49,247 nt of DNA from an uncultured Alphaproteobacteria bacterium. GTDB taxonomy: Bacteria; Pseudomonadota; Alphaproteobacteria; UBA7985. The position numbers were made by a program, and so were the translations under genes. Under the pieces are notes generated by a model. It worked only from the letters and a program-made list of their open reading frames with translations, was not told the DNA's origin and did not search any database. Location of the stretch: assembly GCA_905479265.1 (NCBI GenBank), contig CAJQLX010000009.1:64564-113810 (forward strand), read 5' to 3'. Of this stretch, positions 1 to 49,247 are shown in pieces; position 1 is the first letter of the stretch, and every line of letters begins with the position of its first letter.

Positions 1-853
1 GCGCGATAGACTTGAATTCCATTTCTTCCAAAAACGCCCGCAGGGTTTCTTCGTCGTGGACTTCGTGCAGCAGGTCTTCCAGATCGGGCAAGTCAGGCAC
101 AGCCGTGTCGAGCCGAACCAGATCCCGCGAAACCCGCGCCAGATCAGCAAACTCGATCAGGTTTTCACGGCGCTTGTTCTGCTTGATCTCGCCGGCACGT
201 TCGAGCAGCACGTCGAGATCGCCATATTCGTTAATCAGCAGGGCTGCGGTCTTCACCCCAATGCCCGGAACACCCGGCACGTTATCGACGCTATCGCCAG
301 CCAAGGCTTGCACGTCCACCACGCGGTCCGGCCCGACCCCGAATTTCTCCACCACCTCATCATGGCGAATGGTGCGCTGCTTCATGGGGTCGTACATACA
401 GACCCGGTCATCAACCAACTGCATCAAGTCTTTGTCGGACGAGACAATCACAACGTCCAAACCAGCCTTTGCGCCAACTTGGGCGTAAGTTGCGATGATG
501 TCGTCCGCCTCAAAGCCATCCTTTTCGATGCACGACAAATTCAGCGCGCGCGTCGCATCACGCACGATGGGAAACTGTGGGCGCAAGTCTTCGGGCGGCG
601 CATCGCGATTGGCTTTGTACTGATCGTAAATCTTGTTCCGAAACGTCTCGCCCTTGGCGTCAAAAATGACCGCGAAATAGTCGTGCGCATGATCCTCGAC
701 CAACCGCAGCATCATGGTCATAAAACCACGAACCGCGCCAACGGGCGTACCGTCTGACCGCGTCAATGGCGGCAAAGCATGATATGCACGAAAGATATAA
801 GCCGATCCATCAACCAGATAGAGAGTGCGCCCCGTGTTCGCGTTTTCGTTCAC
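1..853 (-). CDS. polA: DNA polymerase I, N-terminal 5'-3' exonuclease part (partial)
   Basis: Reading the minus strand gives about 284 residues beginning NENANTGRTLYLVDGSAYIF after a GTG start. This is the FEN-like 5'-nuclease domain of PolA, which removes RNA primers and damaged strands. Visible metal-site motifs are VDGSAY, FDAKGETFRN, EADDIIAT and SSDKDLMQLV, followed by the helix-hairpin-helix GVPGIGVKTAA. The GTG at 853-851 is preferred because an in-frame stop lies just upstream and AAGGGG lies about 12 bases before it. The gene runs off the left edge, so the polymerase domain is not visible. Its start region overlaps the divergent secreted-protein gene by up to 29 bases. Confidence 0.93.
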   Translation of the reverse strand, partial: MNENANTGRTLYLVDGSAYIFRAYHALPPLTRSDGTPVGAVRGFMTMMLRLVEDHAHDYFAVIFDAKGETFRNKIYDQYKANRDAPPEDLRPQFPIVRDATRALNLSCIEKDGFEADDIIATYAQVGAKAGLDVVIVSSDKDLMQLVDDRVCMYDPMKQRTIRHDEVVEKFGVGPDRVVDVQALAGDSVDNVPGVPGIGVKTAALLINEYGDLDVLLERAGEIKQNKRRENLIEFADLARVSRDLVRLDTAVPDLPDLEDLLHEVHDEETLRAFLEEMEFKSIA

Positions 854-1391
854 CGCTTGTCATCCCCTTGGGTTTATCGCCGCTACACTAGCGTTTTGTG
901 GCGGCCTCTGGCTAGGCGCAGAAGCACGGGCGCAAACAGGTTTTGCACTGCAGGATGAGTTGAACGGTCAATTTGGGCCTTTGGCGTGGACAAATGAGCA
1001 TCGCTTCCCCACCCAATGCGACCCCCTTGCCCCGCCTGATCGCGCCTTTGAAGCATCGAACCTAAGCGCAGCAGTCCAAGCGCCTGCTTCGTTTATGATT
1101 GTTGAGGGCGAGGTTCTGGATATCTTTCAAGGCCGCAATCGATGGTTCATCAATTTTGGCCCAGACTTTCGCACTGATTTCACCGTATCCCTGCAGGACC
1201 GCCCGTTAAACATGGTGCGTCAGCGCTGGCCCCGGCCAGAGAACTGGATTGGGCAGCGCGTGCGGGTGCGGGGCTATGTTGATCTGTGGAATGGCCTATT
1301 TATCGAGTGGACCTTTCCCGAGCAGCTTTGTTTTATTGAGCCCGTCCCCTACAAACTTTCCAACGCGACAAACCAGAACGCAGGACAATGA
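825..1391 (+). CDS. Secreted OB-fold/nuclease-like hypothetical protein
   Basis: 188 residues. The N-terminus is hydrophobic and ends in an Ala-x-Ala site (EARAQ), which suggests Sec export. The rest carries a beta-rich module with VEGEVLDIFQGRNRWFINFG, a segment DFRTDFTVSL, then RVRVRGYVDLWNGLFIEW and a terminal PEQLCFI. This resembles the non-catalytic OB-fold region next to staphylococcal-nuclease-like domains in alphaproteobacterial proteins. The catalytic nuclease residues are not recognisable, so no enzyme activity is claimed. The start is GTG at 825, or more likely GTG at 834, which has GAGAG eight bases upstream; both overlap the start of polA. The stop overlaps the alr start (ATGA), so the two genes are translationally coupled. 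Confidence 0.7.
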   Translation: MRPVFAFSFTACHPLGFIAATLAFCGGLWLGAEARAQTGFALQDELNGQFGPLAWTNEHRFPTQCDPLAPPDRAFEASNLSAAVQAPASFMIVEGEVLDIFQGRNRWFINFGPDFRTDFTVSLQDRPLNMVRQRWPRPENWIGQRVRVRGYVDLWNGLFIEWTFPEQLCFIEPVPYKLSNATNQNAGQ

Positions 1392-2476
1392 CACCCTCAC
1401 ATCAACCCACGCTCACCATCAATCTGGGCGCCATCACACAGAATTGGCAGAAACTGAACGGCTTGAGCGCCTTGGGTTCCGCTGCGGTGATCAAGGCCAA
1501 TGCCTATGGCCTCGGGATGGAAGCTTGCGGTGTGGCCCTGCGAGACGCTGGCGCGACACGGTTCTTTGTTGCGACGTTGGATGAGGGGCGTGCCCTGCGG
1601 GAGACTTTGGGCGAAAAGCCGTGGATTGGCGTGCTGGAGGGGCTTTCAGAGGTCGCTGCGTTTCAAAAGCACGCCCTCACCCCTGTTCTCAACACGCTAG
1701 AGCAAGTGCAGGGGTGGCGGGGTCAAACCGACGTTGTGATCCACCTGGATACGGGCATGAACCGGCTGGGCCTGCTGCCCTCAGAACTGGCCGAAGCAGC
1801 ATCTTCGGACACGTGGAAGACGGCGCGCACAGCCTTACTGATGTCGCACTTGGCCAGCGCCGAAGAGCCGGCGAACCCCGCAAACCAAGCCCAGCTTGCA
1901 CGGTTTAAAGCGGGCATGGCGACGGCATCAAACCGCGCTTTTATCCCGTCGTTCATCAACAGCTCCGGCCACTTTCTGGGGCAAGACTTTCTGGATATTG
2001 GGCTGGGTCGTCCCGGCGTGGCCCTCTATGGCGGCAATCCCATGCCAGAGGCCAAAGCCAACCCGATGCATCCGGTCGTGGGGCTGAGCGCGCCACTGAT
2101 CCAGCTGCGAACCGTCGAAGCGGGGACGCCGGTTGGCTATGGTGGCACTTGGGTTGCCCAGCGCACAACGCAATTGGGCGTGATTGCCCTGGGCTACGCA
2201 GACGGTTGGCCGCGTGCGGCCTCAGATCGCGTGATGGTGCGCTTGGGCGGTCACCTGTGCCCACAAGTTGGACGGGTTTCCATGGATACCGCCGTGCTTG
2301 ACCTGACCGACGCACCCGCTGGCTTTCACCGAATGGGTGAGCCGGTGGAGGTCATCGGCGGCGACTTGACCCTTGAGCGGTTTGCCCAAGGATCGGGCAC
2401 CATCAACTATGAAATCCTGACCAGCCTTTCCCGCCGGGTAAAAAGGGCGTATCTCAGCCCTGAGCGGCAACAATGA
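1388..2476 (+). CDS. alr: Alanine racemase
   Basis: 362 residues; interconverts L- and D-alanine for peptidoglycan in the cytoplasm. The PLP-binding lysine is K36 in the motif AVIKANAYGLG, followed by the TIM-barrel segments HLDTGMNRLG and INSSGHFLG. The C-terminal beta domain carries the catalytic tyrosine region VGYGGTW and the ALGYADGWPR and VSMD motifs. Length matches the family. The ATG overlaps the previous stop by four bases and the mlaE-like gene follows after 19 bases, so it sits inside a plus-strand operon running towards radA. Confidence 0.95.
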   Translation: MTPSHQPTLTINLGAITQNWQKLNGLSALGSAAVIKANAYGLGMEACGVALRDAGATRFFVATLDEGRALRETLGEKPWIGVLEGLSEVAAFQKHALTPVLNTLEQVQGWRGQTDVVIHLDTGMNRLGLLPSELAEAASSDTWKTARTALLMSHLASAEEPANPANQAQLARFKAGMATASNRAFIPSFINSSGHFLGQDFLDIGLGRPGVALYGGNPMPEAKANPMHPVVGLSAPLIQLRTVEAGTPVGYGGTWVAQRTTQLGVIALGYADGWPRAASDRVMVRLGGHLCPQVGRVSMDTAVLDLTDAPAGFHRMGEPVEVIGGDLTLERFAQGSGTINYEILTSLSRRVKRAYLSPERQQ

Positions 2477-2495
2477 TGGGTGAGCGGGAGCCAGC

Positions 2496-3284
2496 GTGAA
2501 CTGGATTTTAGACGGACTTGCGAGAATAGGCGCCGGGCTGCTTAGTCTGCTGGCGAGCGTGGGCGCACGCACGCTGTTCGCGGGCCAAGCAAGCTGGCGC
2601 ATCGTTGCCCCGCCTTTTTACCCGCGCGTGTTCTTTGGCCAAATAGCCGAGTTTTTCTATTTCTCCCTCCCCGTTGTCGGGCTAACGGCGCTGTTCACCG
2701 GCATGGTTTTGGCGCTGCAGTCCTACACAGGTTTTGAGCGTTTCAGCGCCGAAGCGGCGGTGCCGCAGGTGGTCGCGTTGTCGATCGCCCGAGAGCTTGG
2801 GCCGGTTCTGGCCGGGTTGATGGTCTCCGGTCGCATGGGCGCAGCGATGGCCGCTGAGCTGGGGGCCATGCGGGTCACCGAACAAATCGATGCGTTGAGC
2901 ACGTTGCGCGTAGACCCCATGCGTTACCTTGTGGCACCGCGGATTCTTGCGGCAACGATTTCCCTGCCTCTGCTGGTTCTCGCCGCTGATATCATCGGCA
3001 TTCTGGGTGGGTATCTGGTCGCAGTGGGCCAACTTGGCTTTGATGGCCCGTTGTTCATCGCCAACGTCATGCGGTTTTTGACCGGTGGAGACTTGAGCAG
3101 CGGTCTGATTAAAGCCGCTGTCTTTGGTTACCTGATCGCTGTCATGGGGTGCTACCACGGGTTTACAGCCTCAGCAGGCGCGCAGGGTGTGGGGCGGGCC
3201 ACAACGTCAGCGGTGGTCTCTAGCGCCATCGCTATTCTGGCCTCAAACTTCCTGCTCACCGCCCTTTTGTTCGGGATCGTATGA
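2496..3284 (+). CDS. mlaE: MlaE/YrbE-type ABC transporter permease
   Basis: 262 residues with five or six hydrophobic segments. The family signature is clear around residues 95-150 (VALSIARELGPVLAGLMVSGRMGAA, AELGAMRVTEQIDAL). Family members form the inner-membrane part of a phospholipid or hydrophobic-compound transporter linked to outer-membrane lipid asymmetry. It starts at GTG 2496 behind GGGAG with five bases spacing. It overlaps the ATPase gene by four bases (ATGA). No MlaD-like MCE protein or MlaC-like periplasmic carrier is present in the window, so partners must be encoded elsewhere. Confidence 0.88.
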   Translation: MNWILDGLARIGAGLLSLLASVGARTLFAGQASWRIVAPPFYPRVFFGQIAEFFYFSLPVVGLTALFTGMVLALQSYTGFERFSAEAAVPQVVALSIARELGPVLAGLMVSGRMGAAMAAELGAMRVTEQIDALSTLRVDPMRYLVAPRILAATISLPLLVLAADIIGILGGYLVAVGQLGFDGPLFIANVMRFLTGGDLSSGLIKAAVFGYLIAVMGCYHGFTASAGAQGVGRATTSAVVSSAIAILASNFLLTALLFGIV

Positions 3285-4024
3285 TGAACGAGACCATTCT
3301 CCGCGTTCAGGATCTGAGCGTTACCCTTGGCGGCAAGTCCATCATCGAAAACCTCAACTTCGACGTTGCGCCGGGCGAAACACTGGCCTTGCTGGGCGGG
3401 TCCGGCACGGGGAAGTCCGTCACGCTGAAGACCATCCTCGGCCTGTTGCCCGCACAGAGCGGTACGATTGAGTTGGGCGGTGTCGATGTCTTTGCCGCCC
3501 GAGGGCGCGACGCGGCGCAAGCGCGGGCGCGGATTGGCATGCTGTTCCAAGGCGCGGCCTTGTTCGATTCCCTTTCCATTTGGGAAAACATCGCCTTTCG
3601 CCTGACACAAGCTGAGGGCATGGGCCGGAAAGCAGCACGCGAGCGCGCGCTGGCCATGCTGGAATCCGTCGGTCTGGACCCGGCTTTGGCAGACCGCAGG
3701 CCCGCAGACTTATCCGGTGGCCAGCAAAAGCGCGCAGGGCTTGCCCGCGCTTTGGCTGCTGAGCCCGAAATCCTGTTTTTCGACGAGCCGACAACCGGTC
3801 TTGACCCCATATCTGCCGGACTGATCGACAAACTGATGGCCGATACCATCGCGCGCACGGGTGCGGCTGCCGTGATGATTACGCACGACATCGCGTCGGT
3901 GCGCAAAGTCTGCCAGCGTGTTGCCTTTCTGCACAACGGCACCATCGGTTGGACCGGTCGCGTGGCTGAGCTTGATCGGAGTGACTTCGCACCGCTGCAT
4001 GCCTTTTTGACGGGACGCGACTAA
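3281..4024 (+). CDS. mlaF: MlaF-type ABC transporter ATPase
   Basis: 247 residues, a single ABC ATPase domain that energises the adjacent permease. Motifs in order: Walker A GGSGTGKSVT near residue 40, Q-loop MLFQGAALFDSL, ABC signature LSGGQQKRAGLARAL, Walker B ILFFDEPTTGLDP and H-loop MITHDI. The signature and the conserved LFDSL stretch are typical of Mla/Ttg2 ATPases rather than nutrient importers. It starts inside the permease stop codon and its own TAA is directly followed by the radA ATG. Confidence 0.9.
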   Translation: MMNETILRVQDLSVTLGGKSIIENLNFDVAPGETLALLGGSGTGKSVTLKTILGLLPAQSGTIELGGVDVFAARGRDAAQARARIGMLFQGAALFDSLSIWENIAFRLTQAEGMGRKAARERALAMLESVGLDPALADRRPADLSGGQQKRAGLARALAAEPEILFFDEPTTGLDPISAGLIDKLMADTIARTGAAAVMITHDIASVRKVCQRVAFLHNGTIGWTGRVAELDRSDFAPLHAFLTGRD

Positions 4025-5473
4025 ATGGCCAAAACGCGATCTCAATACGTCTGTCAGGAATGCGGCGCCGTTTCTTCGCGATGGTCGGGCAAATGCGAGC
4101 AGTGCGATTCATGGAACTCACTGGTCGAAGAAGCCGTTAGCGTCGGAACGCCGGGCGGATTGGGTAAAAAGAGTGGTGGTCGCGCAGCGGGCGCGGGCGG
4201 CGGCGCGGTGCTTAATCTGGTCGAGCTGACCGGCGCAGCAGACCCCCCGCCCCGGCTTCAGACCGGAGACGCGGAATTGGACCGGGTGACGGGCGGCGGA
4301 TTGGTGCCGGGTTCGGCACTGCTGATCGGCGGTGATCCGGGGATCGGGAAATCAACGCTGCTGCTGCAAACCGCAGCGAAGTTGGCGCGCGGCGACAATG
4401 GGCGAAAACCTGCGGTCGTTGCTTACGTCAGCGGAGAGGAATCCGTGGACCAAGTACGGCTGCGCGCTGAACGGCTGGAGGCCGCAGACGCGCCGGTGCA
4501 ACTGGCGTCGGGCACCGCCGTGCGAGACATCCTTTCAACCTTTGACGGACCGACCGCGCCGGATTTGCTGATCATAGATTCGATCCAGACCATGTATTTG
4601 GACACACTGGAATCCGCGCCGGGTACCGTGGCGCAAGTGCGTGGCTCCGCGCAGGAGCTCATCGGTCTGGCCAAGCGGCGCGGGACCGCACTGATCCTTG
4701 TCGGTCACGTCACCAAAGAAGGCTCCATCGCAGGGCCAAAGGTCGTCGAGCACATGGTCGATGCCGTCCTGCACTTTGAGGGCGAGCGCGGTCACCCGTT
4801 TCGGATCCTGCGCGCCATAAAAAATCGCTTTGGTCCGGCGGATGAAATTGGTGTCTACGAGATGGCTGGCGATGGCTTGGCCGCTGTGACAAACCCCAGC
4901 GCCTTGTTTTTGGGACAGCGCGGTGAGGGCGGCGGACCGGCCCCAAGCGGCACGGCTGTCTTTGCCGGTATCGAAGGCTCTCGCCCTGTGTTGGTTGAGA
5001 TCCAAGCCTTGGTTAACCCCTCGCCTCTGGGCACCCCGCGGCGGACCGTTGTTGGATGGGACACCGGACGGCTGGCGATGGTTCTTGCCGTATTGGAAAG
5101 CCGTTGCGGCATCAATTTCGCCAGTCAGGACGTGTTCCTGAACGTGGCCGGCGGCTTGCGCCTGACCGAGCCCGCGGCAGATTTAGCCGTAGCCGCCGCG
5201 CTGATCTCATCGATCGCCAAGCAACCTGTTCCCGGTGATACGGTCCTGTTCGGCGAGATCGGGCTGACCGGCGAAGTGCGGCCCGTGCCGCTGACCCCCC
5301 AACGCCTGAAAGAAGCAGAGAAGCTCGGCTTTGACAGTGTGGTTGCCCCCTTCCCACCCGCGCGCGGGAAATCCAAGCGCACCCGCTCCGCCCTGAATGA
5401 ACACCATACAAAGCACGTTACAGAGCTGACCGCCTTTTTAGGCGTTTCGCGCCGGGCCAAAGACGACGCTTAA
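4025..5473 (+). CDS. radA: DNA repair protein RadA
   Basis: 482 residues; a RecA-like ATPase that drives branch migration in recombination. The N-terminal zinc finger uses C10, C13, C24 and C27. A Walker A (GGDPGIGKSTLL) follows near residue 103, then the RadA-specific KNRFG motif (IKNRFGPADEIG), and a C-terminal Lon-protease-like domain ending near residue 480. The start codon abuts the stop of the ABC ATPase (TAAATG), which implies co-transcription. Length is normal for the family. Confidence 0.95.
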   Translation: MAKTRSQYVCQECGAVSSRWSGKCEQCDSWNSLVEEAVSVGTPGGLGKKSGGRAAGAGGGAVLNLVELTGAADPPPRLQTGDAELDRVTGGGLVPGSALLIGGDPGIGKSTLLLQTAAKLARGDNGRKPAVVAYVSGEESVDQVRLRAERLEAADAPVQLASGTAVRDILSTFDGPTAPDLLIIDSIQTMYLDTLESAPGTVAQVRGSAQELIGLAKRRGTALILVGHVTKEGSIAGPKVVEHMVDAVLHFEGERGHPFRILRAIKNRFGPADEIGVYEMAGDGLAAVTNPSALFLGQRGEGGGPAPSGTAVFAGIEGSRPVLVEIQALVNPSPLGTPRRTVVGWDTGRLAMVLAVLESRCGINFASQDVFLNVAGGLRLTEPAADLAVAAALISSIAKQPVPGDTVLFGEIGLTGEVRPVPLTPQRLKEAEKLGFDSVVAPFPPARGKSKRTRSALNEHHTKHVTELTAFLGVSRRAKDDA

Positions 5474-5586
5474 AACCCGGTATGACTTCACGATGCAGCG
5501 CGTCGTAAATAAGTCCTGTTTTCAATAGATACTGGTTTAGGCTAGATGTTGCATGAACTGATAAGAACCAAACGGTCAGAGCGCTT

Positions 5587-6240
5587 ATGAACTGGGTCGA
5601 TATAGCGATCATTTTTGTCATTGCCGTAACGAGCCTGTACTCCTTCATGTGGGGCTTCATTCGGCAGTTGCTGCTCATCGTGTGTTTTGGGGTTGGGTTG
5701 TACGTGGCCCTGACCTACCACGGGTTGGTCTATGAACAATTCACCAAGAATTGGGTCCAAAGCGAAACCATCGCGCAAGTGATTGCCGGCGGCTTGCTGT
5801 TCGTTGGCACTTTTGTCGTCGTGTCGATCCTGACCATTCCGCTGTTCAAACTGGTGCGCTCTCGCGCAATCCGTTTTCTGGACCACCTCACCGGCCTGTT
5901 CTTTGGGTTTGTTCTCGGTGGCGCAATCGCGTCGATTGCTTGGATCGCAACAGCGCTGACGTGGCAGCCGGCGGTTGACGACGCCAACATCAAAAATTCG
6001 CGGCTTCTGCCCTATGTTCACGTCGCTTCGCTGTCGATCCTTGGCGTTGCGGAGCGTGCGCCGTTTACACAAGATGACGACATCCAGCTCCTGATCCTCG
6101 ATGCTTGGCAAGCCCTGCGCGAAGCCGATCCTCGCCCAAAGCAGCGGAACGGCGTTGACTTACAGGCGAACGGCGGCTTGCGTTCCGTCGGTGGTGATGA
6201 CGCCATTGGAACGCTCATTTCAAGCACAGGAAACGAATAA
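5587..6240 (+). CDS. cvpA: CvpA family inner-membrane protein
   Basis: 217 residues with four hydrophobic segments in the first 125 residues, starting MNWVDIAIIFVIAVTSLYSFMWGF, which is the classic CvpA opening. The family is needed for colicin V production in E. coli and affects envelope robustness; its molecular role is not settled. The C-terminal third is hydrophilic. It follows radA after 113 bases, as in many alphaproteobacteria, but purF, the usual next gene, is absent and an SDR gene starts two bases after its stop. Confidence 0.88.
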   Translation: MNWVDIAIIFVIAVTSLYSFMWGFIRQLLLIVCFGVGLYVALTYHGLVYEQFTKNWVQSETIAQVIAGGLLFVGTFVVVSILTIPLFKLVRSRAIRFLDHLTGLFFGFVLGGAIASIAWIATALTWQPAVDDANIKNSRLLPYVHVASLSILGVAERAPFTQDDDIQLLILDAWQALREADPRPKQRNGVDLQANGGLRSVGGDDAIGTLISSTGNE

Positions 6241-6242
6241 AC

Positions 6243-7025
6243 ATGGGCCAGCTAGAAGGGCGTCTCGCGCTGATCACAGGCGGGACGCGGGGCATTGGCG
6301 AGGCGGTTGCGCAACGTTTCGCAGCCGAAGGTGCTGATATCATCGTTGCCGCCCGTACCAGCGAGGACTTGGAAGCCCTAGACGACGCCTTGCGCGCGCA
6401 GGGATACGACCGCGCCATCTTGGTCCCGTTCGACGTGTCGCGCCCTGAACCAGCCATCGAGCTTTCGAACATTGTGCATGAGCGGTTTGGTAAACTCGAT
6501 ATTCTCGTGTCCAACGCCGGGATGCTGGGAACCCTTATGCCCGTCGCACAAATGGACGCCGCTGAGTTCGACAAAATCATCGCAACCAACCTTTCGGCCC
6601 TGCAATACCAGCTCTATGCCTTCCACGATTTGCTGCGAGCATCAGACGCGGGTCGGTTGATTGCCGTGTCCAGTGGCGCAGCCCTGCACCCGCGCTCGTA
6701 CTGGTCACCCTATGGCGCGGCGAAAGCTGCGATGGAGTTTGTGCTCCAGTCCTACGTCAAGGAAATCAAAGGCACGCCCGTGCGAGCGAATATTGTTGAT
6801 CCGGGCCGAATCCGCACCACCATGCGCGCCGACGCCTACCCCGGTGAAGACCCGAAAACGCTGCCCGAGCCATCCTGCATCACCGGCACGTTTGTCCGCC
6901 TTGCCCTGCCCTCGTGCAGCGCAAACGGGGAGCGTTTTACCGCAGAGATCGAAGACTGGTCGCCCCAAGCCGGCGACGAAGACCGCTGGCAAAAGCTGGC
7001 CAGCGGCGCGTATATCCCCGGCTAA
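6243..7025 (+). CDS. Short-chain dehydrogenase/reductase
   Basis: 260 residues, a Rossmann-fold NAD(P)-dependent oxidoreductase. The cofactor motif TGGTRGIG is near residue 12, NAG lies in the middle (VSNAGML), then the active-site serine region VSSGAAL and the catalytic YGAAK pair. The downstream DPGRIRTTM segment is normal for classical SDRs. The substrate is unknown. The gene begins two bases after cvpA and converges on der with only eight bases between stops. SDRs of this type often follow purF in alphaproteobacteria; here purF is missing from the slot. Confidence 0.88.
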   Translation: MGQLEGRLALITGGTRGIGEAVAQRFAAEGADIIVAARTSEDLEALDDALRAQGYDRAILVPFDVSRPEPAIELSNIVHERFGKLDILVSNAGMLGTLMPVAQMDAAEFDKIIATNLSALQYQLYAFHDLLRASDAGRLIAVSSGAALHPRSYWSPYGAAKAAMEFVLQSYVKEIKGTPVRANIVDPGRIRTTMRADAYPGEDPKTLPEPSCITGTFVRLALPSCSANGERFTAEIEDWSPQAGDEDRWQKLASGAYIPG

Positions 7026-7033
7026 GCCAGCGC

Positions 7034-8437
7034 TTACTTCTTTTTGGAGTAGGGGTTCTGACCAGCCCGCAGCAACAAGCGGATTGGCGTACCCCACAAG
7101 TCAAAATCTTCGCGCAAGGCATTAATCAAATAGCCCTGATACGAGCCCGGCAACTCCGACACCCGCGAACCAAAAACCGCAAAGGTCGGCGGCCGGGATT
7201 TTACCTGTGTTGCATAGCGCAGCTTGATCCGACGTCCTGCAACCAATGGGGGCGGGTGGCGGTCCGTGTGGTAGGTCAACCACTTGTTCAGCAGGGCCGT
7301 CGACAAGCGCGTTGACCACGTCTTCCGCGCTTCAAAGGCCGTTTCCAGCACCCGGTCGAGGTTATAGCCCTCAAGCCCAGAAAGCGGCATGGTGATCACG
7401 CCCTTGGCTTGAGCCAAAGATGTTTGCAGCCGGTCACTCAATCGGCCCATGACCGCGGCAGGGTCTTTGACCTTGTCGAATTTGTTAACACCGATGATCA
7501 GCGCCCGGCCCTCTTCCAGCACCTGGCGGGCGATGGTCAGGTCTTGGCGGTCAAGCACGCCGTCAGAGTCAAGCAGCAGCAAAACCACTTCGGCAAAGCG
7601 AATGGCGCGCAGCGTGTCCTGATTGGACATGGTTTCAAGCTTGTCTTTAACGTGGGCTTTGCGCCGCAAGCCAGCGGTGTCCCACAGCCGGATCCCGCGA
7701 TCCTTCCACGTTAAATCCACCACAATCGCATCGCGCGTGATGCCGGCCTCTGGCCCTGTCAGCAGTCGATCTTGGCCCAACAATCGGTTGATCAGCGTCG
7801 ATTTGCCGACGTTTGGACGTCCTGCGACCACCAAGTGCAAAGGGCGGTTTGGCTTAATTTCGTAAGACCGGCCATCTTCGGCTTCTTCGGCCTCTTGCGC
7901 AGCATTCAAGTTCAGGCCGTCATCGACCTCCTCCACCTGCGGCGCTTCAGCAACGCGCTGCACCAAGTCCGTAAACAGACTGCCCAGACCATCGCCGTGC
8001 TCCGCCGACAGCGGATGCACATCGCCGTGGCCAAGGCTGTAAGCGTCCAGCACACCGGCGGTCCCCGCGCGGCCTTCGCATTTGTTGGCGATAACCCACG
8101 TCTCGATCCCAGCCGTCCGCAGCCATTTGGAAAAATGCTCGTCCGTCGGCGTGATCCCCACCCGCGCATCAATCATGAACAGCGCCAGGTCGGCATGCCC
8201 CAAGGCCTGTTCGGTCTGTTGACGCATGCGTGCGGCGAGGCTGTCATCGAAGGCTTCTTCCAGCCCAGCGGTGTCAAGAACGCGAAAGCTGATGCCGCCA
8301 ATCTTCGCCTCTCCCTCACGCCAATCCCGCGTCACGCCGGGTTCGTCGTGAACGATGGCGCGCTTGCGACCGATCAGCTTGTTGAAGAGTGTCGATTTGC
8401 CGACATTGGGTCGGCCGATGAGAGCTACAGTAAACAT
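7034..8437 (-). CDS. der: Ribosome-assembly GTPase Der (EngA)
   Basis: 467 residues with two tandem GTPase domains and a C-terminal KH-like domain; acts in 50S subunit maturation. The first domain has GRPNVGKSTLFNK, DTAGLEE and NKCEG; the second has GRPNVGKSTLINR, DTAGLRRK and NKFD. The protein ends in a lysine-rich tail, as usual. It is the last gene of the yfgM-bamB-der order also known from E. coli, with a 50-base gap after bamB. Confidence 0.96.
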   Translation of the reverse strand: MFTVALIGRPNVGKSTLFNKLIGRKRAIVHDEPGVTRDWREGEAKIGGISFRVLDTAGLEEAFDDSLAARMRQQTEQALGHADLALFMIDARVGITPTDEHFSKWLRTAGIETWVIANKCEGRAGTAGVLDAYSLGHGDVHPLSAEHGDGLGSLFTDLVQRVAEAPQVEEVDDGLNLNAAQEAEEAEDGRSYEIKPNRPLHLVVAGRPNVGKSTLINRLLGQDRLLTGPEAGITRDAIVVDLTWKDRGIRLWDTAGLRRKAHVKDKLETMSNQDTLRAIRFAEVVLLLLDSDGVLDRQDLTIARQVLEEGRALIIGVNKFDKVKDPAAVMGRLSDRLQTSLAQAKGVITMPLSGLEGYNLDRVLETAFEARKTWSTRLSTALLNKWLTYHTDRHPPPLVAGRRIKLRYATQVKSRPPTFAVFGSRVSELPGSYQGYLINALREDFDLWGTPIRLLLRAGQNPYSKKK

Positions 8438-8487
8438 GATTCACGCCTTGTACGCGACGCGCAGAAAAATACTACTGTTCCAGCCCG

Positions 8488-9801
8488 TTACTTGTAGGCG
8501 ATCAGATCACCGTTTTCGGTAACAAGCAGCATGGTATTTTCTACGATGACCGGTGGCGCAACAAAGCCACCGCGATTTTGAACCCGTCCCAGCAACTTGC
8601 CCGTCGAAGGAGAAACCGTGATGAGCAAGCCTGTGCTGGATGCCAGAACCAAGCGATTTGCCGCGAGAACCGGGCCATACCACTCCACGCGGTCGAGCCG
8701 GGATGCGTCCGCATACTTGGGCAATGACCGCGCCCATGCAACGCCGCCCGTGTCCCGATCAACGGCCACCAAGCGGCCATCGTCCGAGGCGATGAAGTAA
8801 TGCTGCGCCGACGGCCAAGCCATCTGAGTCCCGCCAAATGGCAGTTCCCACGCCTGTATGCCGCGATCAATGTCAAAGGATACGGTTCGATCCGACCCAC
8901 CGACCACAATCAACCGATCCCGGTCAATCAGCGGTGGTCCGCCAACATCGTCGATGAACATGCCAGAGCGCGCCGTGGCGGTCAGCCCGGCAACCGTATC
9001 GCTCCACAGCACACGGCCCGTATCTGACGCCATGGCAAATACTTCACCGCTGGCATAGGCGACATAGGTTACGCCTGCGGCTGCGGCTGGCGCTGTTGAG
9101 CCCAAGATGGTGGTCAGCCCTTCGCGGCCTTCGTGGTCCCAAAGCTTGCGTCCGGTTGCGAGGTCAAAGGCAGCAGCGTGATTATCAATGGTGGTCGTAA
9201 AGACTTTATCACCGTCCACGGACGGGCCACCATGAATGGGCGCGCGCAAGCGCTGCTGCCAAACCACTTCGCCGGTCCGGGGGTTGAGCCCATACAGCCG
9301 CCCTGCGCCTGTACCCGCGAGCAAAACACCGTTGCCGTACGAAACGCCACCGCCAAAAATGCCGTCGCTTTCTGAGGCTGGCATGAGGTTCTTTCGCCAG
9401 CCTATGGCACCGTCAGACAGCCGCATTGCGGTGATTTGCAACTGGCTGTCCATCGCATAGATGACGCCATTGGCGACAATCGGTGCCGAGGTGATGCGGA
9501 ACGCCTTGCCATTGCCGCGCCCGATCGAGCGGCTCCAAATGCGTTTTGGCCGCTCAGCGAGCGAGAGATGATAGACAGCATGGGTTGCGGTCGCGCCGGG
9601 TTGGGTCCAGTCGTTCAAATTCTGAGGCGTCGGCACGGAAATCGGATTTCCAGACCGCGGCACGCCCAAGTCGTCGTCGCTGAACAGTTCAACCCGTGTG
9701 CCCGGCAGTTTGGGATCGTCGTCGTTTAGACGCTCGATCGCCTCGCAACCGGTCAAGGCCACGGTCAGAGCCAGCAATCCTGAACTGATGAGACCCTTCA
9801 T
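8488..9801 (-). CDS. bamB: BamB-like outer-membrane assembly lipoprotein (PQQ-type beta-propeller)
   Basis: 437 residues. The signal peptide ends in the lipobox LTGC (cysteine near residue 19), so the protein is a predicted lipoprotein. The remainder is a run of beta-propeller blades with repeated PQQ-like motifs such as GVIYAMDSQLQITAM, GRLYGLNPRTGEVVW and GRLVAVDRDTGGVAW. BamB helps the BAM complex insert beta-barrel proteins, which fits the two large porins in this window. It lies between yfgM-like and der genes on the same strand. Confidence 0.9.
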   Translation of the reverse strand: MKGLISSGLLALTVALTGCEAIERLNDDDPKLPGTRVELFSDDDLGVPRSGNPISVPTPQNLNDWTQPGATATHAVYHLSLAERPKRIWSRSIGRGNGKAFRITSAPIVANGVIYAMDSQLQITAMRLSDGAIGWRKNLMPASESDGIFGGGVSYGNGVLLAGTGAGRLYGLNPRTGEVVWQQRLRAPIHGGPSVDGDKVFTTTIDNHAAAFDLATGRKLWDHEGREGLTTILGSTAPAAAAGVTYVAYASGEVFAMASDTGRVLWSDTVAGLTATARSGMFIDDVGGPPLIDRDRLIVVGGSDRTVSFDIDRGIQAWELPFGGTQMAWPSAQHYFIASDDGRLVAVDRDTGGVAWARSLPKYADASRLDRVEWYGPVLAANRLVLASSTGLLITVSPSTGKLLGRVQNRGGFVAPPVIVENTMLLVTENGDLIAYK

Positions 9802-9905
9802 CCCGTGGCTGCCCTTTGCTTCCGTTGAACCAACTTGATTCGCATAATAGCGAGAATGTTGGTCTTTGTGTGGATTACGCGATGCGGATTGATAGCTTAG
9901 TGAGG

Positions 9906-10550
9906 TCAGGACCCCGAACCAAGGCTATCACGCAGTGTTTCAGCTCGAGTCTGCAAATCGCGCTCCAACCCTTCGCGTTCCAGCAGCGTTTCGAGAACCG
10001 CCAGCGCTTCTGCGCCCTTGCCGTCACGTGCCAGAACCTGAGCTTTCAGCTCAAGCGCCAATTCAGTGAACACGCCGTCTTCACCAATCAACGGATCGAG
10101 CTTGCCCAGCAGGGTCGCGGCATCGCCGGAATTGATGGCCGAATAGACGCTGAAGATTGTCGCGGCCTTGGCATAGGCATCGCCTTCGCGAACCGATGCC
10201 AGCGCTTCAAGCGCAGCGACCGCGCCAGCTTCGTCGCCTTCGCGCAAGCTCAACTCAGCGCTTTCAAAGCCAGCGAGGACGCTGTTCCCGTTGGAGGGGT
10301 CAGCCGCCAGCGCGGCGAGTTGCTCTTTGGCTGCGGCTGGATCTGTTTCAGCAAGCGCGATGGCGCTGGACAGCTCGCTGGCCTTGGCGGACGTGATCCG
10401 TGACTGGCGATCTTGCCAGAAGTAGCCGACCGTTACGACGACCAGAACCACAATCACCACCAAAAAGAAGACCCAAGAGTAACGTCGCACGCGAGCCATA
10501 AACGCATCGCGGCGCATTTCCTCGTCGATATCGCGAATAATATCAGTCAC
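9906..10550 (-). CDS. YfgM-like membrane-anchored TPR protein
   Basis: 214 residues from a GTG at 10550, chosen because AAGGA lies about nine bases upstream and the protein then begins VTDIIRDIDEEMRRD, as in homologues. One transmembrane helix (about residues 22-44) is followed by a periplasmic alpha-helical region of degenerate TPR-like repeats rich in Ala, Glu and Leu. YfgM family proteins associate with the SecYEG translocon and periplasmic chaperones. Position directly before bamB and der supports the call. A longer reading to 10640 is possible but has no ribosome site. Confidence 0.8.
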   Translation of the reverse strand: MTDIIRDIDEEMRRDAFMARVRRYSWVFFLVVIVVLVVVTVGYFWQDRQSRITSAKASELSSAIALAETDPAAAKEQLAALAADPSNGNSVLAGFESAELSLREGDEAGAVAALEALASVREGDAYAKAATIFSVYSAINSGDAATLLGKLDPLIGEDGVFTELALELKAQVLARDGKGAEALAVLETLLEREGLERDLQTRAETLRDSLGSGS

Positions 10551-10784
10551 AGAATGTATCCTTAACCAAACCGCTTCATTGCTGCGCCATATGTTCCCAA
10601 GCTCTTCCACCTGCAAGAGAGAGCCGGTGAAAATGAACAAAATTTATGTCTAGGCGCATTTTGAGATTCGTCTTAGCGTATTTCGTTACCAAGCAGCAAG
10701 CACACCCATGCGCACCCTCGTTGCAAAGGTGAGCAGGCTGACCATTGAATGACAGGTACAAGCAAGGAAGGGTCTGGCCACAGC

Positions 10785-11207
10785 ATGAGCGACATTGTTT
10801 CCCTCAAAGACTATCGCGACGGTAAGAAGGCGCTGAAATCGGGACACCTTGATGCGGTTAAGGATGGACTGAAAGCACGCGGGAACAAAGGACGGAAACA
10901 TGTTTCCTTTGACCGTATGGAGCTGGGACGACTGCTGTCTTTGTATTCCGAACAAGTCGCAGCAGGTCATTGGAAAGACTACGCCATCGACGCACTGCCG
11001 GGTCAGGCGCTGTTCTCGGTCTATCGCTCAGCCTATGAAAACCCTGATTTCGTTGTTGCCAAGCAAGTCGCAGCAAACGGAAAAGGCCGGGAGTTCGTCG
11101 TCTATAACGGCGCAAAACGCGTTGCCCGTCATGAAACGTTGAGCGAAGCGCTCAAGCACTTTGACCCGCTGCGCGAACGCGCCCGCCTCCGGCTTCAATC
11201 CTTCTAA
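10785..11207 (+). CDS. DUF2794 family protein
   Basis: 140 residues from ATG 10785. The conserved core is FDRMELGRLLSLYSEQVAAGHWKDYAID followed by ALFSVYRSAYENPDFVVAKQV and a C-terminal LSEALKHFDPL, which matches the small alphaproteobacterial family DUF2794. Its function is not established. An alternative ATG at 10749 would add 12 residues; the AAGGAAGG at 10764-10771 favours the later start. It is divergent from the yfgM-bamB-der operon. Confidence 0.8.
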   Translation: MSDIVSLKDYRDGKKALKSGHLDAVKDGLKARGNKGRKHVSFDRMELGRLLSLYSEQVAAGHWKDYAIDALPGQALFSVYRSAYENPDFVVAKQVAANGKGREFVVYNGAKRVARHETLSEALKHFDPLRERARLRLQSF

Positions 11208-11231
11208 GATCGGCCACGATGGACCCTCGGC

Positions 11232-11277
11232 GCTGAAATCTTGATTTCAGCACGGAATTGTTCTCTATCCTCGATAG
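11232..11277. promoter_or_regulatory. Two inverted repeats ahead of the DUF2147 gene
   Basis: A perfect palindrome GCTGAAATC-TT-GATTTCAGC spans 11232-11251, and a smaller CTATC-CTC-GATAG lies at 11265-11277. They lie between the DUF2794 stop and the DUF2147 start. No T-run follows, so neither is an obvious terminator. They could be operator DNA or a leader hairpin for the DUF2147 gene. Confidence 0.45.
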
Positions 11278-11352
11278 GAATTAACGTTTCTACATATCGC
11301 AAACAGAGGGGCGTGATTCGTCCCCCTGATGCATTCTTTGGGAGGATAAATC

Positions 11353-11802
11353 TTGATTAAGTTTTTTGTTGCCGCCGCTGCCCTGTTCGTAACAGCCGCC
11401 AGCGCATCTGCTGAAAGTCTTGGTGGCTACTGGCTGTCCGCAGAAGGCCGCTCGGGTGGCTGTGCCATCGTTGAGTTTACCAAGGATGGCAACGCCTACA
11501 ACGGCAAGGTCGTCGCCATCCTCGAAAGTGACAACAAGTCTTCAGTGGGCAATTTCATGTTCACCAATCTGCGTAAGAAGACCGCTAAAAAAGGTGCGAT
11601 CGAGACCTACGGCGGCGGCAAGGCCTACGCGCCGGACGAGCCAGACTCATCCTACCCCTTTGGTCATGCGCATCTGACCGATGAAAACACCGCATTCATG
11701 GGCGCGGGCAACTGCAACAATCGGATGGAAGTGGTTGACGAGTCAGCCTGCCGCATTGCCGTATTCAAGCGCACAACGCTCAGCCAAAAATCCTGCGCCT
11801 AG
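11353..11802 (+). CDS. Secreted DUF2147-like protein
   Basis: 149 residues starting at TTG 11353, which has GGGAGGA seven bases upstream. A signal peptide (FVAAAALFVTAASASA, cut before ESLGG) leads to a small beta-rich domain with GYWLSAEGRSGGCAIVEF and a glycine/tyrosine-rich core. The pattern of a W near the start and CAIVEF resembles the DUF2147 lipocalin-like family, but the match is by eye only. Four cysteines in the mature part could form disulfides. A strong terminator follows. Confidence 0.6.
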   Translation: MIKFFVAAAALFVTAASASAESLGGYWLSAEGRSGGCAIVEFTKDGNAYNGKVVAILESDNKSSVGNFMFTNLRKKTAKKGAIETYGGGKAYAPDEPDSSYPFGHAHLTDENTAFMGAGNCNNRMEVVDESACRIAVFKRTTLSQKSCA

Positions 11803-11825
11803 GCGTCACAGCTTTTTGCGTACTG

Positions 11826-11854
11826 AAAAAGGCCGCTTCCTGCGGCCTTTTTTT
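11826..11854 (+). terminator. Rho-independent terminator after the DUF2147-like gene
   Basis: Stem AAAAAGGCCGC / GCGGCCTTTTT with a TTCCT loop and a run of seven T. It lies 24 bases after the stop. Confidence 0.92.
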
Positions 11855-11907
11855 GTGGACCGGTTTAAGACTATCATCGCATCGCGAAACGAATTGAGGT
11901 TTGGATC

Positions 11908-13050
11908 ATGATCCGTCGGTTTCCGTGGTCAGCGCTGCTATCGATGCTTGCCCCTTTGGGCCTGCTGCTCATCATGGGGCTGCAGAATGGTGCCTTCTAC
12001 CGGGACGTTGGGGTCAAGGGCACGTTGGTTTGGAAGGTTGACCCGAGATGGTTTTCGGACAATTGGCTCCTAATCACCATCGGGATGGTCTTTTTTGTAG
12101 GCTTCGGCGTCATCCGTTTTGTGCGCCAATGGCGCGCATTCTTGGATTTCGAGCGGTTTGATGAGGACGGGTATTTGACCTTTGCCACCCTCAAAGAGAT
12201 CGGGTGGGCCAAAGATCAAACCGCCAACGCTCTGGTGTCCACAATCGAAGGGCGAGACGTCGCGCTTAAAAACCTACCGGCCCTCGCGCTCAGAGGGCGG
12301 GATGTCGGCGATCAGCTGCCCATCTATGCCCTGCCGAACAAGCCAGAGCGCGTGGTCTGGGCGGGGGAGATCGACGCACCCGCTGATCATGTCTTACCCG
12401 CGCAGGCCACCGATGACAGCAGCCTCGCCGCCCGCGACGCCCAAGAACGCTATGACATGCAAGTCAAGCAAGCCGCCGCCGAAGAATGGCTGAGTGATTT
12501 CACAGCGAAAGCGACCGACGCCGAAGCGGTCAACGACGCCATCTCTCGTTCAACCGATCCCCGTGGAAGCGGCATCGATGCTTCATCCGCTGGCGCGATC
12601 CATACGAAGTTTGTCCGGCTGACCTTCTTCGATTTTTTCGTCATCCCCTTCTTCGTCGTTCACGGCGGCATCTTTCTGACCGTCGGCTTGGGCAGCTTTG
12701 GCGGTGGTGGCGCACCGTTTTTCCCAATCGCTGGTATCTTCGCTTTGGTCGGATTGATCGAGATGGGCTTCGTCGTCTTCATGGCTTCACGGTTGATCCG
12801 CAAGTTACTTCGACGCGGCCAACTGGGGTCGGTTGGCGTGCGCAAGACGGCTTTGTTCTTGGGGTCAAAAGACACGCTGGTCCGCGTCAATAACAGCCCT
12901 CGCCGTGCGTTGATCTTGGAAATAGACGGCCAACGCTATCAGCACGGCCGCTTTAGCCCCGGCAAAATTGCGCATTTGCGAGAAGGCGGTTCCGTCGAAA
13001 TCTTGCAAAATCCCAATGACCCCAAAGTAATTTTCCTGCCAGACCTTTAG
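11908..13050 (+). CDS. Multi-pass membrane protein of unknown function
   Basis: 380 residues with four predicted transmembrane segments at about 8-28, 50-70, 235-260 and 268-295. Between the second and third lies a soluble region of about 160 residues, and about 85 residues follow the last helix. The glycine-rich turn LGSFGGGGAPFFPIAG separates helices 3 and 4. The C-terminal part (RRALILEIDGQRYQHGRF) looks beta-rich. No family was recognised. It stands alone between a terminator and typA. Confidence 0.75.
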   Translation: MIRRFPWSALLSMLAPLGLLLIMGLQNGAFYRDVGVKGTLVWKVDPRWFSDNWLLITIGMVFFVGFGVIRFVRQWRAFLDFERFDEDGYLTFATLKEIGWAKDQTANALVSTIEGRDVALKNLPALALRGRDVGDQLPIYALPNKPERVVWAGEIDAPADHVLPAQATDDSSLAARDAQERYDMQVKQAAAEEWLSDFTAKATDAEAVNDAISRSTDPRGSGIDASSAGAIHTKFVRLTFFDFFVIPFFVVHGGIFLTVGLGSFGGGGAPFFPIAGIFALVGLIEMGFVVFMASRLIRKLLRRGQLGSVGVRKTALFLGSKDTLVRVNNSPRRALILEIDGQRYQHGRFSPGKIAHLREGGSVEILQNPNDPKVIFLPDL

Positions 13051-13182
13051 TCCGCGTTCCTGCGACGCCGATAAGACTTGCATTTCAGGGCGTTGACCCC
13101 GCGCGCGTCAAAGCTCAAAACCCTGCCAAACAAGCGCCATTTCCCCTCCACCACTCCGGCGCATTCGCAAAGGCACTCCACC

Positions 13183-15021
13183 ATGAGTAAAATTCTGCGC
13201 AACATCGCGATCATCGCGCACGTTGACCACGGCAAGACGACCCTCGTTGACTGCCTGCTAAAGCAGTCCGGCCAGTTCCGTGATAACGAGCGCGTCGCTG
13301 AACGGGCGATGGATTCCAACGACATCGAGCGCGAGCGCGGGATCACCATTCTGGCGAAAGTAACCTCCGTTGAGTGGAAAGACACCCGCATTAACATCGT
13401 CGACACGCCGGGCCACGCCGATTTCGGCGGTGAGGTTGAGCGCATTCTGTCCATGGTTGATGGTGTTGTCCTGCTGGTTGATGCCGCCGAAGGCCCAATG
13501 CCACAAACGAAGTTCGTCCTGACCAAAGCGCTTGCGCTTGGCATGCGCCCCATCGTTTTGATCAACAAAGTCGATAAGCCCGATGGCCGTGCTGATTGGG
13601 TTCTGGACGAAACCTTTGACCTGTTCGCCGCGCTGGACGCGACCGAAGAACAGCTCGAATTCCCAGTGCTCTACGCCTCGTCAAAACAAGGCTGGGCCAC
13701 CGACGAGTTGGAAGACGAGCGCACAGACATGGCGCCGCTGTTCAACAAAATCATCGAGCACGTCCCGGCACCAAACGTGGACAGCGTCGATGAGCCATTC
13801 CGCATGCTCGCGACCACCATTGAAGCCAACCCTTTCTTGGGCCGCATTCTGACCGGTCGTATCCAGTCTGGCACCTTGACACCCAACATGGCGATCAAAG
13901 CCTTGGGCATGGAAGGCAACCATCTGGAAAACGGTCGCGCGACGAAGATTCTCGCCTTCCGCGGGTTGGAGCGCCAGCCGATTGAGACGGCACAAGCCGG
14001 TGACATCATCGCGATTGCAGGCCTGACCAAAGCAACCGTGGCTGACACCCTGTGTGCGCCAGAGGTGACGACCGCGCTGAAAGCACAGCCCATCGATCCC
14101 CCAACCCTGTCCATGACCTTCAGCGTCAACGACAGCCCCCTTGCGGGTTTGTCCGGTGATAAAGTCACCAGCCGACTGATCTGGGACCGCTTGCAGAAAG
14201 AAGCCGAAGGTAACGTGGCGCTTCAGGTGTCCGAGACCGATGGCAAAGACGCTTTTGAGGTCGCAGGCCGAGGTGAATTGCAGCTTGCCGTCCTGATCGA
14301 AAACATGCGCCGCGAAGGCTTTGAGCTTTCGGTGTCGCGGCCACGCGTGGTGTACCAGCGCGACGAAAACGGCAACCGTTTAGAGCCGTTTGAAGAAGTC
14401 ACCGTGGACGTGGACGCCGACTATTCCGGTGCTGTTGTCGAGAAAATCGGCATGCGCAAAGGCGAGCTCAAGGACATGCGGCCATCGGGTGGTGGCAAGC
14501 AGCGTTTGTCGTTCATCGCGCCGTCGCGTGCTCTGATCGGCTATTTGGGCGAGTTCCTCACCGATACCCACGGCACGGGCATTCTGAACCGGCGCTTCAG
14601 CCACTATGGTCCGCACAAAGGCACCATTCCGGGCCGACGCAACGGCGTACTGATCTCGATGGAAAACGGCACTTCCGTTGCTTTTGCGCTGTGGAACCTC
14701 GAAGACCGCGGCCCGCTGTTCATTCAGCCCCAGCAGCCGGTCTATCAGGGTTTGATCATTGGTGAGCACGCCAAGGGCAATGACCTCGACGTCAATCCGC
14801 TCAAGGGTAAAAAGCTGACCAACGTCCGGGCCTCTGGAACCGATGATGCCGTGTCTCTGACCACGCCCATCGATATGACACTGGAAAAGGCTTTGGCCTA
14901 CATTCAGGATGATGAGTTGGTGGAAGTCACCCCAGAAGCCGTGCGCATTCGTAAGCGGTTCCTCGACATTCACGAGCGCAAGCGCGATGCCAAGGCCCGC
15001 GCCGCAGCAGAAGCGGCATAG
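13183..15021 (+). CDS. typA: Translational GTPase TypA/BipA
   Basis: 612 residues from ATG 13183, which has AAAGG nine bases upstream and gives the family start MSKILRNIAIIAHVDHGKTT. G1 is AHVDHGKTT, then the switch region RGITILAK, G3 DTPGHADFGGEVER and G4 NKVDKPDGR. EF-G-like domains and the TypA-specific C-terminus follow. TypA binds ribosomes and aids growth under cold or other stress. An in-frame upstream extension to 13078 is unlikely to be translated. Confidence 0.95.
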   Translation: MSKILRNIAIIAHVDHGKTTLVDCLLKQSGQFRDNERVAERAMDSNDIERERGITILAKVTSVEWKDTRINIVDTPGHADFGGEVERILSMVDGVVLLVDAAEGPMPQTKFVLTKALALGMRPIVLINKVDKPDGRADWVLDETFDLFAALDATEEQLEFPVLYASSKQGWATDELEDERTDMAPLFNKIIEHVPAPNVDSVDEPFRMLATTIEANPFLGRILTGRIQSGTLTPNMAIKALGMEGNHLENGRATKILAFRGLERQPIETAQAGDIIAIAGLTKATVADTLCAPEVTTALKAQPIDPPTLSMTFSVNDSPLAGLSGDKVTSRLIWDRLQKEAEGNVALQVSETDGKDAFEVAGRGELQLAVLIENMRREGFELSVSRPRVVYQRDENGNRLEPFEEVTVDVDADYSGAVVEKIGMRKGELKDMRPSGGGKQRLSFIAPSRALIGYLGEFLTDTHGTGILNRRFSHYGPHKGTIPGRRNGVLISMENGTSVAFALWNLEDRGPLFIQPQQPVYQGLIIGEHAKGNDLDVNPLKGKKLTNVRASGTDDAVSLTTPIDMTLEKALAYIQDDELVEVTPEAVRIRKRFLDIHERKRDAKARAAAEAA

Positions 15022-15053
15022 AACGGCCATATCTCAAGGGTAAGCGAGGGCGC

Positions 15054-15599
15054 ATGAAACGAGCATTATTTGCGGGCCTTTGCGCCCTTGCCATCACCGG
15101 ATGCGAGGCCTCTGAAGAACCTTCAGAGTCCTCCGCCGCCGCCCGAACCACGCAACCCGCGACCCAGGCTCAAGCGGCCCCCATGCCGGCTGTTGCCCAG
15201 CCCGCACCGGCGCTGGCCAATCCCGCCGTTGCCCGTGTTGCCGGTGTGCCGACGAATATGCTGGTCAGCAGCCCCCGTGCCGTGGCCCAAGGCGCGATTT
15301 TGGGCGATGCGGACCTCCAGCAACTGTTGGTCGGAAACTCGATTAAACAGGTCGATGACCAATACTGGGCCTATTTCCTGCCCGGCGGTCAGCTCCGCGG
15401 CCTGCTGGTGAACCTCACAGAAACCGGGTCTTATTCGTTCTCAAACGGTGTCGTGTGCAAGTCTTGGCCGACGTGGGCAACGGGAACGCAGCTTTGCTAC
15501 CGCGTGCTCGCTTTGGGCAATGCGCGTTACCGGTTCAGCGGCATCGGCGTCGATAGCTTCGACGTGGTGATCTCGCGCGGAAACCCACAGCGCCTGTAA
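15054..15599 (+). CDS. Lipoprotein with C-terminal cysteine/tyrosine domain
   Basis: 181 residues. The lipobox ITGC places the acylated cysteine at residue 17. An Ala/Pro/Gln linker of roughly 45 residues follows, then a compact domain (about 75-181). It contains VVCKSWPTWATGTQLCYRVLALGNARYRF, a C-x-W ... C-Y pattern seen in small periplasmic proteins that sense or bind envelope ligands. The specific role is unknown. It follows typA by 32 bases and is probably co-transcribed. Confidence 0.7.
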   Translation: MKRALFAGLCALAITGCEASEEPSESSAAARTTQPATQAQAAPMPAVAQPAPALANPAVARVAGVPTNMLVSSPRAVAQGAILGDADLQQLLVGNSIKQVDDQYWAYFLPGGQLRGLLVNLTETGSYSFSNGVVCKSWPTWATGTQLCYRVLALGNARYRFSGIGVDSFDVVISRGNPQRL

Positions 15600-15626
15600 C
15601 CCATCTCTACTCTCACCCTTGGATAC

Positions 15627-15668
15627 AAAAAAGCCGCCCTCAATCATGAAGATCGAGGGCGGAGTTTT
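15627..15668. terminator. Terminator shared by the lipoprotein and porin 1 genes
   Basis: Stem CCGCCCTC / GAGGGCGG (15634-15641 with 15655-15662), extended inward by three more pairs past one mismatch. Read on the minus strand it ends in six T, so it terminates porin 1 best. On the plus strand only TTTT follows. Confidence 0.8.
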
Positions 15669-15726
15669 GCATTGTATCATCTTTTCTGGCGTTGAGCGTC
15701 GCACGCGAAACCCAGCTGTCCAGTGA

Positions 15727-15754
15727 ACTGCGCTCCACTTGAGTGAAGCGCAGT
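15727..15754 (-). other. Hairpin just after porin 1 stop
   Basis: ACTGCGCT (15727-15734) pairs with AGCGCAGT (15747-15754), with three further inner pairs. It lies about 20 bases past the porin stop and has no T-run. It could stabilise the 3' end of an abundant porin mRNA ahead of the true terminator at 15627-15668. Confidence 0.5.
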
Positions 15755-15773
15755 CAGCCAATTGGAGAGAGGC

Positions 15774-17249
15774 TTAGAAGGACAGCGTCGCGCCGACCTT
15801 GCCACCTTCGTCAGCAGCGTCGTAGCCAGCGTAAATGCTCAGGCCACCCATGGACTTAGACAGACCAACAGTAGGCTGCATGTCCTGGTCAACACCCAAG
15901 GACAGACCGAAGCCGTTCAAGGACGTGGACGCACCAACAGAGTAGAACAGGCCGTTCTTCTCATGATCTTCGGTCGCCTTGTTGTAGATGGTTGCATCTA
16001 CGCCAAAGCCAGCGATACCCATGGAAGCGCTCATGCCCCAATCGTTCTGGCTGTCGTAAGCGAAGGCAACAGACATGTCGCCCATAGCGTAGTCGAGACC
16101 AAGGTCCCAAGACGCGATGTCTACGACGTTGCTGGAGTTCAGCATCACGTCAACAGAAGCGGAAAGACCGCCCATGTCGATTGTACCACCGGTCAGGATC
16201 TCAAGGTTAGACGGCGCCGAAGCTGGAGCCAAATCAACCGCTACGAAAGGATTCGCACCCAAGAGGCCTACGCCTTCAACGATAACAGCCAAGCCGTCAA
16301 CGTCGAGGTCAGCAGCATCACCAGCGTCACCAATCGCGGAAACACCACCAGCGTAATCGCCGGTCTGCAGTGTCAGCTTACCGAAACCACCTTCGATGAA
16401 GATCGAAGCGTCAGACGCGGTAACAATCTTAGAAGCGTTGTTCAGGAAGAAGTTGGTCGAAGACGCAGCGACACCTTCAACACAAGCAGCACCTACAACC
16501 ATCTTTGTGGAAGAAGAACGCAGCATTACGGACATGAATGGACCAGCGTAAACGTCACCAGTCAATGCAGCAACGGTACCCGTGCCGTCAAAGTCAACAC
16601 CAGACGCTGTTACAACAGCACCACCAGCGGTCAGCGTAGCCGTGCCACCGGTTACGTGACCAGCAGGCAGGTAACCCGTTGCAGCGAGAGTAGCTGTGTC
16701 GGTTGTGTTAGCAACACCACCAGCGGTCTGGCGCGTCACGGTGAAAGCGGCTGCGGTAGCGCGGCCAGCAACTTTACATACGGTGGAAGCCGCAGCTGGA
16801 CCGACAGGGAGGCCGTAACCGGTGACGGTTGCGCCAACAGACTGCCAAGAGGAGTTGATCTTAACGCCAACGATGTCTTCAGCAGCGATCGCCTGGCCAC
16901 CAGATACATTGTATACAGCAGCTTCAATGTCTGTTGCGCCGGAAACCGTCATCTTAACGAGGTTCTTTGCGCCAGCAGCATCAAGGTATGCGCTAACTTC
17001 AACTTCAGTAGCGGTACCAAGTGTGAAGGAACCACCGTACTTCATGCCAGCGTCCGTGGTGCCAGCAGCTGCGATGCTCAGGGAGATGCTGTTGTAAGCT
17101 TCACCAATGCCGAGGTCGCTTTTATTCTTACCAACGCCGAATTCGACGCCCATGTCGATGGAACCGCCGAGGGTTACGTCTACTGCGCCAGCGGAGCCAG
17201 CAGCAGCTACTGCTGCGAGGCTAGAGCCTGCAATCAGGAACTTTTTCAT
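15774..17249 (-). CDS. Outer-membrane porin 1
   Basis: 491 residues from ATG 17249, with GGAG and GAGA just upstream. The signal peptide ends near residue 22 (GSAGA, mature VDVTLGG). The mature part opens with LGGSIDMGVEFG and ends in GATLSF; the final phenylalanine is the usual BAM recognition residue. Alternating beta-strands fit a trimeric alphaproteobacterial porin. Two cysteines, C158 and C256, flank a Thr/Ala/Gly-rich stretch of 97 residues; porins rarely contain cysteine. The paralogue at 32122-33735 keeps both cysteines. The gene is followed by a terminator and preceded by a structured leader. Confidence 0.85.
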   Translation of the reverse strand: MKKFLIAGSSLAAVAAAGSAGAVDVTLGGSIDMGVEFGVGKNKSDLGIGEAYNSISLSIAAAGTTDAGMKYGGSFTLGTATEVEVSAYLDAAGAKNLVKMTVSGATDIEAAVYNVSGGQAIAAEDIVGVKINSSWQSVGATVTGYGLPVGPAAASTVCKVAGRATAAAFTVTRQTAGGVANTTDTATLAATGYLPAGHVTGGTATLTAGGAVVTASGVDFDGTGTVAALTGDVYAGPFMSVMLRSSSTKMVVGAACVEGVAASSTNFFLNNASKIVTASDASIFIEGGFGKLTLQTGDYAGGVSAIGDAGDAADLDVDGLAVIVEGVGLLGANPFVAVDLAPASAPSNLEILTGGTIDMGGLSASVDVMLNSSNVVDIASWDLGLDYAMGDMSVAFAYDSQNDWGMSASMGIAGFGVDATIYNKATEDHEKNGLFYSVGASTSLNGFGLSLGVDQDMQPTVGLSKSMGGLSIYAGYDAADEGGKVGATLSF

Positions 17250-17681
17250 TTTTTCTCTTCTCCATATGAACCAACCGGACGCACATCCAGGTGGATTCAA
17301 CAATTTAGTTTTCGCCTCAGAAAGAGGACTTGTTCCCTCGCACAAGGGAAACTGCCCATACTCTCGCACAAGAGGTCCGGGCCGCTGCGTGCCTTCTATA
17401 TTGAAGAACACCACGACTGCTTATTGTTCCCCCCGAGCAAGAATGTCTTGAACAATATTCTCTATTTTTAGGATAGGTCGCGGATTGTTGCGCGAAAAAC
17501 ACGAATCTCTCAGGGTAACTTCTTGTTTTTAGGCCAACTTGGGACAAATCAGGCAGCCGTGTGGCCAAGCCCTTCCCCCGCTGGATCTCATGCGAATTTT
17601 AAGCAATTTTGAGTCGCTGTCGATATAACGGCACCTGACTTGCGAGTGTCACGCCAACACTTTTCACTTTTGGGGTTTCCC
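17250..17681. other. 432-base intergenic region between porin 1 and a divergent lipoprotein gene
   Basis: It holds the porin 1 leader with its three hairpins (17275-17374) and, further left to right, an AT-rich stretch around 17400-17530 that probably contains the porin promoter. The right end carries the ribosome site GGGG for the lipoprotein at 17682. No further gene was seen; open frames here lack ribosome sites. Confidence 0.6.
17275..17374 (-). promoter_or_regulatory. Porin 1 mRNA leader with three hairpins sharing one hexaloop
   Basis: Read as mRNA (minus strand) the leader forms three short stem-loops. Each has the loop TGTGCG but a different stem: CTCT/AGAG (17361-17374), TTCCCT/AGGGAA (17333-17350) and CTGGA/TCCGG with one G-U pair (17275-17290). 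The last ends 26 bases before the start codon. Identical loops on unlike stems suggest a repeated RNA recognition site for a small RNA or protein. I cannot place the porin promoter with confidence. Confidence 0.55.
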
Positions 17682-18161
17682 ATGTTTATACGACTCGCAA
17701 TGGCATTATGCACCGCAACGGCCCTGTCGGCCTGTGGTAACGTCGATTACGGCCTGAAAAATACCAATCACCAGATCATCAAAGATCGCGTCGTCTGTCG
17801 GGGCGATAAGTACCCCACCGGCTTTCAGGCGGGTCATGTTGATCGCGCGACGCTTGAAGTGCTTAAAATGAAGTGTGACCTTCAGAAAGGGCACGGTAGT
17901 TATCCAATCGAAATCGTCATCTCGCACGACCCCAACATCCAGCCGTTCGAATACCGTGACGACTATAATGACGAAACCGGCGCGCTGCAGCATCAGATCT
18001 ACGGTGTCTTCTGCCCAACCACTTGGGACTATAAAGTGAAGATCGACGGCCACGAAGTGGGCGGCAATACGCGGACGATTGGGGAGTGCAAATACAAGCA
18101 CCTTGGCAGCCGGGAAATCAGTGACAAACACCACAACGGCAAGCCCGTAAATCCGTTCTAA
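17682..18161 (+). CDS. Small lipoprotein of unknown function
   Basis: 159 residues from ATG 17682, with GGGG seven bases upstream. The signal peptide ends in the lipobox LSAC, with cysteine 18 as the acylated residue. The mature part is hydrophilic, with His, Asp and Tyr in clusters (HQIIKDRVVCRGDKYP, DPNIQPFEYRDDYNDETG) and three more cysteines. No family was recognised. It is divergent from porin 1 and closed by its own terminator, so it appears monocistronic. Confidence 0.65.
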   Translation: MFIRLAMALCTATALSACGNVDYGLKNTNHQIIKDRVVCRGDKYPTGFQAGHVDRATLEVLKMKCDLQKGHGSYPIEIVISHDPNIQPFEYRDDYNDETGALQHQIYGVFCPTTWDYKVKIDGHEVGGNTRTIGECKYKHLGSREISDKHHNGKPVNPF

Positions 18162-18183
18162 GAACCCGTCTTTTTGAGAGAAG

Positions 18184-18208
18184 CGCTCGACCGCAAACGA
18201 GCGTTTTT
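18184..18208 (+). terminator. Terminator after the small lipoprotein
   Basis: CGCTCG (18184-18189) pairs with CGAGCG (18198-18203) around an eight-base loop and is followed by TTTTT. Confidence 0.82.
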
Positions 18209-18222
18209 CACGTCCATTTCAT

Positions 18223-18334
18223 GGCGAAAATGAGCAACATGGCCATTTTCGCCTAAGCGTAGGGCGCAAAGATTCCGAAACGGCAGACGGGAATTCCGAT
18301 TCGCTCGAGCGAACTACTATATTAATCCAATATA
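18223..18334. promoter_or_regulatory. Cluster of four perfect palindromes
   Basis: GGCGAAAATG / CATTTTCGCC (18223-18232 and 18244-18253, 11-base loop); GGAATTCC (18290-18297); TTCGCTCGAGCGAA (18300-18313); and TATATT-AATCC-AATATA (18318-18334). The last three lie within 45 bases and could be stacked operator sites over the promoter of the secreted peptide. The first could also act as an RNA hairpin, though no T-run follows it. Confidence 0.5.
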
Positions 18335-18376
18335 TTCGTCTTTTTTCGGTACAAGTGTTACCCATTTGCCGAAGGG

Positions 18377-18433
18377 TTTAGGGTTAAGCGCCCTAAATTG
18401 TTATTTTGCCTCGATTTTGGCAAACTTCGAGGC
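18377..18433 (+). promoter_or_regulatory. Two hairpins in the leader of the secreted peptide gene
   Basis: TTTAGGG / CCCTAAA (18377-18383 with 18391-18397) and GCCTCGA / TCGAGGC (18408-18414 with 18427-18433), both with seven perfect pairs. They lie 135-190 bases before the start codon, so the peptide mRNA would carry a long structured 5' leader. It matches no riboswitch class known to me. Confidence 0.45.
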
Positions 18434-18567
18434 GATGTGAGAGTGTACTGTTGCATGAACTCCAAGGGTTTGATCGCCACTGGATCAAAAATCCAAAATT
18501 TCTTGAGATCGCGGATTTTATGGTGTTATGGAGCACTACCGTTAAACTAAAAATGGGATCGGAAAAT

Positions 18568-18750
18568 ATGAAAACACTTATTGGCTCTGTTGTAGCCCTC
18601 TTCGCTTTCGCTGCAGTTGCTAACGCTTGCAACGTTATTACCTCTAACGGCAAAGCTGTTCGCTCTGCAATGGGTTGCGTTCTGACGTCTGACGGCGTGA
18701 ACAACCTCGCTGAGTGCGAAGTTATGGCTGAAGGCCCAGGCAAGGGCTAA
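18568..18750 (+). CDS. Secreted 60-residue cysteine-containing peptide
   Basis: 60 residues from ATG 18568, with GGATCGGA about five bases upstream. A signal peptide (MKTLIGSVVALFAFAAVANA) would be cut after residue 20, leaving a 40-residue mature peptide that begins with cysteine and has C21, C37 and C50. VANAC is not a good lipobox, because Asn and Ala occupy the key positions, so secretion without acylation is more likely. The tail is EGPGKG. No family was recognised. Codon use and the strong terminator just downstream support a real gene. Confidence 0.72.
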   Translation: MKTLIGSVVALFAFAAVANACNVITSNGKAVRSAMGCVLTSDGVNNLAECEVMAEGPGKG

Positions 18751-18786
18751 GTTCTAGAAATCTTGTCTGCAGACAAAATTTCAAAA

Positions 18787-18822
18787 AAAACGGGGATGCG
18801 GCGCAAGCCACATCCCCGTTTT
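18787..18822. terminator. Bidirectional terminator between the secreted peptide and secA
   Basis: AAAACGGGGATG (18787-18798) pairs perfectly with CATCCCCGTTTT (18811-18822), with an inner GGC/GCC extension. A-runs and T-runs flank both sides, serving the convergent genes. Confidence 0.92.
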
Positions 18823-18843
18823 GCTTTCCAGGCTCTCTGCCAA

Positions 18844-21585
18844 TCAGCCGGCTGACGATGCCGCCGTCACTGAACCATGGCAATGCTTGAATTTCTTCCC
18901 TGAACCACAGGGACACGGATCGTTCCGCTTTGTGGTCTTCATCTGCGCTTCTGTCAGCTGGCCAGCGGGGGGCGACGCAGGGGCGGCACCTTGCTGCTGA
19001 GCCTGTGCCTGTGCCTGTGCCTGTGCCTGAGCTTGGGCTTGGGCCTGAGCTTGCGCCTGCTGCTGTTGCTGCTCTGGAGAACGCACTTCAAGGTTCGCCA
19101 GCACCACCACGACCGAATTGCGGTAGCGTTCCAGCATTCCATCAAACATCTCAAAACCATCACGGCGGTATTCCGCCAAGGGGTCGCGCTGACCAAAGGC
19201 GCGCAATGACACCCCTTCACGCAAGCGCATCATGTTCTGGATGTGCTCCCGCCACAGCTGATCGAGAACGCGCAGGGTGATTTGCCGCTCTGCCGCCCGC
19301 ATGGTGTCCGGACCGATTTGTGCCGCCTTTGCCGCCATATGCTTGTCAAAGGCTTCCAGTGTCCGGTCGATGATCACTTCGTCATCAACGCCATCTTCCG
19401 CCGCCCATTTTTGGATCGGCAAGCCAGCGGGAACAAACGCCGCTGAAGCGCTCTCCAGACCTTCCAAGTCCCATTGCGCCGGATAGGATGACGGCGGGAT
19501 ATAGCGGCCAACCAAGTCCTCGGTTGCCTTCTCCCGCATATCTTCGAGCTTTTCGGTCAGGTCTTCTTCGTCCAGAACCTCGTCCCGCAACTCAGAATAA
19601 GCCTGTCGCTGATCGTTCAGAACATCATCGTAGCGGATCAGCTGCTTTCGAATGTCGAAGTTATAGCCCTCGCGCCGTTCCTGCGCCTTGGCGATGGCAT
19701 TCGTGATCCACTGGTGCTCGATCGCCTCGTCATCACCAATGCCGAAGCGCTTGAGCCACGTATCCAGACCCTGGCCAAAAATCCGCATCAGATCGTCTTC
19801 GAGCGACACGTAGAAGCGTGACTTACCCGGATCGCCCTGACGCCCAGAACGACCCCGCAACTGGTTATCAACCCGGCGCGACTCCCCGCGCTCGGTTCCC
19901 AAGACGTAAAGCCCGCCAGCATCGACCACACGCTGCCGCGCCTGAGCGATTTCAGCTTTCAGCTGATCGGCAATCTTTTGATGTTCAGCCGGATCCCGGA
20001 TCCCCTTGATCGCTTCGGTGTAGGCGAAGTCATAATTACCGCCCAACTGGATGTCTGTGCCTCGGCCAGCCATCGACGTGGCAATGGTAATAGCGCCCGG
20101 TGCGCCCGCTTGGGCAATGGTGAGGGCTTCGCGTTCGTGCTGCCGTGCGGAGAGGACTTGGTGCTCAATACCAGCCTCTTTAAGCACGGCGGAATACATT
20201 TCCGAGCTTTCAACCGTTGGCGTCCCCAGCAAGACGGGTTGGTCCTTGGCGTGTGCTTCTTTGATGTCCTCAACGATTGCCAGAACCTTTTGGTCCGCAA
20301 ATCGATAGATGACGTCTTCCTTGTCTTCACGGATCATCGGCTGGTTGGTTGGAACCGCCGTCACGTACATGTTGTAAATGGCCTCGAATTCCGCAGCCTC
20401 GGTCAGCGCGGTTCCCGTCATGCCCGCAATCTTGCCGTACTGCCGGAAAAAGTTCTGGTAGGTGATTGTCGCGATCGTGGTGGATTCAGGCTTGATGGTC
20501 AGGCCTTCTTTCGCTTCCAGCGCCTGATGCGCGCCGTCGCCCATCCGGCGGCCCGGCTGCGCGCGACCTGTCAGCTCGTTAATCAGCACGATTTCGCCGC
20601 CCTGCACCATGTAGTGCTGGTCTTTGAAGAACAGGCGATGAGCGCGGAGCGACGCCATGATGTTGTGCAGCAGGCCAACGTTCTCGGGCTGGTAGAGTCC
20701 GCTGTCTTCGCCCAAAAGCCCGCGACGGCGCAGGATGATTTCCAGCTCTGGCACGCCTTCCTCAGAAAGCTGAATGTTCCGTGTCTTTTCGTCCACCGTA
20801 TAGGCTTCTTCGGACAGCTCCTGCGCGATGATGTCCGTGGCGCGGAAGACGTTCGACACGTCAACCGCCGGACCAGACATGACCAAAGGCGTCCGCGCTT
20901 CGTCGATCAGGACAGAGTCAGCCTCATCAACAATCACGAAATTGAACCCGCGCTGCACCATTTCTGCGCGCGTCGGCTTCATCTGATCCCGCAGATGGTC
21001 AAACCCGACCTCGGCTGCCAAAGAATAAGTAACGTCCGCGCCATAGCCGCGACGCTTGGCGTTATCGACTTCGCCCGGGGTTAAAACGCCCCGGTCCAAA
21101 CCCATGCCCGCCGTCACATACCCTGTGCTGAGACCCAAAGCCTTGTACAGCTTGCCCATGTCTGCGGAATCGCGCTGTACGAGGTATTCGTTCACCGTGA
21201 TGATATGAACGCCTTTACCGGCCAAGGCGTTCAGGTACGCAGCGGCGGTTGCGGTCAGCGTTTTACCTTCACCGGTTTTCATCTCCGCCACACGACCTTC
21301 GTGCAGAACCATGGCGCCCATCAGCTGCACGTCGAACATCCGAAGGTTCAGCGCCCGCTTGCCCGCTTCTCGCGCCGCAGCAAAAGCCTCAACCAACAAG
21401 TCATCCAGCGTTTCGCCCTCGGCCAATCTTGCTTTGAATGCAGCGGTCTTGTCCTTGAGCGCGCTATCGCTCAGCGCCTCGTACTCAGCCTCAAGGGCAT
21501 TGATGGCCTCAACCTTCGACTGAAGGCCGCGCAAGTACTTGGCATTAGCATTGCCGAAGACAGCTTTTGCGAAGCGCTGAAGCAT
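18844..21585 (-). CDS. secA: Preprotein translocase ATPase SecA
   Basis: 913 residues; drives Sec-dependent export through SecYEG. Walker A is TGEGKT around residue 104-109, the DEAD-type motif is VDEADSVLIDEARTPL, and the helicase motif VI region reads GRSGRQGDPG. The C-terminal zinc motif CPCGSGKKFKHCH for SecB or lipid contact is intact. Just before it is an unusual Gln-Ala dipeptide repeat linker. It follows purH by 92 bases on the same strand and ends at a bidirectional terminator. Confidence 0.97.
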   Translation of the reverse strand: MLQRFAKAVFGNANAKYLRGLQSKVEAINALEAEYEALSDSALKDKTAAFKARLAEGETLDDLLVEAFAAAREAGKRALNLRMFDVQLMGAMVLHEGRVAEMKTGEGKTLTATAAAYLNALAGKGVHIITVNEYLVQRDSADMGKLYKALGLSTGYVTAGMGLDRGVLTPGEVDNAKRRGYGADVTYSLAAEVGFDHLRDQMKPTRAEMVQRGFNFVIVDEADSVLIDEARTPLVMSGPAVDVSNVFRATDIIAQELSEEAYTVDEKTRNIQLSEEGVPELEIILRRRGLLGEDSGLYQPENVGLLHNIMASLRAHRLFFKDQHYMVQGGEIVLINELTGRAQPGRRMGDGAHQALEAKEGLTIKPESTTIATITYQNFFRQYGKIAGMTGTALTEAAEFEAIYNMYVTAVPTNQPMIREDKEDVIYRFADQKVLAIVEDIKEAHAKDQPVLLGTPTVESSEMYSAVLKEAGIEHQVLSARQHEREALTIAQAGAPGAITIATSMAGRGTDIQLGGNYDFAYTEAIKGIRDPAEHQKIADQLKAEIAQARQRVVDAGGLYVLGTERGESRRVDNQLRGRSGRQGDPGKSRFYVSLEDDLMRIFGQGLDTWLKRFGIGDDEAIEHQWITNAIAKAQERREGYNFDIRKQLIRYDDVLNDQRQAYSELRDEVLDEEDLTEKLEDMREKATEDLVGRYIPPSSYPAQWDLEGLESASAAFVPAGLPIQKWAAEDGVDDEVIIDRTLEAFDKHMAAKAAQIGPDTMRAAERQITLRVLDQLWREHIQNMMRLREGVSLRAFGQRDPLAEYRRDGFEMFDGMLERYRNSVVVVLANLEVRSPEQQQQQAQAQAQAQAQAQAQAQAQAQQQGAAPASPPAGQLTEAQMKTTKRNDPCPCGSGKKFKHCHGSVTAASSAG
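18991..19074 (-). repeat. Hexanucleotide repeat coding the Gln-Ala linker of SecA
   Basis: About 84 bases of tandem GCCTGN-type hexamers (plus-strand reading) encode a stretch of roughly ten Gln-Ala units bounded by poly-Gln. Part of it is an almost perfect GCCTGT array at 19001-19026; the rest has synonymous changes. It lies in the flexible linker before the zinc motif, where length changes should be tolerated. Confidence 0.85.
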
Positions 21586-21677
21586 GATGTCTGTCGTCCC
21601 AAAGAAATGTTTACGTGTTTAACTGGCTGTAGGTAGGCGTTGACGGCATCAAAGTCCATGACCCAGTGCAGTTTGAA

Positions 21678-23228
21678 TCAATGCCGGAAGTGCCTGGTCC
21701 CCGTGAAGACCATAGATAGGCCCGCCGAATCCGCAGCGCCAATCACTTCGTCATCCCGCATGGAACCACCGGGTTGAACCACAGCGCTCACCCCTGCATC
21801 GATCAGCGCTTGGATGCCATCGGCAAAGGGGAAAAACGCATCAGAGGCTGCGACAGCGCCAGTGACGTCCAGCCCCGCTTCGCCGGCTTTCTTGATCGCC
21901 AGATGCGCGGCATCAACGCGGCTCATTTGCCCGGCACCAATGCCAAGCGTCGCCCCACCCGCGACCAGCACGATCGTGTTGGACTTCACGTGCTTGGCGA
22001 CCCGCTGCGCGAAGGCGAGGTTGTTCAGCGTCGTTTGGTCAGGCTGGTTCGCGGTAACCGCCTTGAAGGCTTCAACCGATGCCTGCTCATCATCGCGGGA
22101 TTGAACCAGCAATCCGCCGGCGATTGACTTGACCGTCAGCCCCTTGGCGCTTGGGTCCGGCATATCGCCCGTCAGCACCAATCGCAGGTTCGGTTTTTGC
22201 GCAAAAACGGCCCGCGCGGCATCGTCCGCGCCGGGGGCAATCACCACTTCCGTGAAAATTTCCGTAATCGCAGCAGCGACCGACCCATCGAGCACGCGGT
22301 TACACGCAACAATCCCGCCAAAGGCTGAGGTCTCATCGCACGCCAAAGCCCGGCGATACGCACCATAGAGATCATCGCCCAAAGCAACGCCGCAGGGGTT
22401 GGCGTGCTTGATGATTGCGACGGCAGGATCGTCAAACTCCGACACCAACTCAAAAGCAGCATCGGCGTCATTGAGGTTGTTATAAGACAGCGGCTTGCCC
22501 TGCAGCAGCTCGCCGGTTGCGATGCCCGGGCGCTGGTCAGCGGTCAGGTAGAGAGCAGCGCTCTGATGCGGGTTTTCGCCGTAGCGCAGTTCCAGCGCCT
22601 TCGCACCGGCAAAGCTCAGCTCTTCGGCAAAGGCCGCTTCGCCGTCAAGCGCCTGCAGCCACCGACTGATCTGGGCGTCATAGCGCGCCGTATGGGCAAA
22701 GGCTTTCGCCGCGAACCCGCGACGGGTATCGGCGTCCAACCCATCCGCTTCGATCAGCGCAATCACGCGGTCATAGTCGCTCGGATCAACAACCGGCAGC
22801 ACAGAGGCATGGTTTTTCGCACAAGCACGGACCATGGCCGGACCGCCAATGTCGATGTTTTCGATGCACGTCGCAAAGTCTGCGCCGCCCGCCAGTGTCG
22901 AGGCAAAGGGGTAGAGGTTCACCACCAGCACGCCGAAGGGCTCGATTTCCTGCTCGCCCAACGTCTGCATGTGCGCCGGGTTCGCCTGATCAGCCAACAG
23001 GCCGCCGTGGACCTTGGGGTGCAGCGTCTTGACCCGCCCCCCCATGATTTCAGGAAAGCCGGTCACGTCAGCGACTTTTGTGACGGCCAAACCTTCGTCC
23101 GCCAACAGCGACGCCGTCCCCCCCGTGGAAACCAGCTCAAAACCCATTTGGGCGAGCGATCGGGCAAAAGGGACGAGGCCGGCTTTGTCAGAAACAGAAA
23201 GAAGGGCGCGCTTGTGTGGTGTGGTCAC
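21678..23228 (-). CDS. purH: Bifunctional AICAR transformylase/IMP cyclohydrolase
   Basis: 516 residues; carries out the last two steps of IMP synthesis. The N-terminal cyclohydrolase (MGS-like) domain opens with [13 protein letters not shown] and has the phosphate loop STGGTASLL. The C-terminal transformylase domain carries the catalytic Lys-His in [11 protein letters not shown] and the late motif [13 protein letters not shown]. Length is typical. It follows rsmB after 45 bases and probably shares its transcript. Confidence 0.96.
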
Positions 23229-23273
23229 GTGTCGTTATCCAAAGAGTCATTCAGTTGCGCCCCTTAATGACAC

Positions 23274-24593
23274 TTAGGCGACTTTGAATCGAGCCGCGAA
23301 AAATCCGTCCACGCCCCCGCTCTCTGCATAGTAGCTGGGGAGGATGCGCATCGTGCCGTCTTCGTTCAACGCTTCGGGGATGGCCTCAAGGTCGGCTGCA
23401 ACGAAGGGGTCAAGGCTAACGTTGTCCCGCCGCGCGAGAAGGGCTGCGGCCTGGGCCTCGCCTTCTTCTTGCTCCAGCGAGCATACGATGTAGAGCAACG
23501 TGCCGCCCGGCTTCACCAGCTCGACCGCTTTATCCAACATTTTTGCCTGGCTCCGAGCGTGCTCCAACAGCGTTGTTGGTGACCGCAGCCACGGCGCTTC
23601 TGGGTTTTTACGAAAGGTGCCAGAGGCACTGCAGGGGGCATCAAGAACGACCAGATCCACCGGCTTGTGGCTGTACTTCAAGACATCAATCTTCTTGACC
23701 GCTGCTTTAAGGCCCGTGCGCTCAAGGTTCTGATTGACCCGCTCAAGCCGATGGCCGCTGTTATCGACGGAGACGACATCCGCCCCGGCGTGCGCCAATT
23801 GCAGTGTTTTACCGCCGGGCGCAGAGCAAAGGTCGATGGCCGTCTTGCCGGTCAACTCGCCCAAGGCCGCGATGGGAAGGTGCGCGCCCAAATCCTGCAC
23901 CCACCATTTGCCCGCTTGCCCAATGTCGCTGTCTTGAAACGCGGGAAAGCCGTCTGTGAAGCGAAATTGACCCGTGGGCAAAGCCTGCGCGTCCGAGGGT
24001 GGTGCCGTCGGCGCGCTGACCAGGCACACATCAACCGGCGCCTCTTGCCGTGCCAGAACGTCAAAGCGAGCGACATTGTCCTCACCCCATTGCTTGCGCC
24101 ACCGATCCGCCAACCAATGCGGAAGCGCTGGCTGCTGCGAGAGGATCTCCATAAAGCTCTCCCGCTCCCGATCTGCACGACGCAAAACGGCATTGACCAT
24201 GCCCCGGTAGCGCTGTGTAGACCGCGTGCCGAGCAGGTTCACTGTCGAAGAGACCGCCGCATGGGGCGGCGTTTCCAACAGCAAAAGGTCGGTAAAGCCC
24301 AACCGGATCACGGCCTGAATAAACGGCGGAACGCCCGTCCGGCCCTTGTCCAAAACTTCGGTCATCAGGTGCAACAAAGGCCCATGATGGCGCATTGCCG
24401 TGCGAACCAAGCGCCACGCAAAGCCACGGTCGCGCGGTGAAAGTCCTTTGGCTTGCCGGTTAAAAGCCTCGTCCAAAGACAACCCTTCTGCTGGCACAGC
24501 TTCAAGCGTGCGGGCTGCCGCCAGACGGGCATAATCGACCCGGCTGGCCTGTGGGGGACGTGCGCCCTTTTGGGGTCTTTTACCTTGCGCCAA
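23274..24593 (-). CDS. rsmB: 16S rRNA m5C methyltransferase RsmB
   Basis: 439 residues. The N-terminal half is a NusB-like RNA-binding domain (ARTLEAVPAEGLSLDEAF to RTAMRHHGPLLHLM), the C-terminal half a SAM-dependent NOP2/Sun domain. Visible motifs: SAM loop CSAPGGKT, catalytic region DAPCSASGTFRKNPE and the second conserved cysteine in YIVCSLEQEEGE. Modifies C967 in E. coli numbering. It starts only 19 bases from the divergent SDHAF4 gene and leads into purH. Confidence 0.94.
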   Translation of the reverse strand: MAQGKRPQKGARPPQASRVDYARLAAARTLEAVPAEGLSLDEAFNRQAKGLSPRDRGFAWRLVRTAMRHHGPLLHLMTEVLDKGRTGVPPFIQAVIRLGFTDLLLLETPPHAAVSSTVNLLGTRSTQRYRGMVNAVLRRADRERESFMEILSQQPALPHWLADRWRKQWGEDNVARFDVLARQEAPVDVCLVSAPTAPPSDAQALPTGQFRFTDGFPAFQDSDIGQAGKWWVQDLGAHLPIAALGELTGKTAIDLCSAPGGKTLQLAHAGADVVSVDNSGHRLERVNQNLERTGLKAAVKKIDVLKYSHKPVDLVVLDAPCSASGTFRKNPEAPWLRSPTTLLEHARSQAKMLDKAVELVKPGGTLLYIVCSLEQEEGEAQAAALLARRDNVSLDPFVAADLEAIPEALNEDGTMRILPSYYAESGGVDGFFAARFKVA

Positions 24594-24612
24594 GAAACAC
24601 TACTTTCACTCT

Positions 24613-24825
24613 ATGAGTTCAAAATTCAAAAAATCAGCGGTTCAGACCGCATCAATCCCGCAACCCGCCGCGCCCTTATCGGGTGATACGGGCGACATGC
24701 GGCCCGTCCATGAAGTGTTTAAAGGCCTCGCCGCAGCACGCCAACCCGAAGATGGCGGACCTGATGGGCAGGAGCCAACGACATTTGGCGATTGGCAATA
24801 CAAAGGCCGCTGCATCGATTTTTAG
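24613..24825 (+). CDS. SDHAF4/DUF1674 family protein
   Basis: 70 residues. The conserved C-terminus is GGPDGQEPTTFGDWQYKGRCIDF, the hallmark of succinate dehydrogenase assembly factor 4 (DUF1674), which helps flavinylated SdhA before complex II assembly. The N-terminal half is poorly conserved and Pro/Ala-rich. Adjacency to rsmB is common for this family in alphaproteobacteria. The ATG at 24613 is preceded by only 19 bases before the divergent rsmB start, so promoter elements must overlap rsmB coding DNA. Confidence 0.88.
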   Translation: MSSKFKKSAVQTASIPQPAAPLSGDTGDMRPVHEVFKGLAAARQPEDGGPDGQEPTTFGDWQYKGRCIDF

Positions 24826-24828
24826 GCT

Positions 24829-24873
24829 TTCGCTGCACCCGCACCGGTTATGCCTTCGCTGCACCCGCACCGG
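24829..24873. repeat. 26-base tandem duplication at the tsaD stop
   Basis: The 19-base unit TTCGCTGCACCCGCACCGG occurs at 24829-24847 and 24855-24873, a 26-base period. On the minus strand each copy encodes GAGAAKA plus a TAA stop, so the tsaD terminus is preserved and the extra copy lies beyond the stop, up against the SDHAF4 stop. Confidence 0.9.
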
Positions 24874-25909
24874 ATGACTTAGGCGCGTCAGGGTCCAAAG
24901 GCCAGCGCGGACGCGGTGCGACATCCAGCTGCGCAAACCATGCCTCGGGCTGACCCAGCGCCAATCGCTCCGCACCCGCCCACGCGATCATTGCGCCGTT
25001 GTCCGTGCAAAGCGACAGCGGCGGCACCACAACTTTCAAGCCCAATTCCTCGCCAAGACCCAGCAGCTCAGCGCTCAATACTTGATTGGCAGCCACACCG
25101 CCGGCAACCACCAACGCGCTCAGAGGGTCATCAATGCTCTGCGCTGCACGGCGGGTTCGATCAATCAGCGACTGAAACGCGACCCGTTGGAAGCTGGCGG
25201 CGATGTCTTCTGGACGATGGCCCTGATCCCCCTCGATGGCCCGTCGAACGGCTGTCTTTAACCCTGAAAAAGAAAAATCCGTGCCGGGGCGCCCTTTGAA
25301 CGGGATTGGCAGGGGAACGGCTCGGTCATCTCCGCGCCGCGCCAAACCCTCGACCGCTGGACCTCCCGGCATCTCCAGCCCCATCATCTTTGCGGTTTTG
25401 TCAAAGGCCTCGCCAATCGCATCGTCGATGGTTGTCCCGATGCGCTGGTAATCACCCACGCCGCGCACCAACACCGTCTGGCAGTGGCCCCCACTGACCA
25501 GCAGCAGCAGAAATGGGAAAGGAACATCGTCAACCAAGCGCGGGGTCAGTGCATGTCCTTCAAGATGGTTAATGGCCAAAAACGGCTTTTCAGCGCCCAA
25601 GGCCAGCGCCTTGGCGTAACTGGCCCCGACGATCACGCCACCGATCAAACCCGGCCCGGTTGTCGCAGAAATCCCGTCCAGATCCGCAATCGAGACCCCG
25701 GCTTCGGCCAATGCTTGATCAACAACGGGATCGATTTTCTCGACATGGGCCCGCGCCGCGACTTCAGGCACAACGCCACCGTACTTGCGCACGGCGTCCC
25801 ATTGGCTGAAAACAACATTGGACAAAATGCGTTTTCCAACCGGGCGCGCCGCGTCCACAACGGCCGCAGCGGTTTCATCACAAGAAGACTCGATGCCTAG
25901 AACCAACAT
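24848..25909 (-). CDS. tsaD: tRNA threonylcarbamoyladenosine transferase TsaD
   Basis: 353 residues from ATG 25909, giving the standard start MLVLGIESSCDETAAAVVD. It transfers the threonylcarbamoyl group to A37 of ANN-decoding tRNAs together with TsaB and TsaE. The metal-binding HLEGH motif is in INHLEGHALT, and the ASKH-fold ATPase motifs LLLVSGGHCQ and VVAGGVAANQ are present. A longer in-frame start at 25957 would overlap the divergent gene's likely start. The C-terminal tail is Gly/Ala-rich, encoded by a tandem duplication. Confidence 0.94.
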   Translation of the reverse strand: MLVLGIESSCDETAAAVVDAARPVGKRILSNVVFSQWDAVRKYGGVVPEVAARAHVEKIDPVVDQALAEAGVSIADLDGISATTGPGLIGGVIVGASYAKALALGAEKPFLAINHLEGHALTPRLVDDVPFPFLLLLVSGGHCQTVLVRGVGDYQRIGTTIDDAIGEAFDKTAKMMGLEMPGGPAVEGLARRGDDRAVPLPIPFKGRPGTDFSFSGLKTAVRRAIEGDQGHRPEDIAASFQRVAFQSLIDRTRRAAQSIDDPLSALVVAGGVAANQVLSAELLGLGEELGLKVVVPPLSLCTDNGAMIAWAGAERLALGQPEAWFAQLDVAPRPRWPLDPDAPKSSGAGAAKA

Positions 25910-25967
25910 AAGCCCTGCTTGGCGCAACCACCCAAGCGCCGTCAACCGTGCAAGCACAGCGCGGCCA

Positions 25968-26693
25968 TTGGTGCTGATGTGCGCAGATCGGCTTGATCCG
26001 GCGGCATCACCCTATGCATCCATCCTTGCGCAGCGCGGTTTTACCGTTTTGACCGCAGATTTATTCACTCAAAGCGTCATCCAAACACCAAGGCCCGAGG
26101 GCACGCCCCTCAAGGACCGACTTGCCATCGTCCCCAGTCCACGCGCCGCGAACGCTTTGGCGCGACAATCGTGGTTTGCGGAGGTTCAATCGTCATTGCG
26201 CGCCGTCACGCCCGGCGCAGAAACCACGCGCCGCTTGCAGGAACTTGGCGTTCAGCCGGTTTGGTCCGCCAAGGGCGGATTTCTCCGCGAAGATCTCCCC
26301 GCCAGCCTGCGCGCCCGTCCGAAGTTGTATTTGGGCAATGCCGCACTCAAACCCGCCGAGCGCAGCGCGGCGCTTCGCCCCGACCAAGGCGACGTCTTTT
26401 TACCAATCTACCGGCGAGAACTGAGCCATCGCTGTCCGTGGTCCTTACAAACAGCCCGCCTGATTACGCAGGCTCCAGCGTTGACCGTGGTGGCTCTTTC
26501 ACCGACACAGCGCGCCGGATTCGAGGCCGTCATGACGAAATTGGGGTCTCATCGCCCAAAAGACCTGAGGCTCATTTGCCTAACAAACCGCATAAGAGCC
26601 CCATTTTCGGCGAATTTTTGGACTGAAATAGCGTGTCCACCGCATGCCAACCGTGCATCGATGATTCAATTTTTGAATTTCCTTGCCTTTTGA
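25968..26693 (+). CDS. hemD: Divergent uroporphyrinogen-III synthase-like protein
   Basis: About 241 residues. Sequence identity to HemD is low by eye, but the layout fits its two-lobed fold. RPLVLMCADRLDPAASPYASILAQRGF resembles the first strand-helix unit, LAIVPSPRAANAL the usual S-A/P-N-A site, and VVALSPTQRAGFEAVMTKLG the late S-P-R/Q-x-A helix. Location divergent from tsaD and before mitofilin-like and hemY genes is the standard alphaproteobacterial hemD slot. The expected hemC is absent. The start is unsure: TTG 25968, GTG 25971 and ATG 25977 are all possible, and no clear ribosome site is seen. The first strand would favour the earlier ones. Confidence 0.55.
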   Translation: MVLMCADRLDPAASPYASILAQRGFTVLTADLFTQSVIQTPRPEGTPLKDRLAIVPSPRAANALARQSWFAEVQSSLRAVTPGAETTRRLQELGVQPVWSAKGGFLREDLPASLRARPKLYLGNAALKPAERSAALRPDQGDVFLPIYRRELSHRCPWSLQTARLITQAPALTVVALSPTQRAGFEAVMTKLGSHRPKDLRLICLTNRIRAPFSANFWTEIACPPHANRASMIQFLNFLAF

Positions 26694-26918
26694 TAGCAAT
26701 TTATAAAGAATTTTATATATATTATGGTGTGCTGTAGGCCTTTGGGCATTCCTTCACCTGTTCTTGGCTTGTGAAGGAGCCAGCGGTAGTTTGTATCAGA
26801 GCCTGCTCTTTGCGAACGCATTACACCGAACCTGAGAGGGTTTGACCCCACCACTCGCCTTTTTGCCTCGCTTACAAAGAAACACCAGCGCGCTACAAAT
26901 CGTTAAGGAACCAATCAA
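26694..26918 (+). promoter_or_regulatory. AT-rich promoter and structured leader of the mitofilin-like gene
   Basis: TTGATA (26690-26695) and the AT-rich block TTTATATATATTAT (26712-26725) look like a promoter. Downstream, CCTTCAC (26751-26757) pairs with GTGAAGG (26771-26777), and GGGT/ACCC forms a second small hairpin near 26838-26848. Roughly 190 bases lie between the putative start and the ATG. It could be a leader or an independent small RNA; no named RNA family was recognised. Confidence 0.45.
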
Positions 26919-28460
26919 ATGGTCGAGAACAACACCGAAGCAACGATCATCGACGCCGATGCGGAAGATGTCACCGAAGCTTCAGCAAAGAAACCAATGA
27001 ACCTTTCGCTGATCGTTGCCGTTCTGGCTTTGGTCGTGAGTGCGATCGCGTTGATCTTCGTGATCCGCGAAAGCAGCGACATGAACGCCAGCTCAAGCCA
27101 AGGGACGTTCGACAGCATCGAAGCCCGCTTGCAAGCCATCGAAGCCGCACCAGCGAGCGCGAGCGGTGACACGTCTTTGCTCGAGGCTGAATTGGCTGCT
27201 GTGAAATCCGACATTGAACAAGTGGAAGCAGACCTTGCTGCCACCGTAACCGCCCTCAATGGTGAATTGGACCGCGTGAGCGCCAGCGTTGAAAGTCAGG
27301 CTCCTGCCGCCGCTGCCGTCGCATCTGCGCCCGTTGCGCTGAGCGCGAGCGGCCTGTCCGCAGCTGCGGGCGAGACCCTCGACGCCCTTGATAACAAAGT
27401 CGCTGCTTTGGCCGAGACGATGGATGGCTCTTTAGCGCGAATCAGCGAGTTGTCGGCTGACATGGCCAACGGCGAGTCCGTCGTTTCCGCTCTCTCTGAA
27501 CGCTTGAATATGGCAGAGGGCACGCTCGAAGCGCTACCCAACCAACTCAGCGATCAATTCGGCCTTGCCATCGATGAGGTGAAGCAGAATTCCGCCAGCC
27601 AACTCGCAGGATTGAAGACCTCACTCGATGAAAGCATGAATGCGCTGTCGGATCTTTCCAGCCAAACCGATCAAGCCCTCGCAGAAACCCGCGCCACCAT
27701 TGCCGCGCAAGTTGAAGAGTCAGCCGCAGGGCTGAGCGAGCGCTTGGCCGGGGTTCAGTCTGCGGTGGGTGAACAAGTGATGTCGCTGTCAACGACGTTG
27801 GACGAAGCCAAAGCCGCCACAGCCGATCAGCTGGCCGCCGTCGGCGCTACGATGAGTGGCCTCAACGATGAATTCGTTGCGATGAAAGAGGTCTCCGTCG
27901 AAACCTCAACCAAAGTGTTGGCCGTTAACCAGTTGCGCGACGCCTTGGCGTCATCGGCACCTGTGCGCCCTCACATGACCTCGCTTTCGGCGCTGAACCC
28001 AACCGAAGACGCCCTGTTGGGTGTGTTGGCGACCGTTGATACAATCGCCGATGATCGAGTGCCAACGCAGAAGATTTTGGTCGAAACCATTGCGGCACTG
28101 AGCCCCAAACTGGTGAACGAAACGCGCATCAACTCGGCAGATGGTCGAGGCGGCAAGATCCTCGCGCGTCTTGGCAGTCTGGTGACCGTTGAGCGGATTG
28201 AAGACATCGAAACCATTCCGGGCATCGAGGGCAACATGGCCCGCGCCGCTGCGCGCGTGGCAGAAGGCGACTTCGAAGCGGCTCTGACTGAACTGCAGGA
28301 TGACAGCCTCGACGTCGAGCTTTCTGACGAGACCCAAGCCCGCTTCGACGGTCTGGTCACCGACATGGGCAACCGCGCCACCTATGAAGAACAACGCCGC
28401 TTGCTGGGTGATTGGGTCACAACGACCCTGAATTCCGCTCGCGCTACGGCGTCCAACTAA
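26919..28460 (+). CDS. Mitofilin/HemX-like membrane protein with long coiled coil
   Basis: 513 residues. A cytoplasmic N-terminus of about 28 residues is followed by one transmembrane helix (LSLIVAVLALVVSAIALIFV), then long heptad-rich segments (about 60-330) and a C-terminal globular part (about 350-513). This matches the COG4223-type bacterial mitofilin homologues found before hemY in alphaproteobacteria and related to MICOS Mic60, which shapes inner-membrane folds. The C-terminal region has the conserved alternation of acidic and Ala residues. It is 32 bases ahead of hemY. Confidence 0.82.
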   Translation: MVENNTEATIIDADAEDVTEASAKKPMNLSLIVAVLALVVSAIALIFVIRESSDMNASSSQGTFDSIEARLQAIEAAPASASGDTSLLEAELAAVKSDIEQVEADLAATVTALNGELDRVSASVESQAPAAAAVASAPVALSASGLSAAAGETLDALDNKVAALAETMDGSLARISELSADMANGESVVSALSERLNMAEGTLEALPNQLSDQFGLAIDEVKQNSASQLAGLKTSLDESMNALSDLSSQTDQALAETRATIAAQVEESAAGLSERLAGVQSAVGEQVMSLSTTLDEAKAATADQLAAVGATMSGLNDEFVAMKEVSVETSTKVLAVNQLRDALASSAPVRPHMTSLSALNPTEDALLGVLATVDTIADDRVPTQKILVETIAALSPKLVNETRINSADGRGGKILARLGSLVTVERIEDIETIPGIEGNMARAAARVAEGDFEAALTELQDDSLDVELSDETQARFDGLVTDMGNRATYEEQRRLLGDWVTTTLNSARATASN

Positions 28461-28492
28461 CCGGCTGGGAAGCCTCATCGGGAGACGACACT

Positions 28493-29806
28493 ATGGTCCG
28501 CTTCATCCTGTTTGCTACCCTTATCGCTGTGTCGGTATTGGTCGCCTACGTCTTCAGTCAGAACCCTGACTGGAACGCCGCTTTCGAGGTCTTCGGCTAT
28601 CGGCTGAAATTGCACCTCGGGTTTCTTTTCTTTGGTTTGGTTCTGCTGCTGTGGCTCTTTGGTTGGCTATACTTTGGCGTCCGCCGCACATTGGCGATGC
28701 CCGCAGAAATGGCCAAGAACGCGCGTATTTCTCGACAAAATCGGGGGTATAAAGCGCTGACACAGGGTCTGGTTGCCTTGGCTGCCGGTGACCCGGACGA
28801 GGCAGACAAGCAAGCCCGTCGCGCCAACAAACTGCTCGAAGAAACCCCAGCGACCCTGTTGCTGACCGCTCAAGCGGCACAGCTCAATGGCGACGAAGAA
28901 TCGGCTGCTGTGTACTTCGAGGAAATGACCAAGAACGACGACACAGCCTTCCTCGGCCTGCGCGGCAAGATCATGCAAGCCTTGGCGCAGGGCGACCGCA
29001 AGGAAGTTCAGCTGTTGCTCGAACGCGCCCGCAAAATCAAACCCAATGCGCCTTGGATTCTCGAAACTGAGTATGAAATGGGCATGCAGACCGGTCAGCT
29101 CGAAGGGGCGCAACGTGCCGTCAAGCGACTGGCCAGCCGCCGCCTGTTACCCTCCTCCGTTGCGAAACAGCGCTTGGCGCTGACCGAGGCTGATTTGGCA
29201 TTTCAGGCCGCGGAAAAGGGCGCTTGGCGTCAAGCTGTTGATCATGCCCAGCGTGCGATCTCAGACGAGCCAACGCTGCTGCCCGCCCGCTCCCTCGCCG
29301 CGCGTGCGCACTTGGAGCTGGGCCACCTGCGCAAAGCCAAAGAACACGCGGTGGAAGCATGGCGTCTTCGTCCCACTGCTGGCGCTGCGACAACCTACCT
29401 TCGTGCTTGCAAGCCACGGGACATCGCCGCAAAGCGTGTGGCGATTGCTGAGTTGATCCAAGCCAACCCCAACGCCCTGTTCAGCCAATATCTCAGAGCC
29501 GAGGCCGCCATTGAAAGCGCCGACGTTGCCATTGCCCAAGAAGCGGTTGGCGATCTGCCTGAAACGTCGGCTGCGGTTGGGATCAACGCGCTCAAGCTGC
29601 GGATGGAAGACCTGAAATCAGGGGGAGAAGACCGTACGCCGTCGCCGTTGGACGGTCACAGCCTGCCGGTTGAACCGCAAGTTTGCTCGAATTGCGGAAC
29701 CGAGCACACACGCTGGCGTGCTGTCTGTACCGACTGCGGGACGAGCGGCAACATCGGCCTGCCAACCCGTGCGGCCCAAGCGCCAAAAATGCTGCCGCCA
29801 GCCTGA
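28493..29806 (+). CDS. hemY: HemY-like membrane-anchored TPR protein
   Basis: 437 residues from ATG 28493 with GGGAGA upstream. Two N-terminal transmembrane helices (residues about 3-20 and 42-62) are followed by helical TPR-type repeats. The C-terminus has the rubredoxin-like zinc site CSNCGTEHTRWRAVCTDCG (Cys-x2-Cys ... Cys-x2-Cys) seen in LapB-like proteins. HemY's role in haem synthesis is inferred from its position in hem operons; the biochemistry is not settled. It forms an operon with the mitofilin-like gene and ends at a strong terminator. Confidence 0.86.
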   Translation: MVRFILFATLIAVSVLVAYVFSQNPDWNAAFEVFGYRLKLHLGFLFFGLVLLLWLFGWLYFGVRRTLAMPAEMAKNARISRQNRGYKALTQGLVALAAGDPDEADKQARRANKLLEETPATLLLTAQAAQLNGDEESAAVYFEEMTKNDDTAFLGLRGKIMQALAQGDRKEVQLLLERARKIKPNAPWILETEYEMGMQTGQLEGAQRAVKRLASRRLLPSSVAKQRLALTEADLAFQAAEKGAWRQAVDHAQRAISDEPTLLPARSLAARAHLELGHLRKAKEHAVEAWRLRPTAGAATTYLRACKPRDIAAKRVAIAELIQANPNALFSQYLRAEAAIESADVAIAQEAVGDLPETSAAVGINALKLRMEDLKSGGEDRTPSPLDGHSLPVEPQVCSNCGTEHTRWRAVCTDCGTSGNIGLPTRAAQAPKMLPPA

Positions 29807-29832
29807 GCCGAAACCCAACTTTGTCCTTAACC

Positions 29833-29867
29833 AAAGGGCCAGCCAACACCTGTTTGGCTGGCCCTTT
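29833..29867. terminator. Bidirectional terminator after hemY
   Basis: A perfect 14-bp stem, AAAGGGCCAGCCAA (29833-29846) with TTGGCTGGCCCTTT (29854-29867), loop CACCTGT. It is shared with the convergent hypothetical gene that stops at 29879. Confidence 0.95.
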
Positions 29868-29878
29868 TGCTTGTGCGC

Positions 29879-30256
29879 CTACGAGCTCGACTGATCGGCC
29901 AAAGAAACGCATGCCAGTGAAAGCGCGCTGTGAACCGCATCCTCCACCCCTGCGCCGGCTTCATATTCCTCAATCAATCGCAGCAAGGCACGGCGAAGCA
30001 TGGGGGCAGGCAAAGCGCGCTTGGCCCTAACCGAAGCCGTGATTTCACAACTGACCACCGTGCTGGCGTGGCCATCGCACAGATCAAACGACCAGGGACC
30101 ATGACGGTTAAAGGGGGGAAAGGCCGAGGTGTCGCAGACTTTGGCCTGCAGCACGCCAGAGGGCAGCGCAGCCTGCACCGCCTGCTGTTGAAACTGAGCC
30201 GTGGCACAAGCGGGAAACAGAACAGCGGCCGCAGCCAATCTAAAAACGAGATACAC
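29879..30256 (-). CDS. Small secreted hypothetical protein
   Basis: 125 residues from GTG 30256, chosen for AGGG eight bases upstream. A hydrophobic N-terminus ends in ATAQ, giving a probable exported protein. The mature part contains three cysteines (VCDTS, DLCDG, SCEIT), then an Arg/Leu-rich helix (MLRRALLRLIEEYEAG). No family was recognised. A longer start at 30298 is possible but has a weak ribosome site. It lies convergent to hemY and downstream of the copper operon on the same strand, but 160 bases away. Confidence 0.6.
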   Translation of the reverse strand: MYLVFRLAAAAVLFPACATAQFQQQAVQAALPSGVLQAKVCDTSAFPPFNRHGPWSFDLCDGHASTVVSCEITASVRAKRALPAPMLRRALLRLIEEYEAGAGVEDAVHSALSLACVSLADQSSS

Positions 30257-30416
30257 AATAGAAACCCTAAACCGAAGCGAGTTCGTCTGCGTATCCACTT
30301 TTTCAGTTGTTTTGAACTATTATTACCTTATGCGACCCATGAACGATTGGAAGCGCATAACATATCTAAAAAGGCACATTTATCTGGCTTTTAAAAACCT
30401 TCGCGCGATTTTTTAG

Positions 30417-31013
30417 TCAGAGACTGACAATCAGCCGAAGCTTATCAAGTGCCGTTTCATGGTTTTCGCGATAGGCGATCGTGCCGCGAAAACGACCTTT
30501 TCGGTCAATCAGGATCACCGAAGCGGTGTGGTCAACGGTGTAATCCCCATCATCCAGCGGCACCTTGCTCACGTGGATTCCCCACGCTTTGGCCAGCGCG
30601 CTGATCCCCTCCGCATCGCCCGTGATGCCCCGAATGTTGTCGGCAAAGGGTGAGATATAGGACGCAAGGACTTCTGGGGTATCGCGCTCGGGATCAACGC
30701 TGATGAAAAACGCTTGGAGGTCACGCCGTCCCCCGCCCATTTCATCCATCAGCGTGGACACTTCATACAACGAAACAGGGCAGACTTCCGGGCATTGGGT
30801 GAAGCCAAAGAACAAAGCCGTTGGACGCCCTGCAAAGGCTGCTTGCGTGATGGGTTCGCCCGTGGCCTCGATCAGGTTAAAGGGCGCGCCCAACGTGGGC
30901 GCTCCGTCGTTCTGAACCTGCTGGCGCTGCTGGAACACCGCCCAAATCATCGCAAGCGCGAGCAATGCCGCAACCGCGACACCGGCCCAGAGGGCATAGC
31001 GCAACACGCTCAA
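30417..31013 (-). CDS. SCO1/SenC-family copper chaperone
   Basis: 198 residues; delivers copper to the CuA site of cytochrome oxidase at the periplasmic face. One N-terminal transmembrane anchor (about residues 5-27) is followed by a thioredoxin-like domain. The copper site C74-x3-C78 (CPEVCPV) and H162 (DHTAS) are present, as expected. Its ATG overlaps the PCu(A)C stop by four bases, so the two are translated together. Confidence 0.92.
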   Translation of the reverse strand: MSVLRYALWAGVAVAALLALAMIWAVFQQRQQVQNDGAPTLGAPFNLIEATGEPITQAAFAGRPTALFFGFTQCPEVCPVSLYEVSTLMDEMGGGRRDLQAFFISVDPERDTPEVLASYISPFADNIRGITGDAEGISALAKAWGIHVSKVPLDDGDYTVDHTASVILIDRKGRFRGTIAYRENHETALDKLRLIVSL

Positions 31014-31525
31014 TGCTTGTGTCCTTCTGCTTCTGGCTCATGCCCGTCTCGCATTGCGGCGCGATCCATACTGTCGCGCATGGACAGCACCTCGAACGTC
31101 ACGTCCTTTGAGCCTGCGCGTTCAAAAGTCAGCGTTGCTGAAAACGGCTCATCGACAACATGGGGCTGGTTGAGCTGCATGAACATCAGGTGAAAACCAC
31201 CCGGGGCCAAGTGCAGGGTTTCGCCCGCAGCAATAACCAAGCCTTCCGCGACAGGCCGCATGATCATCACGTCGTCCTGCATCGTCATCATGTGGACTTC
31301 GGCTGTTCCAGAATGCTCCGACGCTACGGCGAGCAGTCGGTCGTCATGGGGGCCATGATTGGTGATGGTCAAATAGCCGCCCCCAACGCGGGCGGTCGGT
31401 GTGGTTACACGGCTCCAAGCCTGATCGATCATCAATCCTTTGGCATGCGCCGCATCTTGCGCGTGCGCCAAGGTTGAAACAGTCAGCAATGGGCTCAGCG
31501 CCAAGGCAGTCAAAAGCTTTTTCAT
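31010..31525 (-). CDS. Periplasmic copper chaperone PCu(A)C
   Basis: 171 residues. Signal peptide ends at THAHA-like sequence (LAHAQD). The core has GGYLTITNHGPHDDRL, EHSGTAEVHMM and HLAPGGFHLMFMQL, the His/Met copper-binding layout of the PCu(A)C family. The C-terminus adds a His-rich tail (GHEPEAEGHKH). It is coupled to SCO1, matching the known partnership in CuA assembly. Confidence 0.9.
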   Translation of the reverse strand: MKKLLTALALSPLLTVSTLAHAQDAAHAKGLMIDQAWSRVTTPTARVGGGYLTITNHGPHDDRLLAVASEHSGTAEVHMMTMQDDVMIMRPVAEGLVIAAGETLHLAPGGFHLMFMQLNQPHVVDEPFSATLTFERAGSKDVTFEVLSMRDSMDRAAMRDGHEPEAEGHKH

Positions 31526-31563
31526 CGGGTATTCCTAAAGTCAAAATGGATGTTTTGAGGGGT

Positions 31564-31908
31564 TTAGGAACCCACCGGCGGCGCTCTGGGACCAAGGGTA
31601 CTGCGCAGCCCCCCACCCAAGCAGACAGCCAACGCGTCAGCCCACGGCGCCAAGGTTGCGAGGGTTCGCACGGTCGCTTGGCTGGCAGCAAACGCCGGCT
31701 GAGCAAATGCTAGGTCGCCGCACAGCACGCAGCCCGACAAACCGTCACCCGTCGCGCCTTGACTGGCACTCAAGCAATAGCTCGGGCGGTCCAAGCTCGG
31801 CTCAGCGAAAATCTGTTCCGCTTGGGCCAGCGACAGGCACAGCGCCGCAAGCCCATATAGCAGCAGCATCGCCAAGCGCACTTGTTTATCGCGGAACACC
31901 GTCATCAT
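31564..31908 (-). CDS. Small DUF2946-like membrane protein
   Basis: 114 residues. One N-terminal hydrophobic segment (about residues 11-32), then a soluble region with a Cys-x2-Cys pair (GCVLCGD) and a moderately hydrophobic tail. The size, cysteine pair and its place 38 bases upstream of PCu(A)C suggest a DUF2946-like protein of copper operons; the match is tentative. It is the first gene of the three-gene copper operon. Confidence 0.55.
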   Translation of the reverse strand: MMTVFRDKQVRLAMLLLYGLAALCLSLAQAEQIFAEPSLDRPSYCLSASQGATGDGLSGCVLCGDLAFAQPAFAASQATVRTLATLAPWADALAVCLGGGLRSTLGPRAPPVGS

Positions 31909-32024
31909 CAGCCGTCAATGTAAGTTTGAACGCCCAGCGTCAATGCCCACCGCTGATCAAATCTGGATGACCAGCCCCTTATCTGGGTCAACCCAACCCA
32001 GCTCGACGCTCTGTGCCCCCACGG

Positions 32025-32061
32025 AAAAAGGGCCCGTCACTTCGCTGTGACGCGCCCTTTT
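32025..32061. terminator. Terminator after porin 2
   Basis: AAAAAGGGC, one mismatch, CGTCAC paired with GTGACG, mismatch, GCCCTTTT around loop TTCGCT. On the minus strand it follows the porin 2 stop by about 60 bases and ends in five T. Confidence 0.85.
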
Positions 32062-32121
32062 CCCGCATGCACCGAACCAAGCTGCGTCAACAGCCGGTCC
32101 GTTTTTGGAGAAACTTAGCCC

Positions 32122-33735
32122 TTAGAAGGAGAGCGTCGCGCCAACGGCGCCGCCTTCGTCAGCAACATCATAACCGGCGTAAAGGTTCAAACCACCCAAG
32201 CCGTAAGAGACCTCGAAGGATGTTTTCATATCCTGATCCAGCCCCAGTGAGATGCCCACGCCGTTTAAAGACGTTGTCCCGGCAATCGAGTACACGATCC
32301 CTGACTTTTGGTGGTCTTCGTTACCCGTGGCACCGAATTCTGCATCGACGGCGAAACCGTTTGTCGCCATGGATGCGGCAAGGCCCCAGTCGTTGTTCGA
32401 ATCTGCAGCAAAGCCAACATTCAGCCCGCCCATTTCGTAACCAAAGCCCAAATCCCAGGTATCCACGGCAATCAAGTCACCGGTCCCGACTTTCAGGTCA
32501 AAGGCTGCAATCAAGCCGCCAAAATTAACGGATGCACCGGCCAGCAGCTCTAGCTCAGCGATGGCTGCCGTTGGCGCCAGATCGACAGCAACGAACGGGT
32601 TTGCACCCAACAAGCCAATGCTTTCGCCAATCGCAACCAGACCGTCAGCGCTTATGTCTGCCTGATCACCTGCGCCAGCAATCGCTGCCACGGCACCGCC
32701 GTAGTCACTGGTTTGCAGCGACAAACGACCAAAGCCGCCCTCAATAAAAATCGAAGCATCGCTGGCGGTCATAACCTTGGATGCGTTGTCGAGGTAGAAA
32801 ACCGCTTCCGATGAGTTCAAGCCTTCGATACAGGCCGCACCAACAACCATTTTGGTCGTCGAGGACGCCATTTGCACTTCCATGAATGGACCAGCGTAGA
32901 TCAAAGCGTCAGTGACAGTATCCGTTGTCACCGTGCCGCCGCCGTCAAGATCCACGGCACCCTTAACCAGATAGTGGTAACGGGTGATCGACGCTGCCGC
33001 GCCCGCCGGGTTGGTGAAACTGGCTGCTGCGTTCGTGGTTTGCGTGATGGATGCCGTAGCACCGCGGGTGGTCGTCAAGGCACCACCAACCGAAGGCGTC
33101 GCTGAGCCAGCGCCACCAGCTGCAATCGTTGTCGTGTCAACCCGAGCGAACTGACCAACGGCCAGGTAACTACCCGTAACGGCGTCTGCTTCGCTCTTAT
33201 TTGTGCTGTTCAGTGGTCCAGCAAACAGTCCTGAAGGCGCTGTGCCGCGTCCTGCGAGCTTACAAATGTTAGATGAAACAAAGCTTGGAGCGATGCTCAG
33301 GACGTAATCGGTCCGGGTATCGCCAACAGACCGCCAAGACGAGTTGATCTTGACGCCCACAAGGTCCGCAGCCGCAACAGCACCGCCGCCAGACACGTTG
33401 TAGACAGCGGCCATAATATCGCTCGCCCCTTCAACAGTGGCCTTGCCAAGGTACATCTTGGTGCCCTCGACATACGGATTGAACTTGATCGACGCTGTCG
33501 TGCCGAGCGAGAACGATCCGCCGTACTTCATGCCGGCGTCCGTTGTGCCGCCCATGCCGAAAGACAGCGTGAAACGGTTGAAGGACTCTGAGAACGTCAG
33601 CTTGCCGCTATTTTTGTTAATGCCAAATTCGACGCCCATATCGATGGAACCGCCGAGTGTGATGTCTACAGCGCTAGAAATATTAGCAACCGTGAGACCT
33701 GCGAGACATGATCCCGCGAGTAAGTGGTACTTCAT
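32122..33735 (-). CDS. Outer-membrane porin 2 (paralogue of porin 1)
   Basis: 537 residues from ATG 33735, which has GGAG eight bases upstream; ATG 33741 is too close to it. The signal peptide runs to about residue 22 (ISSA, mature VDITLGGSIDMGVEFG). The body aligns with porin 1 throughout and ends in GGAVGATLSF. C158 matches porin 1 exactly; the second cysteine is C302 instead of C256, because the segment between them is 46 residues longer (143 versus 97) and quite different in sequence. Flanking motifs around both cysteines are conserved. No shared leader hairpins were found. Confidence 0.86.
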   Translation of the reverse strand: MKYHLLAGSCLAGLTVANISSAVDITLGGSIDMGVEFGINKNSGKLTFSESFNRFTLSFGMGGTTDAGMKYGGSFSLGTTASIKFNPYVEGTKMYLGKATVEGASDIMAAVYNVSGGGAVAAADLVGVKINSSWRSVGDTRTDYVLSIAPSFVSSNICKLAGRGTAPSGLFAGPLNSTNKSEADAVTGSYLAVGQFARVDTTTIAAGGAGSATPSVGGALTTTRGATASITQTTNAAASFTNPAGAAASITRYHYLVKGAVDLDGGGTVTTDTVTDALIYAGPFMEVQMASSTTKMVVGAACIEGLNSSEAVFYLDNASKVMTASDASIFIEGGFGRLSLQTSDYGGAVAAIAGAGDQADISADGLVAIGESIGLLGANPFVAVDLAPTAAIAELELLAGASVNFGGLIAAFDLKVGTGDLIAVDTWDLGFGYEMGGLNVGFAADSNNDWGLAASMATNGFAVDAEFGATGNEDHQKSGIVYSIAGTTSLNGVGISLGLDQDMKTSFEVSYGLGGLNLYAGYDVADEGGAVGATLSF

Positions 33736-34135
33736 AATCATTTCTCCAAAAATGGCCGGTCAATTTCAAAAAACTCAACCGGATGCGCTGATATGGTGCG
33801 CTTCAAATTCAAATGCATTTGCCTTTTACAAAATGATTATGCCTTATTTCAATAGGTTACAGAGTGTTTTTACAGTAATGTTGCAGCCGTGCATCACTAT
33901 TTATGCGTTTCCCCCGGTTTTGTTGGCTCGATAATGTTCCAGATCTTGCCAATTCTGCGACCAAGGGCGCTTGATTTTGGGTGTTTTGAGAAAAAAACGG
34001 CGCGCTCCCAAGACCAAAGCAGCATCACCGACCCCAATTTTGAGCACGCGCACCAAGACTTGCCGCCAAAACGCTGGCCTGAGCCATCCGCGCTTTCGCT
34101 TTCATTTACGCGGGCCTCTCCGGTAAAGGTTATCA
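33736..34135. other. 400-base intergenic region between porin 2 and the MATE gene
   Basis: The left 150 bases are AT-rich and should hold the porin 2 promoter and ribosome site (GGAG at about 33744-33747, complement strand). The right half carries the AAAGG ribosome site for the MATE gene. A 79-codon minus-strand frame at 33897-34136 lacks support. No repeats or RNA motifs stood out. Confidence 0.55.
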
Positions 34136-35509
34136 ATGTCAGGATCTGCGATGAGTTATGTACAGCACGCCCGAGCGATGCTTGTTTTAGGCGTTCCGCT
34201 GGTGGGCAGCCAATTGGCCCATGCGATCATCGGGCTCACCGACACCGTTATGTTGGGCTGGTACAGCATCGAAGCTTTGGCGGCTGGGGTTCTGGGGACG
34301 TCGTTCTTCTTCACTCTTTTTGTGGTCGGCAGCGGTTTTTCTTTGGCGGTGATGCCGATGGTTGCTTCGGCAGCCAGTGCCAACGACCCGACGCAGATCC
34401 GGCGCGTGACCCGAATGGGGCTTTGGCTCTCTGCCTTGGCTGGGGCCGTCATAATGCCCATTTTTTGGTGGTCGGAAACCTTGCTGCGTGTGCTGGGCCA
34501 AGAACCAGAGATTGCCACGCTTGCGCAAACCTACCTGCGCATCGCGGGCTGGAGCATCTTTCCCGCGCTCTTGGTCAAAGTGCTTCAGAGCTATCTCGCA
34601 GCCCAAGAGCGGGCGTCGGTGATTTTCTGGATCACCGTCCTCGGCGGGGCGGGCAATGCCTTGGCAAACTGGGTTCTGATTTTTGGCAAGTGGGGATTTC
34701 CTGAACTGGGCATCGCTGGCGCCGGGATTGCGACACTGTTGAACCAAAGCCTAATGCTGGTGGGTTTGTGCCTCTACATTGTGCGCAGCTTTCCTGAACA
34801 CGCGCTGTTTCAACGGCTGTGGCGTCCAGATTGGGAGGCGTTTCGCGCGGTCTATCGCCTTGGGTGGCCCATTGGCCTTACCCATTTGGCTGAAAGTGGT
34901 CTCTTTACCGCAACGGCAATTATGGTTGGATGGATTGGCACCCTCCAACTCGCCGCCCACGGCATCGCCATGCAGATTACGTCAACCATGTTCATGGTCC
35001 ATCTGGGTCTCAGCCAGGCCGCAACGGTGCGCGCCGGGCGAGCCTTTGGCGCGCGGGACTTGGCCGGCTTGCGTCGCGGTGGGGTGGTCGCTTTTGCGAT
35101 GTCACTGACAATGATTGTCTTCACCATGACGCTGTTTCTGGTGTTTCCGGACCTCTTGGTGGGGCTGTTTCTTGACCCGTCCGAGGTTAACCGAACAGCC
35201 ATCATCCAGATCGGGGTTGGCCTCATGGCCGTAGCGGCGCTGTTTCAGTTCGCTGACGGCACTCAAGTTATGGCCATGGGCCTGCTCCGCGGCGTTCAGG
35301 ACACAAAGGTTCCGATGGTCATGGCGGCGGTAAGCTATTGGGCCATTGGGTTGCCAGCCGGTTACGTGCTGGGCTTTTGGACACCGCTTGCCGAAATTGG
35401 TGTTTGGCTTGGTCTGGTCTTTGGTCTGTTTTGCGCCTCAGCGCTCTTGATTTATCGCTTTAGCTTCCAGCAAAACCGGCTGGATAAGCTGCATAACCAC
35501 AAAGCCTAG
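34136..35509 (+). CDS. MATE family multidrug exporter
   Basis: 457 residues with twelve hydrophobic segments in two similar halves. Opens with MLVLGVPLVGSQLAHAIIGLTDTVMLGWYS, the N-terminal MATE repeat, and the second half begins RLGWPIGLTHLAESGLFT. NorM-like members use Na+ or H+ gradients to expel cationic drugs and metabolites. ATG 34136 has AAAGG six bases upstream; ATG 34151 is also plausible. No operon partner. Confidence 0.92.
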   Translation: MSGSAMSYVQHARAMLVLGVPLVGSQLAHAIIGLTDTVMLGWYSIEALAAGVLGTSFFFTLFVVGSGFSLAVMPMVASAASANDPTQIRRVTRMGLWLSALAGAVIMPIFWWSETLLRVLGQEPEIATLAQTYLRIAGWSIFPALLVKVLQSYLAAQERASVIFWITVLGGAGNALANWVLIFGKWGFPELGIAGAGIATLLNQSLMLVGLCLYIVRSFPEHALFQRLWRPDWEAFRAVYRLGWPIGLTHLAESGLFTATAIMVGWIGTLQLAAHGIAMQITSTMFMVHLGLSQAATVRAGRAFGARDLAGLRRGGVVAFAMSLTMIVFTMTLFLVFPDLLVGLFLDPSEVNRTAIIQIGVGLMAVAALFQFADGTQVMAMGLLRGVQDTKVPMVMAAVSYWAIGLPAGYVLGFWTPLAEIGVWLGLVFGLFCASALLIYRFSFQQNRLDKLHNHKA

Positions 35510-35695
35510 CGCAACGCGCGCGCAAGATCTGTGGAGCCCCCCCCCGCGGCGCTGAGCCTCTCAGGCGTCCCCGCATTTCTTAATTGCTATGCACTTCACT
35601 TAAAGCGTTTAACCTAAAAATTGTTTGGGCCTAGCGACGGCGCTGGCTATTGTCCGTTCCAATCATCGACAACCGGTTGGCAAGGGGAATGCATC

Positions 35696-36709
35696 TTGGA
35701 TCCAGTTTACAAGCAGTTTGAAGAGGCCTCGAGGGAAATCGGGATCGGATTGGACAACATTGAGCTTGGCGTTGGTGCTTATGGTGTGAGTGTGCAGGCC
35801 AAAGATACGAGCCAACCGATCGGAATCTCGATCCCCAAGAATGTTCTCCTCCCCGGCGCTCAGGTGGACTACGGCACCAATAAAGTGAAGGAAGATGTCG
35901 AGATTTCCGATCAGCTTCGGGAATACTGGAATTTTTACCTCGGCCTCAGCCTGGGCGAACGCGCAATACAGCGGCGACAAGACGTGGAAAACGCCATTGC
36001 GAAGGAAGGGCTGGAGGCATGGATGCAAGACGAGAACATCTCAGCGTTGCAGGCCTTTTTAAAGGTAAGAGGCTCTGAAATCGAAATACGCCGATACTTA
36101 GCCGGAGCCCGGACCTTTGGGCACGCCGAATTAGGCCCGGTCCATATGCCCTATCTCGACTTCGTGAATCATAAACACGCATCACGGGGTTTTAAGGTGG
36201 GAGACAGCGGGATGTGGATTACCGGTGAGACCGACACCAAAGAGGTCTTCGTTTCCTACGGGCGTAAAGACCCGCTGATGCTGTTAGACCGCTATGGATT
36301 TGTGACGACCGCCAATTATTTGTTTTCCACCAAAAGCCAAATCGCGCTGCCCAGTTTAGACTGCAAAGTTAAAGTTGGGCGTAATATGATCAGGACCAAT
36401 GACGTAAACGGTGTGCGGTATGGCCCCAAAATAGAAAAGATAGGGAACAGGATTGACGTTTCTTTTTGCATGCTGGCGGCCCGAAACGCGCCGATGGCGG
36501 CGAAAAAGTCGTGGCAATTGGCGCTTGATCACGCGACAAATTTAACCGCCAAAGAAAAGCAAAGCATGAATCAATTTCGCAGTGTGATCATTAATCGAAA
36601 CTTCAACCTGCTATGGCAAATTTATCGTCGTTCAGAGGAAATCCAAGACGAAGGATTGCGCACGGTCATGATGGATGCAGCGGCTCAGAGCATCAGGCTT
36701 GTAAAGTAG
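35696..36709 (+). CDS. SET-domain protein (putative protein lysine methyltransferase)
   Basis: 337 residues from TTG 35696, which has AGGGGA seven bases upstream; the more distant TTG at 35621 has none. Residues 22-52 (IELGVGAYGVSV, IGISIPKNVLL) fit the first SET strands. Residues 152-202 hold YLDFVNHKH, E188-like VSYGRKD and LLDRYGFV, the N-H, Y-G and Y-G-F signature of the Rubisco LSMT/SETD3 branch. The middle and the last 120 residues are helical. Bacterial members of this branch are uncommon and substrates unknown. Its codon use looks more AT-rich than that of its neighbours, which may mean recent transfer. Confidence 0.62.
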   Translation: MDPVYKQFEEASREIGIGLDNIELGVGAYGVSVQAKDTSQPIGISIPKNVLLPGAQVDYGTNKVKEDVEISDQLREYWNFYLGLSLGERAIQRRQDVENAIAKEGLEAWMQDENISALQAFLKVRGSEIEIRRYLAGARTFGHAELGPVHMPYLDFVNHKHASRGFKVGDSGMWITGETDTKEVFVSYGRKDPLMLLDRYGFVTTANYLFSTKSQIALPSLDCKVKVGRNMIRTNDVNGVRYGPKIEKIGNRIDVSFCMLAARNAPMAAKKSWQLALDHATNLTAKEKQSMNQFRSVIINRNFNLLWQIYRRSEEIQDEGLRTVMMDAAAQSIRLVK

Positions 36710-36757
36710 CTCGCCGGGGCAGACGGGGCCGATCCTGTTTTAGGCAAGAGCCTAGCT

Positions 36758-37225
36758 CTAGCCCCATCCCGCATTTTTGCGTCGCTCCAGGGCGTCAGCG
36801 GACCAGACTTCTGCGGGTTCGTAGTTCTGATCAAACGCCGGCACCGATGGCGGAAGATCAATCCAAGGAACCTTGGCCTCGACCCATAAATGCGCGCCGA
36901 CCGTGATCGAACCCAGATCATCGAGCGTTCCGCCCTTTACAAGGGAAAGTTTTTCGTTCCCGCCGTACTGGCTGTAGAGCGCTGACTGACAGGTCGAGCA
37001 GCGGAACAGTTGATGCCCACCGCCCGTTGTTGAAGGCCCATCGACCCGCTCAATTTTACCGCTGATCGGCTCAAAATGCGCGGTCTCGATAAAGACATGC
37101 GTCACAAAGGCGGTCCCGGTTTGGCGCTTGCACTGGCTGCAATGACACACGTGGGTAAACATCGGGTCTTTGGTCAGTTTGTAGCGCGTGCCCCCGCAGG
37201 AACACTGCCCCGTTCTCTCGCTCAT
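36758..37225 (-). CDS. GFA (glutathione-dependent formaldehyde-activating) family protein
   Basis: 155 residues. Zinc ligands of the CENP-V/GFA fold are visible: C-S-C-G near the start (QCSCGGTRY), C-H-C-x2-C (HVCHCSQCKRQTG) and a final C-x2-C (FRCSTCQSALY). The well-studied member reacts formaldehyde with glutathione, but most GFA proteins are uncharacterised and this may bind other glutathione adducts. It is 100 bases downstream of the beta-lactamase-fold gene on the same strand and in the same glutathione-linked neighbourhood. Confidence 0.85.
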   Translation of the reverse strand: MSERTGQCSCGGTRYKLTKDPMFTHVCHCSQCKRQTGTAFVTHVFIETAHFEPISGKIERVDGPSTTGGGHQLFRCSTCQSALYSQYGGNEKLSLVKGGTLDDLGSITVGAHLWVEAKVPWIDLPPSVPAFDQNYEPAEVWSADALERRKNAGWG

Positions 37226-37325
37226 GGTTTCTTTTCCTCTTCCATGCCCTTGAACGTTGATCGAGTGGCATAGCCCTCACAAGCGGAAACTGCGCGATAC
37301 CACCAAAAGAAGGCGCGCCAGCCGC

Positions 37326-38222
37326 TCAAAAGCGGTCCAAGTCTTCGGCAATCGTGACATGCCCCGCATAGCGACTTGCGATCTTAGCGGTATAGGCGGG
37401 CTTGGCTTCTGCGTTCAACGAATCAAAGCCGATGTGAACCGCAACAACATGCTCAACCCCCGTCTGACGGGCCATTTCACCCAGTTGTTCGGCGGTCAGG
37501 TGATGAGCCTCCATATGATGCCGCATGGCCGCCAGTCGTGCGTTCGGGGCATCGGGATTGCGGGCGACCATGCGCTCCATCACGATTTCAATGTCGATCA
37601 ATTCACCCACCAAGAGCTGCGCGCCAGAGGCGAATTCGACCAAGCCCTGACATGGCCCCGTATCGCCGGTAAAAACGATGGACCGATCCGGCGCGTCAAA
37701 GCGCAGCGACAGGGACAGCGGCCCGTCTTGCCCAAACTCTTCCTCTGGCCGGTAGTGGGTGTTCTCGCAACAGCTGATCTGAATACGCCCAATGGTGAAC
37801 ACATCCTTGGGCGTGATTTCGTGGACAGCAACAAAATCTCGCGGATGGGTCAGCGACCCCCCTTTGGTGCCAAATCCCGTTGCGTGCGGGACATCGCACG
37901 CGGTCAGTAGCCCCTCAATGATCTGTTGCGTGCCCGGTGGGCCATAGATGTGGAGCGTCTGCTGGCGATGCAGCATCATGTTAAGCCCCAAGCCAGCAAA
38001 CAGACTGCCGATGTGGTCAAAGTGGTGATGACTGAGAATAATATGGTGCACGTTCTGCAAATCGATCCCGGCACGCTTGAGCTGCTGAAACGCGCCCTCG
38101 CCGCAGTCCACCAGAATGGTGTCGTCGCCTGAAACAACCGCATGCGCGGGCGGCGATCTGTGAAGCTTGGGGACGGGACCGCCCGCTGTTCCCAGCGCGA
38201 TAAATGTCGTTGTTTCCGTCAT
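37326..38222 (-). CDS. Metallo-beta-lactamase-fold hydrolase, RNase Z-like
   Basis: 298 residues. The metal motif SHHHFDHIG (HxHxDH) is followed by later ligands in FTGDTG and HIGFD, as in RNase Z/arylsulfatase-like members. Opens with TFIALGTAGGP, typical of this branch. There is no exosite arm clear enough to call tRNA processing. It lies 34 bases after the marR gene on the same strand, and therefore is probably auto-regulated with it. A catabolic hydrolase is as likely as an RNase. Confidence 0.78.
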   Translation of the reverse strand: MTETTTFIALGTAGGPVPKLHRSPPAHAVVSGDDTILVDCGEGAFQQLKRAGIDLQNVHHIILSHHHFDHIGSLFAGLGLNMMLHRQQTLHIYGPPGTQQIIEGLLTACDVPHATGFGTKGGSLTHPRDFVAVHEITPKDVFTIGRIQISCCENTHYRPEEEFGQDGPLSLSLRFDAPDRSIVFTGDTGPCQGLVEFASGAQLLVGELIDIEIVMERMVARNPDAPNARLAAMRHHMEAHHLTAEQLGEMARQTGVEHVVAVHIGFDSLNAEAKPAYTAKIASRYAGHVTIAEDLDRF

Positions 38223-38256
38223 CTTTCCCTCCCGTTTTGCCGGTCAAAAGTCACCT

Positions 38257-38733
38257 TCAACCCTGAGCCTGCGAATCCGTGTTTGCTGCATCCAACATGC
38301 GGTTCAGCAACTCAATCAGCGTTGCTGTTTCTTCGTCGGTCAGCGCTTGATCGATCTGGCTGAAATACGCGGCGACGCGAGGCATCGCGTCCGCAACCGC
38401 CTGCTCCCCTTCTTCAGTCAGCTTGAAGATTTTAGCGCGCCCATCTTTTTCGCTGGTCGTGGAACGCACCATCTCGGCCCGCTGCAAGCTCGCAAGAATT
38501 CGACTCGTTTGCGCCTGATCGCCGCCGGTATAGTCCACCAGACGTTTTTGCCGAGACGCGCCAAAGGCATAGAGACCCGACACCACGCGCCATTCGACGA
38601 TGTTAAAGCGCGTGATCGACGCAAACTCCTCGGCCGTATTCCGCGCCAGCAGCGTGCTCATTCTATGCATAATTTTAACAAGGAAACCGGAGCTTTTAGG
38701 CAGAGTTTCGCTGTCGATGTCTTGGAACTTCAT
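38257..38733 (-). CDS. MarR family transcriptional regulator
   Basis: 158 residues. A winged-helix core spans about 30-125: FNIVEWRVVSGLY, SRQKRLVDYTGGDQAQTSRILASLQRAEMVR (recognition helix) and the wing DGRAKIFKLTEEGEQ. MarR proteins usually repress divergent catabolic or efflux genes and release DNA on binding an aromatic ligand. It is divergent from the GST operon, and a perfect palindrome sits in the 88-base gap. Confidence 0.9.
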   Translation of the reverse strand: MKFQDIDSETLPKSSGFLVKIMHRMSTLLARNTAEEFASITRFNIVEWRVVSGLYAFGASRQKRLVDYTGGDQAQTSRILASLQRAEMVRSTTSEKDGRAKIFKLTEEGEQAVADAMPRVAAYFSQIDQALTDEETATLIELLNRMLDAANTDSQAQG

Positions 38734-38782
38734 TTTATGGCCTGTGCGACGAACATTGACTCGCTTTTATCATGACTATACA

Positions 38783-38800
38783 TATATGTGAAAACATATA
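38783..38800. promoter_or_regulatory. Probable MarR operator
   Basis: The perfect inverted repeat TATATGT-GAAA-ACATATA lies between marR and the GST operon. Arm length and AT-rich centre fit a MarR site, and it overlaps TATA-like sequences that could be the -10 of the GST promoter. Confidence 0.7.
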
Positions 38801-38824
38801 ACAATCGAGTTCGAGTATTTAGTG

Positions 38825-39664
38825 ATGACATTAGAACTTTACTACCTCGAAGAAACAGACTCGATATGCTCAAACCGAGTGATTGTTACGCTGTCGGAAA
38901 AGGGAATCACGGACTGGATCCCGCACAAGATGCTGCTTGTGAAGCGCGACCAATTCAAGCCGGACTACCTCAAGCTCAATCCCCAAGGCGTTGTGCCAAC
39001 ATTGATCCATGACGGCAGGCCTATTCGTGAATCGTCGCTGATCTGTGACTACCTCGATGACCTCCACCCCAGCCCAGCGCTCAAGCCAGCCGACATGGTT
39101 GATCGCAACCGAATGAGGGAATGGGTGAAGCTGTTTGACGAGCGGGGGTTTGAAGCCACTGCGGTGGTGAATTTTGTTACCAAGTTCCGGCTGACAGTTC
39201 CGCGCGAGGTTATGGAAGAACGCTGGAAAAGCGTACCGAACATTGATCGCCTCTATCGTCAGCAATCTGTGATCCGTGAAGGGGTCGATTCACCCTACGT
39301 GATGCGCGCCATTGGTGCCTTGGAGTCTATCTTCTTGCAGATGGAGCGCGCGCTGAGCGATGGTCGCCCGTTTTTGATGGGGGACCAATTCACCCTGGCC
39401 GAGGCCAACTTTGCCCCCTTTATGAAAGTGGTAGAGATGGTGCGTTTCATGGATTTCTGGCTCGAAGCCTACCCCCACGTTCGCCAGTGGTGGGACCGTG
39501 TGGCCAGCCGCGAAAGCATGAAGCAGCTGGATGATTTTCCCTATAACGCGATCGCAGAAGATTCGGCTCACGCTTGGACCGGACGCGAAACGGCCCCGGC
39601 CTTTGAGCGCAAGCTAAAGGAATACCGCGCGGCCTTCGCGCACGCTTACAAGACCCAAGACTGA
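38825..39664 (+). CDS. Glutathione S-transferase 1
   Basis: 279 residues from ATG 38825; GTG 38822 is equally possible. N-terminal thioredoxin-like GSH-binding domain: S13-I-C-S-N-R18 near the active-site position, then PQGVVPTLIHDG (cis-proline turn) and the E-S-S/L-I-C-D-Y-L glutathione contact. The longer C-terminal helical domain (about 90-279) binds the co-substrate. Not a plain housekeeping GST: the size and C-terminal extension resemble the LigE/LigF and dehalogenase type members, though I would not name the substrate. First gene of a three-GST operon divergent from marR. Confidence 0.86.
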   Translation: MTLELYYLEETDSICSNRVIVTLSEKGITDWIPHKMLLVKRDQFKPDYLKLNPQGVVPTLIHDGRPIRESSLICDYLDDLHPSPALKPADMVDRNRMREWVKLFDERGFEATAVVNFVTKFRLTVPREVMEERWKSVPNIDRLYRQQSVIREGVDSPYVMRAIGALESIFLQMERALSDGRPFLMGDQFTLAEANFAPFMKVVEMVRFMDFWLEAYPHVRQWWDRVASRESMKQLDDFPYNAIAEDSAHAWTGRETAPAFERKLKEYRAAFAHAYKTQD

Positions 39665-39688
39665 ACCCGATGATCAGGAGAACACACC

Positions 39689-40480
39689 ATGGTTATGATC
39701 ACACCGACGAATGCCGCTGTAAGGTCTCTTGAAGGTCTGCACCTCTATCATTCTGCGCGGTCCAACTGCTCGGCGCGGGTTCGGCTGCTGCTGGACGAGA
39801 AGCATCTGGACTGGACAAGTCACGCACTGGACCTGCTGAAGAAAGAAAACATCTCGGAAGAGTACTTTGGCATCAATCCCAAGGGCTTAGTCCCGGCATT
39901 GGTGCACGACGGGACCGTCATCATAGAATCCAACGACATCCTCGTTTACCTCGACGAAACCTTTCCCGAAACCCGCTTTGGCGTGGCGCGCGAGGACGAT
40001 CGAGCGCGGCTGGATACGTGGTTGCAAAAGTCGACAGACCTGCACATTCCAGCGATAAAAACCTTTCAATATTTCAAAATGAACGCTGCGCTGCTGCAGA
40101 AAACACAAGCAGAAGAAGACCTTTATTGGAAGCTTCAGAAAGATCCCGACTTGCGAGCGTTTCACGGCAAGCACAGCGGCGGCAAGACCTTTACCAGCGA
40201 TGACGCTGCAGCCGCGGTTGAGCTGCTCAACGGTGTCTTTGCAGAAATCGATCAGGCCTTGGTGGGCCATGAATGGATGATGGGCGATGACTACAGTCTC
40301 GCTGATATCTCTTGGGGGCCATCCATGACCACCTTGCTGAGCGGCGGCTTTGATTTCTCACCCTTCCCGCACGTCGAACGCTGGTACGACGCGCTTTGCC
40401 AGAGACCAGAATTCGATAAAGCTGTCATCCAGTGGCGCAAGCAAGCGAACTGGGAAAAGCTCCTCAAGAAGCAGGGGTGA
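39689..40480 (+). CDS. Glutathione S-transferase 2
   Basis: 263 residues from ATG 39689 with AGGAG eight bases upstream. Active-site region S25-N-C-S-A-R30, followed by VRLLLDEKHLDW, NPKGLVPALVHDG and IIESNDILVYLDE, giving a complete GSH-binding domain. The C-terminal domain (about 100-260) includes WMMGDDYSLADISWGP. About two-fifths of residues appear shared with GST 3. It follows GST 1 by 24 bases. Confidence 0.9.
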   Translation: MVMITPTNAAVRSLEGLHLYHSARSNCSARVRLLLDEKHLDWTSHALDLLKKENISEEYFGINPKGLVPALVHDGTVIIESNDILVYLDETFPETRFGVAREDDRARLDTWLQKSTDLHIPAIKTFQYFKMNAALLQKTQAEEDLYWKLQKDPDLRAFHGKHSGGKTFTSDDAAAAVELLNGVFAEIDQALVGHEWMMGDDYSLADISWGPSMTTLLSGGFDFSPFPHVERWYDALCQRPEFDKAVIQWRKQANWEKLLKKQG

Positions 40481-40504
40481 TCCACGCCTCCGCCCTCCCC
40501 GCCC

Positions 40505-40529
40505 CTGCCCTGCCCTGCCCTGCCCTGCC
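40505..40529. repeat. CTGCC pentanucleotide repeat, five units
   Basis: Five perfect CTGCC units in the spacer between GST 2 and GST 3, in a C-rich run. The unit length is not a multiple of three but it lies outside both genes. Confidence 0.95.
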
Positions 40530-40562
40530 GCGCAACAAAGGTTAAGAGATTGGACGATAACA

Positions 40563-41333
40563 ATGCCCATTAGACCGACCGAAAACCCGACGATCCTCGC
40601 CATGCGCGGGCTGAACCTGTTCCACTACTCGTATTCGAATTGCTCCATGCGCATTCGGCTGTTTTTGGACGAGAAAGGCATCCCTTGGAACGACCAGTTC
40701 GTTGATTTGCGAGCGCAAAAGAACCTGACTGAAGAATACTTTGCCATCCATCCTCAAGGGCTGGTTCCCGCCTTGGTCGATGATGGTGTCATCGTCTATG
40801 AGTCAGCAGACATCCTCGAATATCTCGAAAACAAGTTTCCGGAGCCGTCCCTGATCCCAGAAGATCCCGAGGACCGGGCAGCGTTGGAGAAGATTTTGGA
40901 GTTCACACGCTCTGGTCACTTCCCCATCATCAAAACTTGGGCCTATGGGCGGAACAACAAGCCCACCAAAACCCCCGAAAGCATGGCAAAGCTCGAAGCC
41001 TTGCAGAAGGACAAGTGGATCGTTGATTTTCATGCTGAGACCTTGCAGGAGGGCGGGATCGCTGAGGAAAAGATCCTCGCGGCGGAAAAGATCCTGCAGG
41101 ACATGTTCGCCGACCTTGATCGGCGGCTGTCCCAGCATGAGTGGATTCTAGGCGATCGCATGACTCTGGCGGACATCGCATGGATCCCCCAATATGCGCT
41201 GTTTCAACGGAACAATTTCCCGTTTGATCCCTACCCGAACTTCATCGACTACGTCGCCCGCTGGCAACAACGGCCCGCTTATATTTCGGCCATTGGAAAC
41301 CATATGCCGGGCTCGATGGATTTACCCCGCTAA
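40563..41333 (+). CDS. Glutathione S-transferase 3
   Basis: 256 residues from ATG 40563. The active-site region is S25-N-C-S-M-R30, then IRLFLDEKGIPW, HPQGLVPALVDDG and VYESADILEYLE. The C-terminal helical domain has WILGDRMTLADIAWIPQYALF. The same N-terminal spacing as in GST 2 marks them as tandem paralogues. It is separated from GST 2 by an 82-base spacer containing the CTGCC repeat and ends before a perfect hairpin. Confidence 0.9.
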   Translation: MPIRPTENPTILAMRGLNLFHYSYSNCSMRIRLFLDEKGIPWNDQFVDLRAQKNLTEEYFAIHPQGLVPALVDDGVIVYESADILEYLENKFPEPSLIPEDPEDRAALEKILEFTRSGHFPIIKTWAYGRNNKPTKTPESMAKLEALQKDKWIVDFHAETLQEGGIAEEKILAAEKILQDMFADLDRRLSQHEWILGDRMTLADIAWIPQYALFQRNNFPFDPYPNFIDYVARWQQRPAYISAIGNHMPGSMDLPR

Positions 41334-41384
41334 CGCCAAGAATGTCGCGCCACACGCTGATTGGCCCAAGGAAACAGACGATGT

Positions 41385-41406
41385 CCGGCGCAGAGGTCTG
41401 CGCCGG
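41385..41406. other. Perfect hairpin between GST 3 and the convergent CMD-like gene
   Basis: CCGGCGCAG (41385-41393) pairs with CTGCGCCGG (41398-41406) around AGGT. There is no T-run on either side, so it is not a standard terminator, but its place between two convergent stops suggests that role. Confidence 0.6.
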
Positions 41407-41414
41407 CGGGTGGG

Positions 41415-41993
41415 TTAGCGCTTGGTCCAGCCTAAGTTCAGCGGGTGCGCCGGGCGCTGTTCATGGGCCGCGCCTTTGTGCTTGCCCGCTTCCCAACCCA
41501 CGCGGCTCAGCACCTGTTCGGCGAAGTCGATGGACTCCTGATCGGTGACGGTCGCGATGGTATCGTTCCAGCGGTTGAGAAAACCCCCAGCCGCGATCAC
41601 AGCCACTACCTCGATCACCTGAACATCGGTGAAGTGCTTGCGCATTTCTGCAAAGTGGCTGGCTTCGGTCGCGTTTGGCGACGAGCCACCGGCAACGGCA
41701 AGATTGAGCGCTGCTTTCTCCGCCTCCGTAAAGTGCTCGGATTCTTCAAGATTCCAGATGGAGAGGATCTTCTCCTCCGACATACCGATCTGGTGCAGAT
41801 GATAGGCACCATGCGACTGGCAATGCCGACATCCACTTGCCATGCTGGATGCCAGGAACACCAATTGCTTGAGTTCTTTGCTCACTTCACGCCCAGCAAA
41901 GATAAGTTGCAGGAAGGAATTCCAACCCTGTCGCAGTTCTGGCCAATGGCCCATTTCGAAATTCTGGCGGTTTTCATACTCTTTGTCGGTCAT
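41415..41993 (-). CDS. Carboxymuconolactone decarboxylase/AhpD-like protein
   Basis: 192 residues. All-helical fold with the C-x2-C-x3-H site of AhpD-like members (GCRHCQSHGAYHL). The pair can act in peroxide or thiol redox chemistry, while true carboxymuconolactone decarboxylases act in protocatechuate breakdown and usually lack the cysteines; this protein has them, so redox function is favoured. It is divergent from the sulfatase-like gene and convergent with GST 3. Confidence 0.82.
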   Translation of the reverse strand: MTDKEYENRQNFEMGHWPELRQGWNSFLQLIFAGREVSKELKQLVFLASSMASGCRHCQSHGAYHLHQIGMSEEKILSIWNLEESEHFTEAEKAALNLAVAGGSSPNATEASHFAEMRKHFTDVQVIEVVAVIAAGGFLNRWNDTIATVTDQESIDFAEQVLSRVGWEAGKHKGAAHEQRPAHPLNLGWTKR

Positions 41994-42208
41994 TGTCGGC
42001 CTCTAACCCCTCTTAGGATGCCCCGTGAGTGCGTCTCAGTCTGTTTTGCAGAACGAAACCTGAAGATATAAAGTGAGTGGAACACAGATGAAGGATCCCA
42101 AAAACATAAATATTTGATTTTTTTGATTATTAGGTCGGTATTTCTGGTATTTTAGGATCCTATATAGAAATATTTCCCCTCCCTCAGTAACCGGTGAAGG
42201 TCCAGCCC
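41994..42208. promoter_or_regulatory. Divergent promoter region with TAGGATCCTA palindrome
   Basis: 215 AT-rich bases between the CMD-like gene and the sulfatase-like gene. The ten-base palindrome TAGGATCCTA (42153-42162) and two AAATATTT copies (about 42107 and 42169) may be regulatory. The MarR operator sequence of 38783-38800 does not recur here. Confidence 0.45.
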
Positions 42209-44065
42209 ATGCCAAGTCCCGTTTTTCAGGCAACCAAAGAATACAACGCCTCCGTACAAGAGCGCCTGGTCCTGGATAGCGAGACCATTTCGCAGGCCGC
42301 GCAACGGGGGAAGATTGCCGATCTGCCCGACGGCGGCATCATTCGCGCCGATGGTGGCAAGGCTTGGGATCCGGCATGGTTTGACTTCCTGCGGGCATCC
42401 TGCCCCGACACCGTAAACCCTGCTCTTTGGCGTCACGCGCAACTGAACGCCATCAGTGGCTTGTTCGAGGTCACGGACGGGGTCTGGCAAGTCCGGTCCG
42501 CCGACTATGCCAATATGACCATCATTTCCGGCGCAACAGGATGGATCATCGTCGACCCGCTGCTGACCACAGAATCAGCGCGCGCAGCGCTCAATTTGGT
42601 CAACGCAACCTGTGGCGAGCGGCCCGTCAGTGCCGTTCTGGTCACCCATACCCACGCGGACCACTTTGGCGGATTGGGTGGCGTGGTGGATGAAGGCGCC
42701 GACACCCCCATTTATGTCCCTAAAGACTTCATGATTTACGCGGCTGCCGAGGGCGTTCTTGGCGGCAACCATACCTCCCGCCGTGCCATCGATCAGTTTG
42801 GTTTGGCGCTGCCGTTTGGCCCCGAAGGTCTGGTTGACGGCGGTATCGGCAAGACACTGGCGCGGGGCCATCGCGGCTTCCGTGCGCCAACCCATGAAAT
42901 CAGCGAGGATGACCCGCACGTCTTGATCGACGATGTGCCGTTTGAGTTTCTCATGGGATCCGGCACCGAAGCGCCTGCTGAATTCACGTTCTTCCTGCCT
43001 GACCACCACGTTTTGTGCATGGCCGAAGTTTGCACTCAAACCCAACATAACCTGCTGACCCCTCGGGGCGCAGAAGTGCGCGATGCGCGGCTGTGGGCCA
43101 AAGTGATAGACGAGGCCCGCGTCCGCTTTGGGGCGCGAACCGACGTGCTGATCAACTCCCACAACTGGCCCGTGTGGGGTCAGGACGGCGTTCATCAGTT
43201 CATGCTTGAACAGCGGGACATCTACAAATACGTCCACGACCAAACGCTCCGTCTCGCCAACCACGGCATGACCATCAAAGAAGTCGGCGACGCGCTGCAG
43301 GAACCAGATTTTGCCAGCGATGCCCTACACATTCGCGGCAACTACGGCATGCTCTATTTCAACGCGCGGGCGGTTTACCAGAAATACTACGGGGCTTTTG
43401 ACGGTCGAGCCGTTGACCTGAACCCCTTGCCGCCAGAAGCCGAGGGCAAGCGGTATCTCAAGGCACTCGGCGGTGAAGCCCGTGTGCTCGAACTGGCGCA
43501 AGAAGCTATCGACGGTGATGACTTACAGTGGGCCGCCACTTTGGTGAATCACGTGGTGTTTGCTGGTTCAGCCAGCACAGAAGCAAGGGCGCTGCTTGCC
43601 GCGATTTATCGCAATATGGCGTACCGGGCGGAAAGTGGGATCGAGCGGAATATTTGTCTGGCCGGCGCGCAGGAACTCGAAGACGGCGTAAAAGTGCTGC
43701 CCGCTGCGGGTGGCAGAAACGCCGAACTCGCGGCGACGCTGACCATGGAAGACTGGCTGGACGCCTTCGCCATTCGGCTGAACCCCGAGCGGGCGCGCGG
43801 GGAAGCGTTTACGGTGCTGCTCAAAACCCCCGAAGGTACGGCGCTTGTCTCCGTCGCGCGCCAGACTGAATTCGCGCGCACGGTTAACCAAGACAAGGTG
43901 GATCAGGCTGATGTCACCGTGACCGCCACCCGCAGCGCTTTGGAAGCCCGCATGAGCGGTCAGGCTGCTGCTGAGATCGCTCTCGATGGCGATTCAGCCC
44001 TCTTTGAGCGGTGGCTGGAACTGCACGACACGTTTGACCTCTGGTTCAGGATCGCAACGCCATGA
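42209..44065 (+). CDS. Class III alkyl-sulfatase-like hydrolase (metallo-beta-lactamase fold)
   Basis: 618 residues from ATG 42209, with AAGG nine bases upstream (GTG 42194 less likely). The metal site H147-x-H149-x-D151-H152 (THTHADHFGG) lies in a beta-lactamase fold. Later ligands fall in CMAEVCTQTQHNLLTPRGAEVRDA and INSHNWPVWG, the pattern of Pseudomonas SdsA1. A dimerisation region and a C-terminal SCP2-like lipid-binding domain (about 490-618) follow. SdsA1 cleaves primary alkyl sulfates to alcohols. There is no signal peptide, so it is cytoplasmic. It overlaps the GMC oxidoreductase by four bases, which suggests its alcohol product is oxidised next. Confidence 0.85.
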   Translation: MPSPVFQATKEYNASVQERLVLDSETISQAAQRGKIADLPDGGIIRADGGKAWDPAWFDFLRASCPDTVNPALWRHAQLNAISGLFEVTDGVWQVRSADYANMTIISGATGWIIVDPLLTTESARAALNLVNATCGERPVSAVLVTHTHADHFGGLGGVVDEGADTPIYVPKDFMIYAAAEGVLGGNHTSRRAIDQFGLALPFGPEGLVDGGIGKTLARGHRGFRAPTHEISEDDPHVLIDDVPFEFLMGSGTEAPAEFTFFLPDHHVLCMAEVCTQTQHNLLTPRGAEVRDARLWAKVIDEARVRFGARTDVLINSHNWPVWGQDGVHQFMLEQRDIYKYVHDQTLRLANHGMTIKEVGDALQEPDFASDALHIRGNYGMLYFNARAVYQKYYGAFDGRAVDLNPLPPEAEGKRYLKALGGEARVLELAQEAIDGDDLQWAATLVNHVVFAGSASTEARALLAAIYRNMAYRAESGIERNICLAGAQELEDGVKVLPAAGGRNAELAATLTMEDWLDAFAIRLNPERARGEAFTVLLKTPEGTALVSVARQTEFARTVNQDKVDQADVTVTATRSALEARMSGQAAAEIALDGDSALFERWLELHDTFDLWFRIATP

Positions 44066-45669
44066 AAATCTTAGATTTCGACTATATCGTGGTTGGTGGC
44101 GGCGCTGCGGGCTGCGTGCTGGCGGCCCGTTTGGCACAGGATACGGAGGCCAAAGTCGCCTTGATCGAACGGGGAAAGGTGGACAAAAACCCTTGGATCC
44201 ACATCCCGGCGACGTTTTTTAAAGCCATCCAGAGCGAAAACACGGACGCTCAAGTTTCCGAGCCGGACCCTTCCCTCGAAAACCGGCCCTTTGTCGTTCC
44301 TCAAGGGCGCGTTTTGGGTGGTGGATCGTCGGTTAACGGCATGATCTACATGCGCGGTCAGGCGCGCGATTATGATGATTGGGACGAGCGTTTTGGCTGT
44401 GAAGGCTGGCGATATGACGACGTCTTGCCGGTGTTCCGACGCCAAGAGCGTAACACTCGGCTTTCGGACGATTTTCACGGTACGTCAGGCCCGCTGGTGG
44501 TCGATGACCCCAGCGAAAAGCACCCCGTAACCCAGCGCATCATCGATGCCGCGATTGAATGCGGCCTCCCGGCGAACGATGACTTCAACGGGGCCAAGCA
44601 AGACGGCGTGGGGTGGTACCAGATGACCGCACACAAGGGGCAGCGGCAGTCCGCGGCCACATGCTTCCTCAAACCCGCTATGAGCCGAGAAAATCTGACA
44701 GTTTTGACCCAACTTGATGTCCATAAATTGCAGATCGAAAACCGCAGAGCCACCGGCGTGGAAGCCTTTGATCCGGCGGGCGCGCCGGTTCTGATGACGG
44801 CGCGGCGTGAGATCATTCTGTGTGCTGGCAGCTTCCAATCGCCGAAGTTGCTGATGCTGTCCGGTATTGGCCCAAAAGCGCATCTGCAGCAGCACGGGGT
44901 CACGGTGATCCACGATTCACCTGAGGTTGGGGCCAATTATCAAGATCATGTTGGTGCGCCTTTGACCGCGCGCTTGTCCTCAAACATTGGCCTGCATGGT
45001 TCGGACAAGGGCTTAAAGGCCCTCGGGCACGGACTGAACTACGCCCTGTTCCGCAAGGGCTTGCTGACCACAAATTTGCTCCAAGGCGGGGCCTGCGTCG
45101 ATACCGACGGCACGGGCCGTCCAGACGTGCAGTATAACATCGCCCCCTTTGCGCCGGGTTTACCGGGCATGCCGCCGCTAGACTTTCATGCCCTGCAAAT
45201 TCACCCCATGACCATGCGGCCAGAGAGCCGAGGGCGGCTCAGCCTGCGGTCTGGCGACCCGCGCGACACCTTGCGGTTCAGCGCGCAGGCGCTCGGTAAC
45301 GACACTGACTTGGCAACGTTGCGCCGGGGGGTTCGGCTGGCGCGGGAGATCCTCAACCAAGCGGGCTTGCGGGAACTTGTCGCCGAGGAAATCTGGCCGG
45401 GGCCGGGGATCAGCGTTGCCGAGGGCTCGAACAACCTCGACGACGCCATCCGGGCGCAAGCACGAACGATTTACCACCCCTCAGGCACCTGTCAGATGGG
45501 GGGAAGCCCTGAGTCTGTTGTCGATCCCCGCTTGAAGGTCAGGGGTGTGGAGGGGCTTCGCGTGGCGGATTGTTCGGTCATGCCGGCGCTGGTTTCGGGC
45601 AATACAGGGGCACCAACCATGATGATCGCCGACCGCTGCGCTGATTTCATCCTCGAAGACGCGCCTTAA
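44062..45669 (+). CDS. GMC family FAD-dependent alcohol oxidoreductase
   Basis: 535 residues. The FAD dinucleotide motif GGGAAG is at residues 12-17, the second GMC signature is GRVLGGGSSVNGMIYMRG, and the C-terminal catalytic region reads YHPSGTCQMGG with NTGAPTMMIADR. This matches bacterial choline/alcohol dehydrogenase type GMC enzymes that oxidise primary alcohols, including PEG-type chains. The start overlaps the sulfatase-like gene (ATGA). It is convergent with the DUF3179 gene, sharing a TTAA at both stops. Confidence 0.92.
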   Translation: MKILDFDYIVVGGGAAGCVLAARLAQDTEAKVALIERGKVDKNPWIHIPATFFKAIQSENTDAQVSEPDPSLENRPFVVPQGRVLGGGSSVNGMIYMRGQARDYDDWDERFGCEGWRYDDVLPVFRRQERNTRLSDDFHGTSGPLVVDDPSEKHPVTQRIIDAAIECGLPANDDFNGAKQDGVGWYQMTAHKGQRQSAATCFLKPAMSRENLTVLTQLDVHKLQIENRRATGVEAFDPAGAPVLMTARREIILCAGSFQSPKLLMLSGIGPKAHLQQHGVTVIHDSPEVGANYQDHVGAPLTARLSSNIGLHGSDKGLKALGHGLNYALFRKGLLTTNLLQGGACVDTDGTGRPDVQYNIAPFAPGLPGMPPLDFHALQIHPMTMRPESRGRLSLRSGDPRDTLRFSAQALGNDTDLATLRRGVRLAREILNQAGLRELVAEEIWPGPGISVAEGSNNLDDAIRAQARTIYHPSGTCQMGGSPESVVDPRLKVRGVEGLRVADCSVMPALVSGNTGAPTMMIADRCADFILEDAP

Positions 45670-46844
45670 CCGAACTCATAGAATGTCGTTTCCGGGTGAA
45701 ACTGGATCCAAGCGCGAACATACTGCTGGTAACTCTGCACCAACGTCAGCGTCTTGCCCTTCATCGGGCCATCCAGACAGATGCCAAACCAGTTCCACGT
45801 TGAACCGGTTTCCGTGTCTGTCATCCCCTGCTCTGTCGCTGTGAACGCAAGAATCCGCCCATCCACCGCGCGCGAATACACCGAAGCAGAGGTTCTGGCC
45901 GGGTCCGTCGTCAGGACGATGGATGCTTCGCCAACGGTGTCGATCACCACCCCAGCGGATTGGAGCTGCTTCCAATCATAGGCTTTCGCCGTCCCGGCGA
46001 TCTCGACGCCTACGATCAAATCCGGCGTGTCCTGCATGTGCCACGCGGGTTTGGTGGCTTCGAAATTGTGCAGTTTGGCGATGAAGGTATAGGGGCGGGC
46101 GAACTTTTGATCGTATTGCAGCACTTTGCCTTCCGGGTATTTCTGCAGCCAGTTTTCGAGCGTCATTTGCTCAAAGCCAACATCTTCGAGCACGCGGCCT
46201 TTCAGCTTGCCCTTGGCCGCTTCACCTGTTTCCTGTCGCCACCATGTCCCGGTCTGATGATCCTCGAACGTCGCATTGAATGAAATCGCCCCGACCAGCG
46301 TGAAGTCGAGCGCCATTCCATCGACATTGCGATCATAGACCCGGCCACTGCGACACAAGCCGCAATAGGTCACCCACAGCGGCAAGTCGCCAATGGTGTC
46401 AACGATTTGGTGATGGAAGGTCACCATATTGGTTGGATAAGCCTTGCGCTCGCCCCCGTGATCGATACCGATCACGTTGATGTGGGAGGGAACGGTATTC
46501 TCGTCCCGTCCGACGAACACTGTGCTGGTGATCGGGGGAAACTTCACGCGGCCGGTCCAAACCTTGGCGAAGAACCAATAAACCCCGCCCCAGATCAGGC
46601 CCAGCGGTATCGCTGCGCCCATCATAATGAATTGAACCCCCAGCGGGGCCGACACAACGCAAGCGATCAACCCTGCAACAAAAAGCCCCCTGAGCACCTG
46701 TATGCTCGACCACATAAAATAGGCCAGATGCAACTGGCCGGGCAGCTTCTGCAGAACTGGCGGTGTTCCATTGGCACTGAGGCCTTTAACCAACTCGGCG
46801 AGAATAAGGATCAAGAACAGGCCAACAAAGAGGGTCAACACCAT
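45666..46844 (-). CDS. DUF3179 domain membrane protein
   Basis: 392 residues with N-terminal transmembrane helices (about residues 2-22, 52-70 and 74-96) and a large DUF3179 domain containing LPLWVTYCGLCRSGRVYD. The C-G-L-C pair suggests metal or redox binding. Function of DUF3179 is unknown. It is the last gene of the dioxygenase operon, 21 bases after ridA, without a clear Shine-Dalgarno, so translation may be coupled. It ends on the GMC stop codon. Confidence 0.85.
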   Translation of the reverse strand: MVLTLFVGLFLILILAELVKGLSANGTPPVLQKLPGQLHLAYFMWSSIQVLRGLFVAGLIACVVSAPLGVQFIMMGAAIPLGLIWGGVYWFFAKVWTGRVKFPPITSTVFVGRDENTVPSHINVIGIDHGGERKAYPTNMVTFHHQIVDTIGDLPLWVTYCGLCRSGRVYDRNVDGMALDFTLVGAISFNATFEDHQTGTWWRQETGEAAKGKLKGRVLEDVGFEQMTLENWLQKYPEGKVLQYDQKFARPYTFIAKLHNFEATKPAWHMQDTPDLIVGVEIAGTAKAYDWKQLQSAGVVIDTVGEASIVLTTDPARTSASVYSRAVDGRILAFTATEQGMTDTETGSTWNWFGICLDGPMKGKTLTLVQSYQQYVRAWIQFHPETTFYEFG

Positions 46845-46865
46845 GATTTTTTGACTTTCGAAAGG

Positions 46866-47243
46866 CTAGAGGACGGCCATTGCGACCAATTGGAAGCGGC
46901 AGGCACGGGGCAGAGACACTTGGTGCGCTTGTCGCGCAGGACGATGGGCTGGATCGGGCCAAAGGCGTTCCCAATGGTGATTTGCGATGGCTCGGTCTTG
47001 GCGATCAGCGAAATAGAGATCCAGCTTAACAACATCTTGTGGACCGGCCCCGGCTTCCGCCAAAATCAGGGGTAATTGCTCAAAGGCCAGTCGGATTTGC
47101 TCGGCTGTCTCTTGGGCATATTCGCCGGTCTTGGGGTCTTTCCCCAGCACCCCAGATGTCACCAAGATCCCGCGGTGGACAGCGGCGTTGGGGACCGGAT
47201 TGACGTGCTGAGCCGCCCCTTTCGCGTAAATGGAATCAACCAT
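46866..47243 (-). CDS. RidA family protein
   Basis: 125 residues. The chorismate-mutase-like fold shows NAAVHRGILVTSGVLG, EYAQETAEQIRLAFEQL and VVKLDLYFAD, and the conserved arginine is in HRPARQA. RidA proteins hydrolyse reactive enamine or imine intermediates; relatives inside catabolic operons act on pathway imines or ring-cleavage tautomers. Its start codon directly follows the stop of the FAH gene (TGAATG). Confidence 0.88.
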   Translation of the reverse strand: MVDSIYAKGAAQHVNPVPNAAVHRGILVTSGVLGKDPKTGEYAQETAEQIRLAFEQLPLILAEAGAGPQDVVKLDLYFADRQDRAIANHHWERLWPDPAHRPARQAHQVSLPRACRFQLVAMAVL

Positions 47244-48230
47244 TCACGCGCCGCCTTTCTGATGCTTGATCGCATTTTCCAAACGCCCTAGAGGGTCGAT
47301 TTCGATGGAGATGGTGCCGTGCTGCTGTCCGATCAAAACGCTCTTGTGTCCCCGAGGGAACTTTTCGTTGCCCTTGCCGGTCGTCCCAAAGCTCAACAAA
47401 TCACCGGGCCTGAGCGTAAAATGCTGGCTTGCCTCGGCGATACAGCGCTGGATGGTAAAGCGATAGTTGCCGGTGTGGTCTTGGGTGAAAACATCATCGT
47501 TCAAGCGTCCGGTCACGTGCAGGTCATTCGGGTCCGCAATTTCGTCTGCTGTGGTAATCCACGGCCCCATCGGGCCAAAGGTATCGGTCCCCTTTGACCG
47601 CGTATGGTAGACGAAATAGGCGTCGGTATCGCTGTCCCCATGCAGGTTGCGCCACGTATAGAATTCGGGCTTTGCCATGTCGGGCGGATAGGTTACGGCG
47701 ATGGAATCTTTCATGAATTTCAGACCATGACTGGTGACATCATTGTGGATCAAAAACCCAAAAATCACGTCCAACGCCTCGTCCTCGCGGATGTGTTTGG
47801 CGCGCTTTCCAATGACGGCACAGACCTCCGGCTCTGGGATCACCGCCCCCCATTCGGGATCAACAACAATGTCCTTGCCCGAGCCAATCATGCACGACGG
47901 TGGCTTGAGGAAAAAGTTGGGAACGCCGGGGTCTTTATGGGCGTTCTTCATCAGCTCTTTGTTATTAAAGGCCACGTTTAGGATCATCGACGGGTTGGGC
48001 AGCGGTGGTGCCCAATCGGTCCCGGTTTCGGGCTCACCCGGCAGCGCGTCAGGCTGAAGCCGGCTGAGCAAATCGGGCTGCTCGTCGGTCGCGCGGACCA
48101 GACTGAGAACGTCGCCAATTCGCCCGAGGCCTGCTGCTTCGGTCACATCAGCCAGAGCGCGAATGGCCCCATCTGATCCTCTGACGATGGCCTGCTCGCG
48201 GCCATTGAGATATCGGGTGCCAAACTTCAT
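47244..48230 (-). CDS. Fumarylacetoacetate hydrolase (FAH) family enzyme
   Basis: 328 residues from ATG 48230, with AGGA a few bases upstream. The FAH beta-roll shows the metal ligands in IPEPEVCAVIGK and the following IHNDVTSHG, and the C-terminal GDLLSFGTTGKGN with SIEIDPLGRLENAI. Members cleave C-C bonds in 2-oxo acids or isomerise ring-cleavage products, and HpaG-type ones act after homoprotocatechuate dioxygenase. Lies seven bases after the dioxygenase, same strand, so it likely uses its ring-cleaved product. Confidence 0.88.
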   Translation of the reverse strand: MKFGTRYLNGREQAIVRGSDGAIRALADVTEAAGLGRIGDVLSLVRATDEQPDLLSRLQPDALPGEPETGTDWAPPLPNPSMILNVAFNNKELMKNAHKDPGVPNFFLKPPSCMIGSGKDIVVDPEWGAVIPEPEVCAVIGKRAKHIREDEALDVIFGFLIHNDVTSHGLKFMKDSIAVTYPPDMAKPEFYTWRNLHGDSDTDAYFVYHTRSKGTDTFGPMGPWITTADEIADPNDLHVTGRLNDDVFTQDHTGNYRFTIQRCIAEASQHFTLRPGDLLSFGTTGKGNEKFPRGHKSVLIGQQHGTISIEIDPLGRLENAIKHQKGGA

Positions 48231-48237
48231 GATCGTC

Positions 48238-49242
48238 CTATTCGCTTGCCAGATAGTCTTCGAGGGTGACCGGCGGCGCATCAAGGGTGGGCGGATGCAC
48301 GGGCGTGCCCTCGAACACTGACGCTTCGTAAAACCACTTTTTGGGTGCCGGAAAGCCCCAGATTTGTGACCGTCGGGTATCGCTGAGATCCCAGCGGGTC
48401 GGCGGGTGGTCCTGATCAATCACGTTGTAGTGGCTGGTGAAGGTCTCAACCCGGTGACCATCTGGATCGCGGTAATAGACGAAAAAAGCGTTGCCGATTC
48501 CATGCCGTCCCGGTGCCCGATCCATCGTATTTGCCAAGCCCAATGACGCCATCACGTCAGCGCCGTGAATCACATTGGCGATTTCTGGGGTGTGAAAGGC
48601 GAGATGATGCAGGCGCGGCCCCGCGCCGTTGGAATAGACCACATCTTGGGTGTTGTTCTTCCGCTTGAGCCAGACACCCCAAAGCTCGTCTGTGCCGTCA
48701 GTGGCTGTGTACTCGGTCAACCGAAAGCCAATGGACGTGTACCAATCAAAAGCCGCTTGAACATCGTGCGTGGCGACCTGAACGTGGTCAAGGAACACCA
48801 ACTTGCCGCCCGCGTGGGTATGGAAATGACGCATCCTGTTTTCGGGGCCGGGCATGGTTGCGGTAAATTCAACAGGAACCCCCACAGCATCGATGATCCG
48901 CAATGTCAGCCCCTGAAACGGCCGCTCAACCCATTCTGGGCTCTCACCCCGAGCGGAGAACCAGTCAAAGGCGCGACGCAGATCGTCATCGGAGAACATG
49001 CGATAGCCAATCGCACGCACTTCCCCCGGTCGATCGTGCGCTACTTTTTCAAAGCGCAGGGAGTGGTGGGCCACTTCTTCGATTGCGCGCACGCACAAAT
49101 GGGTCGCGCTGTGTTCGGTCACTTCTAAGCCAAGACCGGCTTCGTAGAAATAGCGTGTCGCGTCGAGATCGCGGCTGGTCAGAACAACATGACTCAAGCG
49201 CGTGATATTGAAGGGAACGTCCTCAACAGGGTTGCTCAGCAC
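48238..49242 (-). CDS. Extradiol (homoprotocatechuate-2,3-type) dioxygenase, possibly 5' incomplete
   Basis: At least 334 residues from GTG 49242; the true start may lie past the edge. Two vicinal-oxygen-chelate modules are present. Fe ligands by alignment with Brevibacterium homoprotocatechuate 2,3-dioxygenase are H153 (FLDHVQ), H213 (RLHHLAF) and E266 (RVETFT). The conserved PGRHGIGNAF and YYRDPDGHRVE support this subfamily. The second-sphere catalytic His200 of the model enzyme is Gln199 here (KNNTQD). Cleaves a catechol-like ring next to the hydroxyls. First visible gene of an operon with FAH, RidA and DUF3179. Confidence 0.87.
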   Translation of the reverse strand: MLSNPVEDVPFNITRLSHVVLTSRDLDATRYFYEAGLGLEVTEHSATHLCVRAIEEVAHHSLRFEKVAHDRPGEVRAIGYRMFSDDDLRRAFDWFSARGESPEWVERPFQGLTLRIIDAVGVPVEFTATMPGPENRMRHFHTHAGGKLVFLDHVQVATHDVQAAFDWYTSIGFRLTEYTATDGTDELWGVWLKRKNNTQDVVYSNGAGPRLHHLAFHTPEIANVIHGADVMASLGLANTMDRAPGRHGIGNAFFVYYRDPDGHRVETFTSHYNVIDQDHPPTRWDLSDTRRSQIWGFPAPKKWFYEASVFEGTPVHPPTLDAPPVTLEDYLASE

Positions 49243-49247
49243 CAGTT

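Follow-up and report, generated by a model that had tools for sequence, protein, structure and literature searches.

A putative porin mRNA leader with three hairpins presenting a common loop in an uncultured marine alphaproteobacterial lineage

The window, by which we mean the whole stretch of 49,247 nucleotides of DNA analysed here, carries on its minus strand a porin gene (15774..17249), an open reading frame of 491 amino acids that begins with an ATG at 17249 and encodes a signal peptide and a C-terminal Phe. A sequence-only reading of this DNA had already called the gene a porin, and the name is borne out, since its syntenic orthologues in two genomes of the genus, G003 and G004, which are 74% and 47% identical to the window porin, match the Pfam family PF13609 (Porin_4) above the curated cut-off; the Pfam search with the window protein itself gave no match. 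The gene order typA, small lipoprotein-like gene, porin and secA is conserved across the genus, wherever the contigs permit it to be followed. On the plus strand, an open frame of 569 amino acids (15762-17471) lies antisense to the entire porin gene and its leader, and is probably a by-product of codon bias.

The region of interest lies approximately 19 to 125 nt upstream of the porin frame. Here, TGTGCG occurs three times on the minus strand within a span of approximately 100 nt, and its pairing arms are exactly those that the sequence-only reading had given. Namely, hairpin A (17361..17374) reads CUCU-UGUGCG-AGAG, with its loop at 17365-17370, while hairpin B (17333..17350) reads UUCCCU-UGUGCG-AGGGAA, with its loop at 17339-17344. 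Hairpin C (17268..17298, loop 17280-17285) reads GAA-U-CCA-C-CUGGA-UGUGCG-UCCGG-U-UGG-UUC; its inner stem CUGGA/UCCGG includes one U-G pair and continues via CCA/UGG and GAA/UUC to the outer ends of the feature. Between B and C there is a 20-nt stretch, GAGGCGAAAACUAAAUUGUU (17299..17318, minus strand), which is mostly single-stranded and is preceded on the side of B by a short hairpin, CCUC-UUUCU-GAGG (17315..17327, minus strand). Just downstream of C comes the Shine-Dalgarno region, GGAGAAGAG (17255..17263, minus strand), to which the predicted leader fold assigns no pairing. The whole conserved element, as delimited by our covariance model R2, spans 17255..17379 on the minus strand. When the whole leader is folded with RNAfold, all three hairpins are formed, and a U-G pair is drawn that closes the hexaloop and leaves GUGC as a tetraloop. 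Taken in its entirety, the leader folds no more stably than shuffled sequences do (z -0.35), and the case presented here therefore rests on repetition and covariation and not on stability.

As for repetition, the window has fewer TGTGCG sites than expected (26 versus 46.9), and a stem of at least 4 pairs around a 6-nt loop is found at 2.3% of all positions. A set of three hairpins that share a hexaloop and lie within 110 nt occurs only once on both strands of the 49 kb, in the porin leader, and no such triple appeared in 60 dinucleotide shuffles of the whole window.

As for covariation, six genomes of the genus were compared, and the syntenic porin leader is readable in three of them: G000, which is the genome of the window, G003 (also L031; MAG MED834, a 'Rhodospirillaceae bacterium' record) and G004. 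The contigs of G001 and G002 stop within the porin gene, leaving the leader outside the comparison. In G005, neither porin nor leader stands between the lipoprotein-like gene and secA, both having been either lost or never inserted; on its contig C26 (L117:6773-7006) the lipoprotein-like gene directly adjoins secA. Hairpins A, B and C are retained, in the same order, in all three readable leaders. In particular, hairpin A reads ACCUCU-UGUGCG-AGAGGU in G003 and UCUUCU-UUUGCG-AGAAGA in G004, and hairpin B reads CCUUCCCU-UGUGCG-AGGGGGGG in G003 and CCUCU-UGUGCG-AGAGG in G004, while hairpin C of G004 has a stem that runs without a break for at least 12 bp, the loop UGUGUG and a folding z of -6.7. 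Each of the three loops is UGUGCG in both G000 and G003, so that the exact motif is present in seven of the nine hairpins; the consensus is U[G/U]UG[C/U]G, with U1, U3, G4 and G6 invariant. The 20-nt stretch and the Shine-Dalgarno region are identical in the three leaders, the surroundings of the former differ, and the short hairpin next to it is mostly kept (92% of cells paired).

The stems behave differently from the loop. Two-sided changes that keep the pairing are seen at six base pairs among the three leaders, and hairpin C has them at three pairs; the alignment of these leaders has pairing in 94% of its cells, versus 41-63% if the partners are slid. If all nine hairpins are aligned on the loop, two-sided changes are found at every one of the six stem positions, and 16 cells carry such changes as compared with 6.0 +/- 2.1 after shuffling (none of the 500 shuffles reaches 16). 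Because duplication and common descent link the nine hairpins, these counts should not be taken as probabilities. Even so, they point clearly one way: the loop keeps its sequence, and the stem keeps only its pairing. What is maintained is a property of RNA or of a single strand, and not of a duplex-DNA operator, in which the arms would be kept. The sequence-only reading had proposed a selected loop on unlike stems and had named the lack of loop and stems in related species as evidence to the contrary. No such lack was found, as the two orthologues with a readable leader keep both; the stems covary and the loop is retained, but it is not strictly invariant, given UUUGCG and UGUGUG in G004.

Upstream of hairpin A, conservation falls in G004, while the short blocks CGTGTTTTT and CAAGAC persist and may be part of the promoter. 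A simple scan gave no good sigma-70 site just upstream of the leader, the sigma-70 consensus being a weak guide in alphaproteobacteria. Reading the leader as coding for a short peptide was considered and dropped, as the frame is not conserved.

How widely is this element distributed? The covariance model R2 has convincing matches only in G000, G003 and G004 (E 3e-33 to 6e-29), with nothing else convincing in the genus or in 11 genomes of the order, and a search of 385 genomes of the class under stricter filters gave no convincing match. Weak matches in G003 (contig C117, E 0.55), G005 (contig C28, E 0.78) and G307 (E 0.004) are unconvincing given the number of genomes searched, and those in G005 and G307 lack the hairpins on inspection. 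No leader of this type was found in viral contigs, and an exact match to the 18-nt core of the invariant stretch, GGCGAAAACTAAATTGTT, occurs nowhere else in the six genomes compared. The window and the leader had no match in Rfam 15 at the gathering threshold, nor did the leader at E up to 1, in keeping with the sequence-only reading, which knew of no described family with this loop; a literature search for a UGUGCG loop found nothing relevant. The genome has many porin paralogues, and the same leader stands before none of those read; one paralogue leader (L039) has TGTGCG within a larger hairpin of different form. A contig of G003 that also bears a porin paralogue contains two overlapping terminator-like hairpins with the common loop ATTTTTC (L049:355-395).

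Within G000, nearly all TTGTGCGA/ATGTGCGT sites were examined in a genome-wide scan for same-loop hairpins that covered two closing pairs, T-A and A-T. Outside the porin leader, the number of hairpins of at least 4 pairs is close to the chance expectation; L081 and L076, both among the strongest of the TTGTGCGA type, lie inside genes, and no other leader with UGUGCG hairpins was recognised among the scanned sites. Since convincing matches are limited to three leaders and hairpins with the same loop are elsewhere about as frequent as expected by chance, the leader is, on this evidence, neither a dispersed repeat nor the mark of a regulon in its exact form. As a separate observation, contig C14 of G000 has a glycine riboswitch (RF00504, 65 bits; L136:1190-1298, minus strand) upstream of a D-amino-acid dehydrogenase-like gene, and approximately 200 nt upstream of the riboswitch lies a lone TGTGCG hairpin of 8 pairs with a wobble-rich stem, which is probably due to chance.

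The RNA element itself is well supported by the hairpins, their repetition, the compensatory changes in the stems, the retention of the loop and the link to the porin. What is more, it shows what is generally expected of a cis-regulatory mRNA leader, namely a structure that is conserved ahead of orthologous genes and whose pairs change in a compensatory way. From here, we infer transcription through the element, the existence of a trans-acting factor and a control of the porin in one direction or the other. Our preferred reading, to which we give about an even chance, is that of a structured RNA leader acting in cis as a multivalent site for a trans-factor that recognises the loop. Namely, the three hairpins would display the common loop and flank the invariant, mostly single-stranded stretch, with hairpin C set directly upstream of an open Shine-Dalgarno region. 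A trans-factor, be it a protein or an Hfq-dependent sRNA, would read the loop whatever the sequence of the stem, would bind two or three of the hairpins cooperatively, and would thereby alter the translation or the decay of the porin mRNA. The invariant stretch could provide a second contact, i.e. a site for Hfq or S1, an RNase E site or the seed target of an sRNA. A protein is slightly favoured over an antisense RNA as the trans-factor, because the loop tolerates the change of G2 to U, which mismatches a CGCACA seed. Such a factor would have few targets of exactly this kind, given that no other leader with UGUGCG hairpins was recognised in the genome. A stronger version, which we put forward only tentatively and would expect to fail sooner than to hold, is that U[G/U]UG[C/U]G is recognised specifically, and independently of the stem, by a bacterial RNA-binding regulator yet to be described, with three cooperative sites controlling the porin.

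Could the loops be read by an antisense RNA instead? Porins are classic targets of sRNAs, and many porin mRNAs are repressed by them. An Hfq-dependent sRNA might form kissing contacts with the UGUGCG loops, pair with the invariant stretch, or do both, and so repress the porin; in a variant of this explanation, a cis-antisense transcript of the region would itself bear three CGCACA loops. Hfq was found in all six genomes of the genus, the loops are accessible in the predicted folds, and the invariant stretch resembles a seed target. However, beyond the mismatch of the G004 loop UUUGCG, complements of the invariant stretch in G000 are not clearly more frequent than in the control (12 sites, including the cognate one, versus 10 for the reversed pattern), none of those away from the locus has CGCACA nearby, and the TTGTGCGA/ATGTGCGT sites outside long frames show no evident sRNA. 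The sequence-only reading had suggested looking for antisense partners with CGCACA, and this check, run in the genome, brought up nothing beyond chance. We consider antisense control possible, if doubtful.

Another explanation is that the leader is passive, its hairpins serving as 5' stabilisers or spacers and its equal loops stemming from ancestral duplication together with suitability for folding. Hairpins close to the 5' end stabilise mRNAs, the 5' UTR of ompA being the model case (cited in PMC3997798). In addition, CYCUUGUGCGAGRG is common to hairpins A and B, which may have arisen by duplication, and the U-G pair with which RNAfold closes the loop would be in line with a purely structural role. 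That said, UGUGCG is, to our knowledge, not an extra-stable loop, and divergence has affected the stems and spared the loop, even in hairpin C, where the closing pair is inverted. A stabiliser requires no fixed loop, and as the fixed loop is thus left unexplained, we find a passive role unlikely.

Less probable by far is a DNA operator, in which repeats of the TTGTGCGA type would bind a transcription factor at the porin promoter, with transcription starting downstream of A and B. The A-B spacing (26 bp in two genomes and 24 bp in the third) and the nearly constant distance from B to the invariant stretch would fit such an arrangement, but an operator would be expected to show conserved arms around a free centre, whereas the porin leader keeps an asymmetric centre between arms that vary in complementary fashion. 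Moreover, the Shine-Dalgarno region follows closely on hairpin C, and no conserved -35/-10 pair is evident from B to the start codon. Finally, that the hairpins arose by chance is hardly credible: the unexceptional stability of the whole leader would agree with it, but the solitary triple speaks against it and the two-sided changes, which recur in two orthologues, contradict it.

Returning to the preferred reading, the porin leader looks like a real and undescribed control element. The post-transcriptional control of porins is mainly known from enterobacteria and a few model alphaproteobacteria, and a leader in which one loop is present in triplicate under selection, coming from an uncultured marine lineage, would make a compact bait for an RNA-binding protein or an sRNA. 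Other known cases of selection that fixes loops and leaves stems free are the sRNAs whose loops are anti-Shine-Dalgarno sequences and the RNAs of the Csr/Rsm systems. Two further resemblances were set aside: a possible mimicry of the anticodon arm of tRNA-His by hairpin C, the anticodon-like bases of which are not kept in the G004 loops, and a possible complementarity of CUUGUGCG to a stretch of 16S rRNA.

Three known systems invite closer comparison. The ompA 5' UTR likewise heads the mRNA of an outer membrane protein and combines hairpins with a single-stranded stretch, but we know of no repeated identical loop described for ompA, and this is the very feature of the porin leader. The targets of CsrA/RsmE and the RsmZ-type sponges consist of repeated hairpins with the loop motif GGA, bound cooperatively by the protein. 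The porin leader resembles them in repeating a short loop motif on several hairpins, to which a protein could bind cooperatively, and differs in the motif itself, as its loops are UGUGCG, UUUGCG and UGUGUG; the GGA of hairpin C sits in the stem, reads GAA in G004, and is absent from the whole of hairpin C there. A search for csrA (PF02599) gave no match in G000 (96% complete), G001, G002, G004 or G005. One CsrA gene is found in the genus, in G003 (L166, contig C9:11-172), at the edge of a contig that may be misbinned. Control by CsrA is thus disfavoured, because the loops have no GGA and G000 has no csrA. Finally, SmelA075 and SmelA099 are families of trans-acting sRNAs of the Rhizobiales with three to four hairpins, CCUCCUCCC loops and diverged stems (PMC3927594). 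The porin leader, also alphaproteobacterial, likewise has a series of hairpins whose stems have diverged around a single loop motif, but those families are separate sRNAs with an anti-Shine-Dalgarno loop, CCUCCUCC, whereas the porin hairpins belong to an mRNA leader and their loop, with the consensus U[GU]UG[CU]G, has no such character. As these hairpins differ from SmelA075/SmelA099 in their loop and in belonging to the leader of an mRNA, we class the element as a repeated-loop regulatory RNA or structured mRNA leader of no named family.
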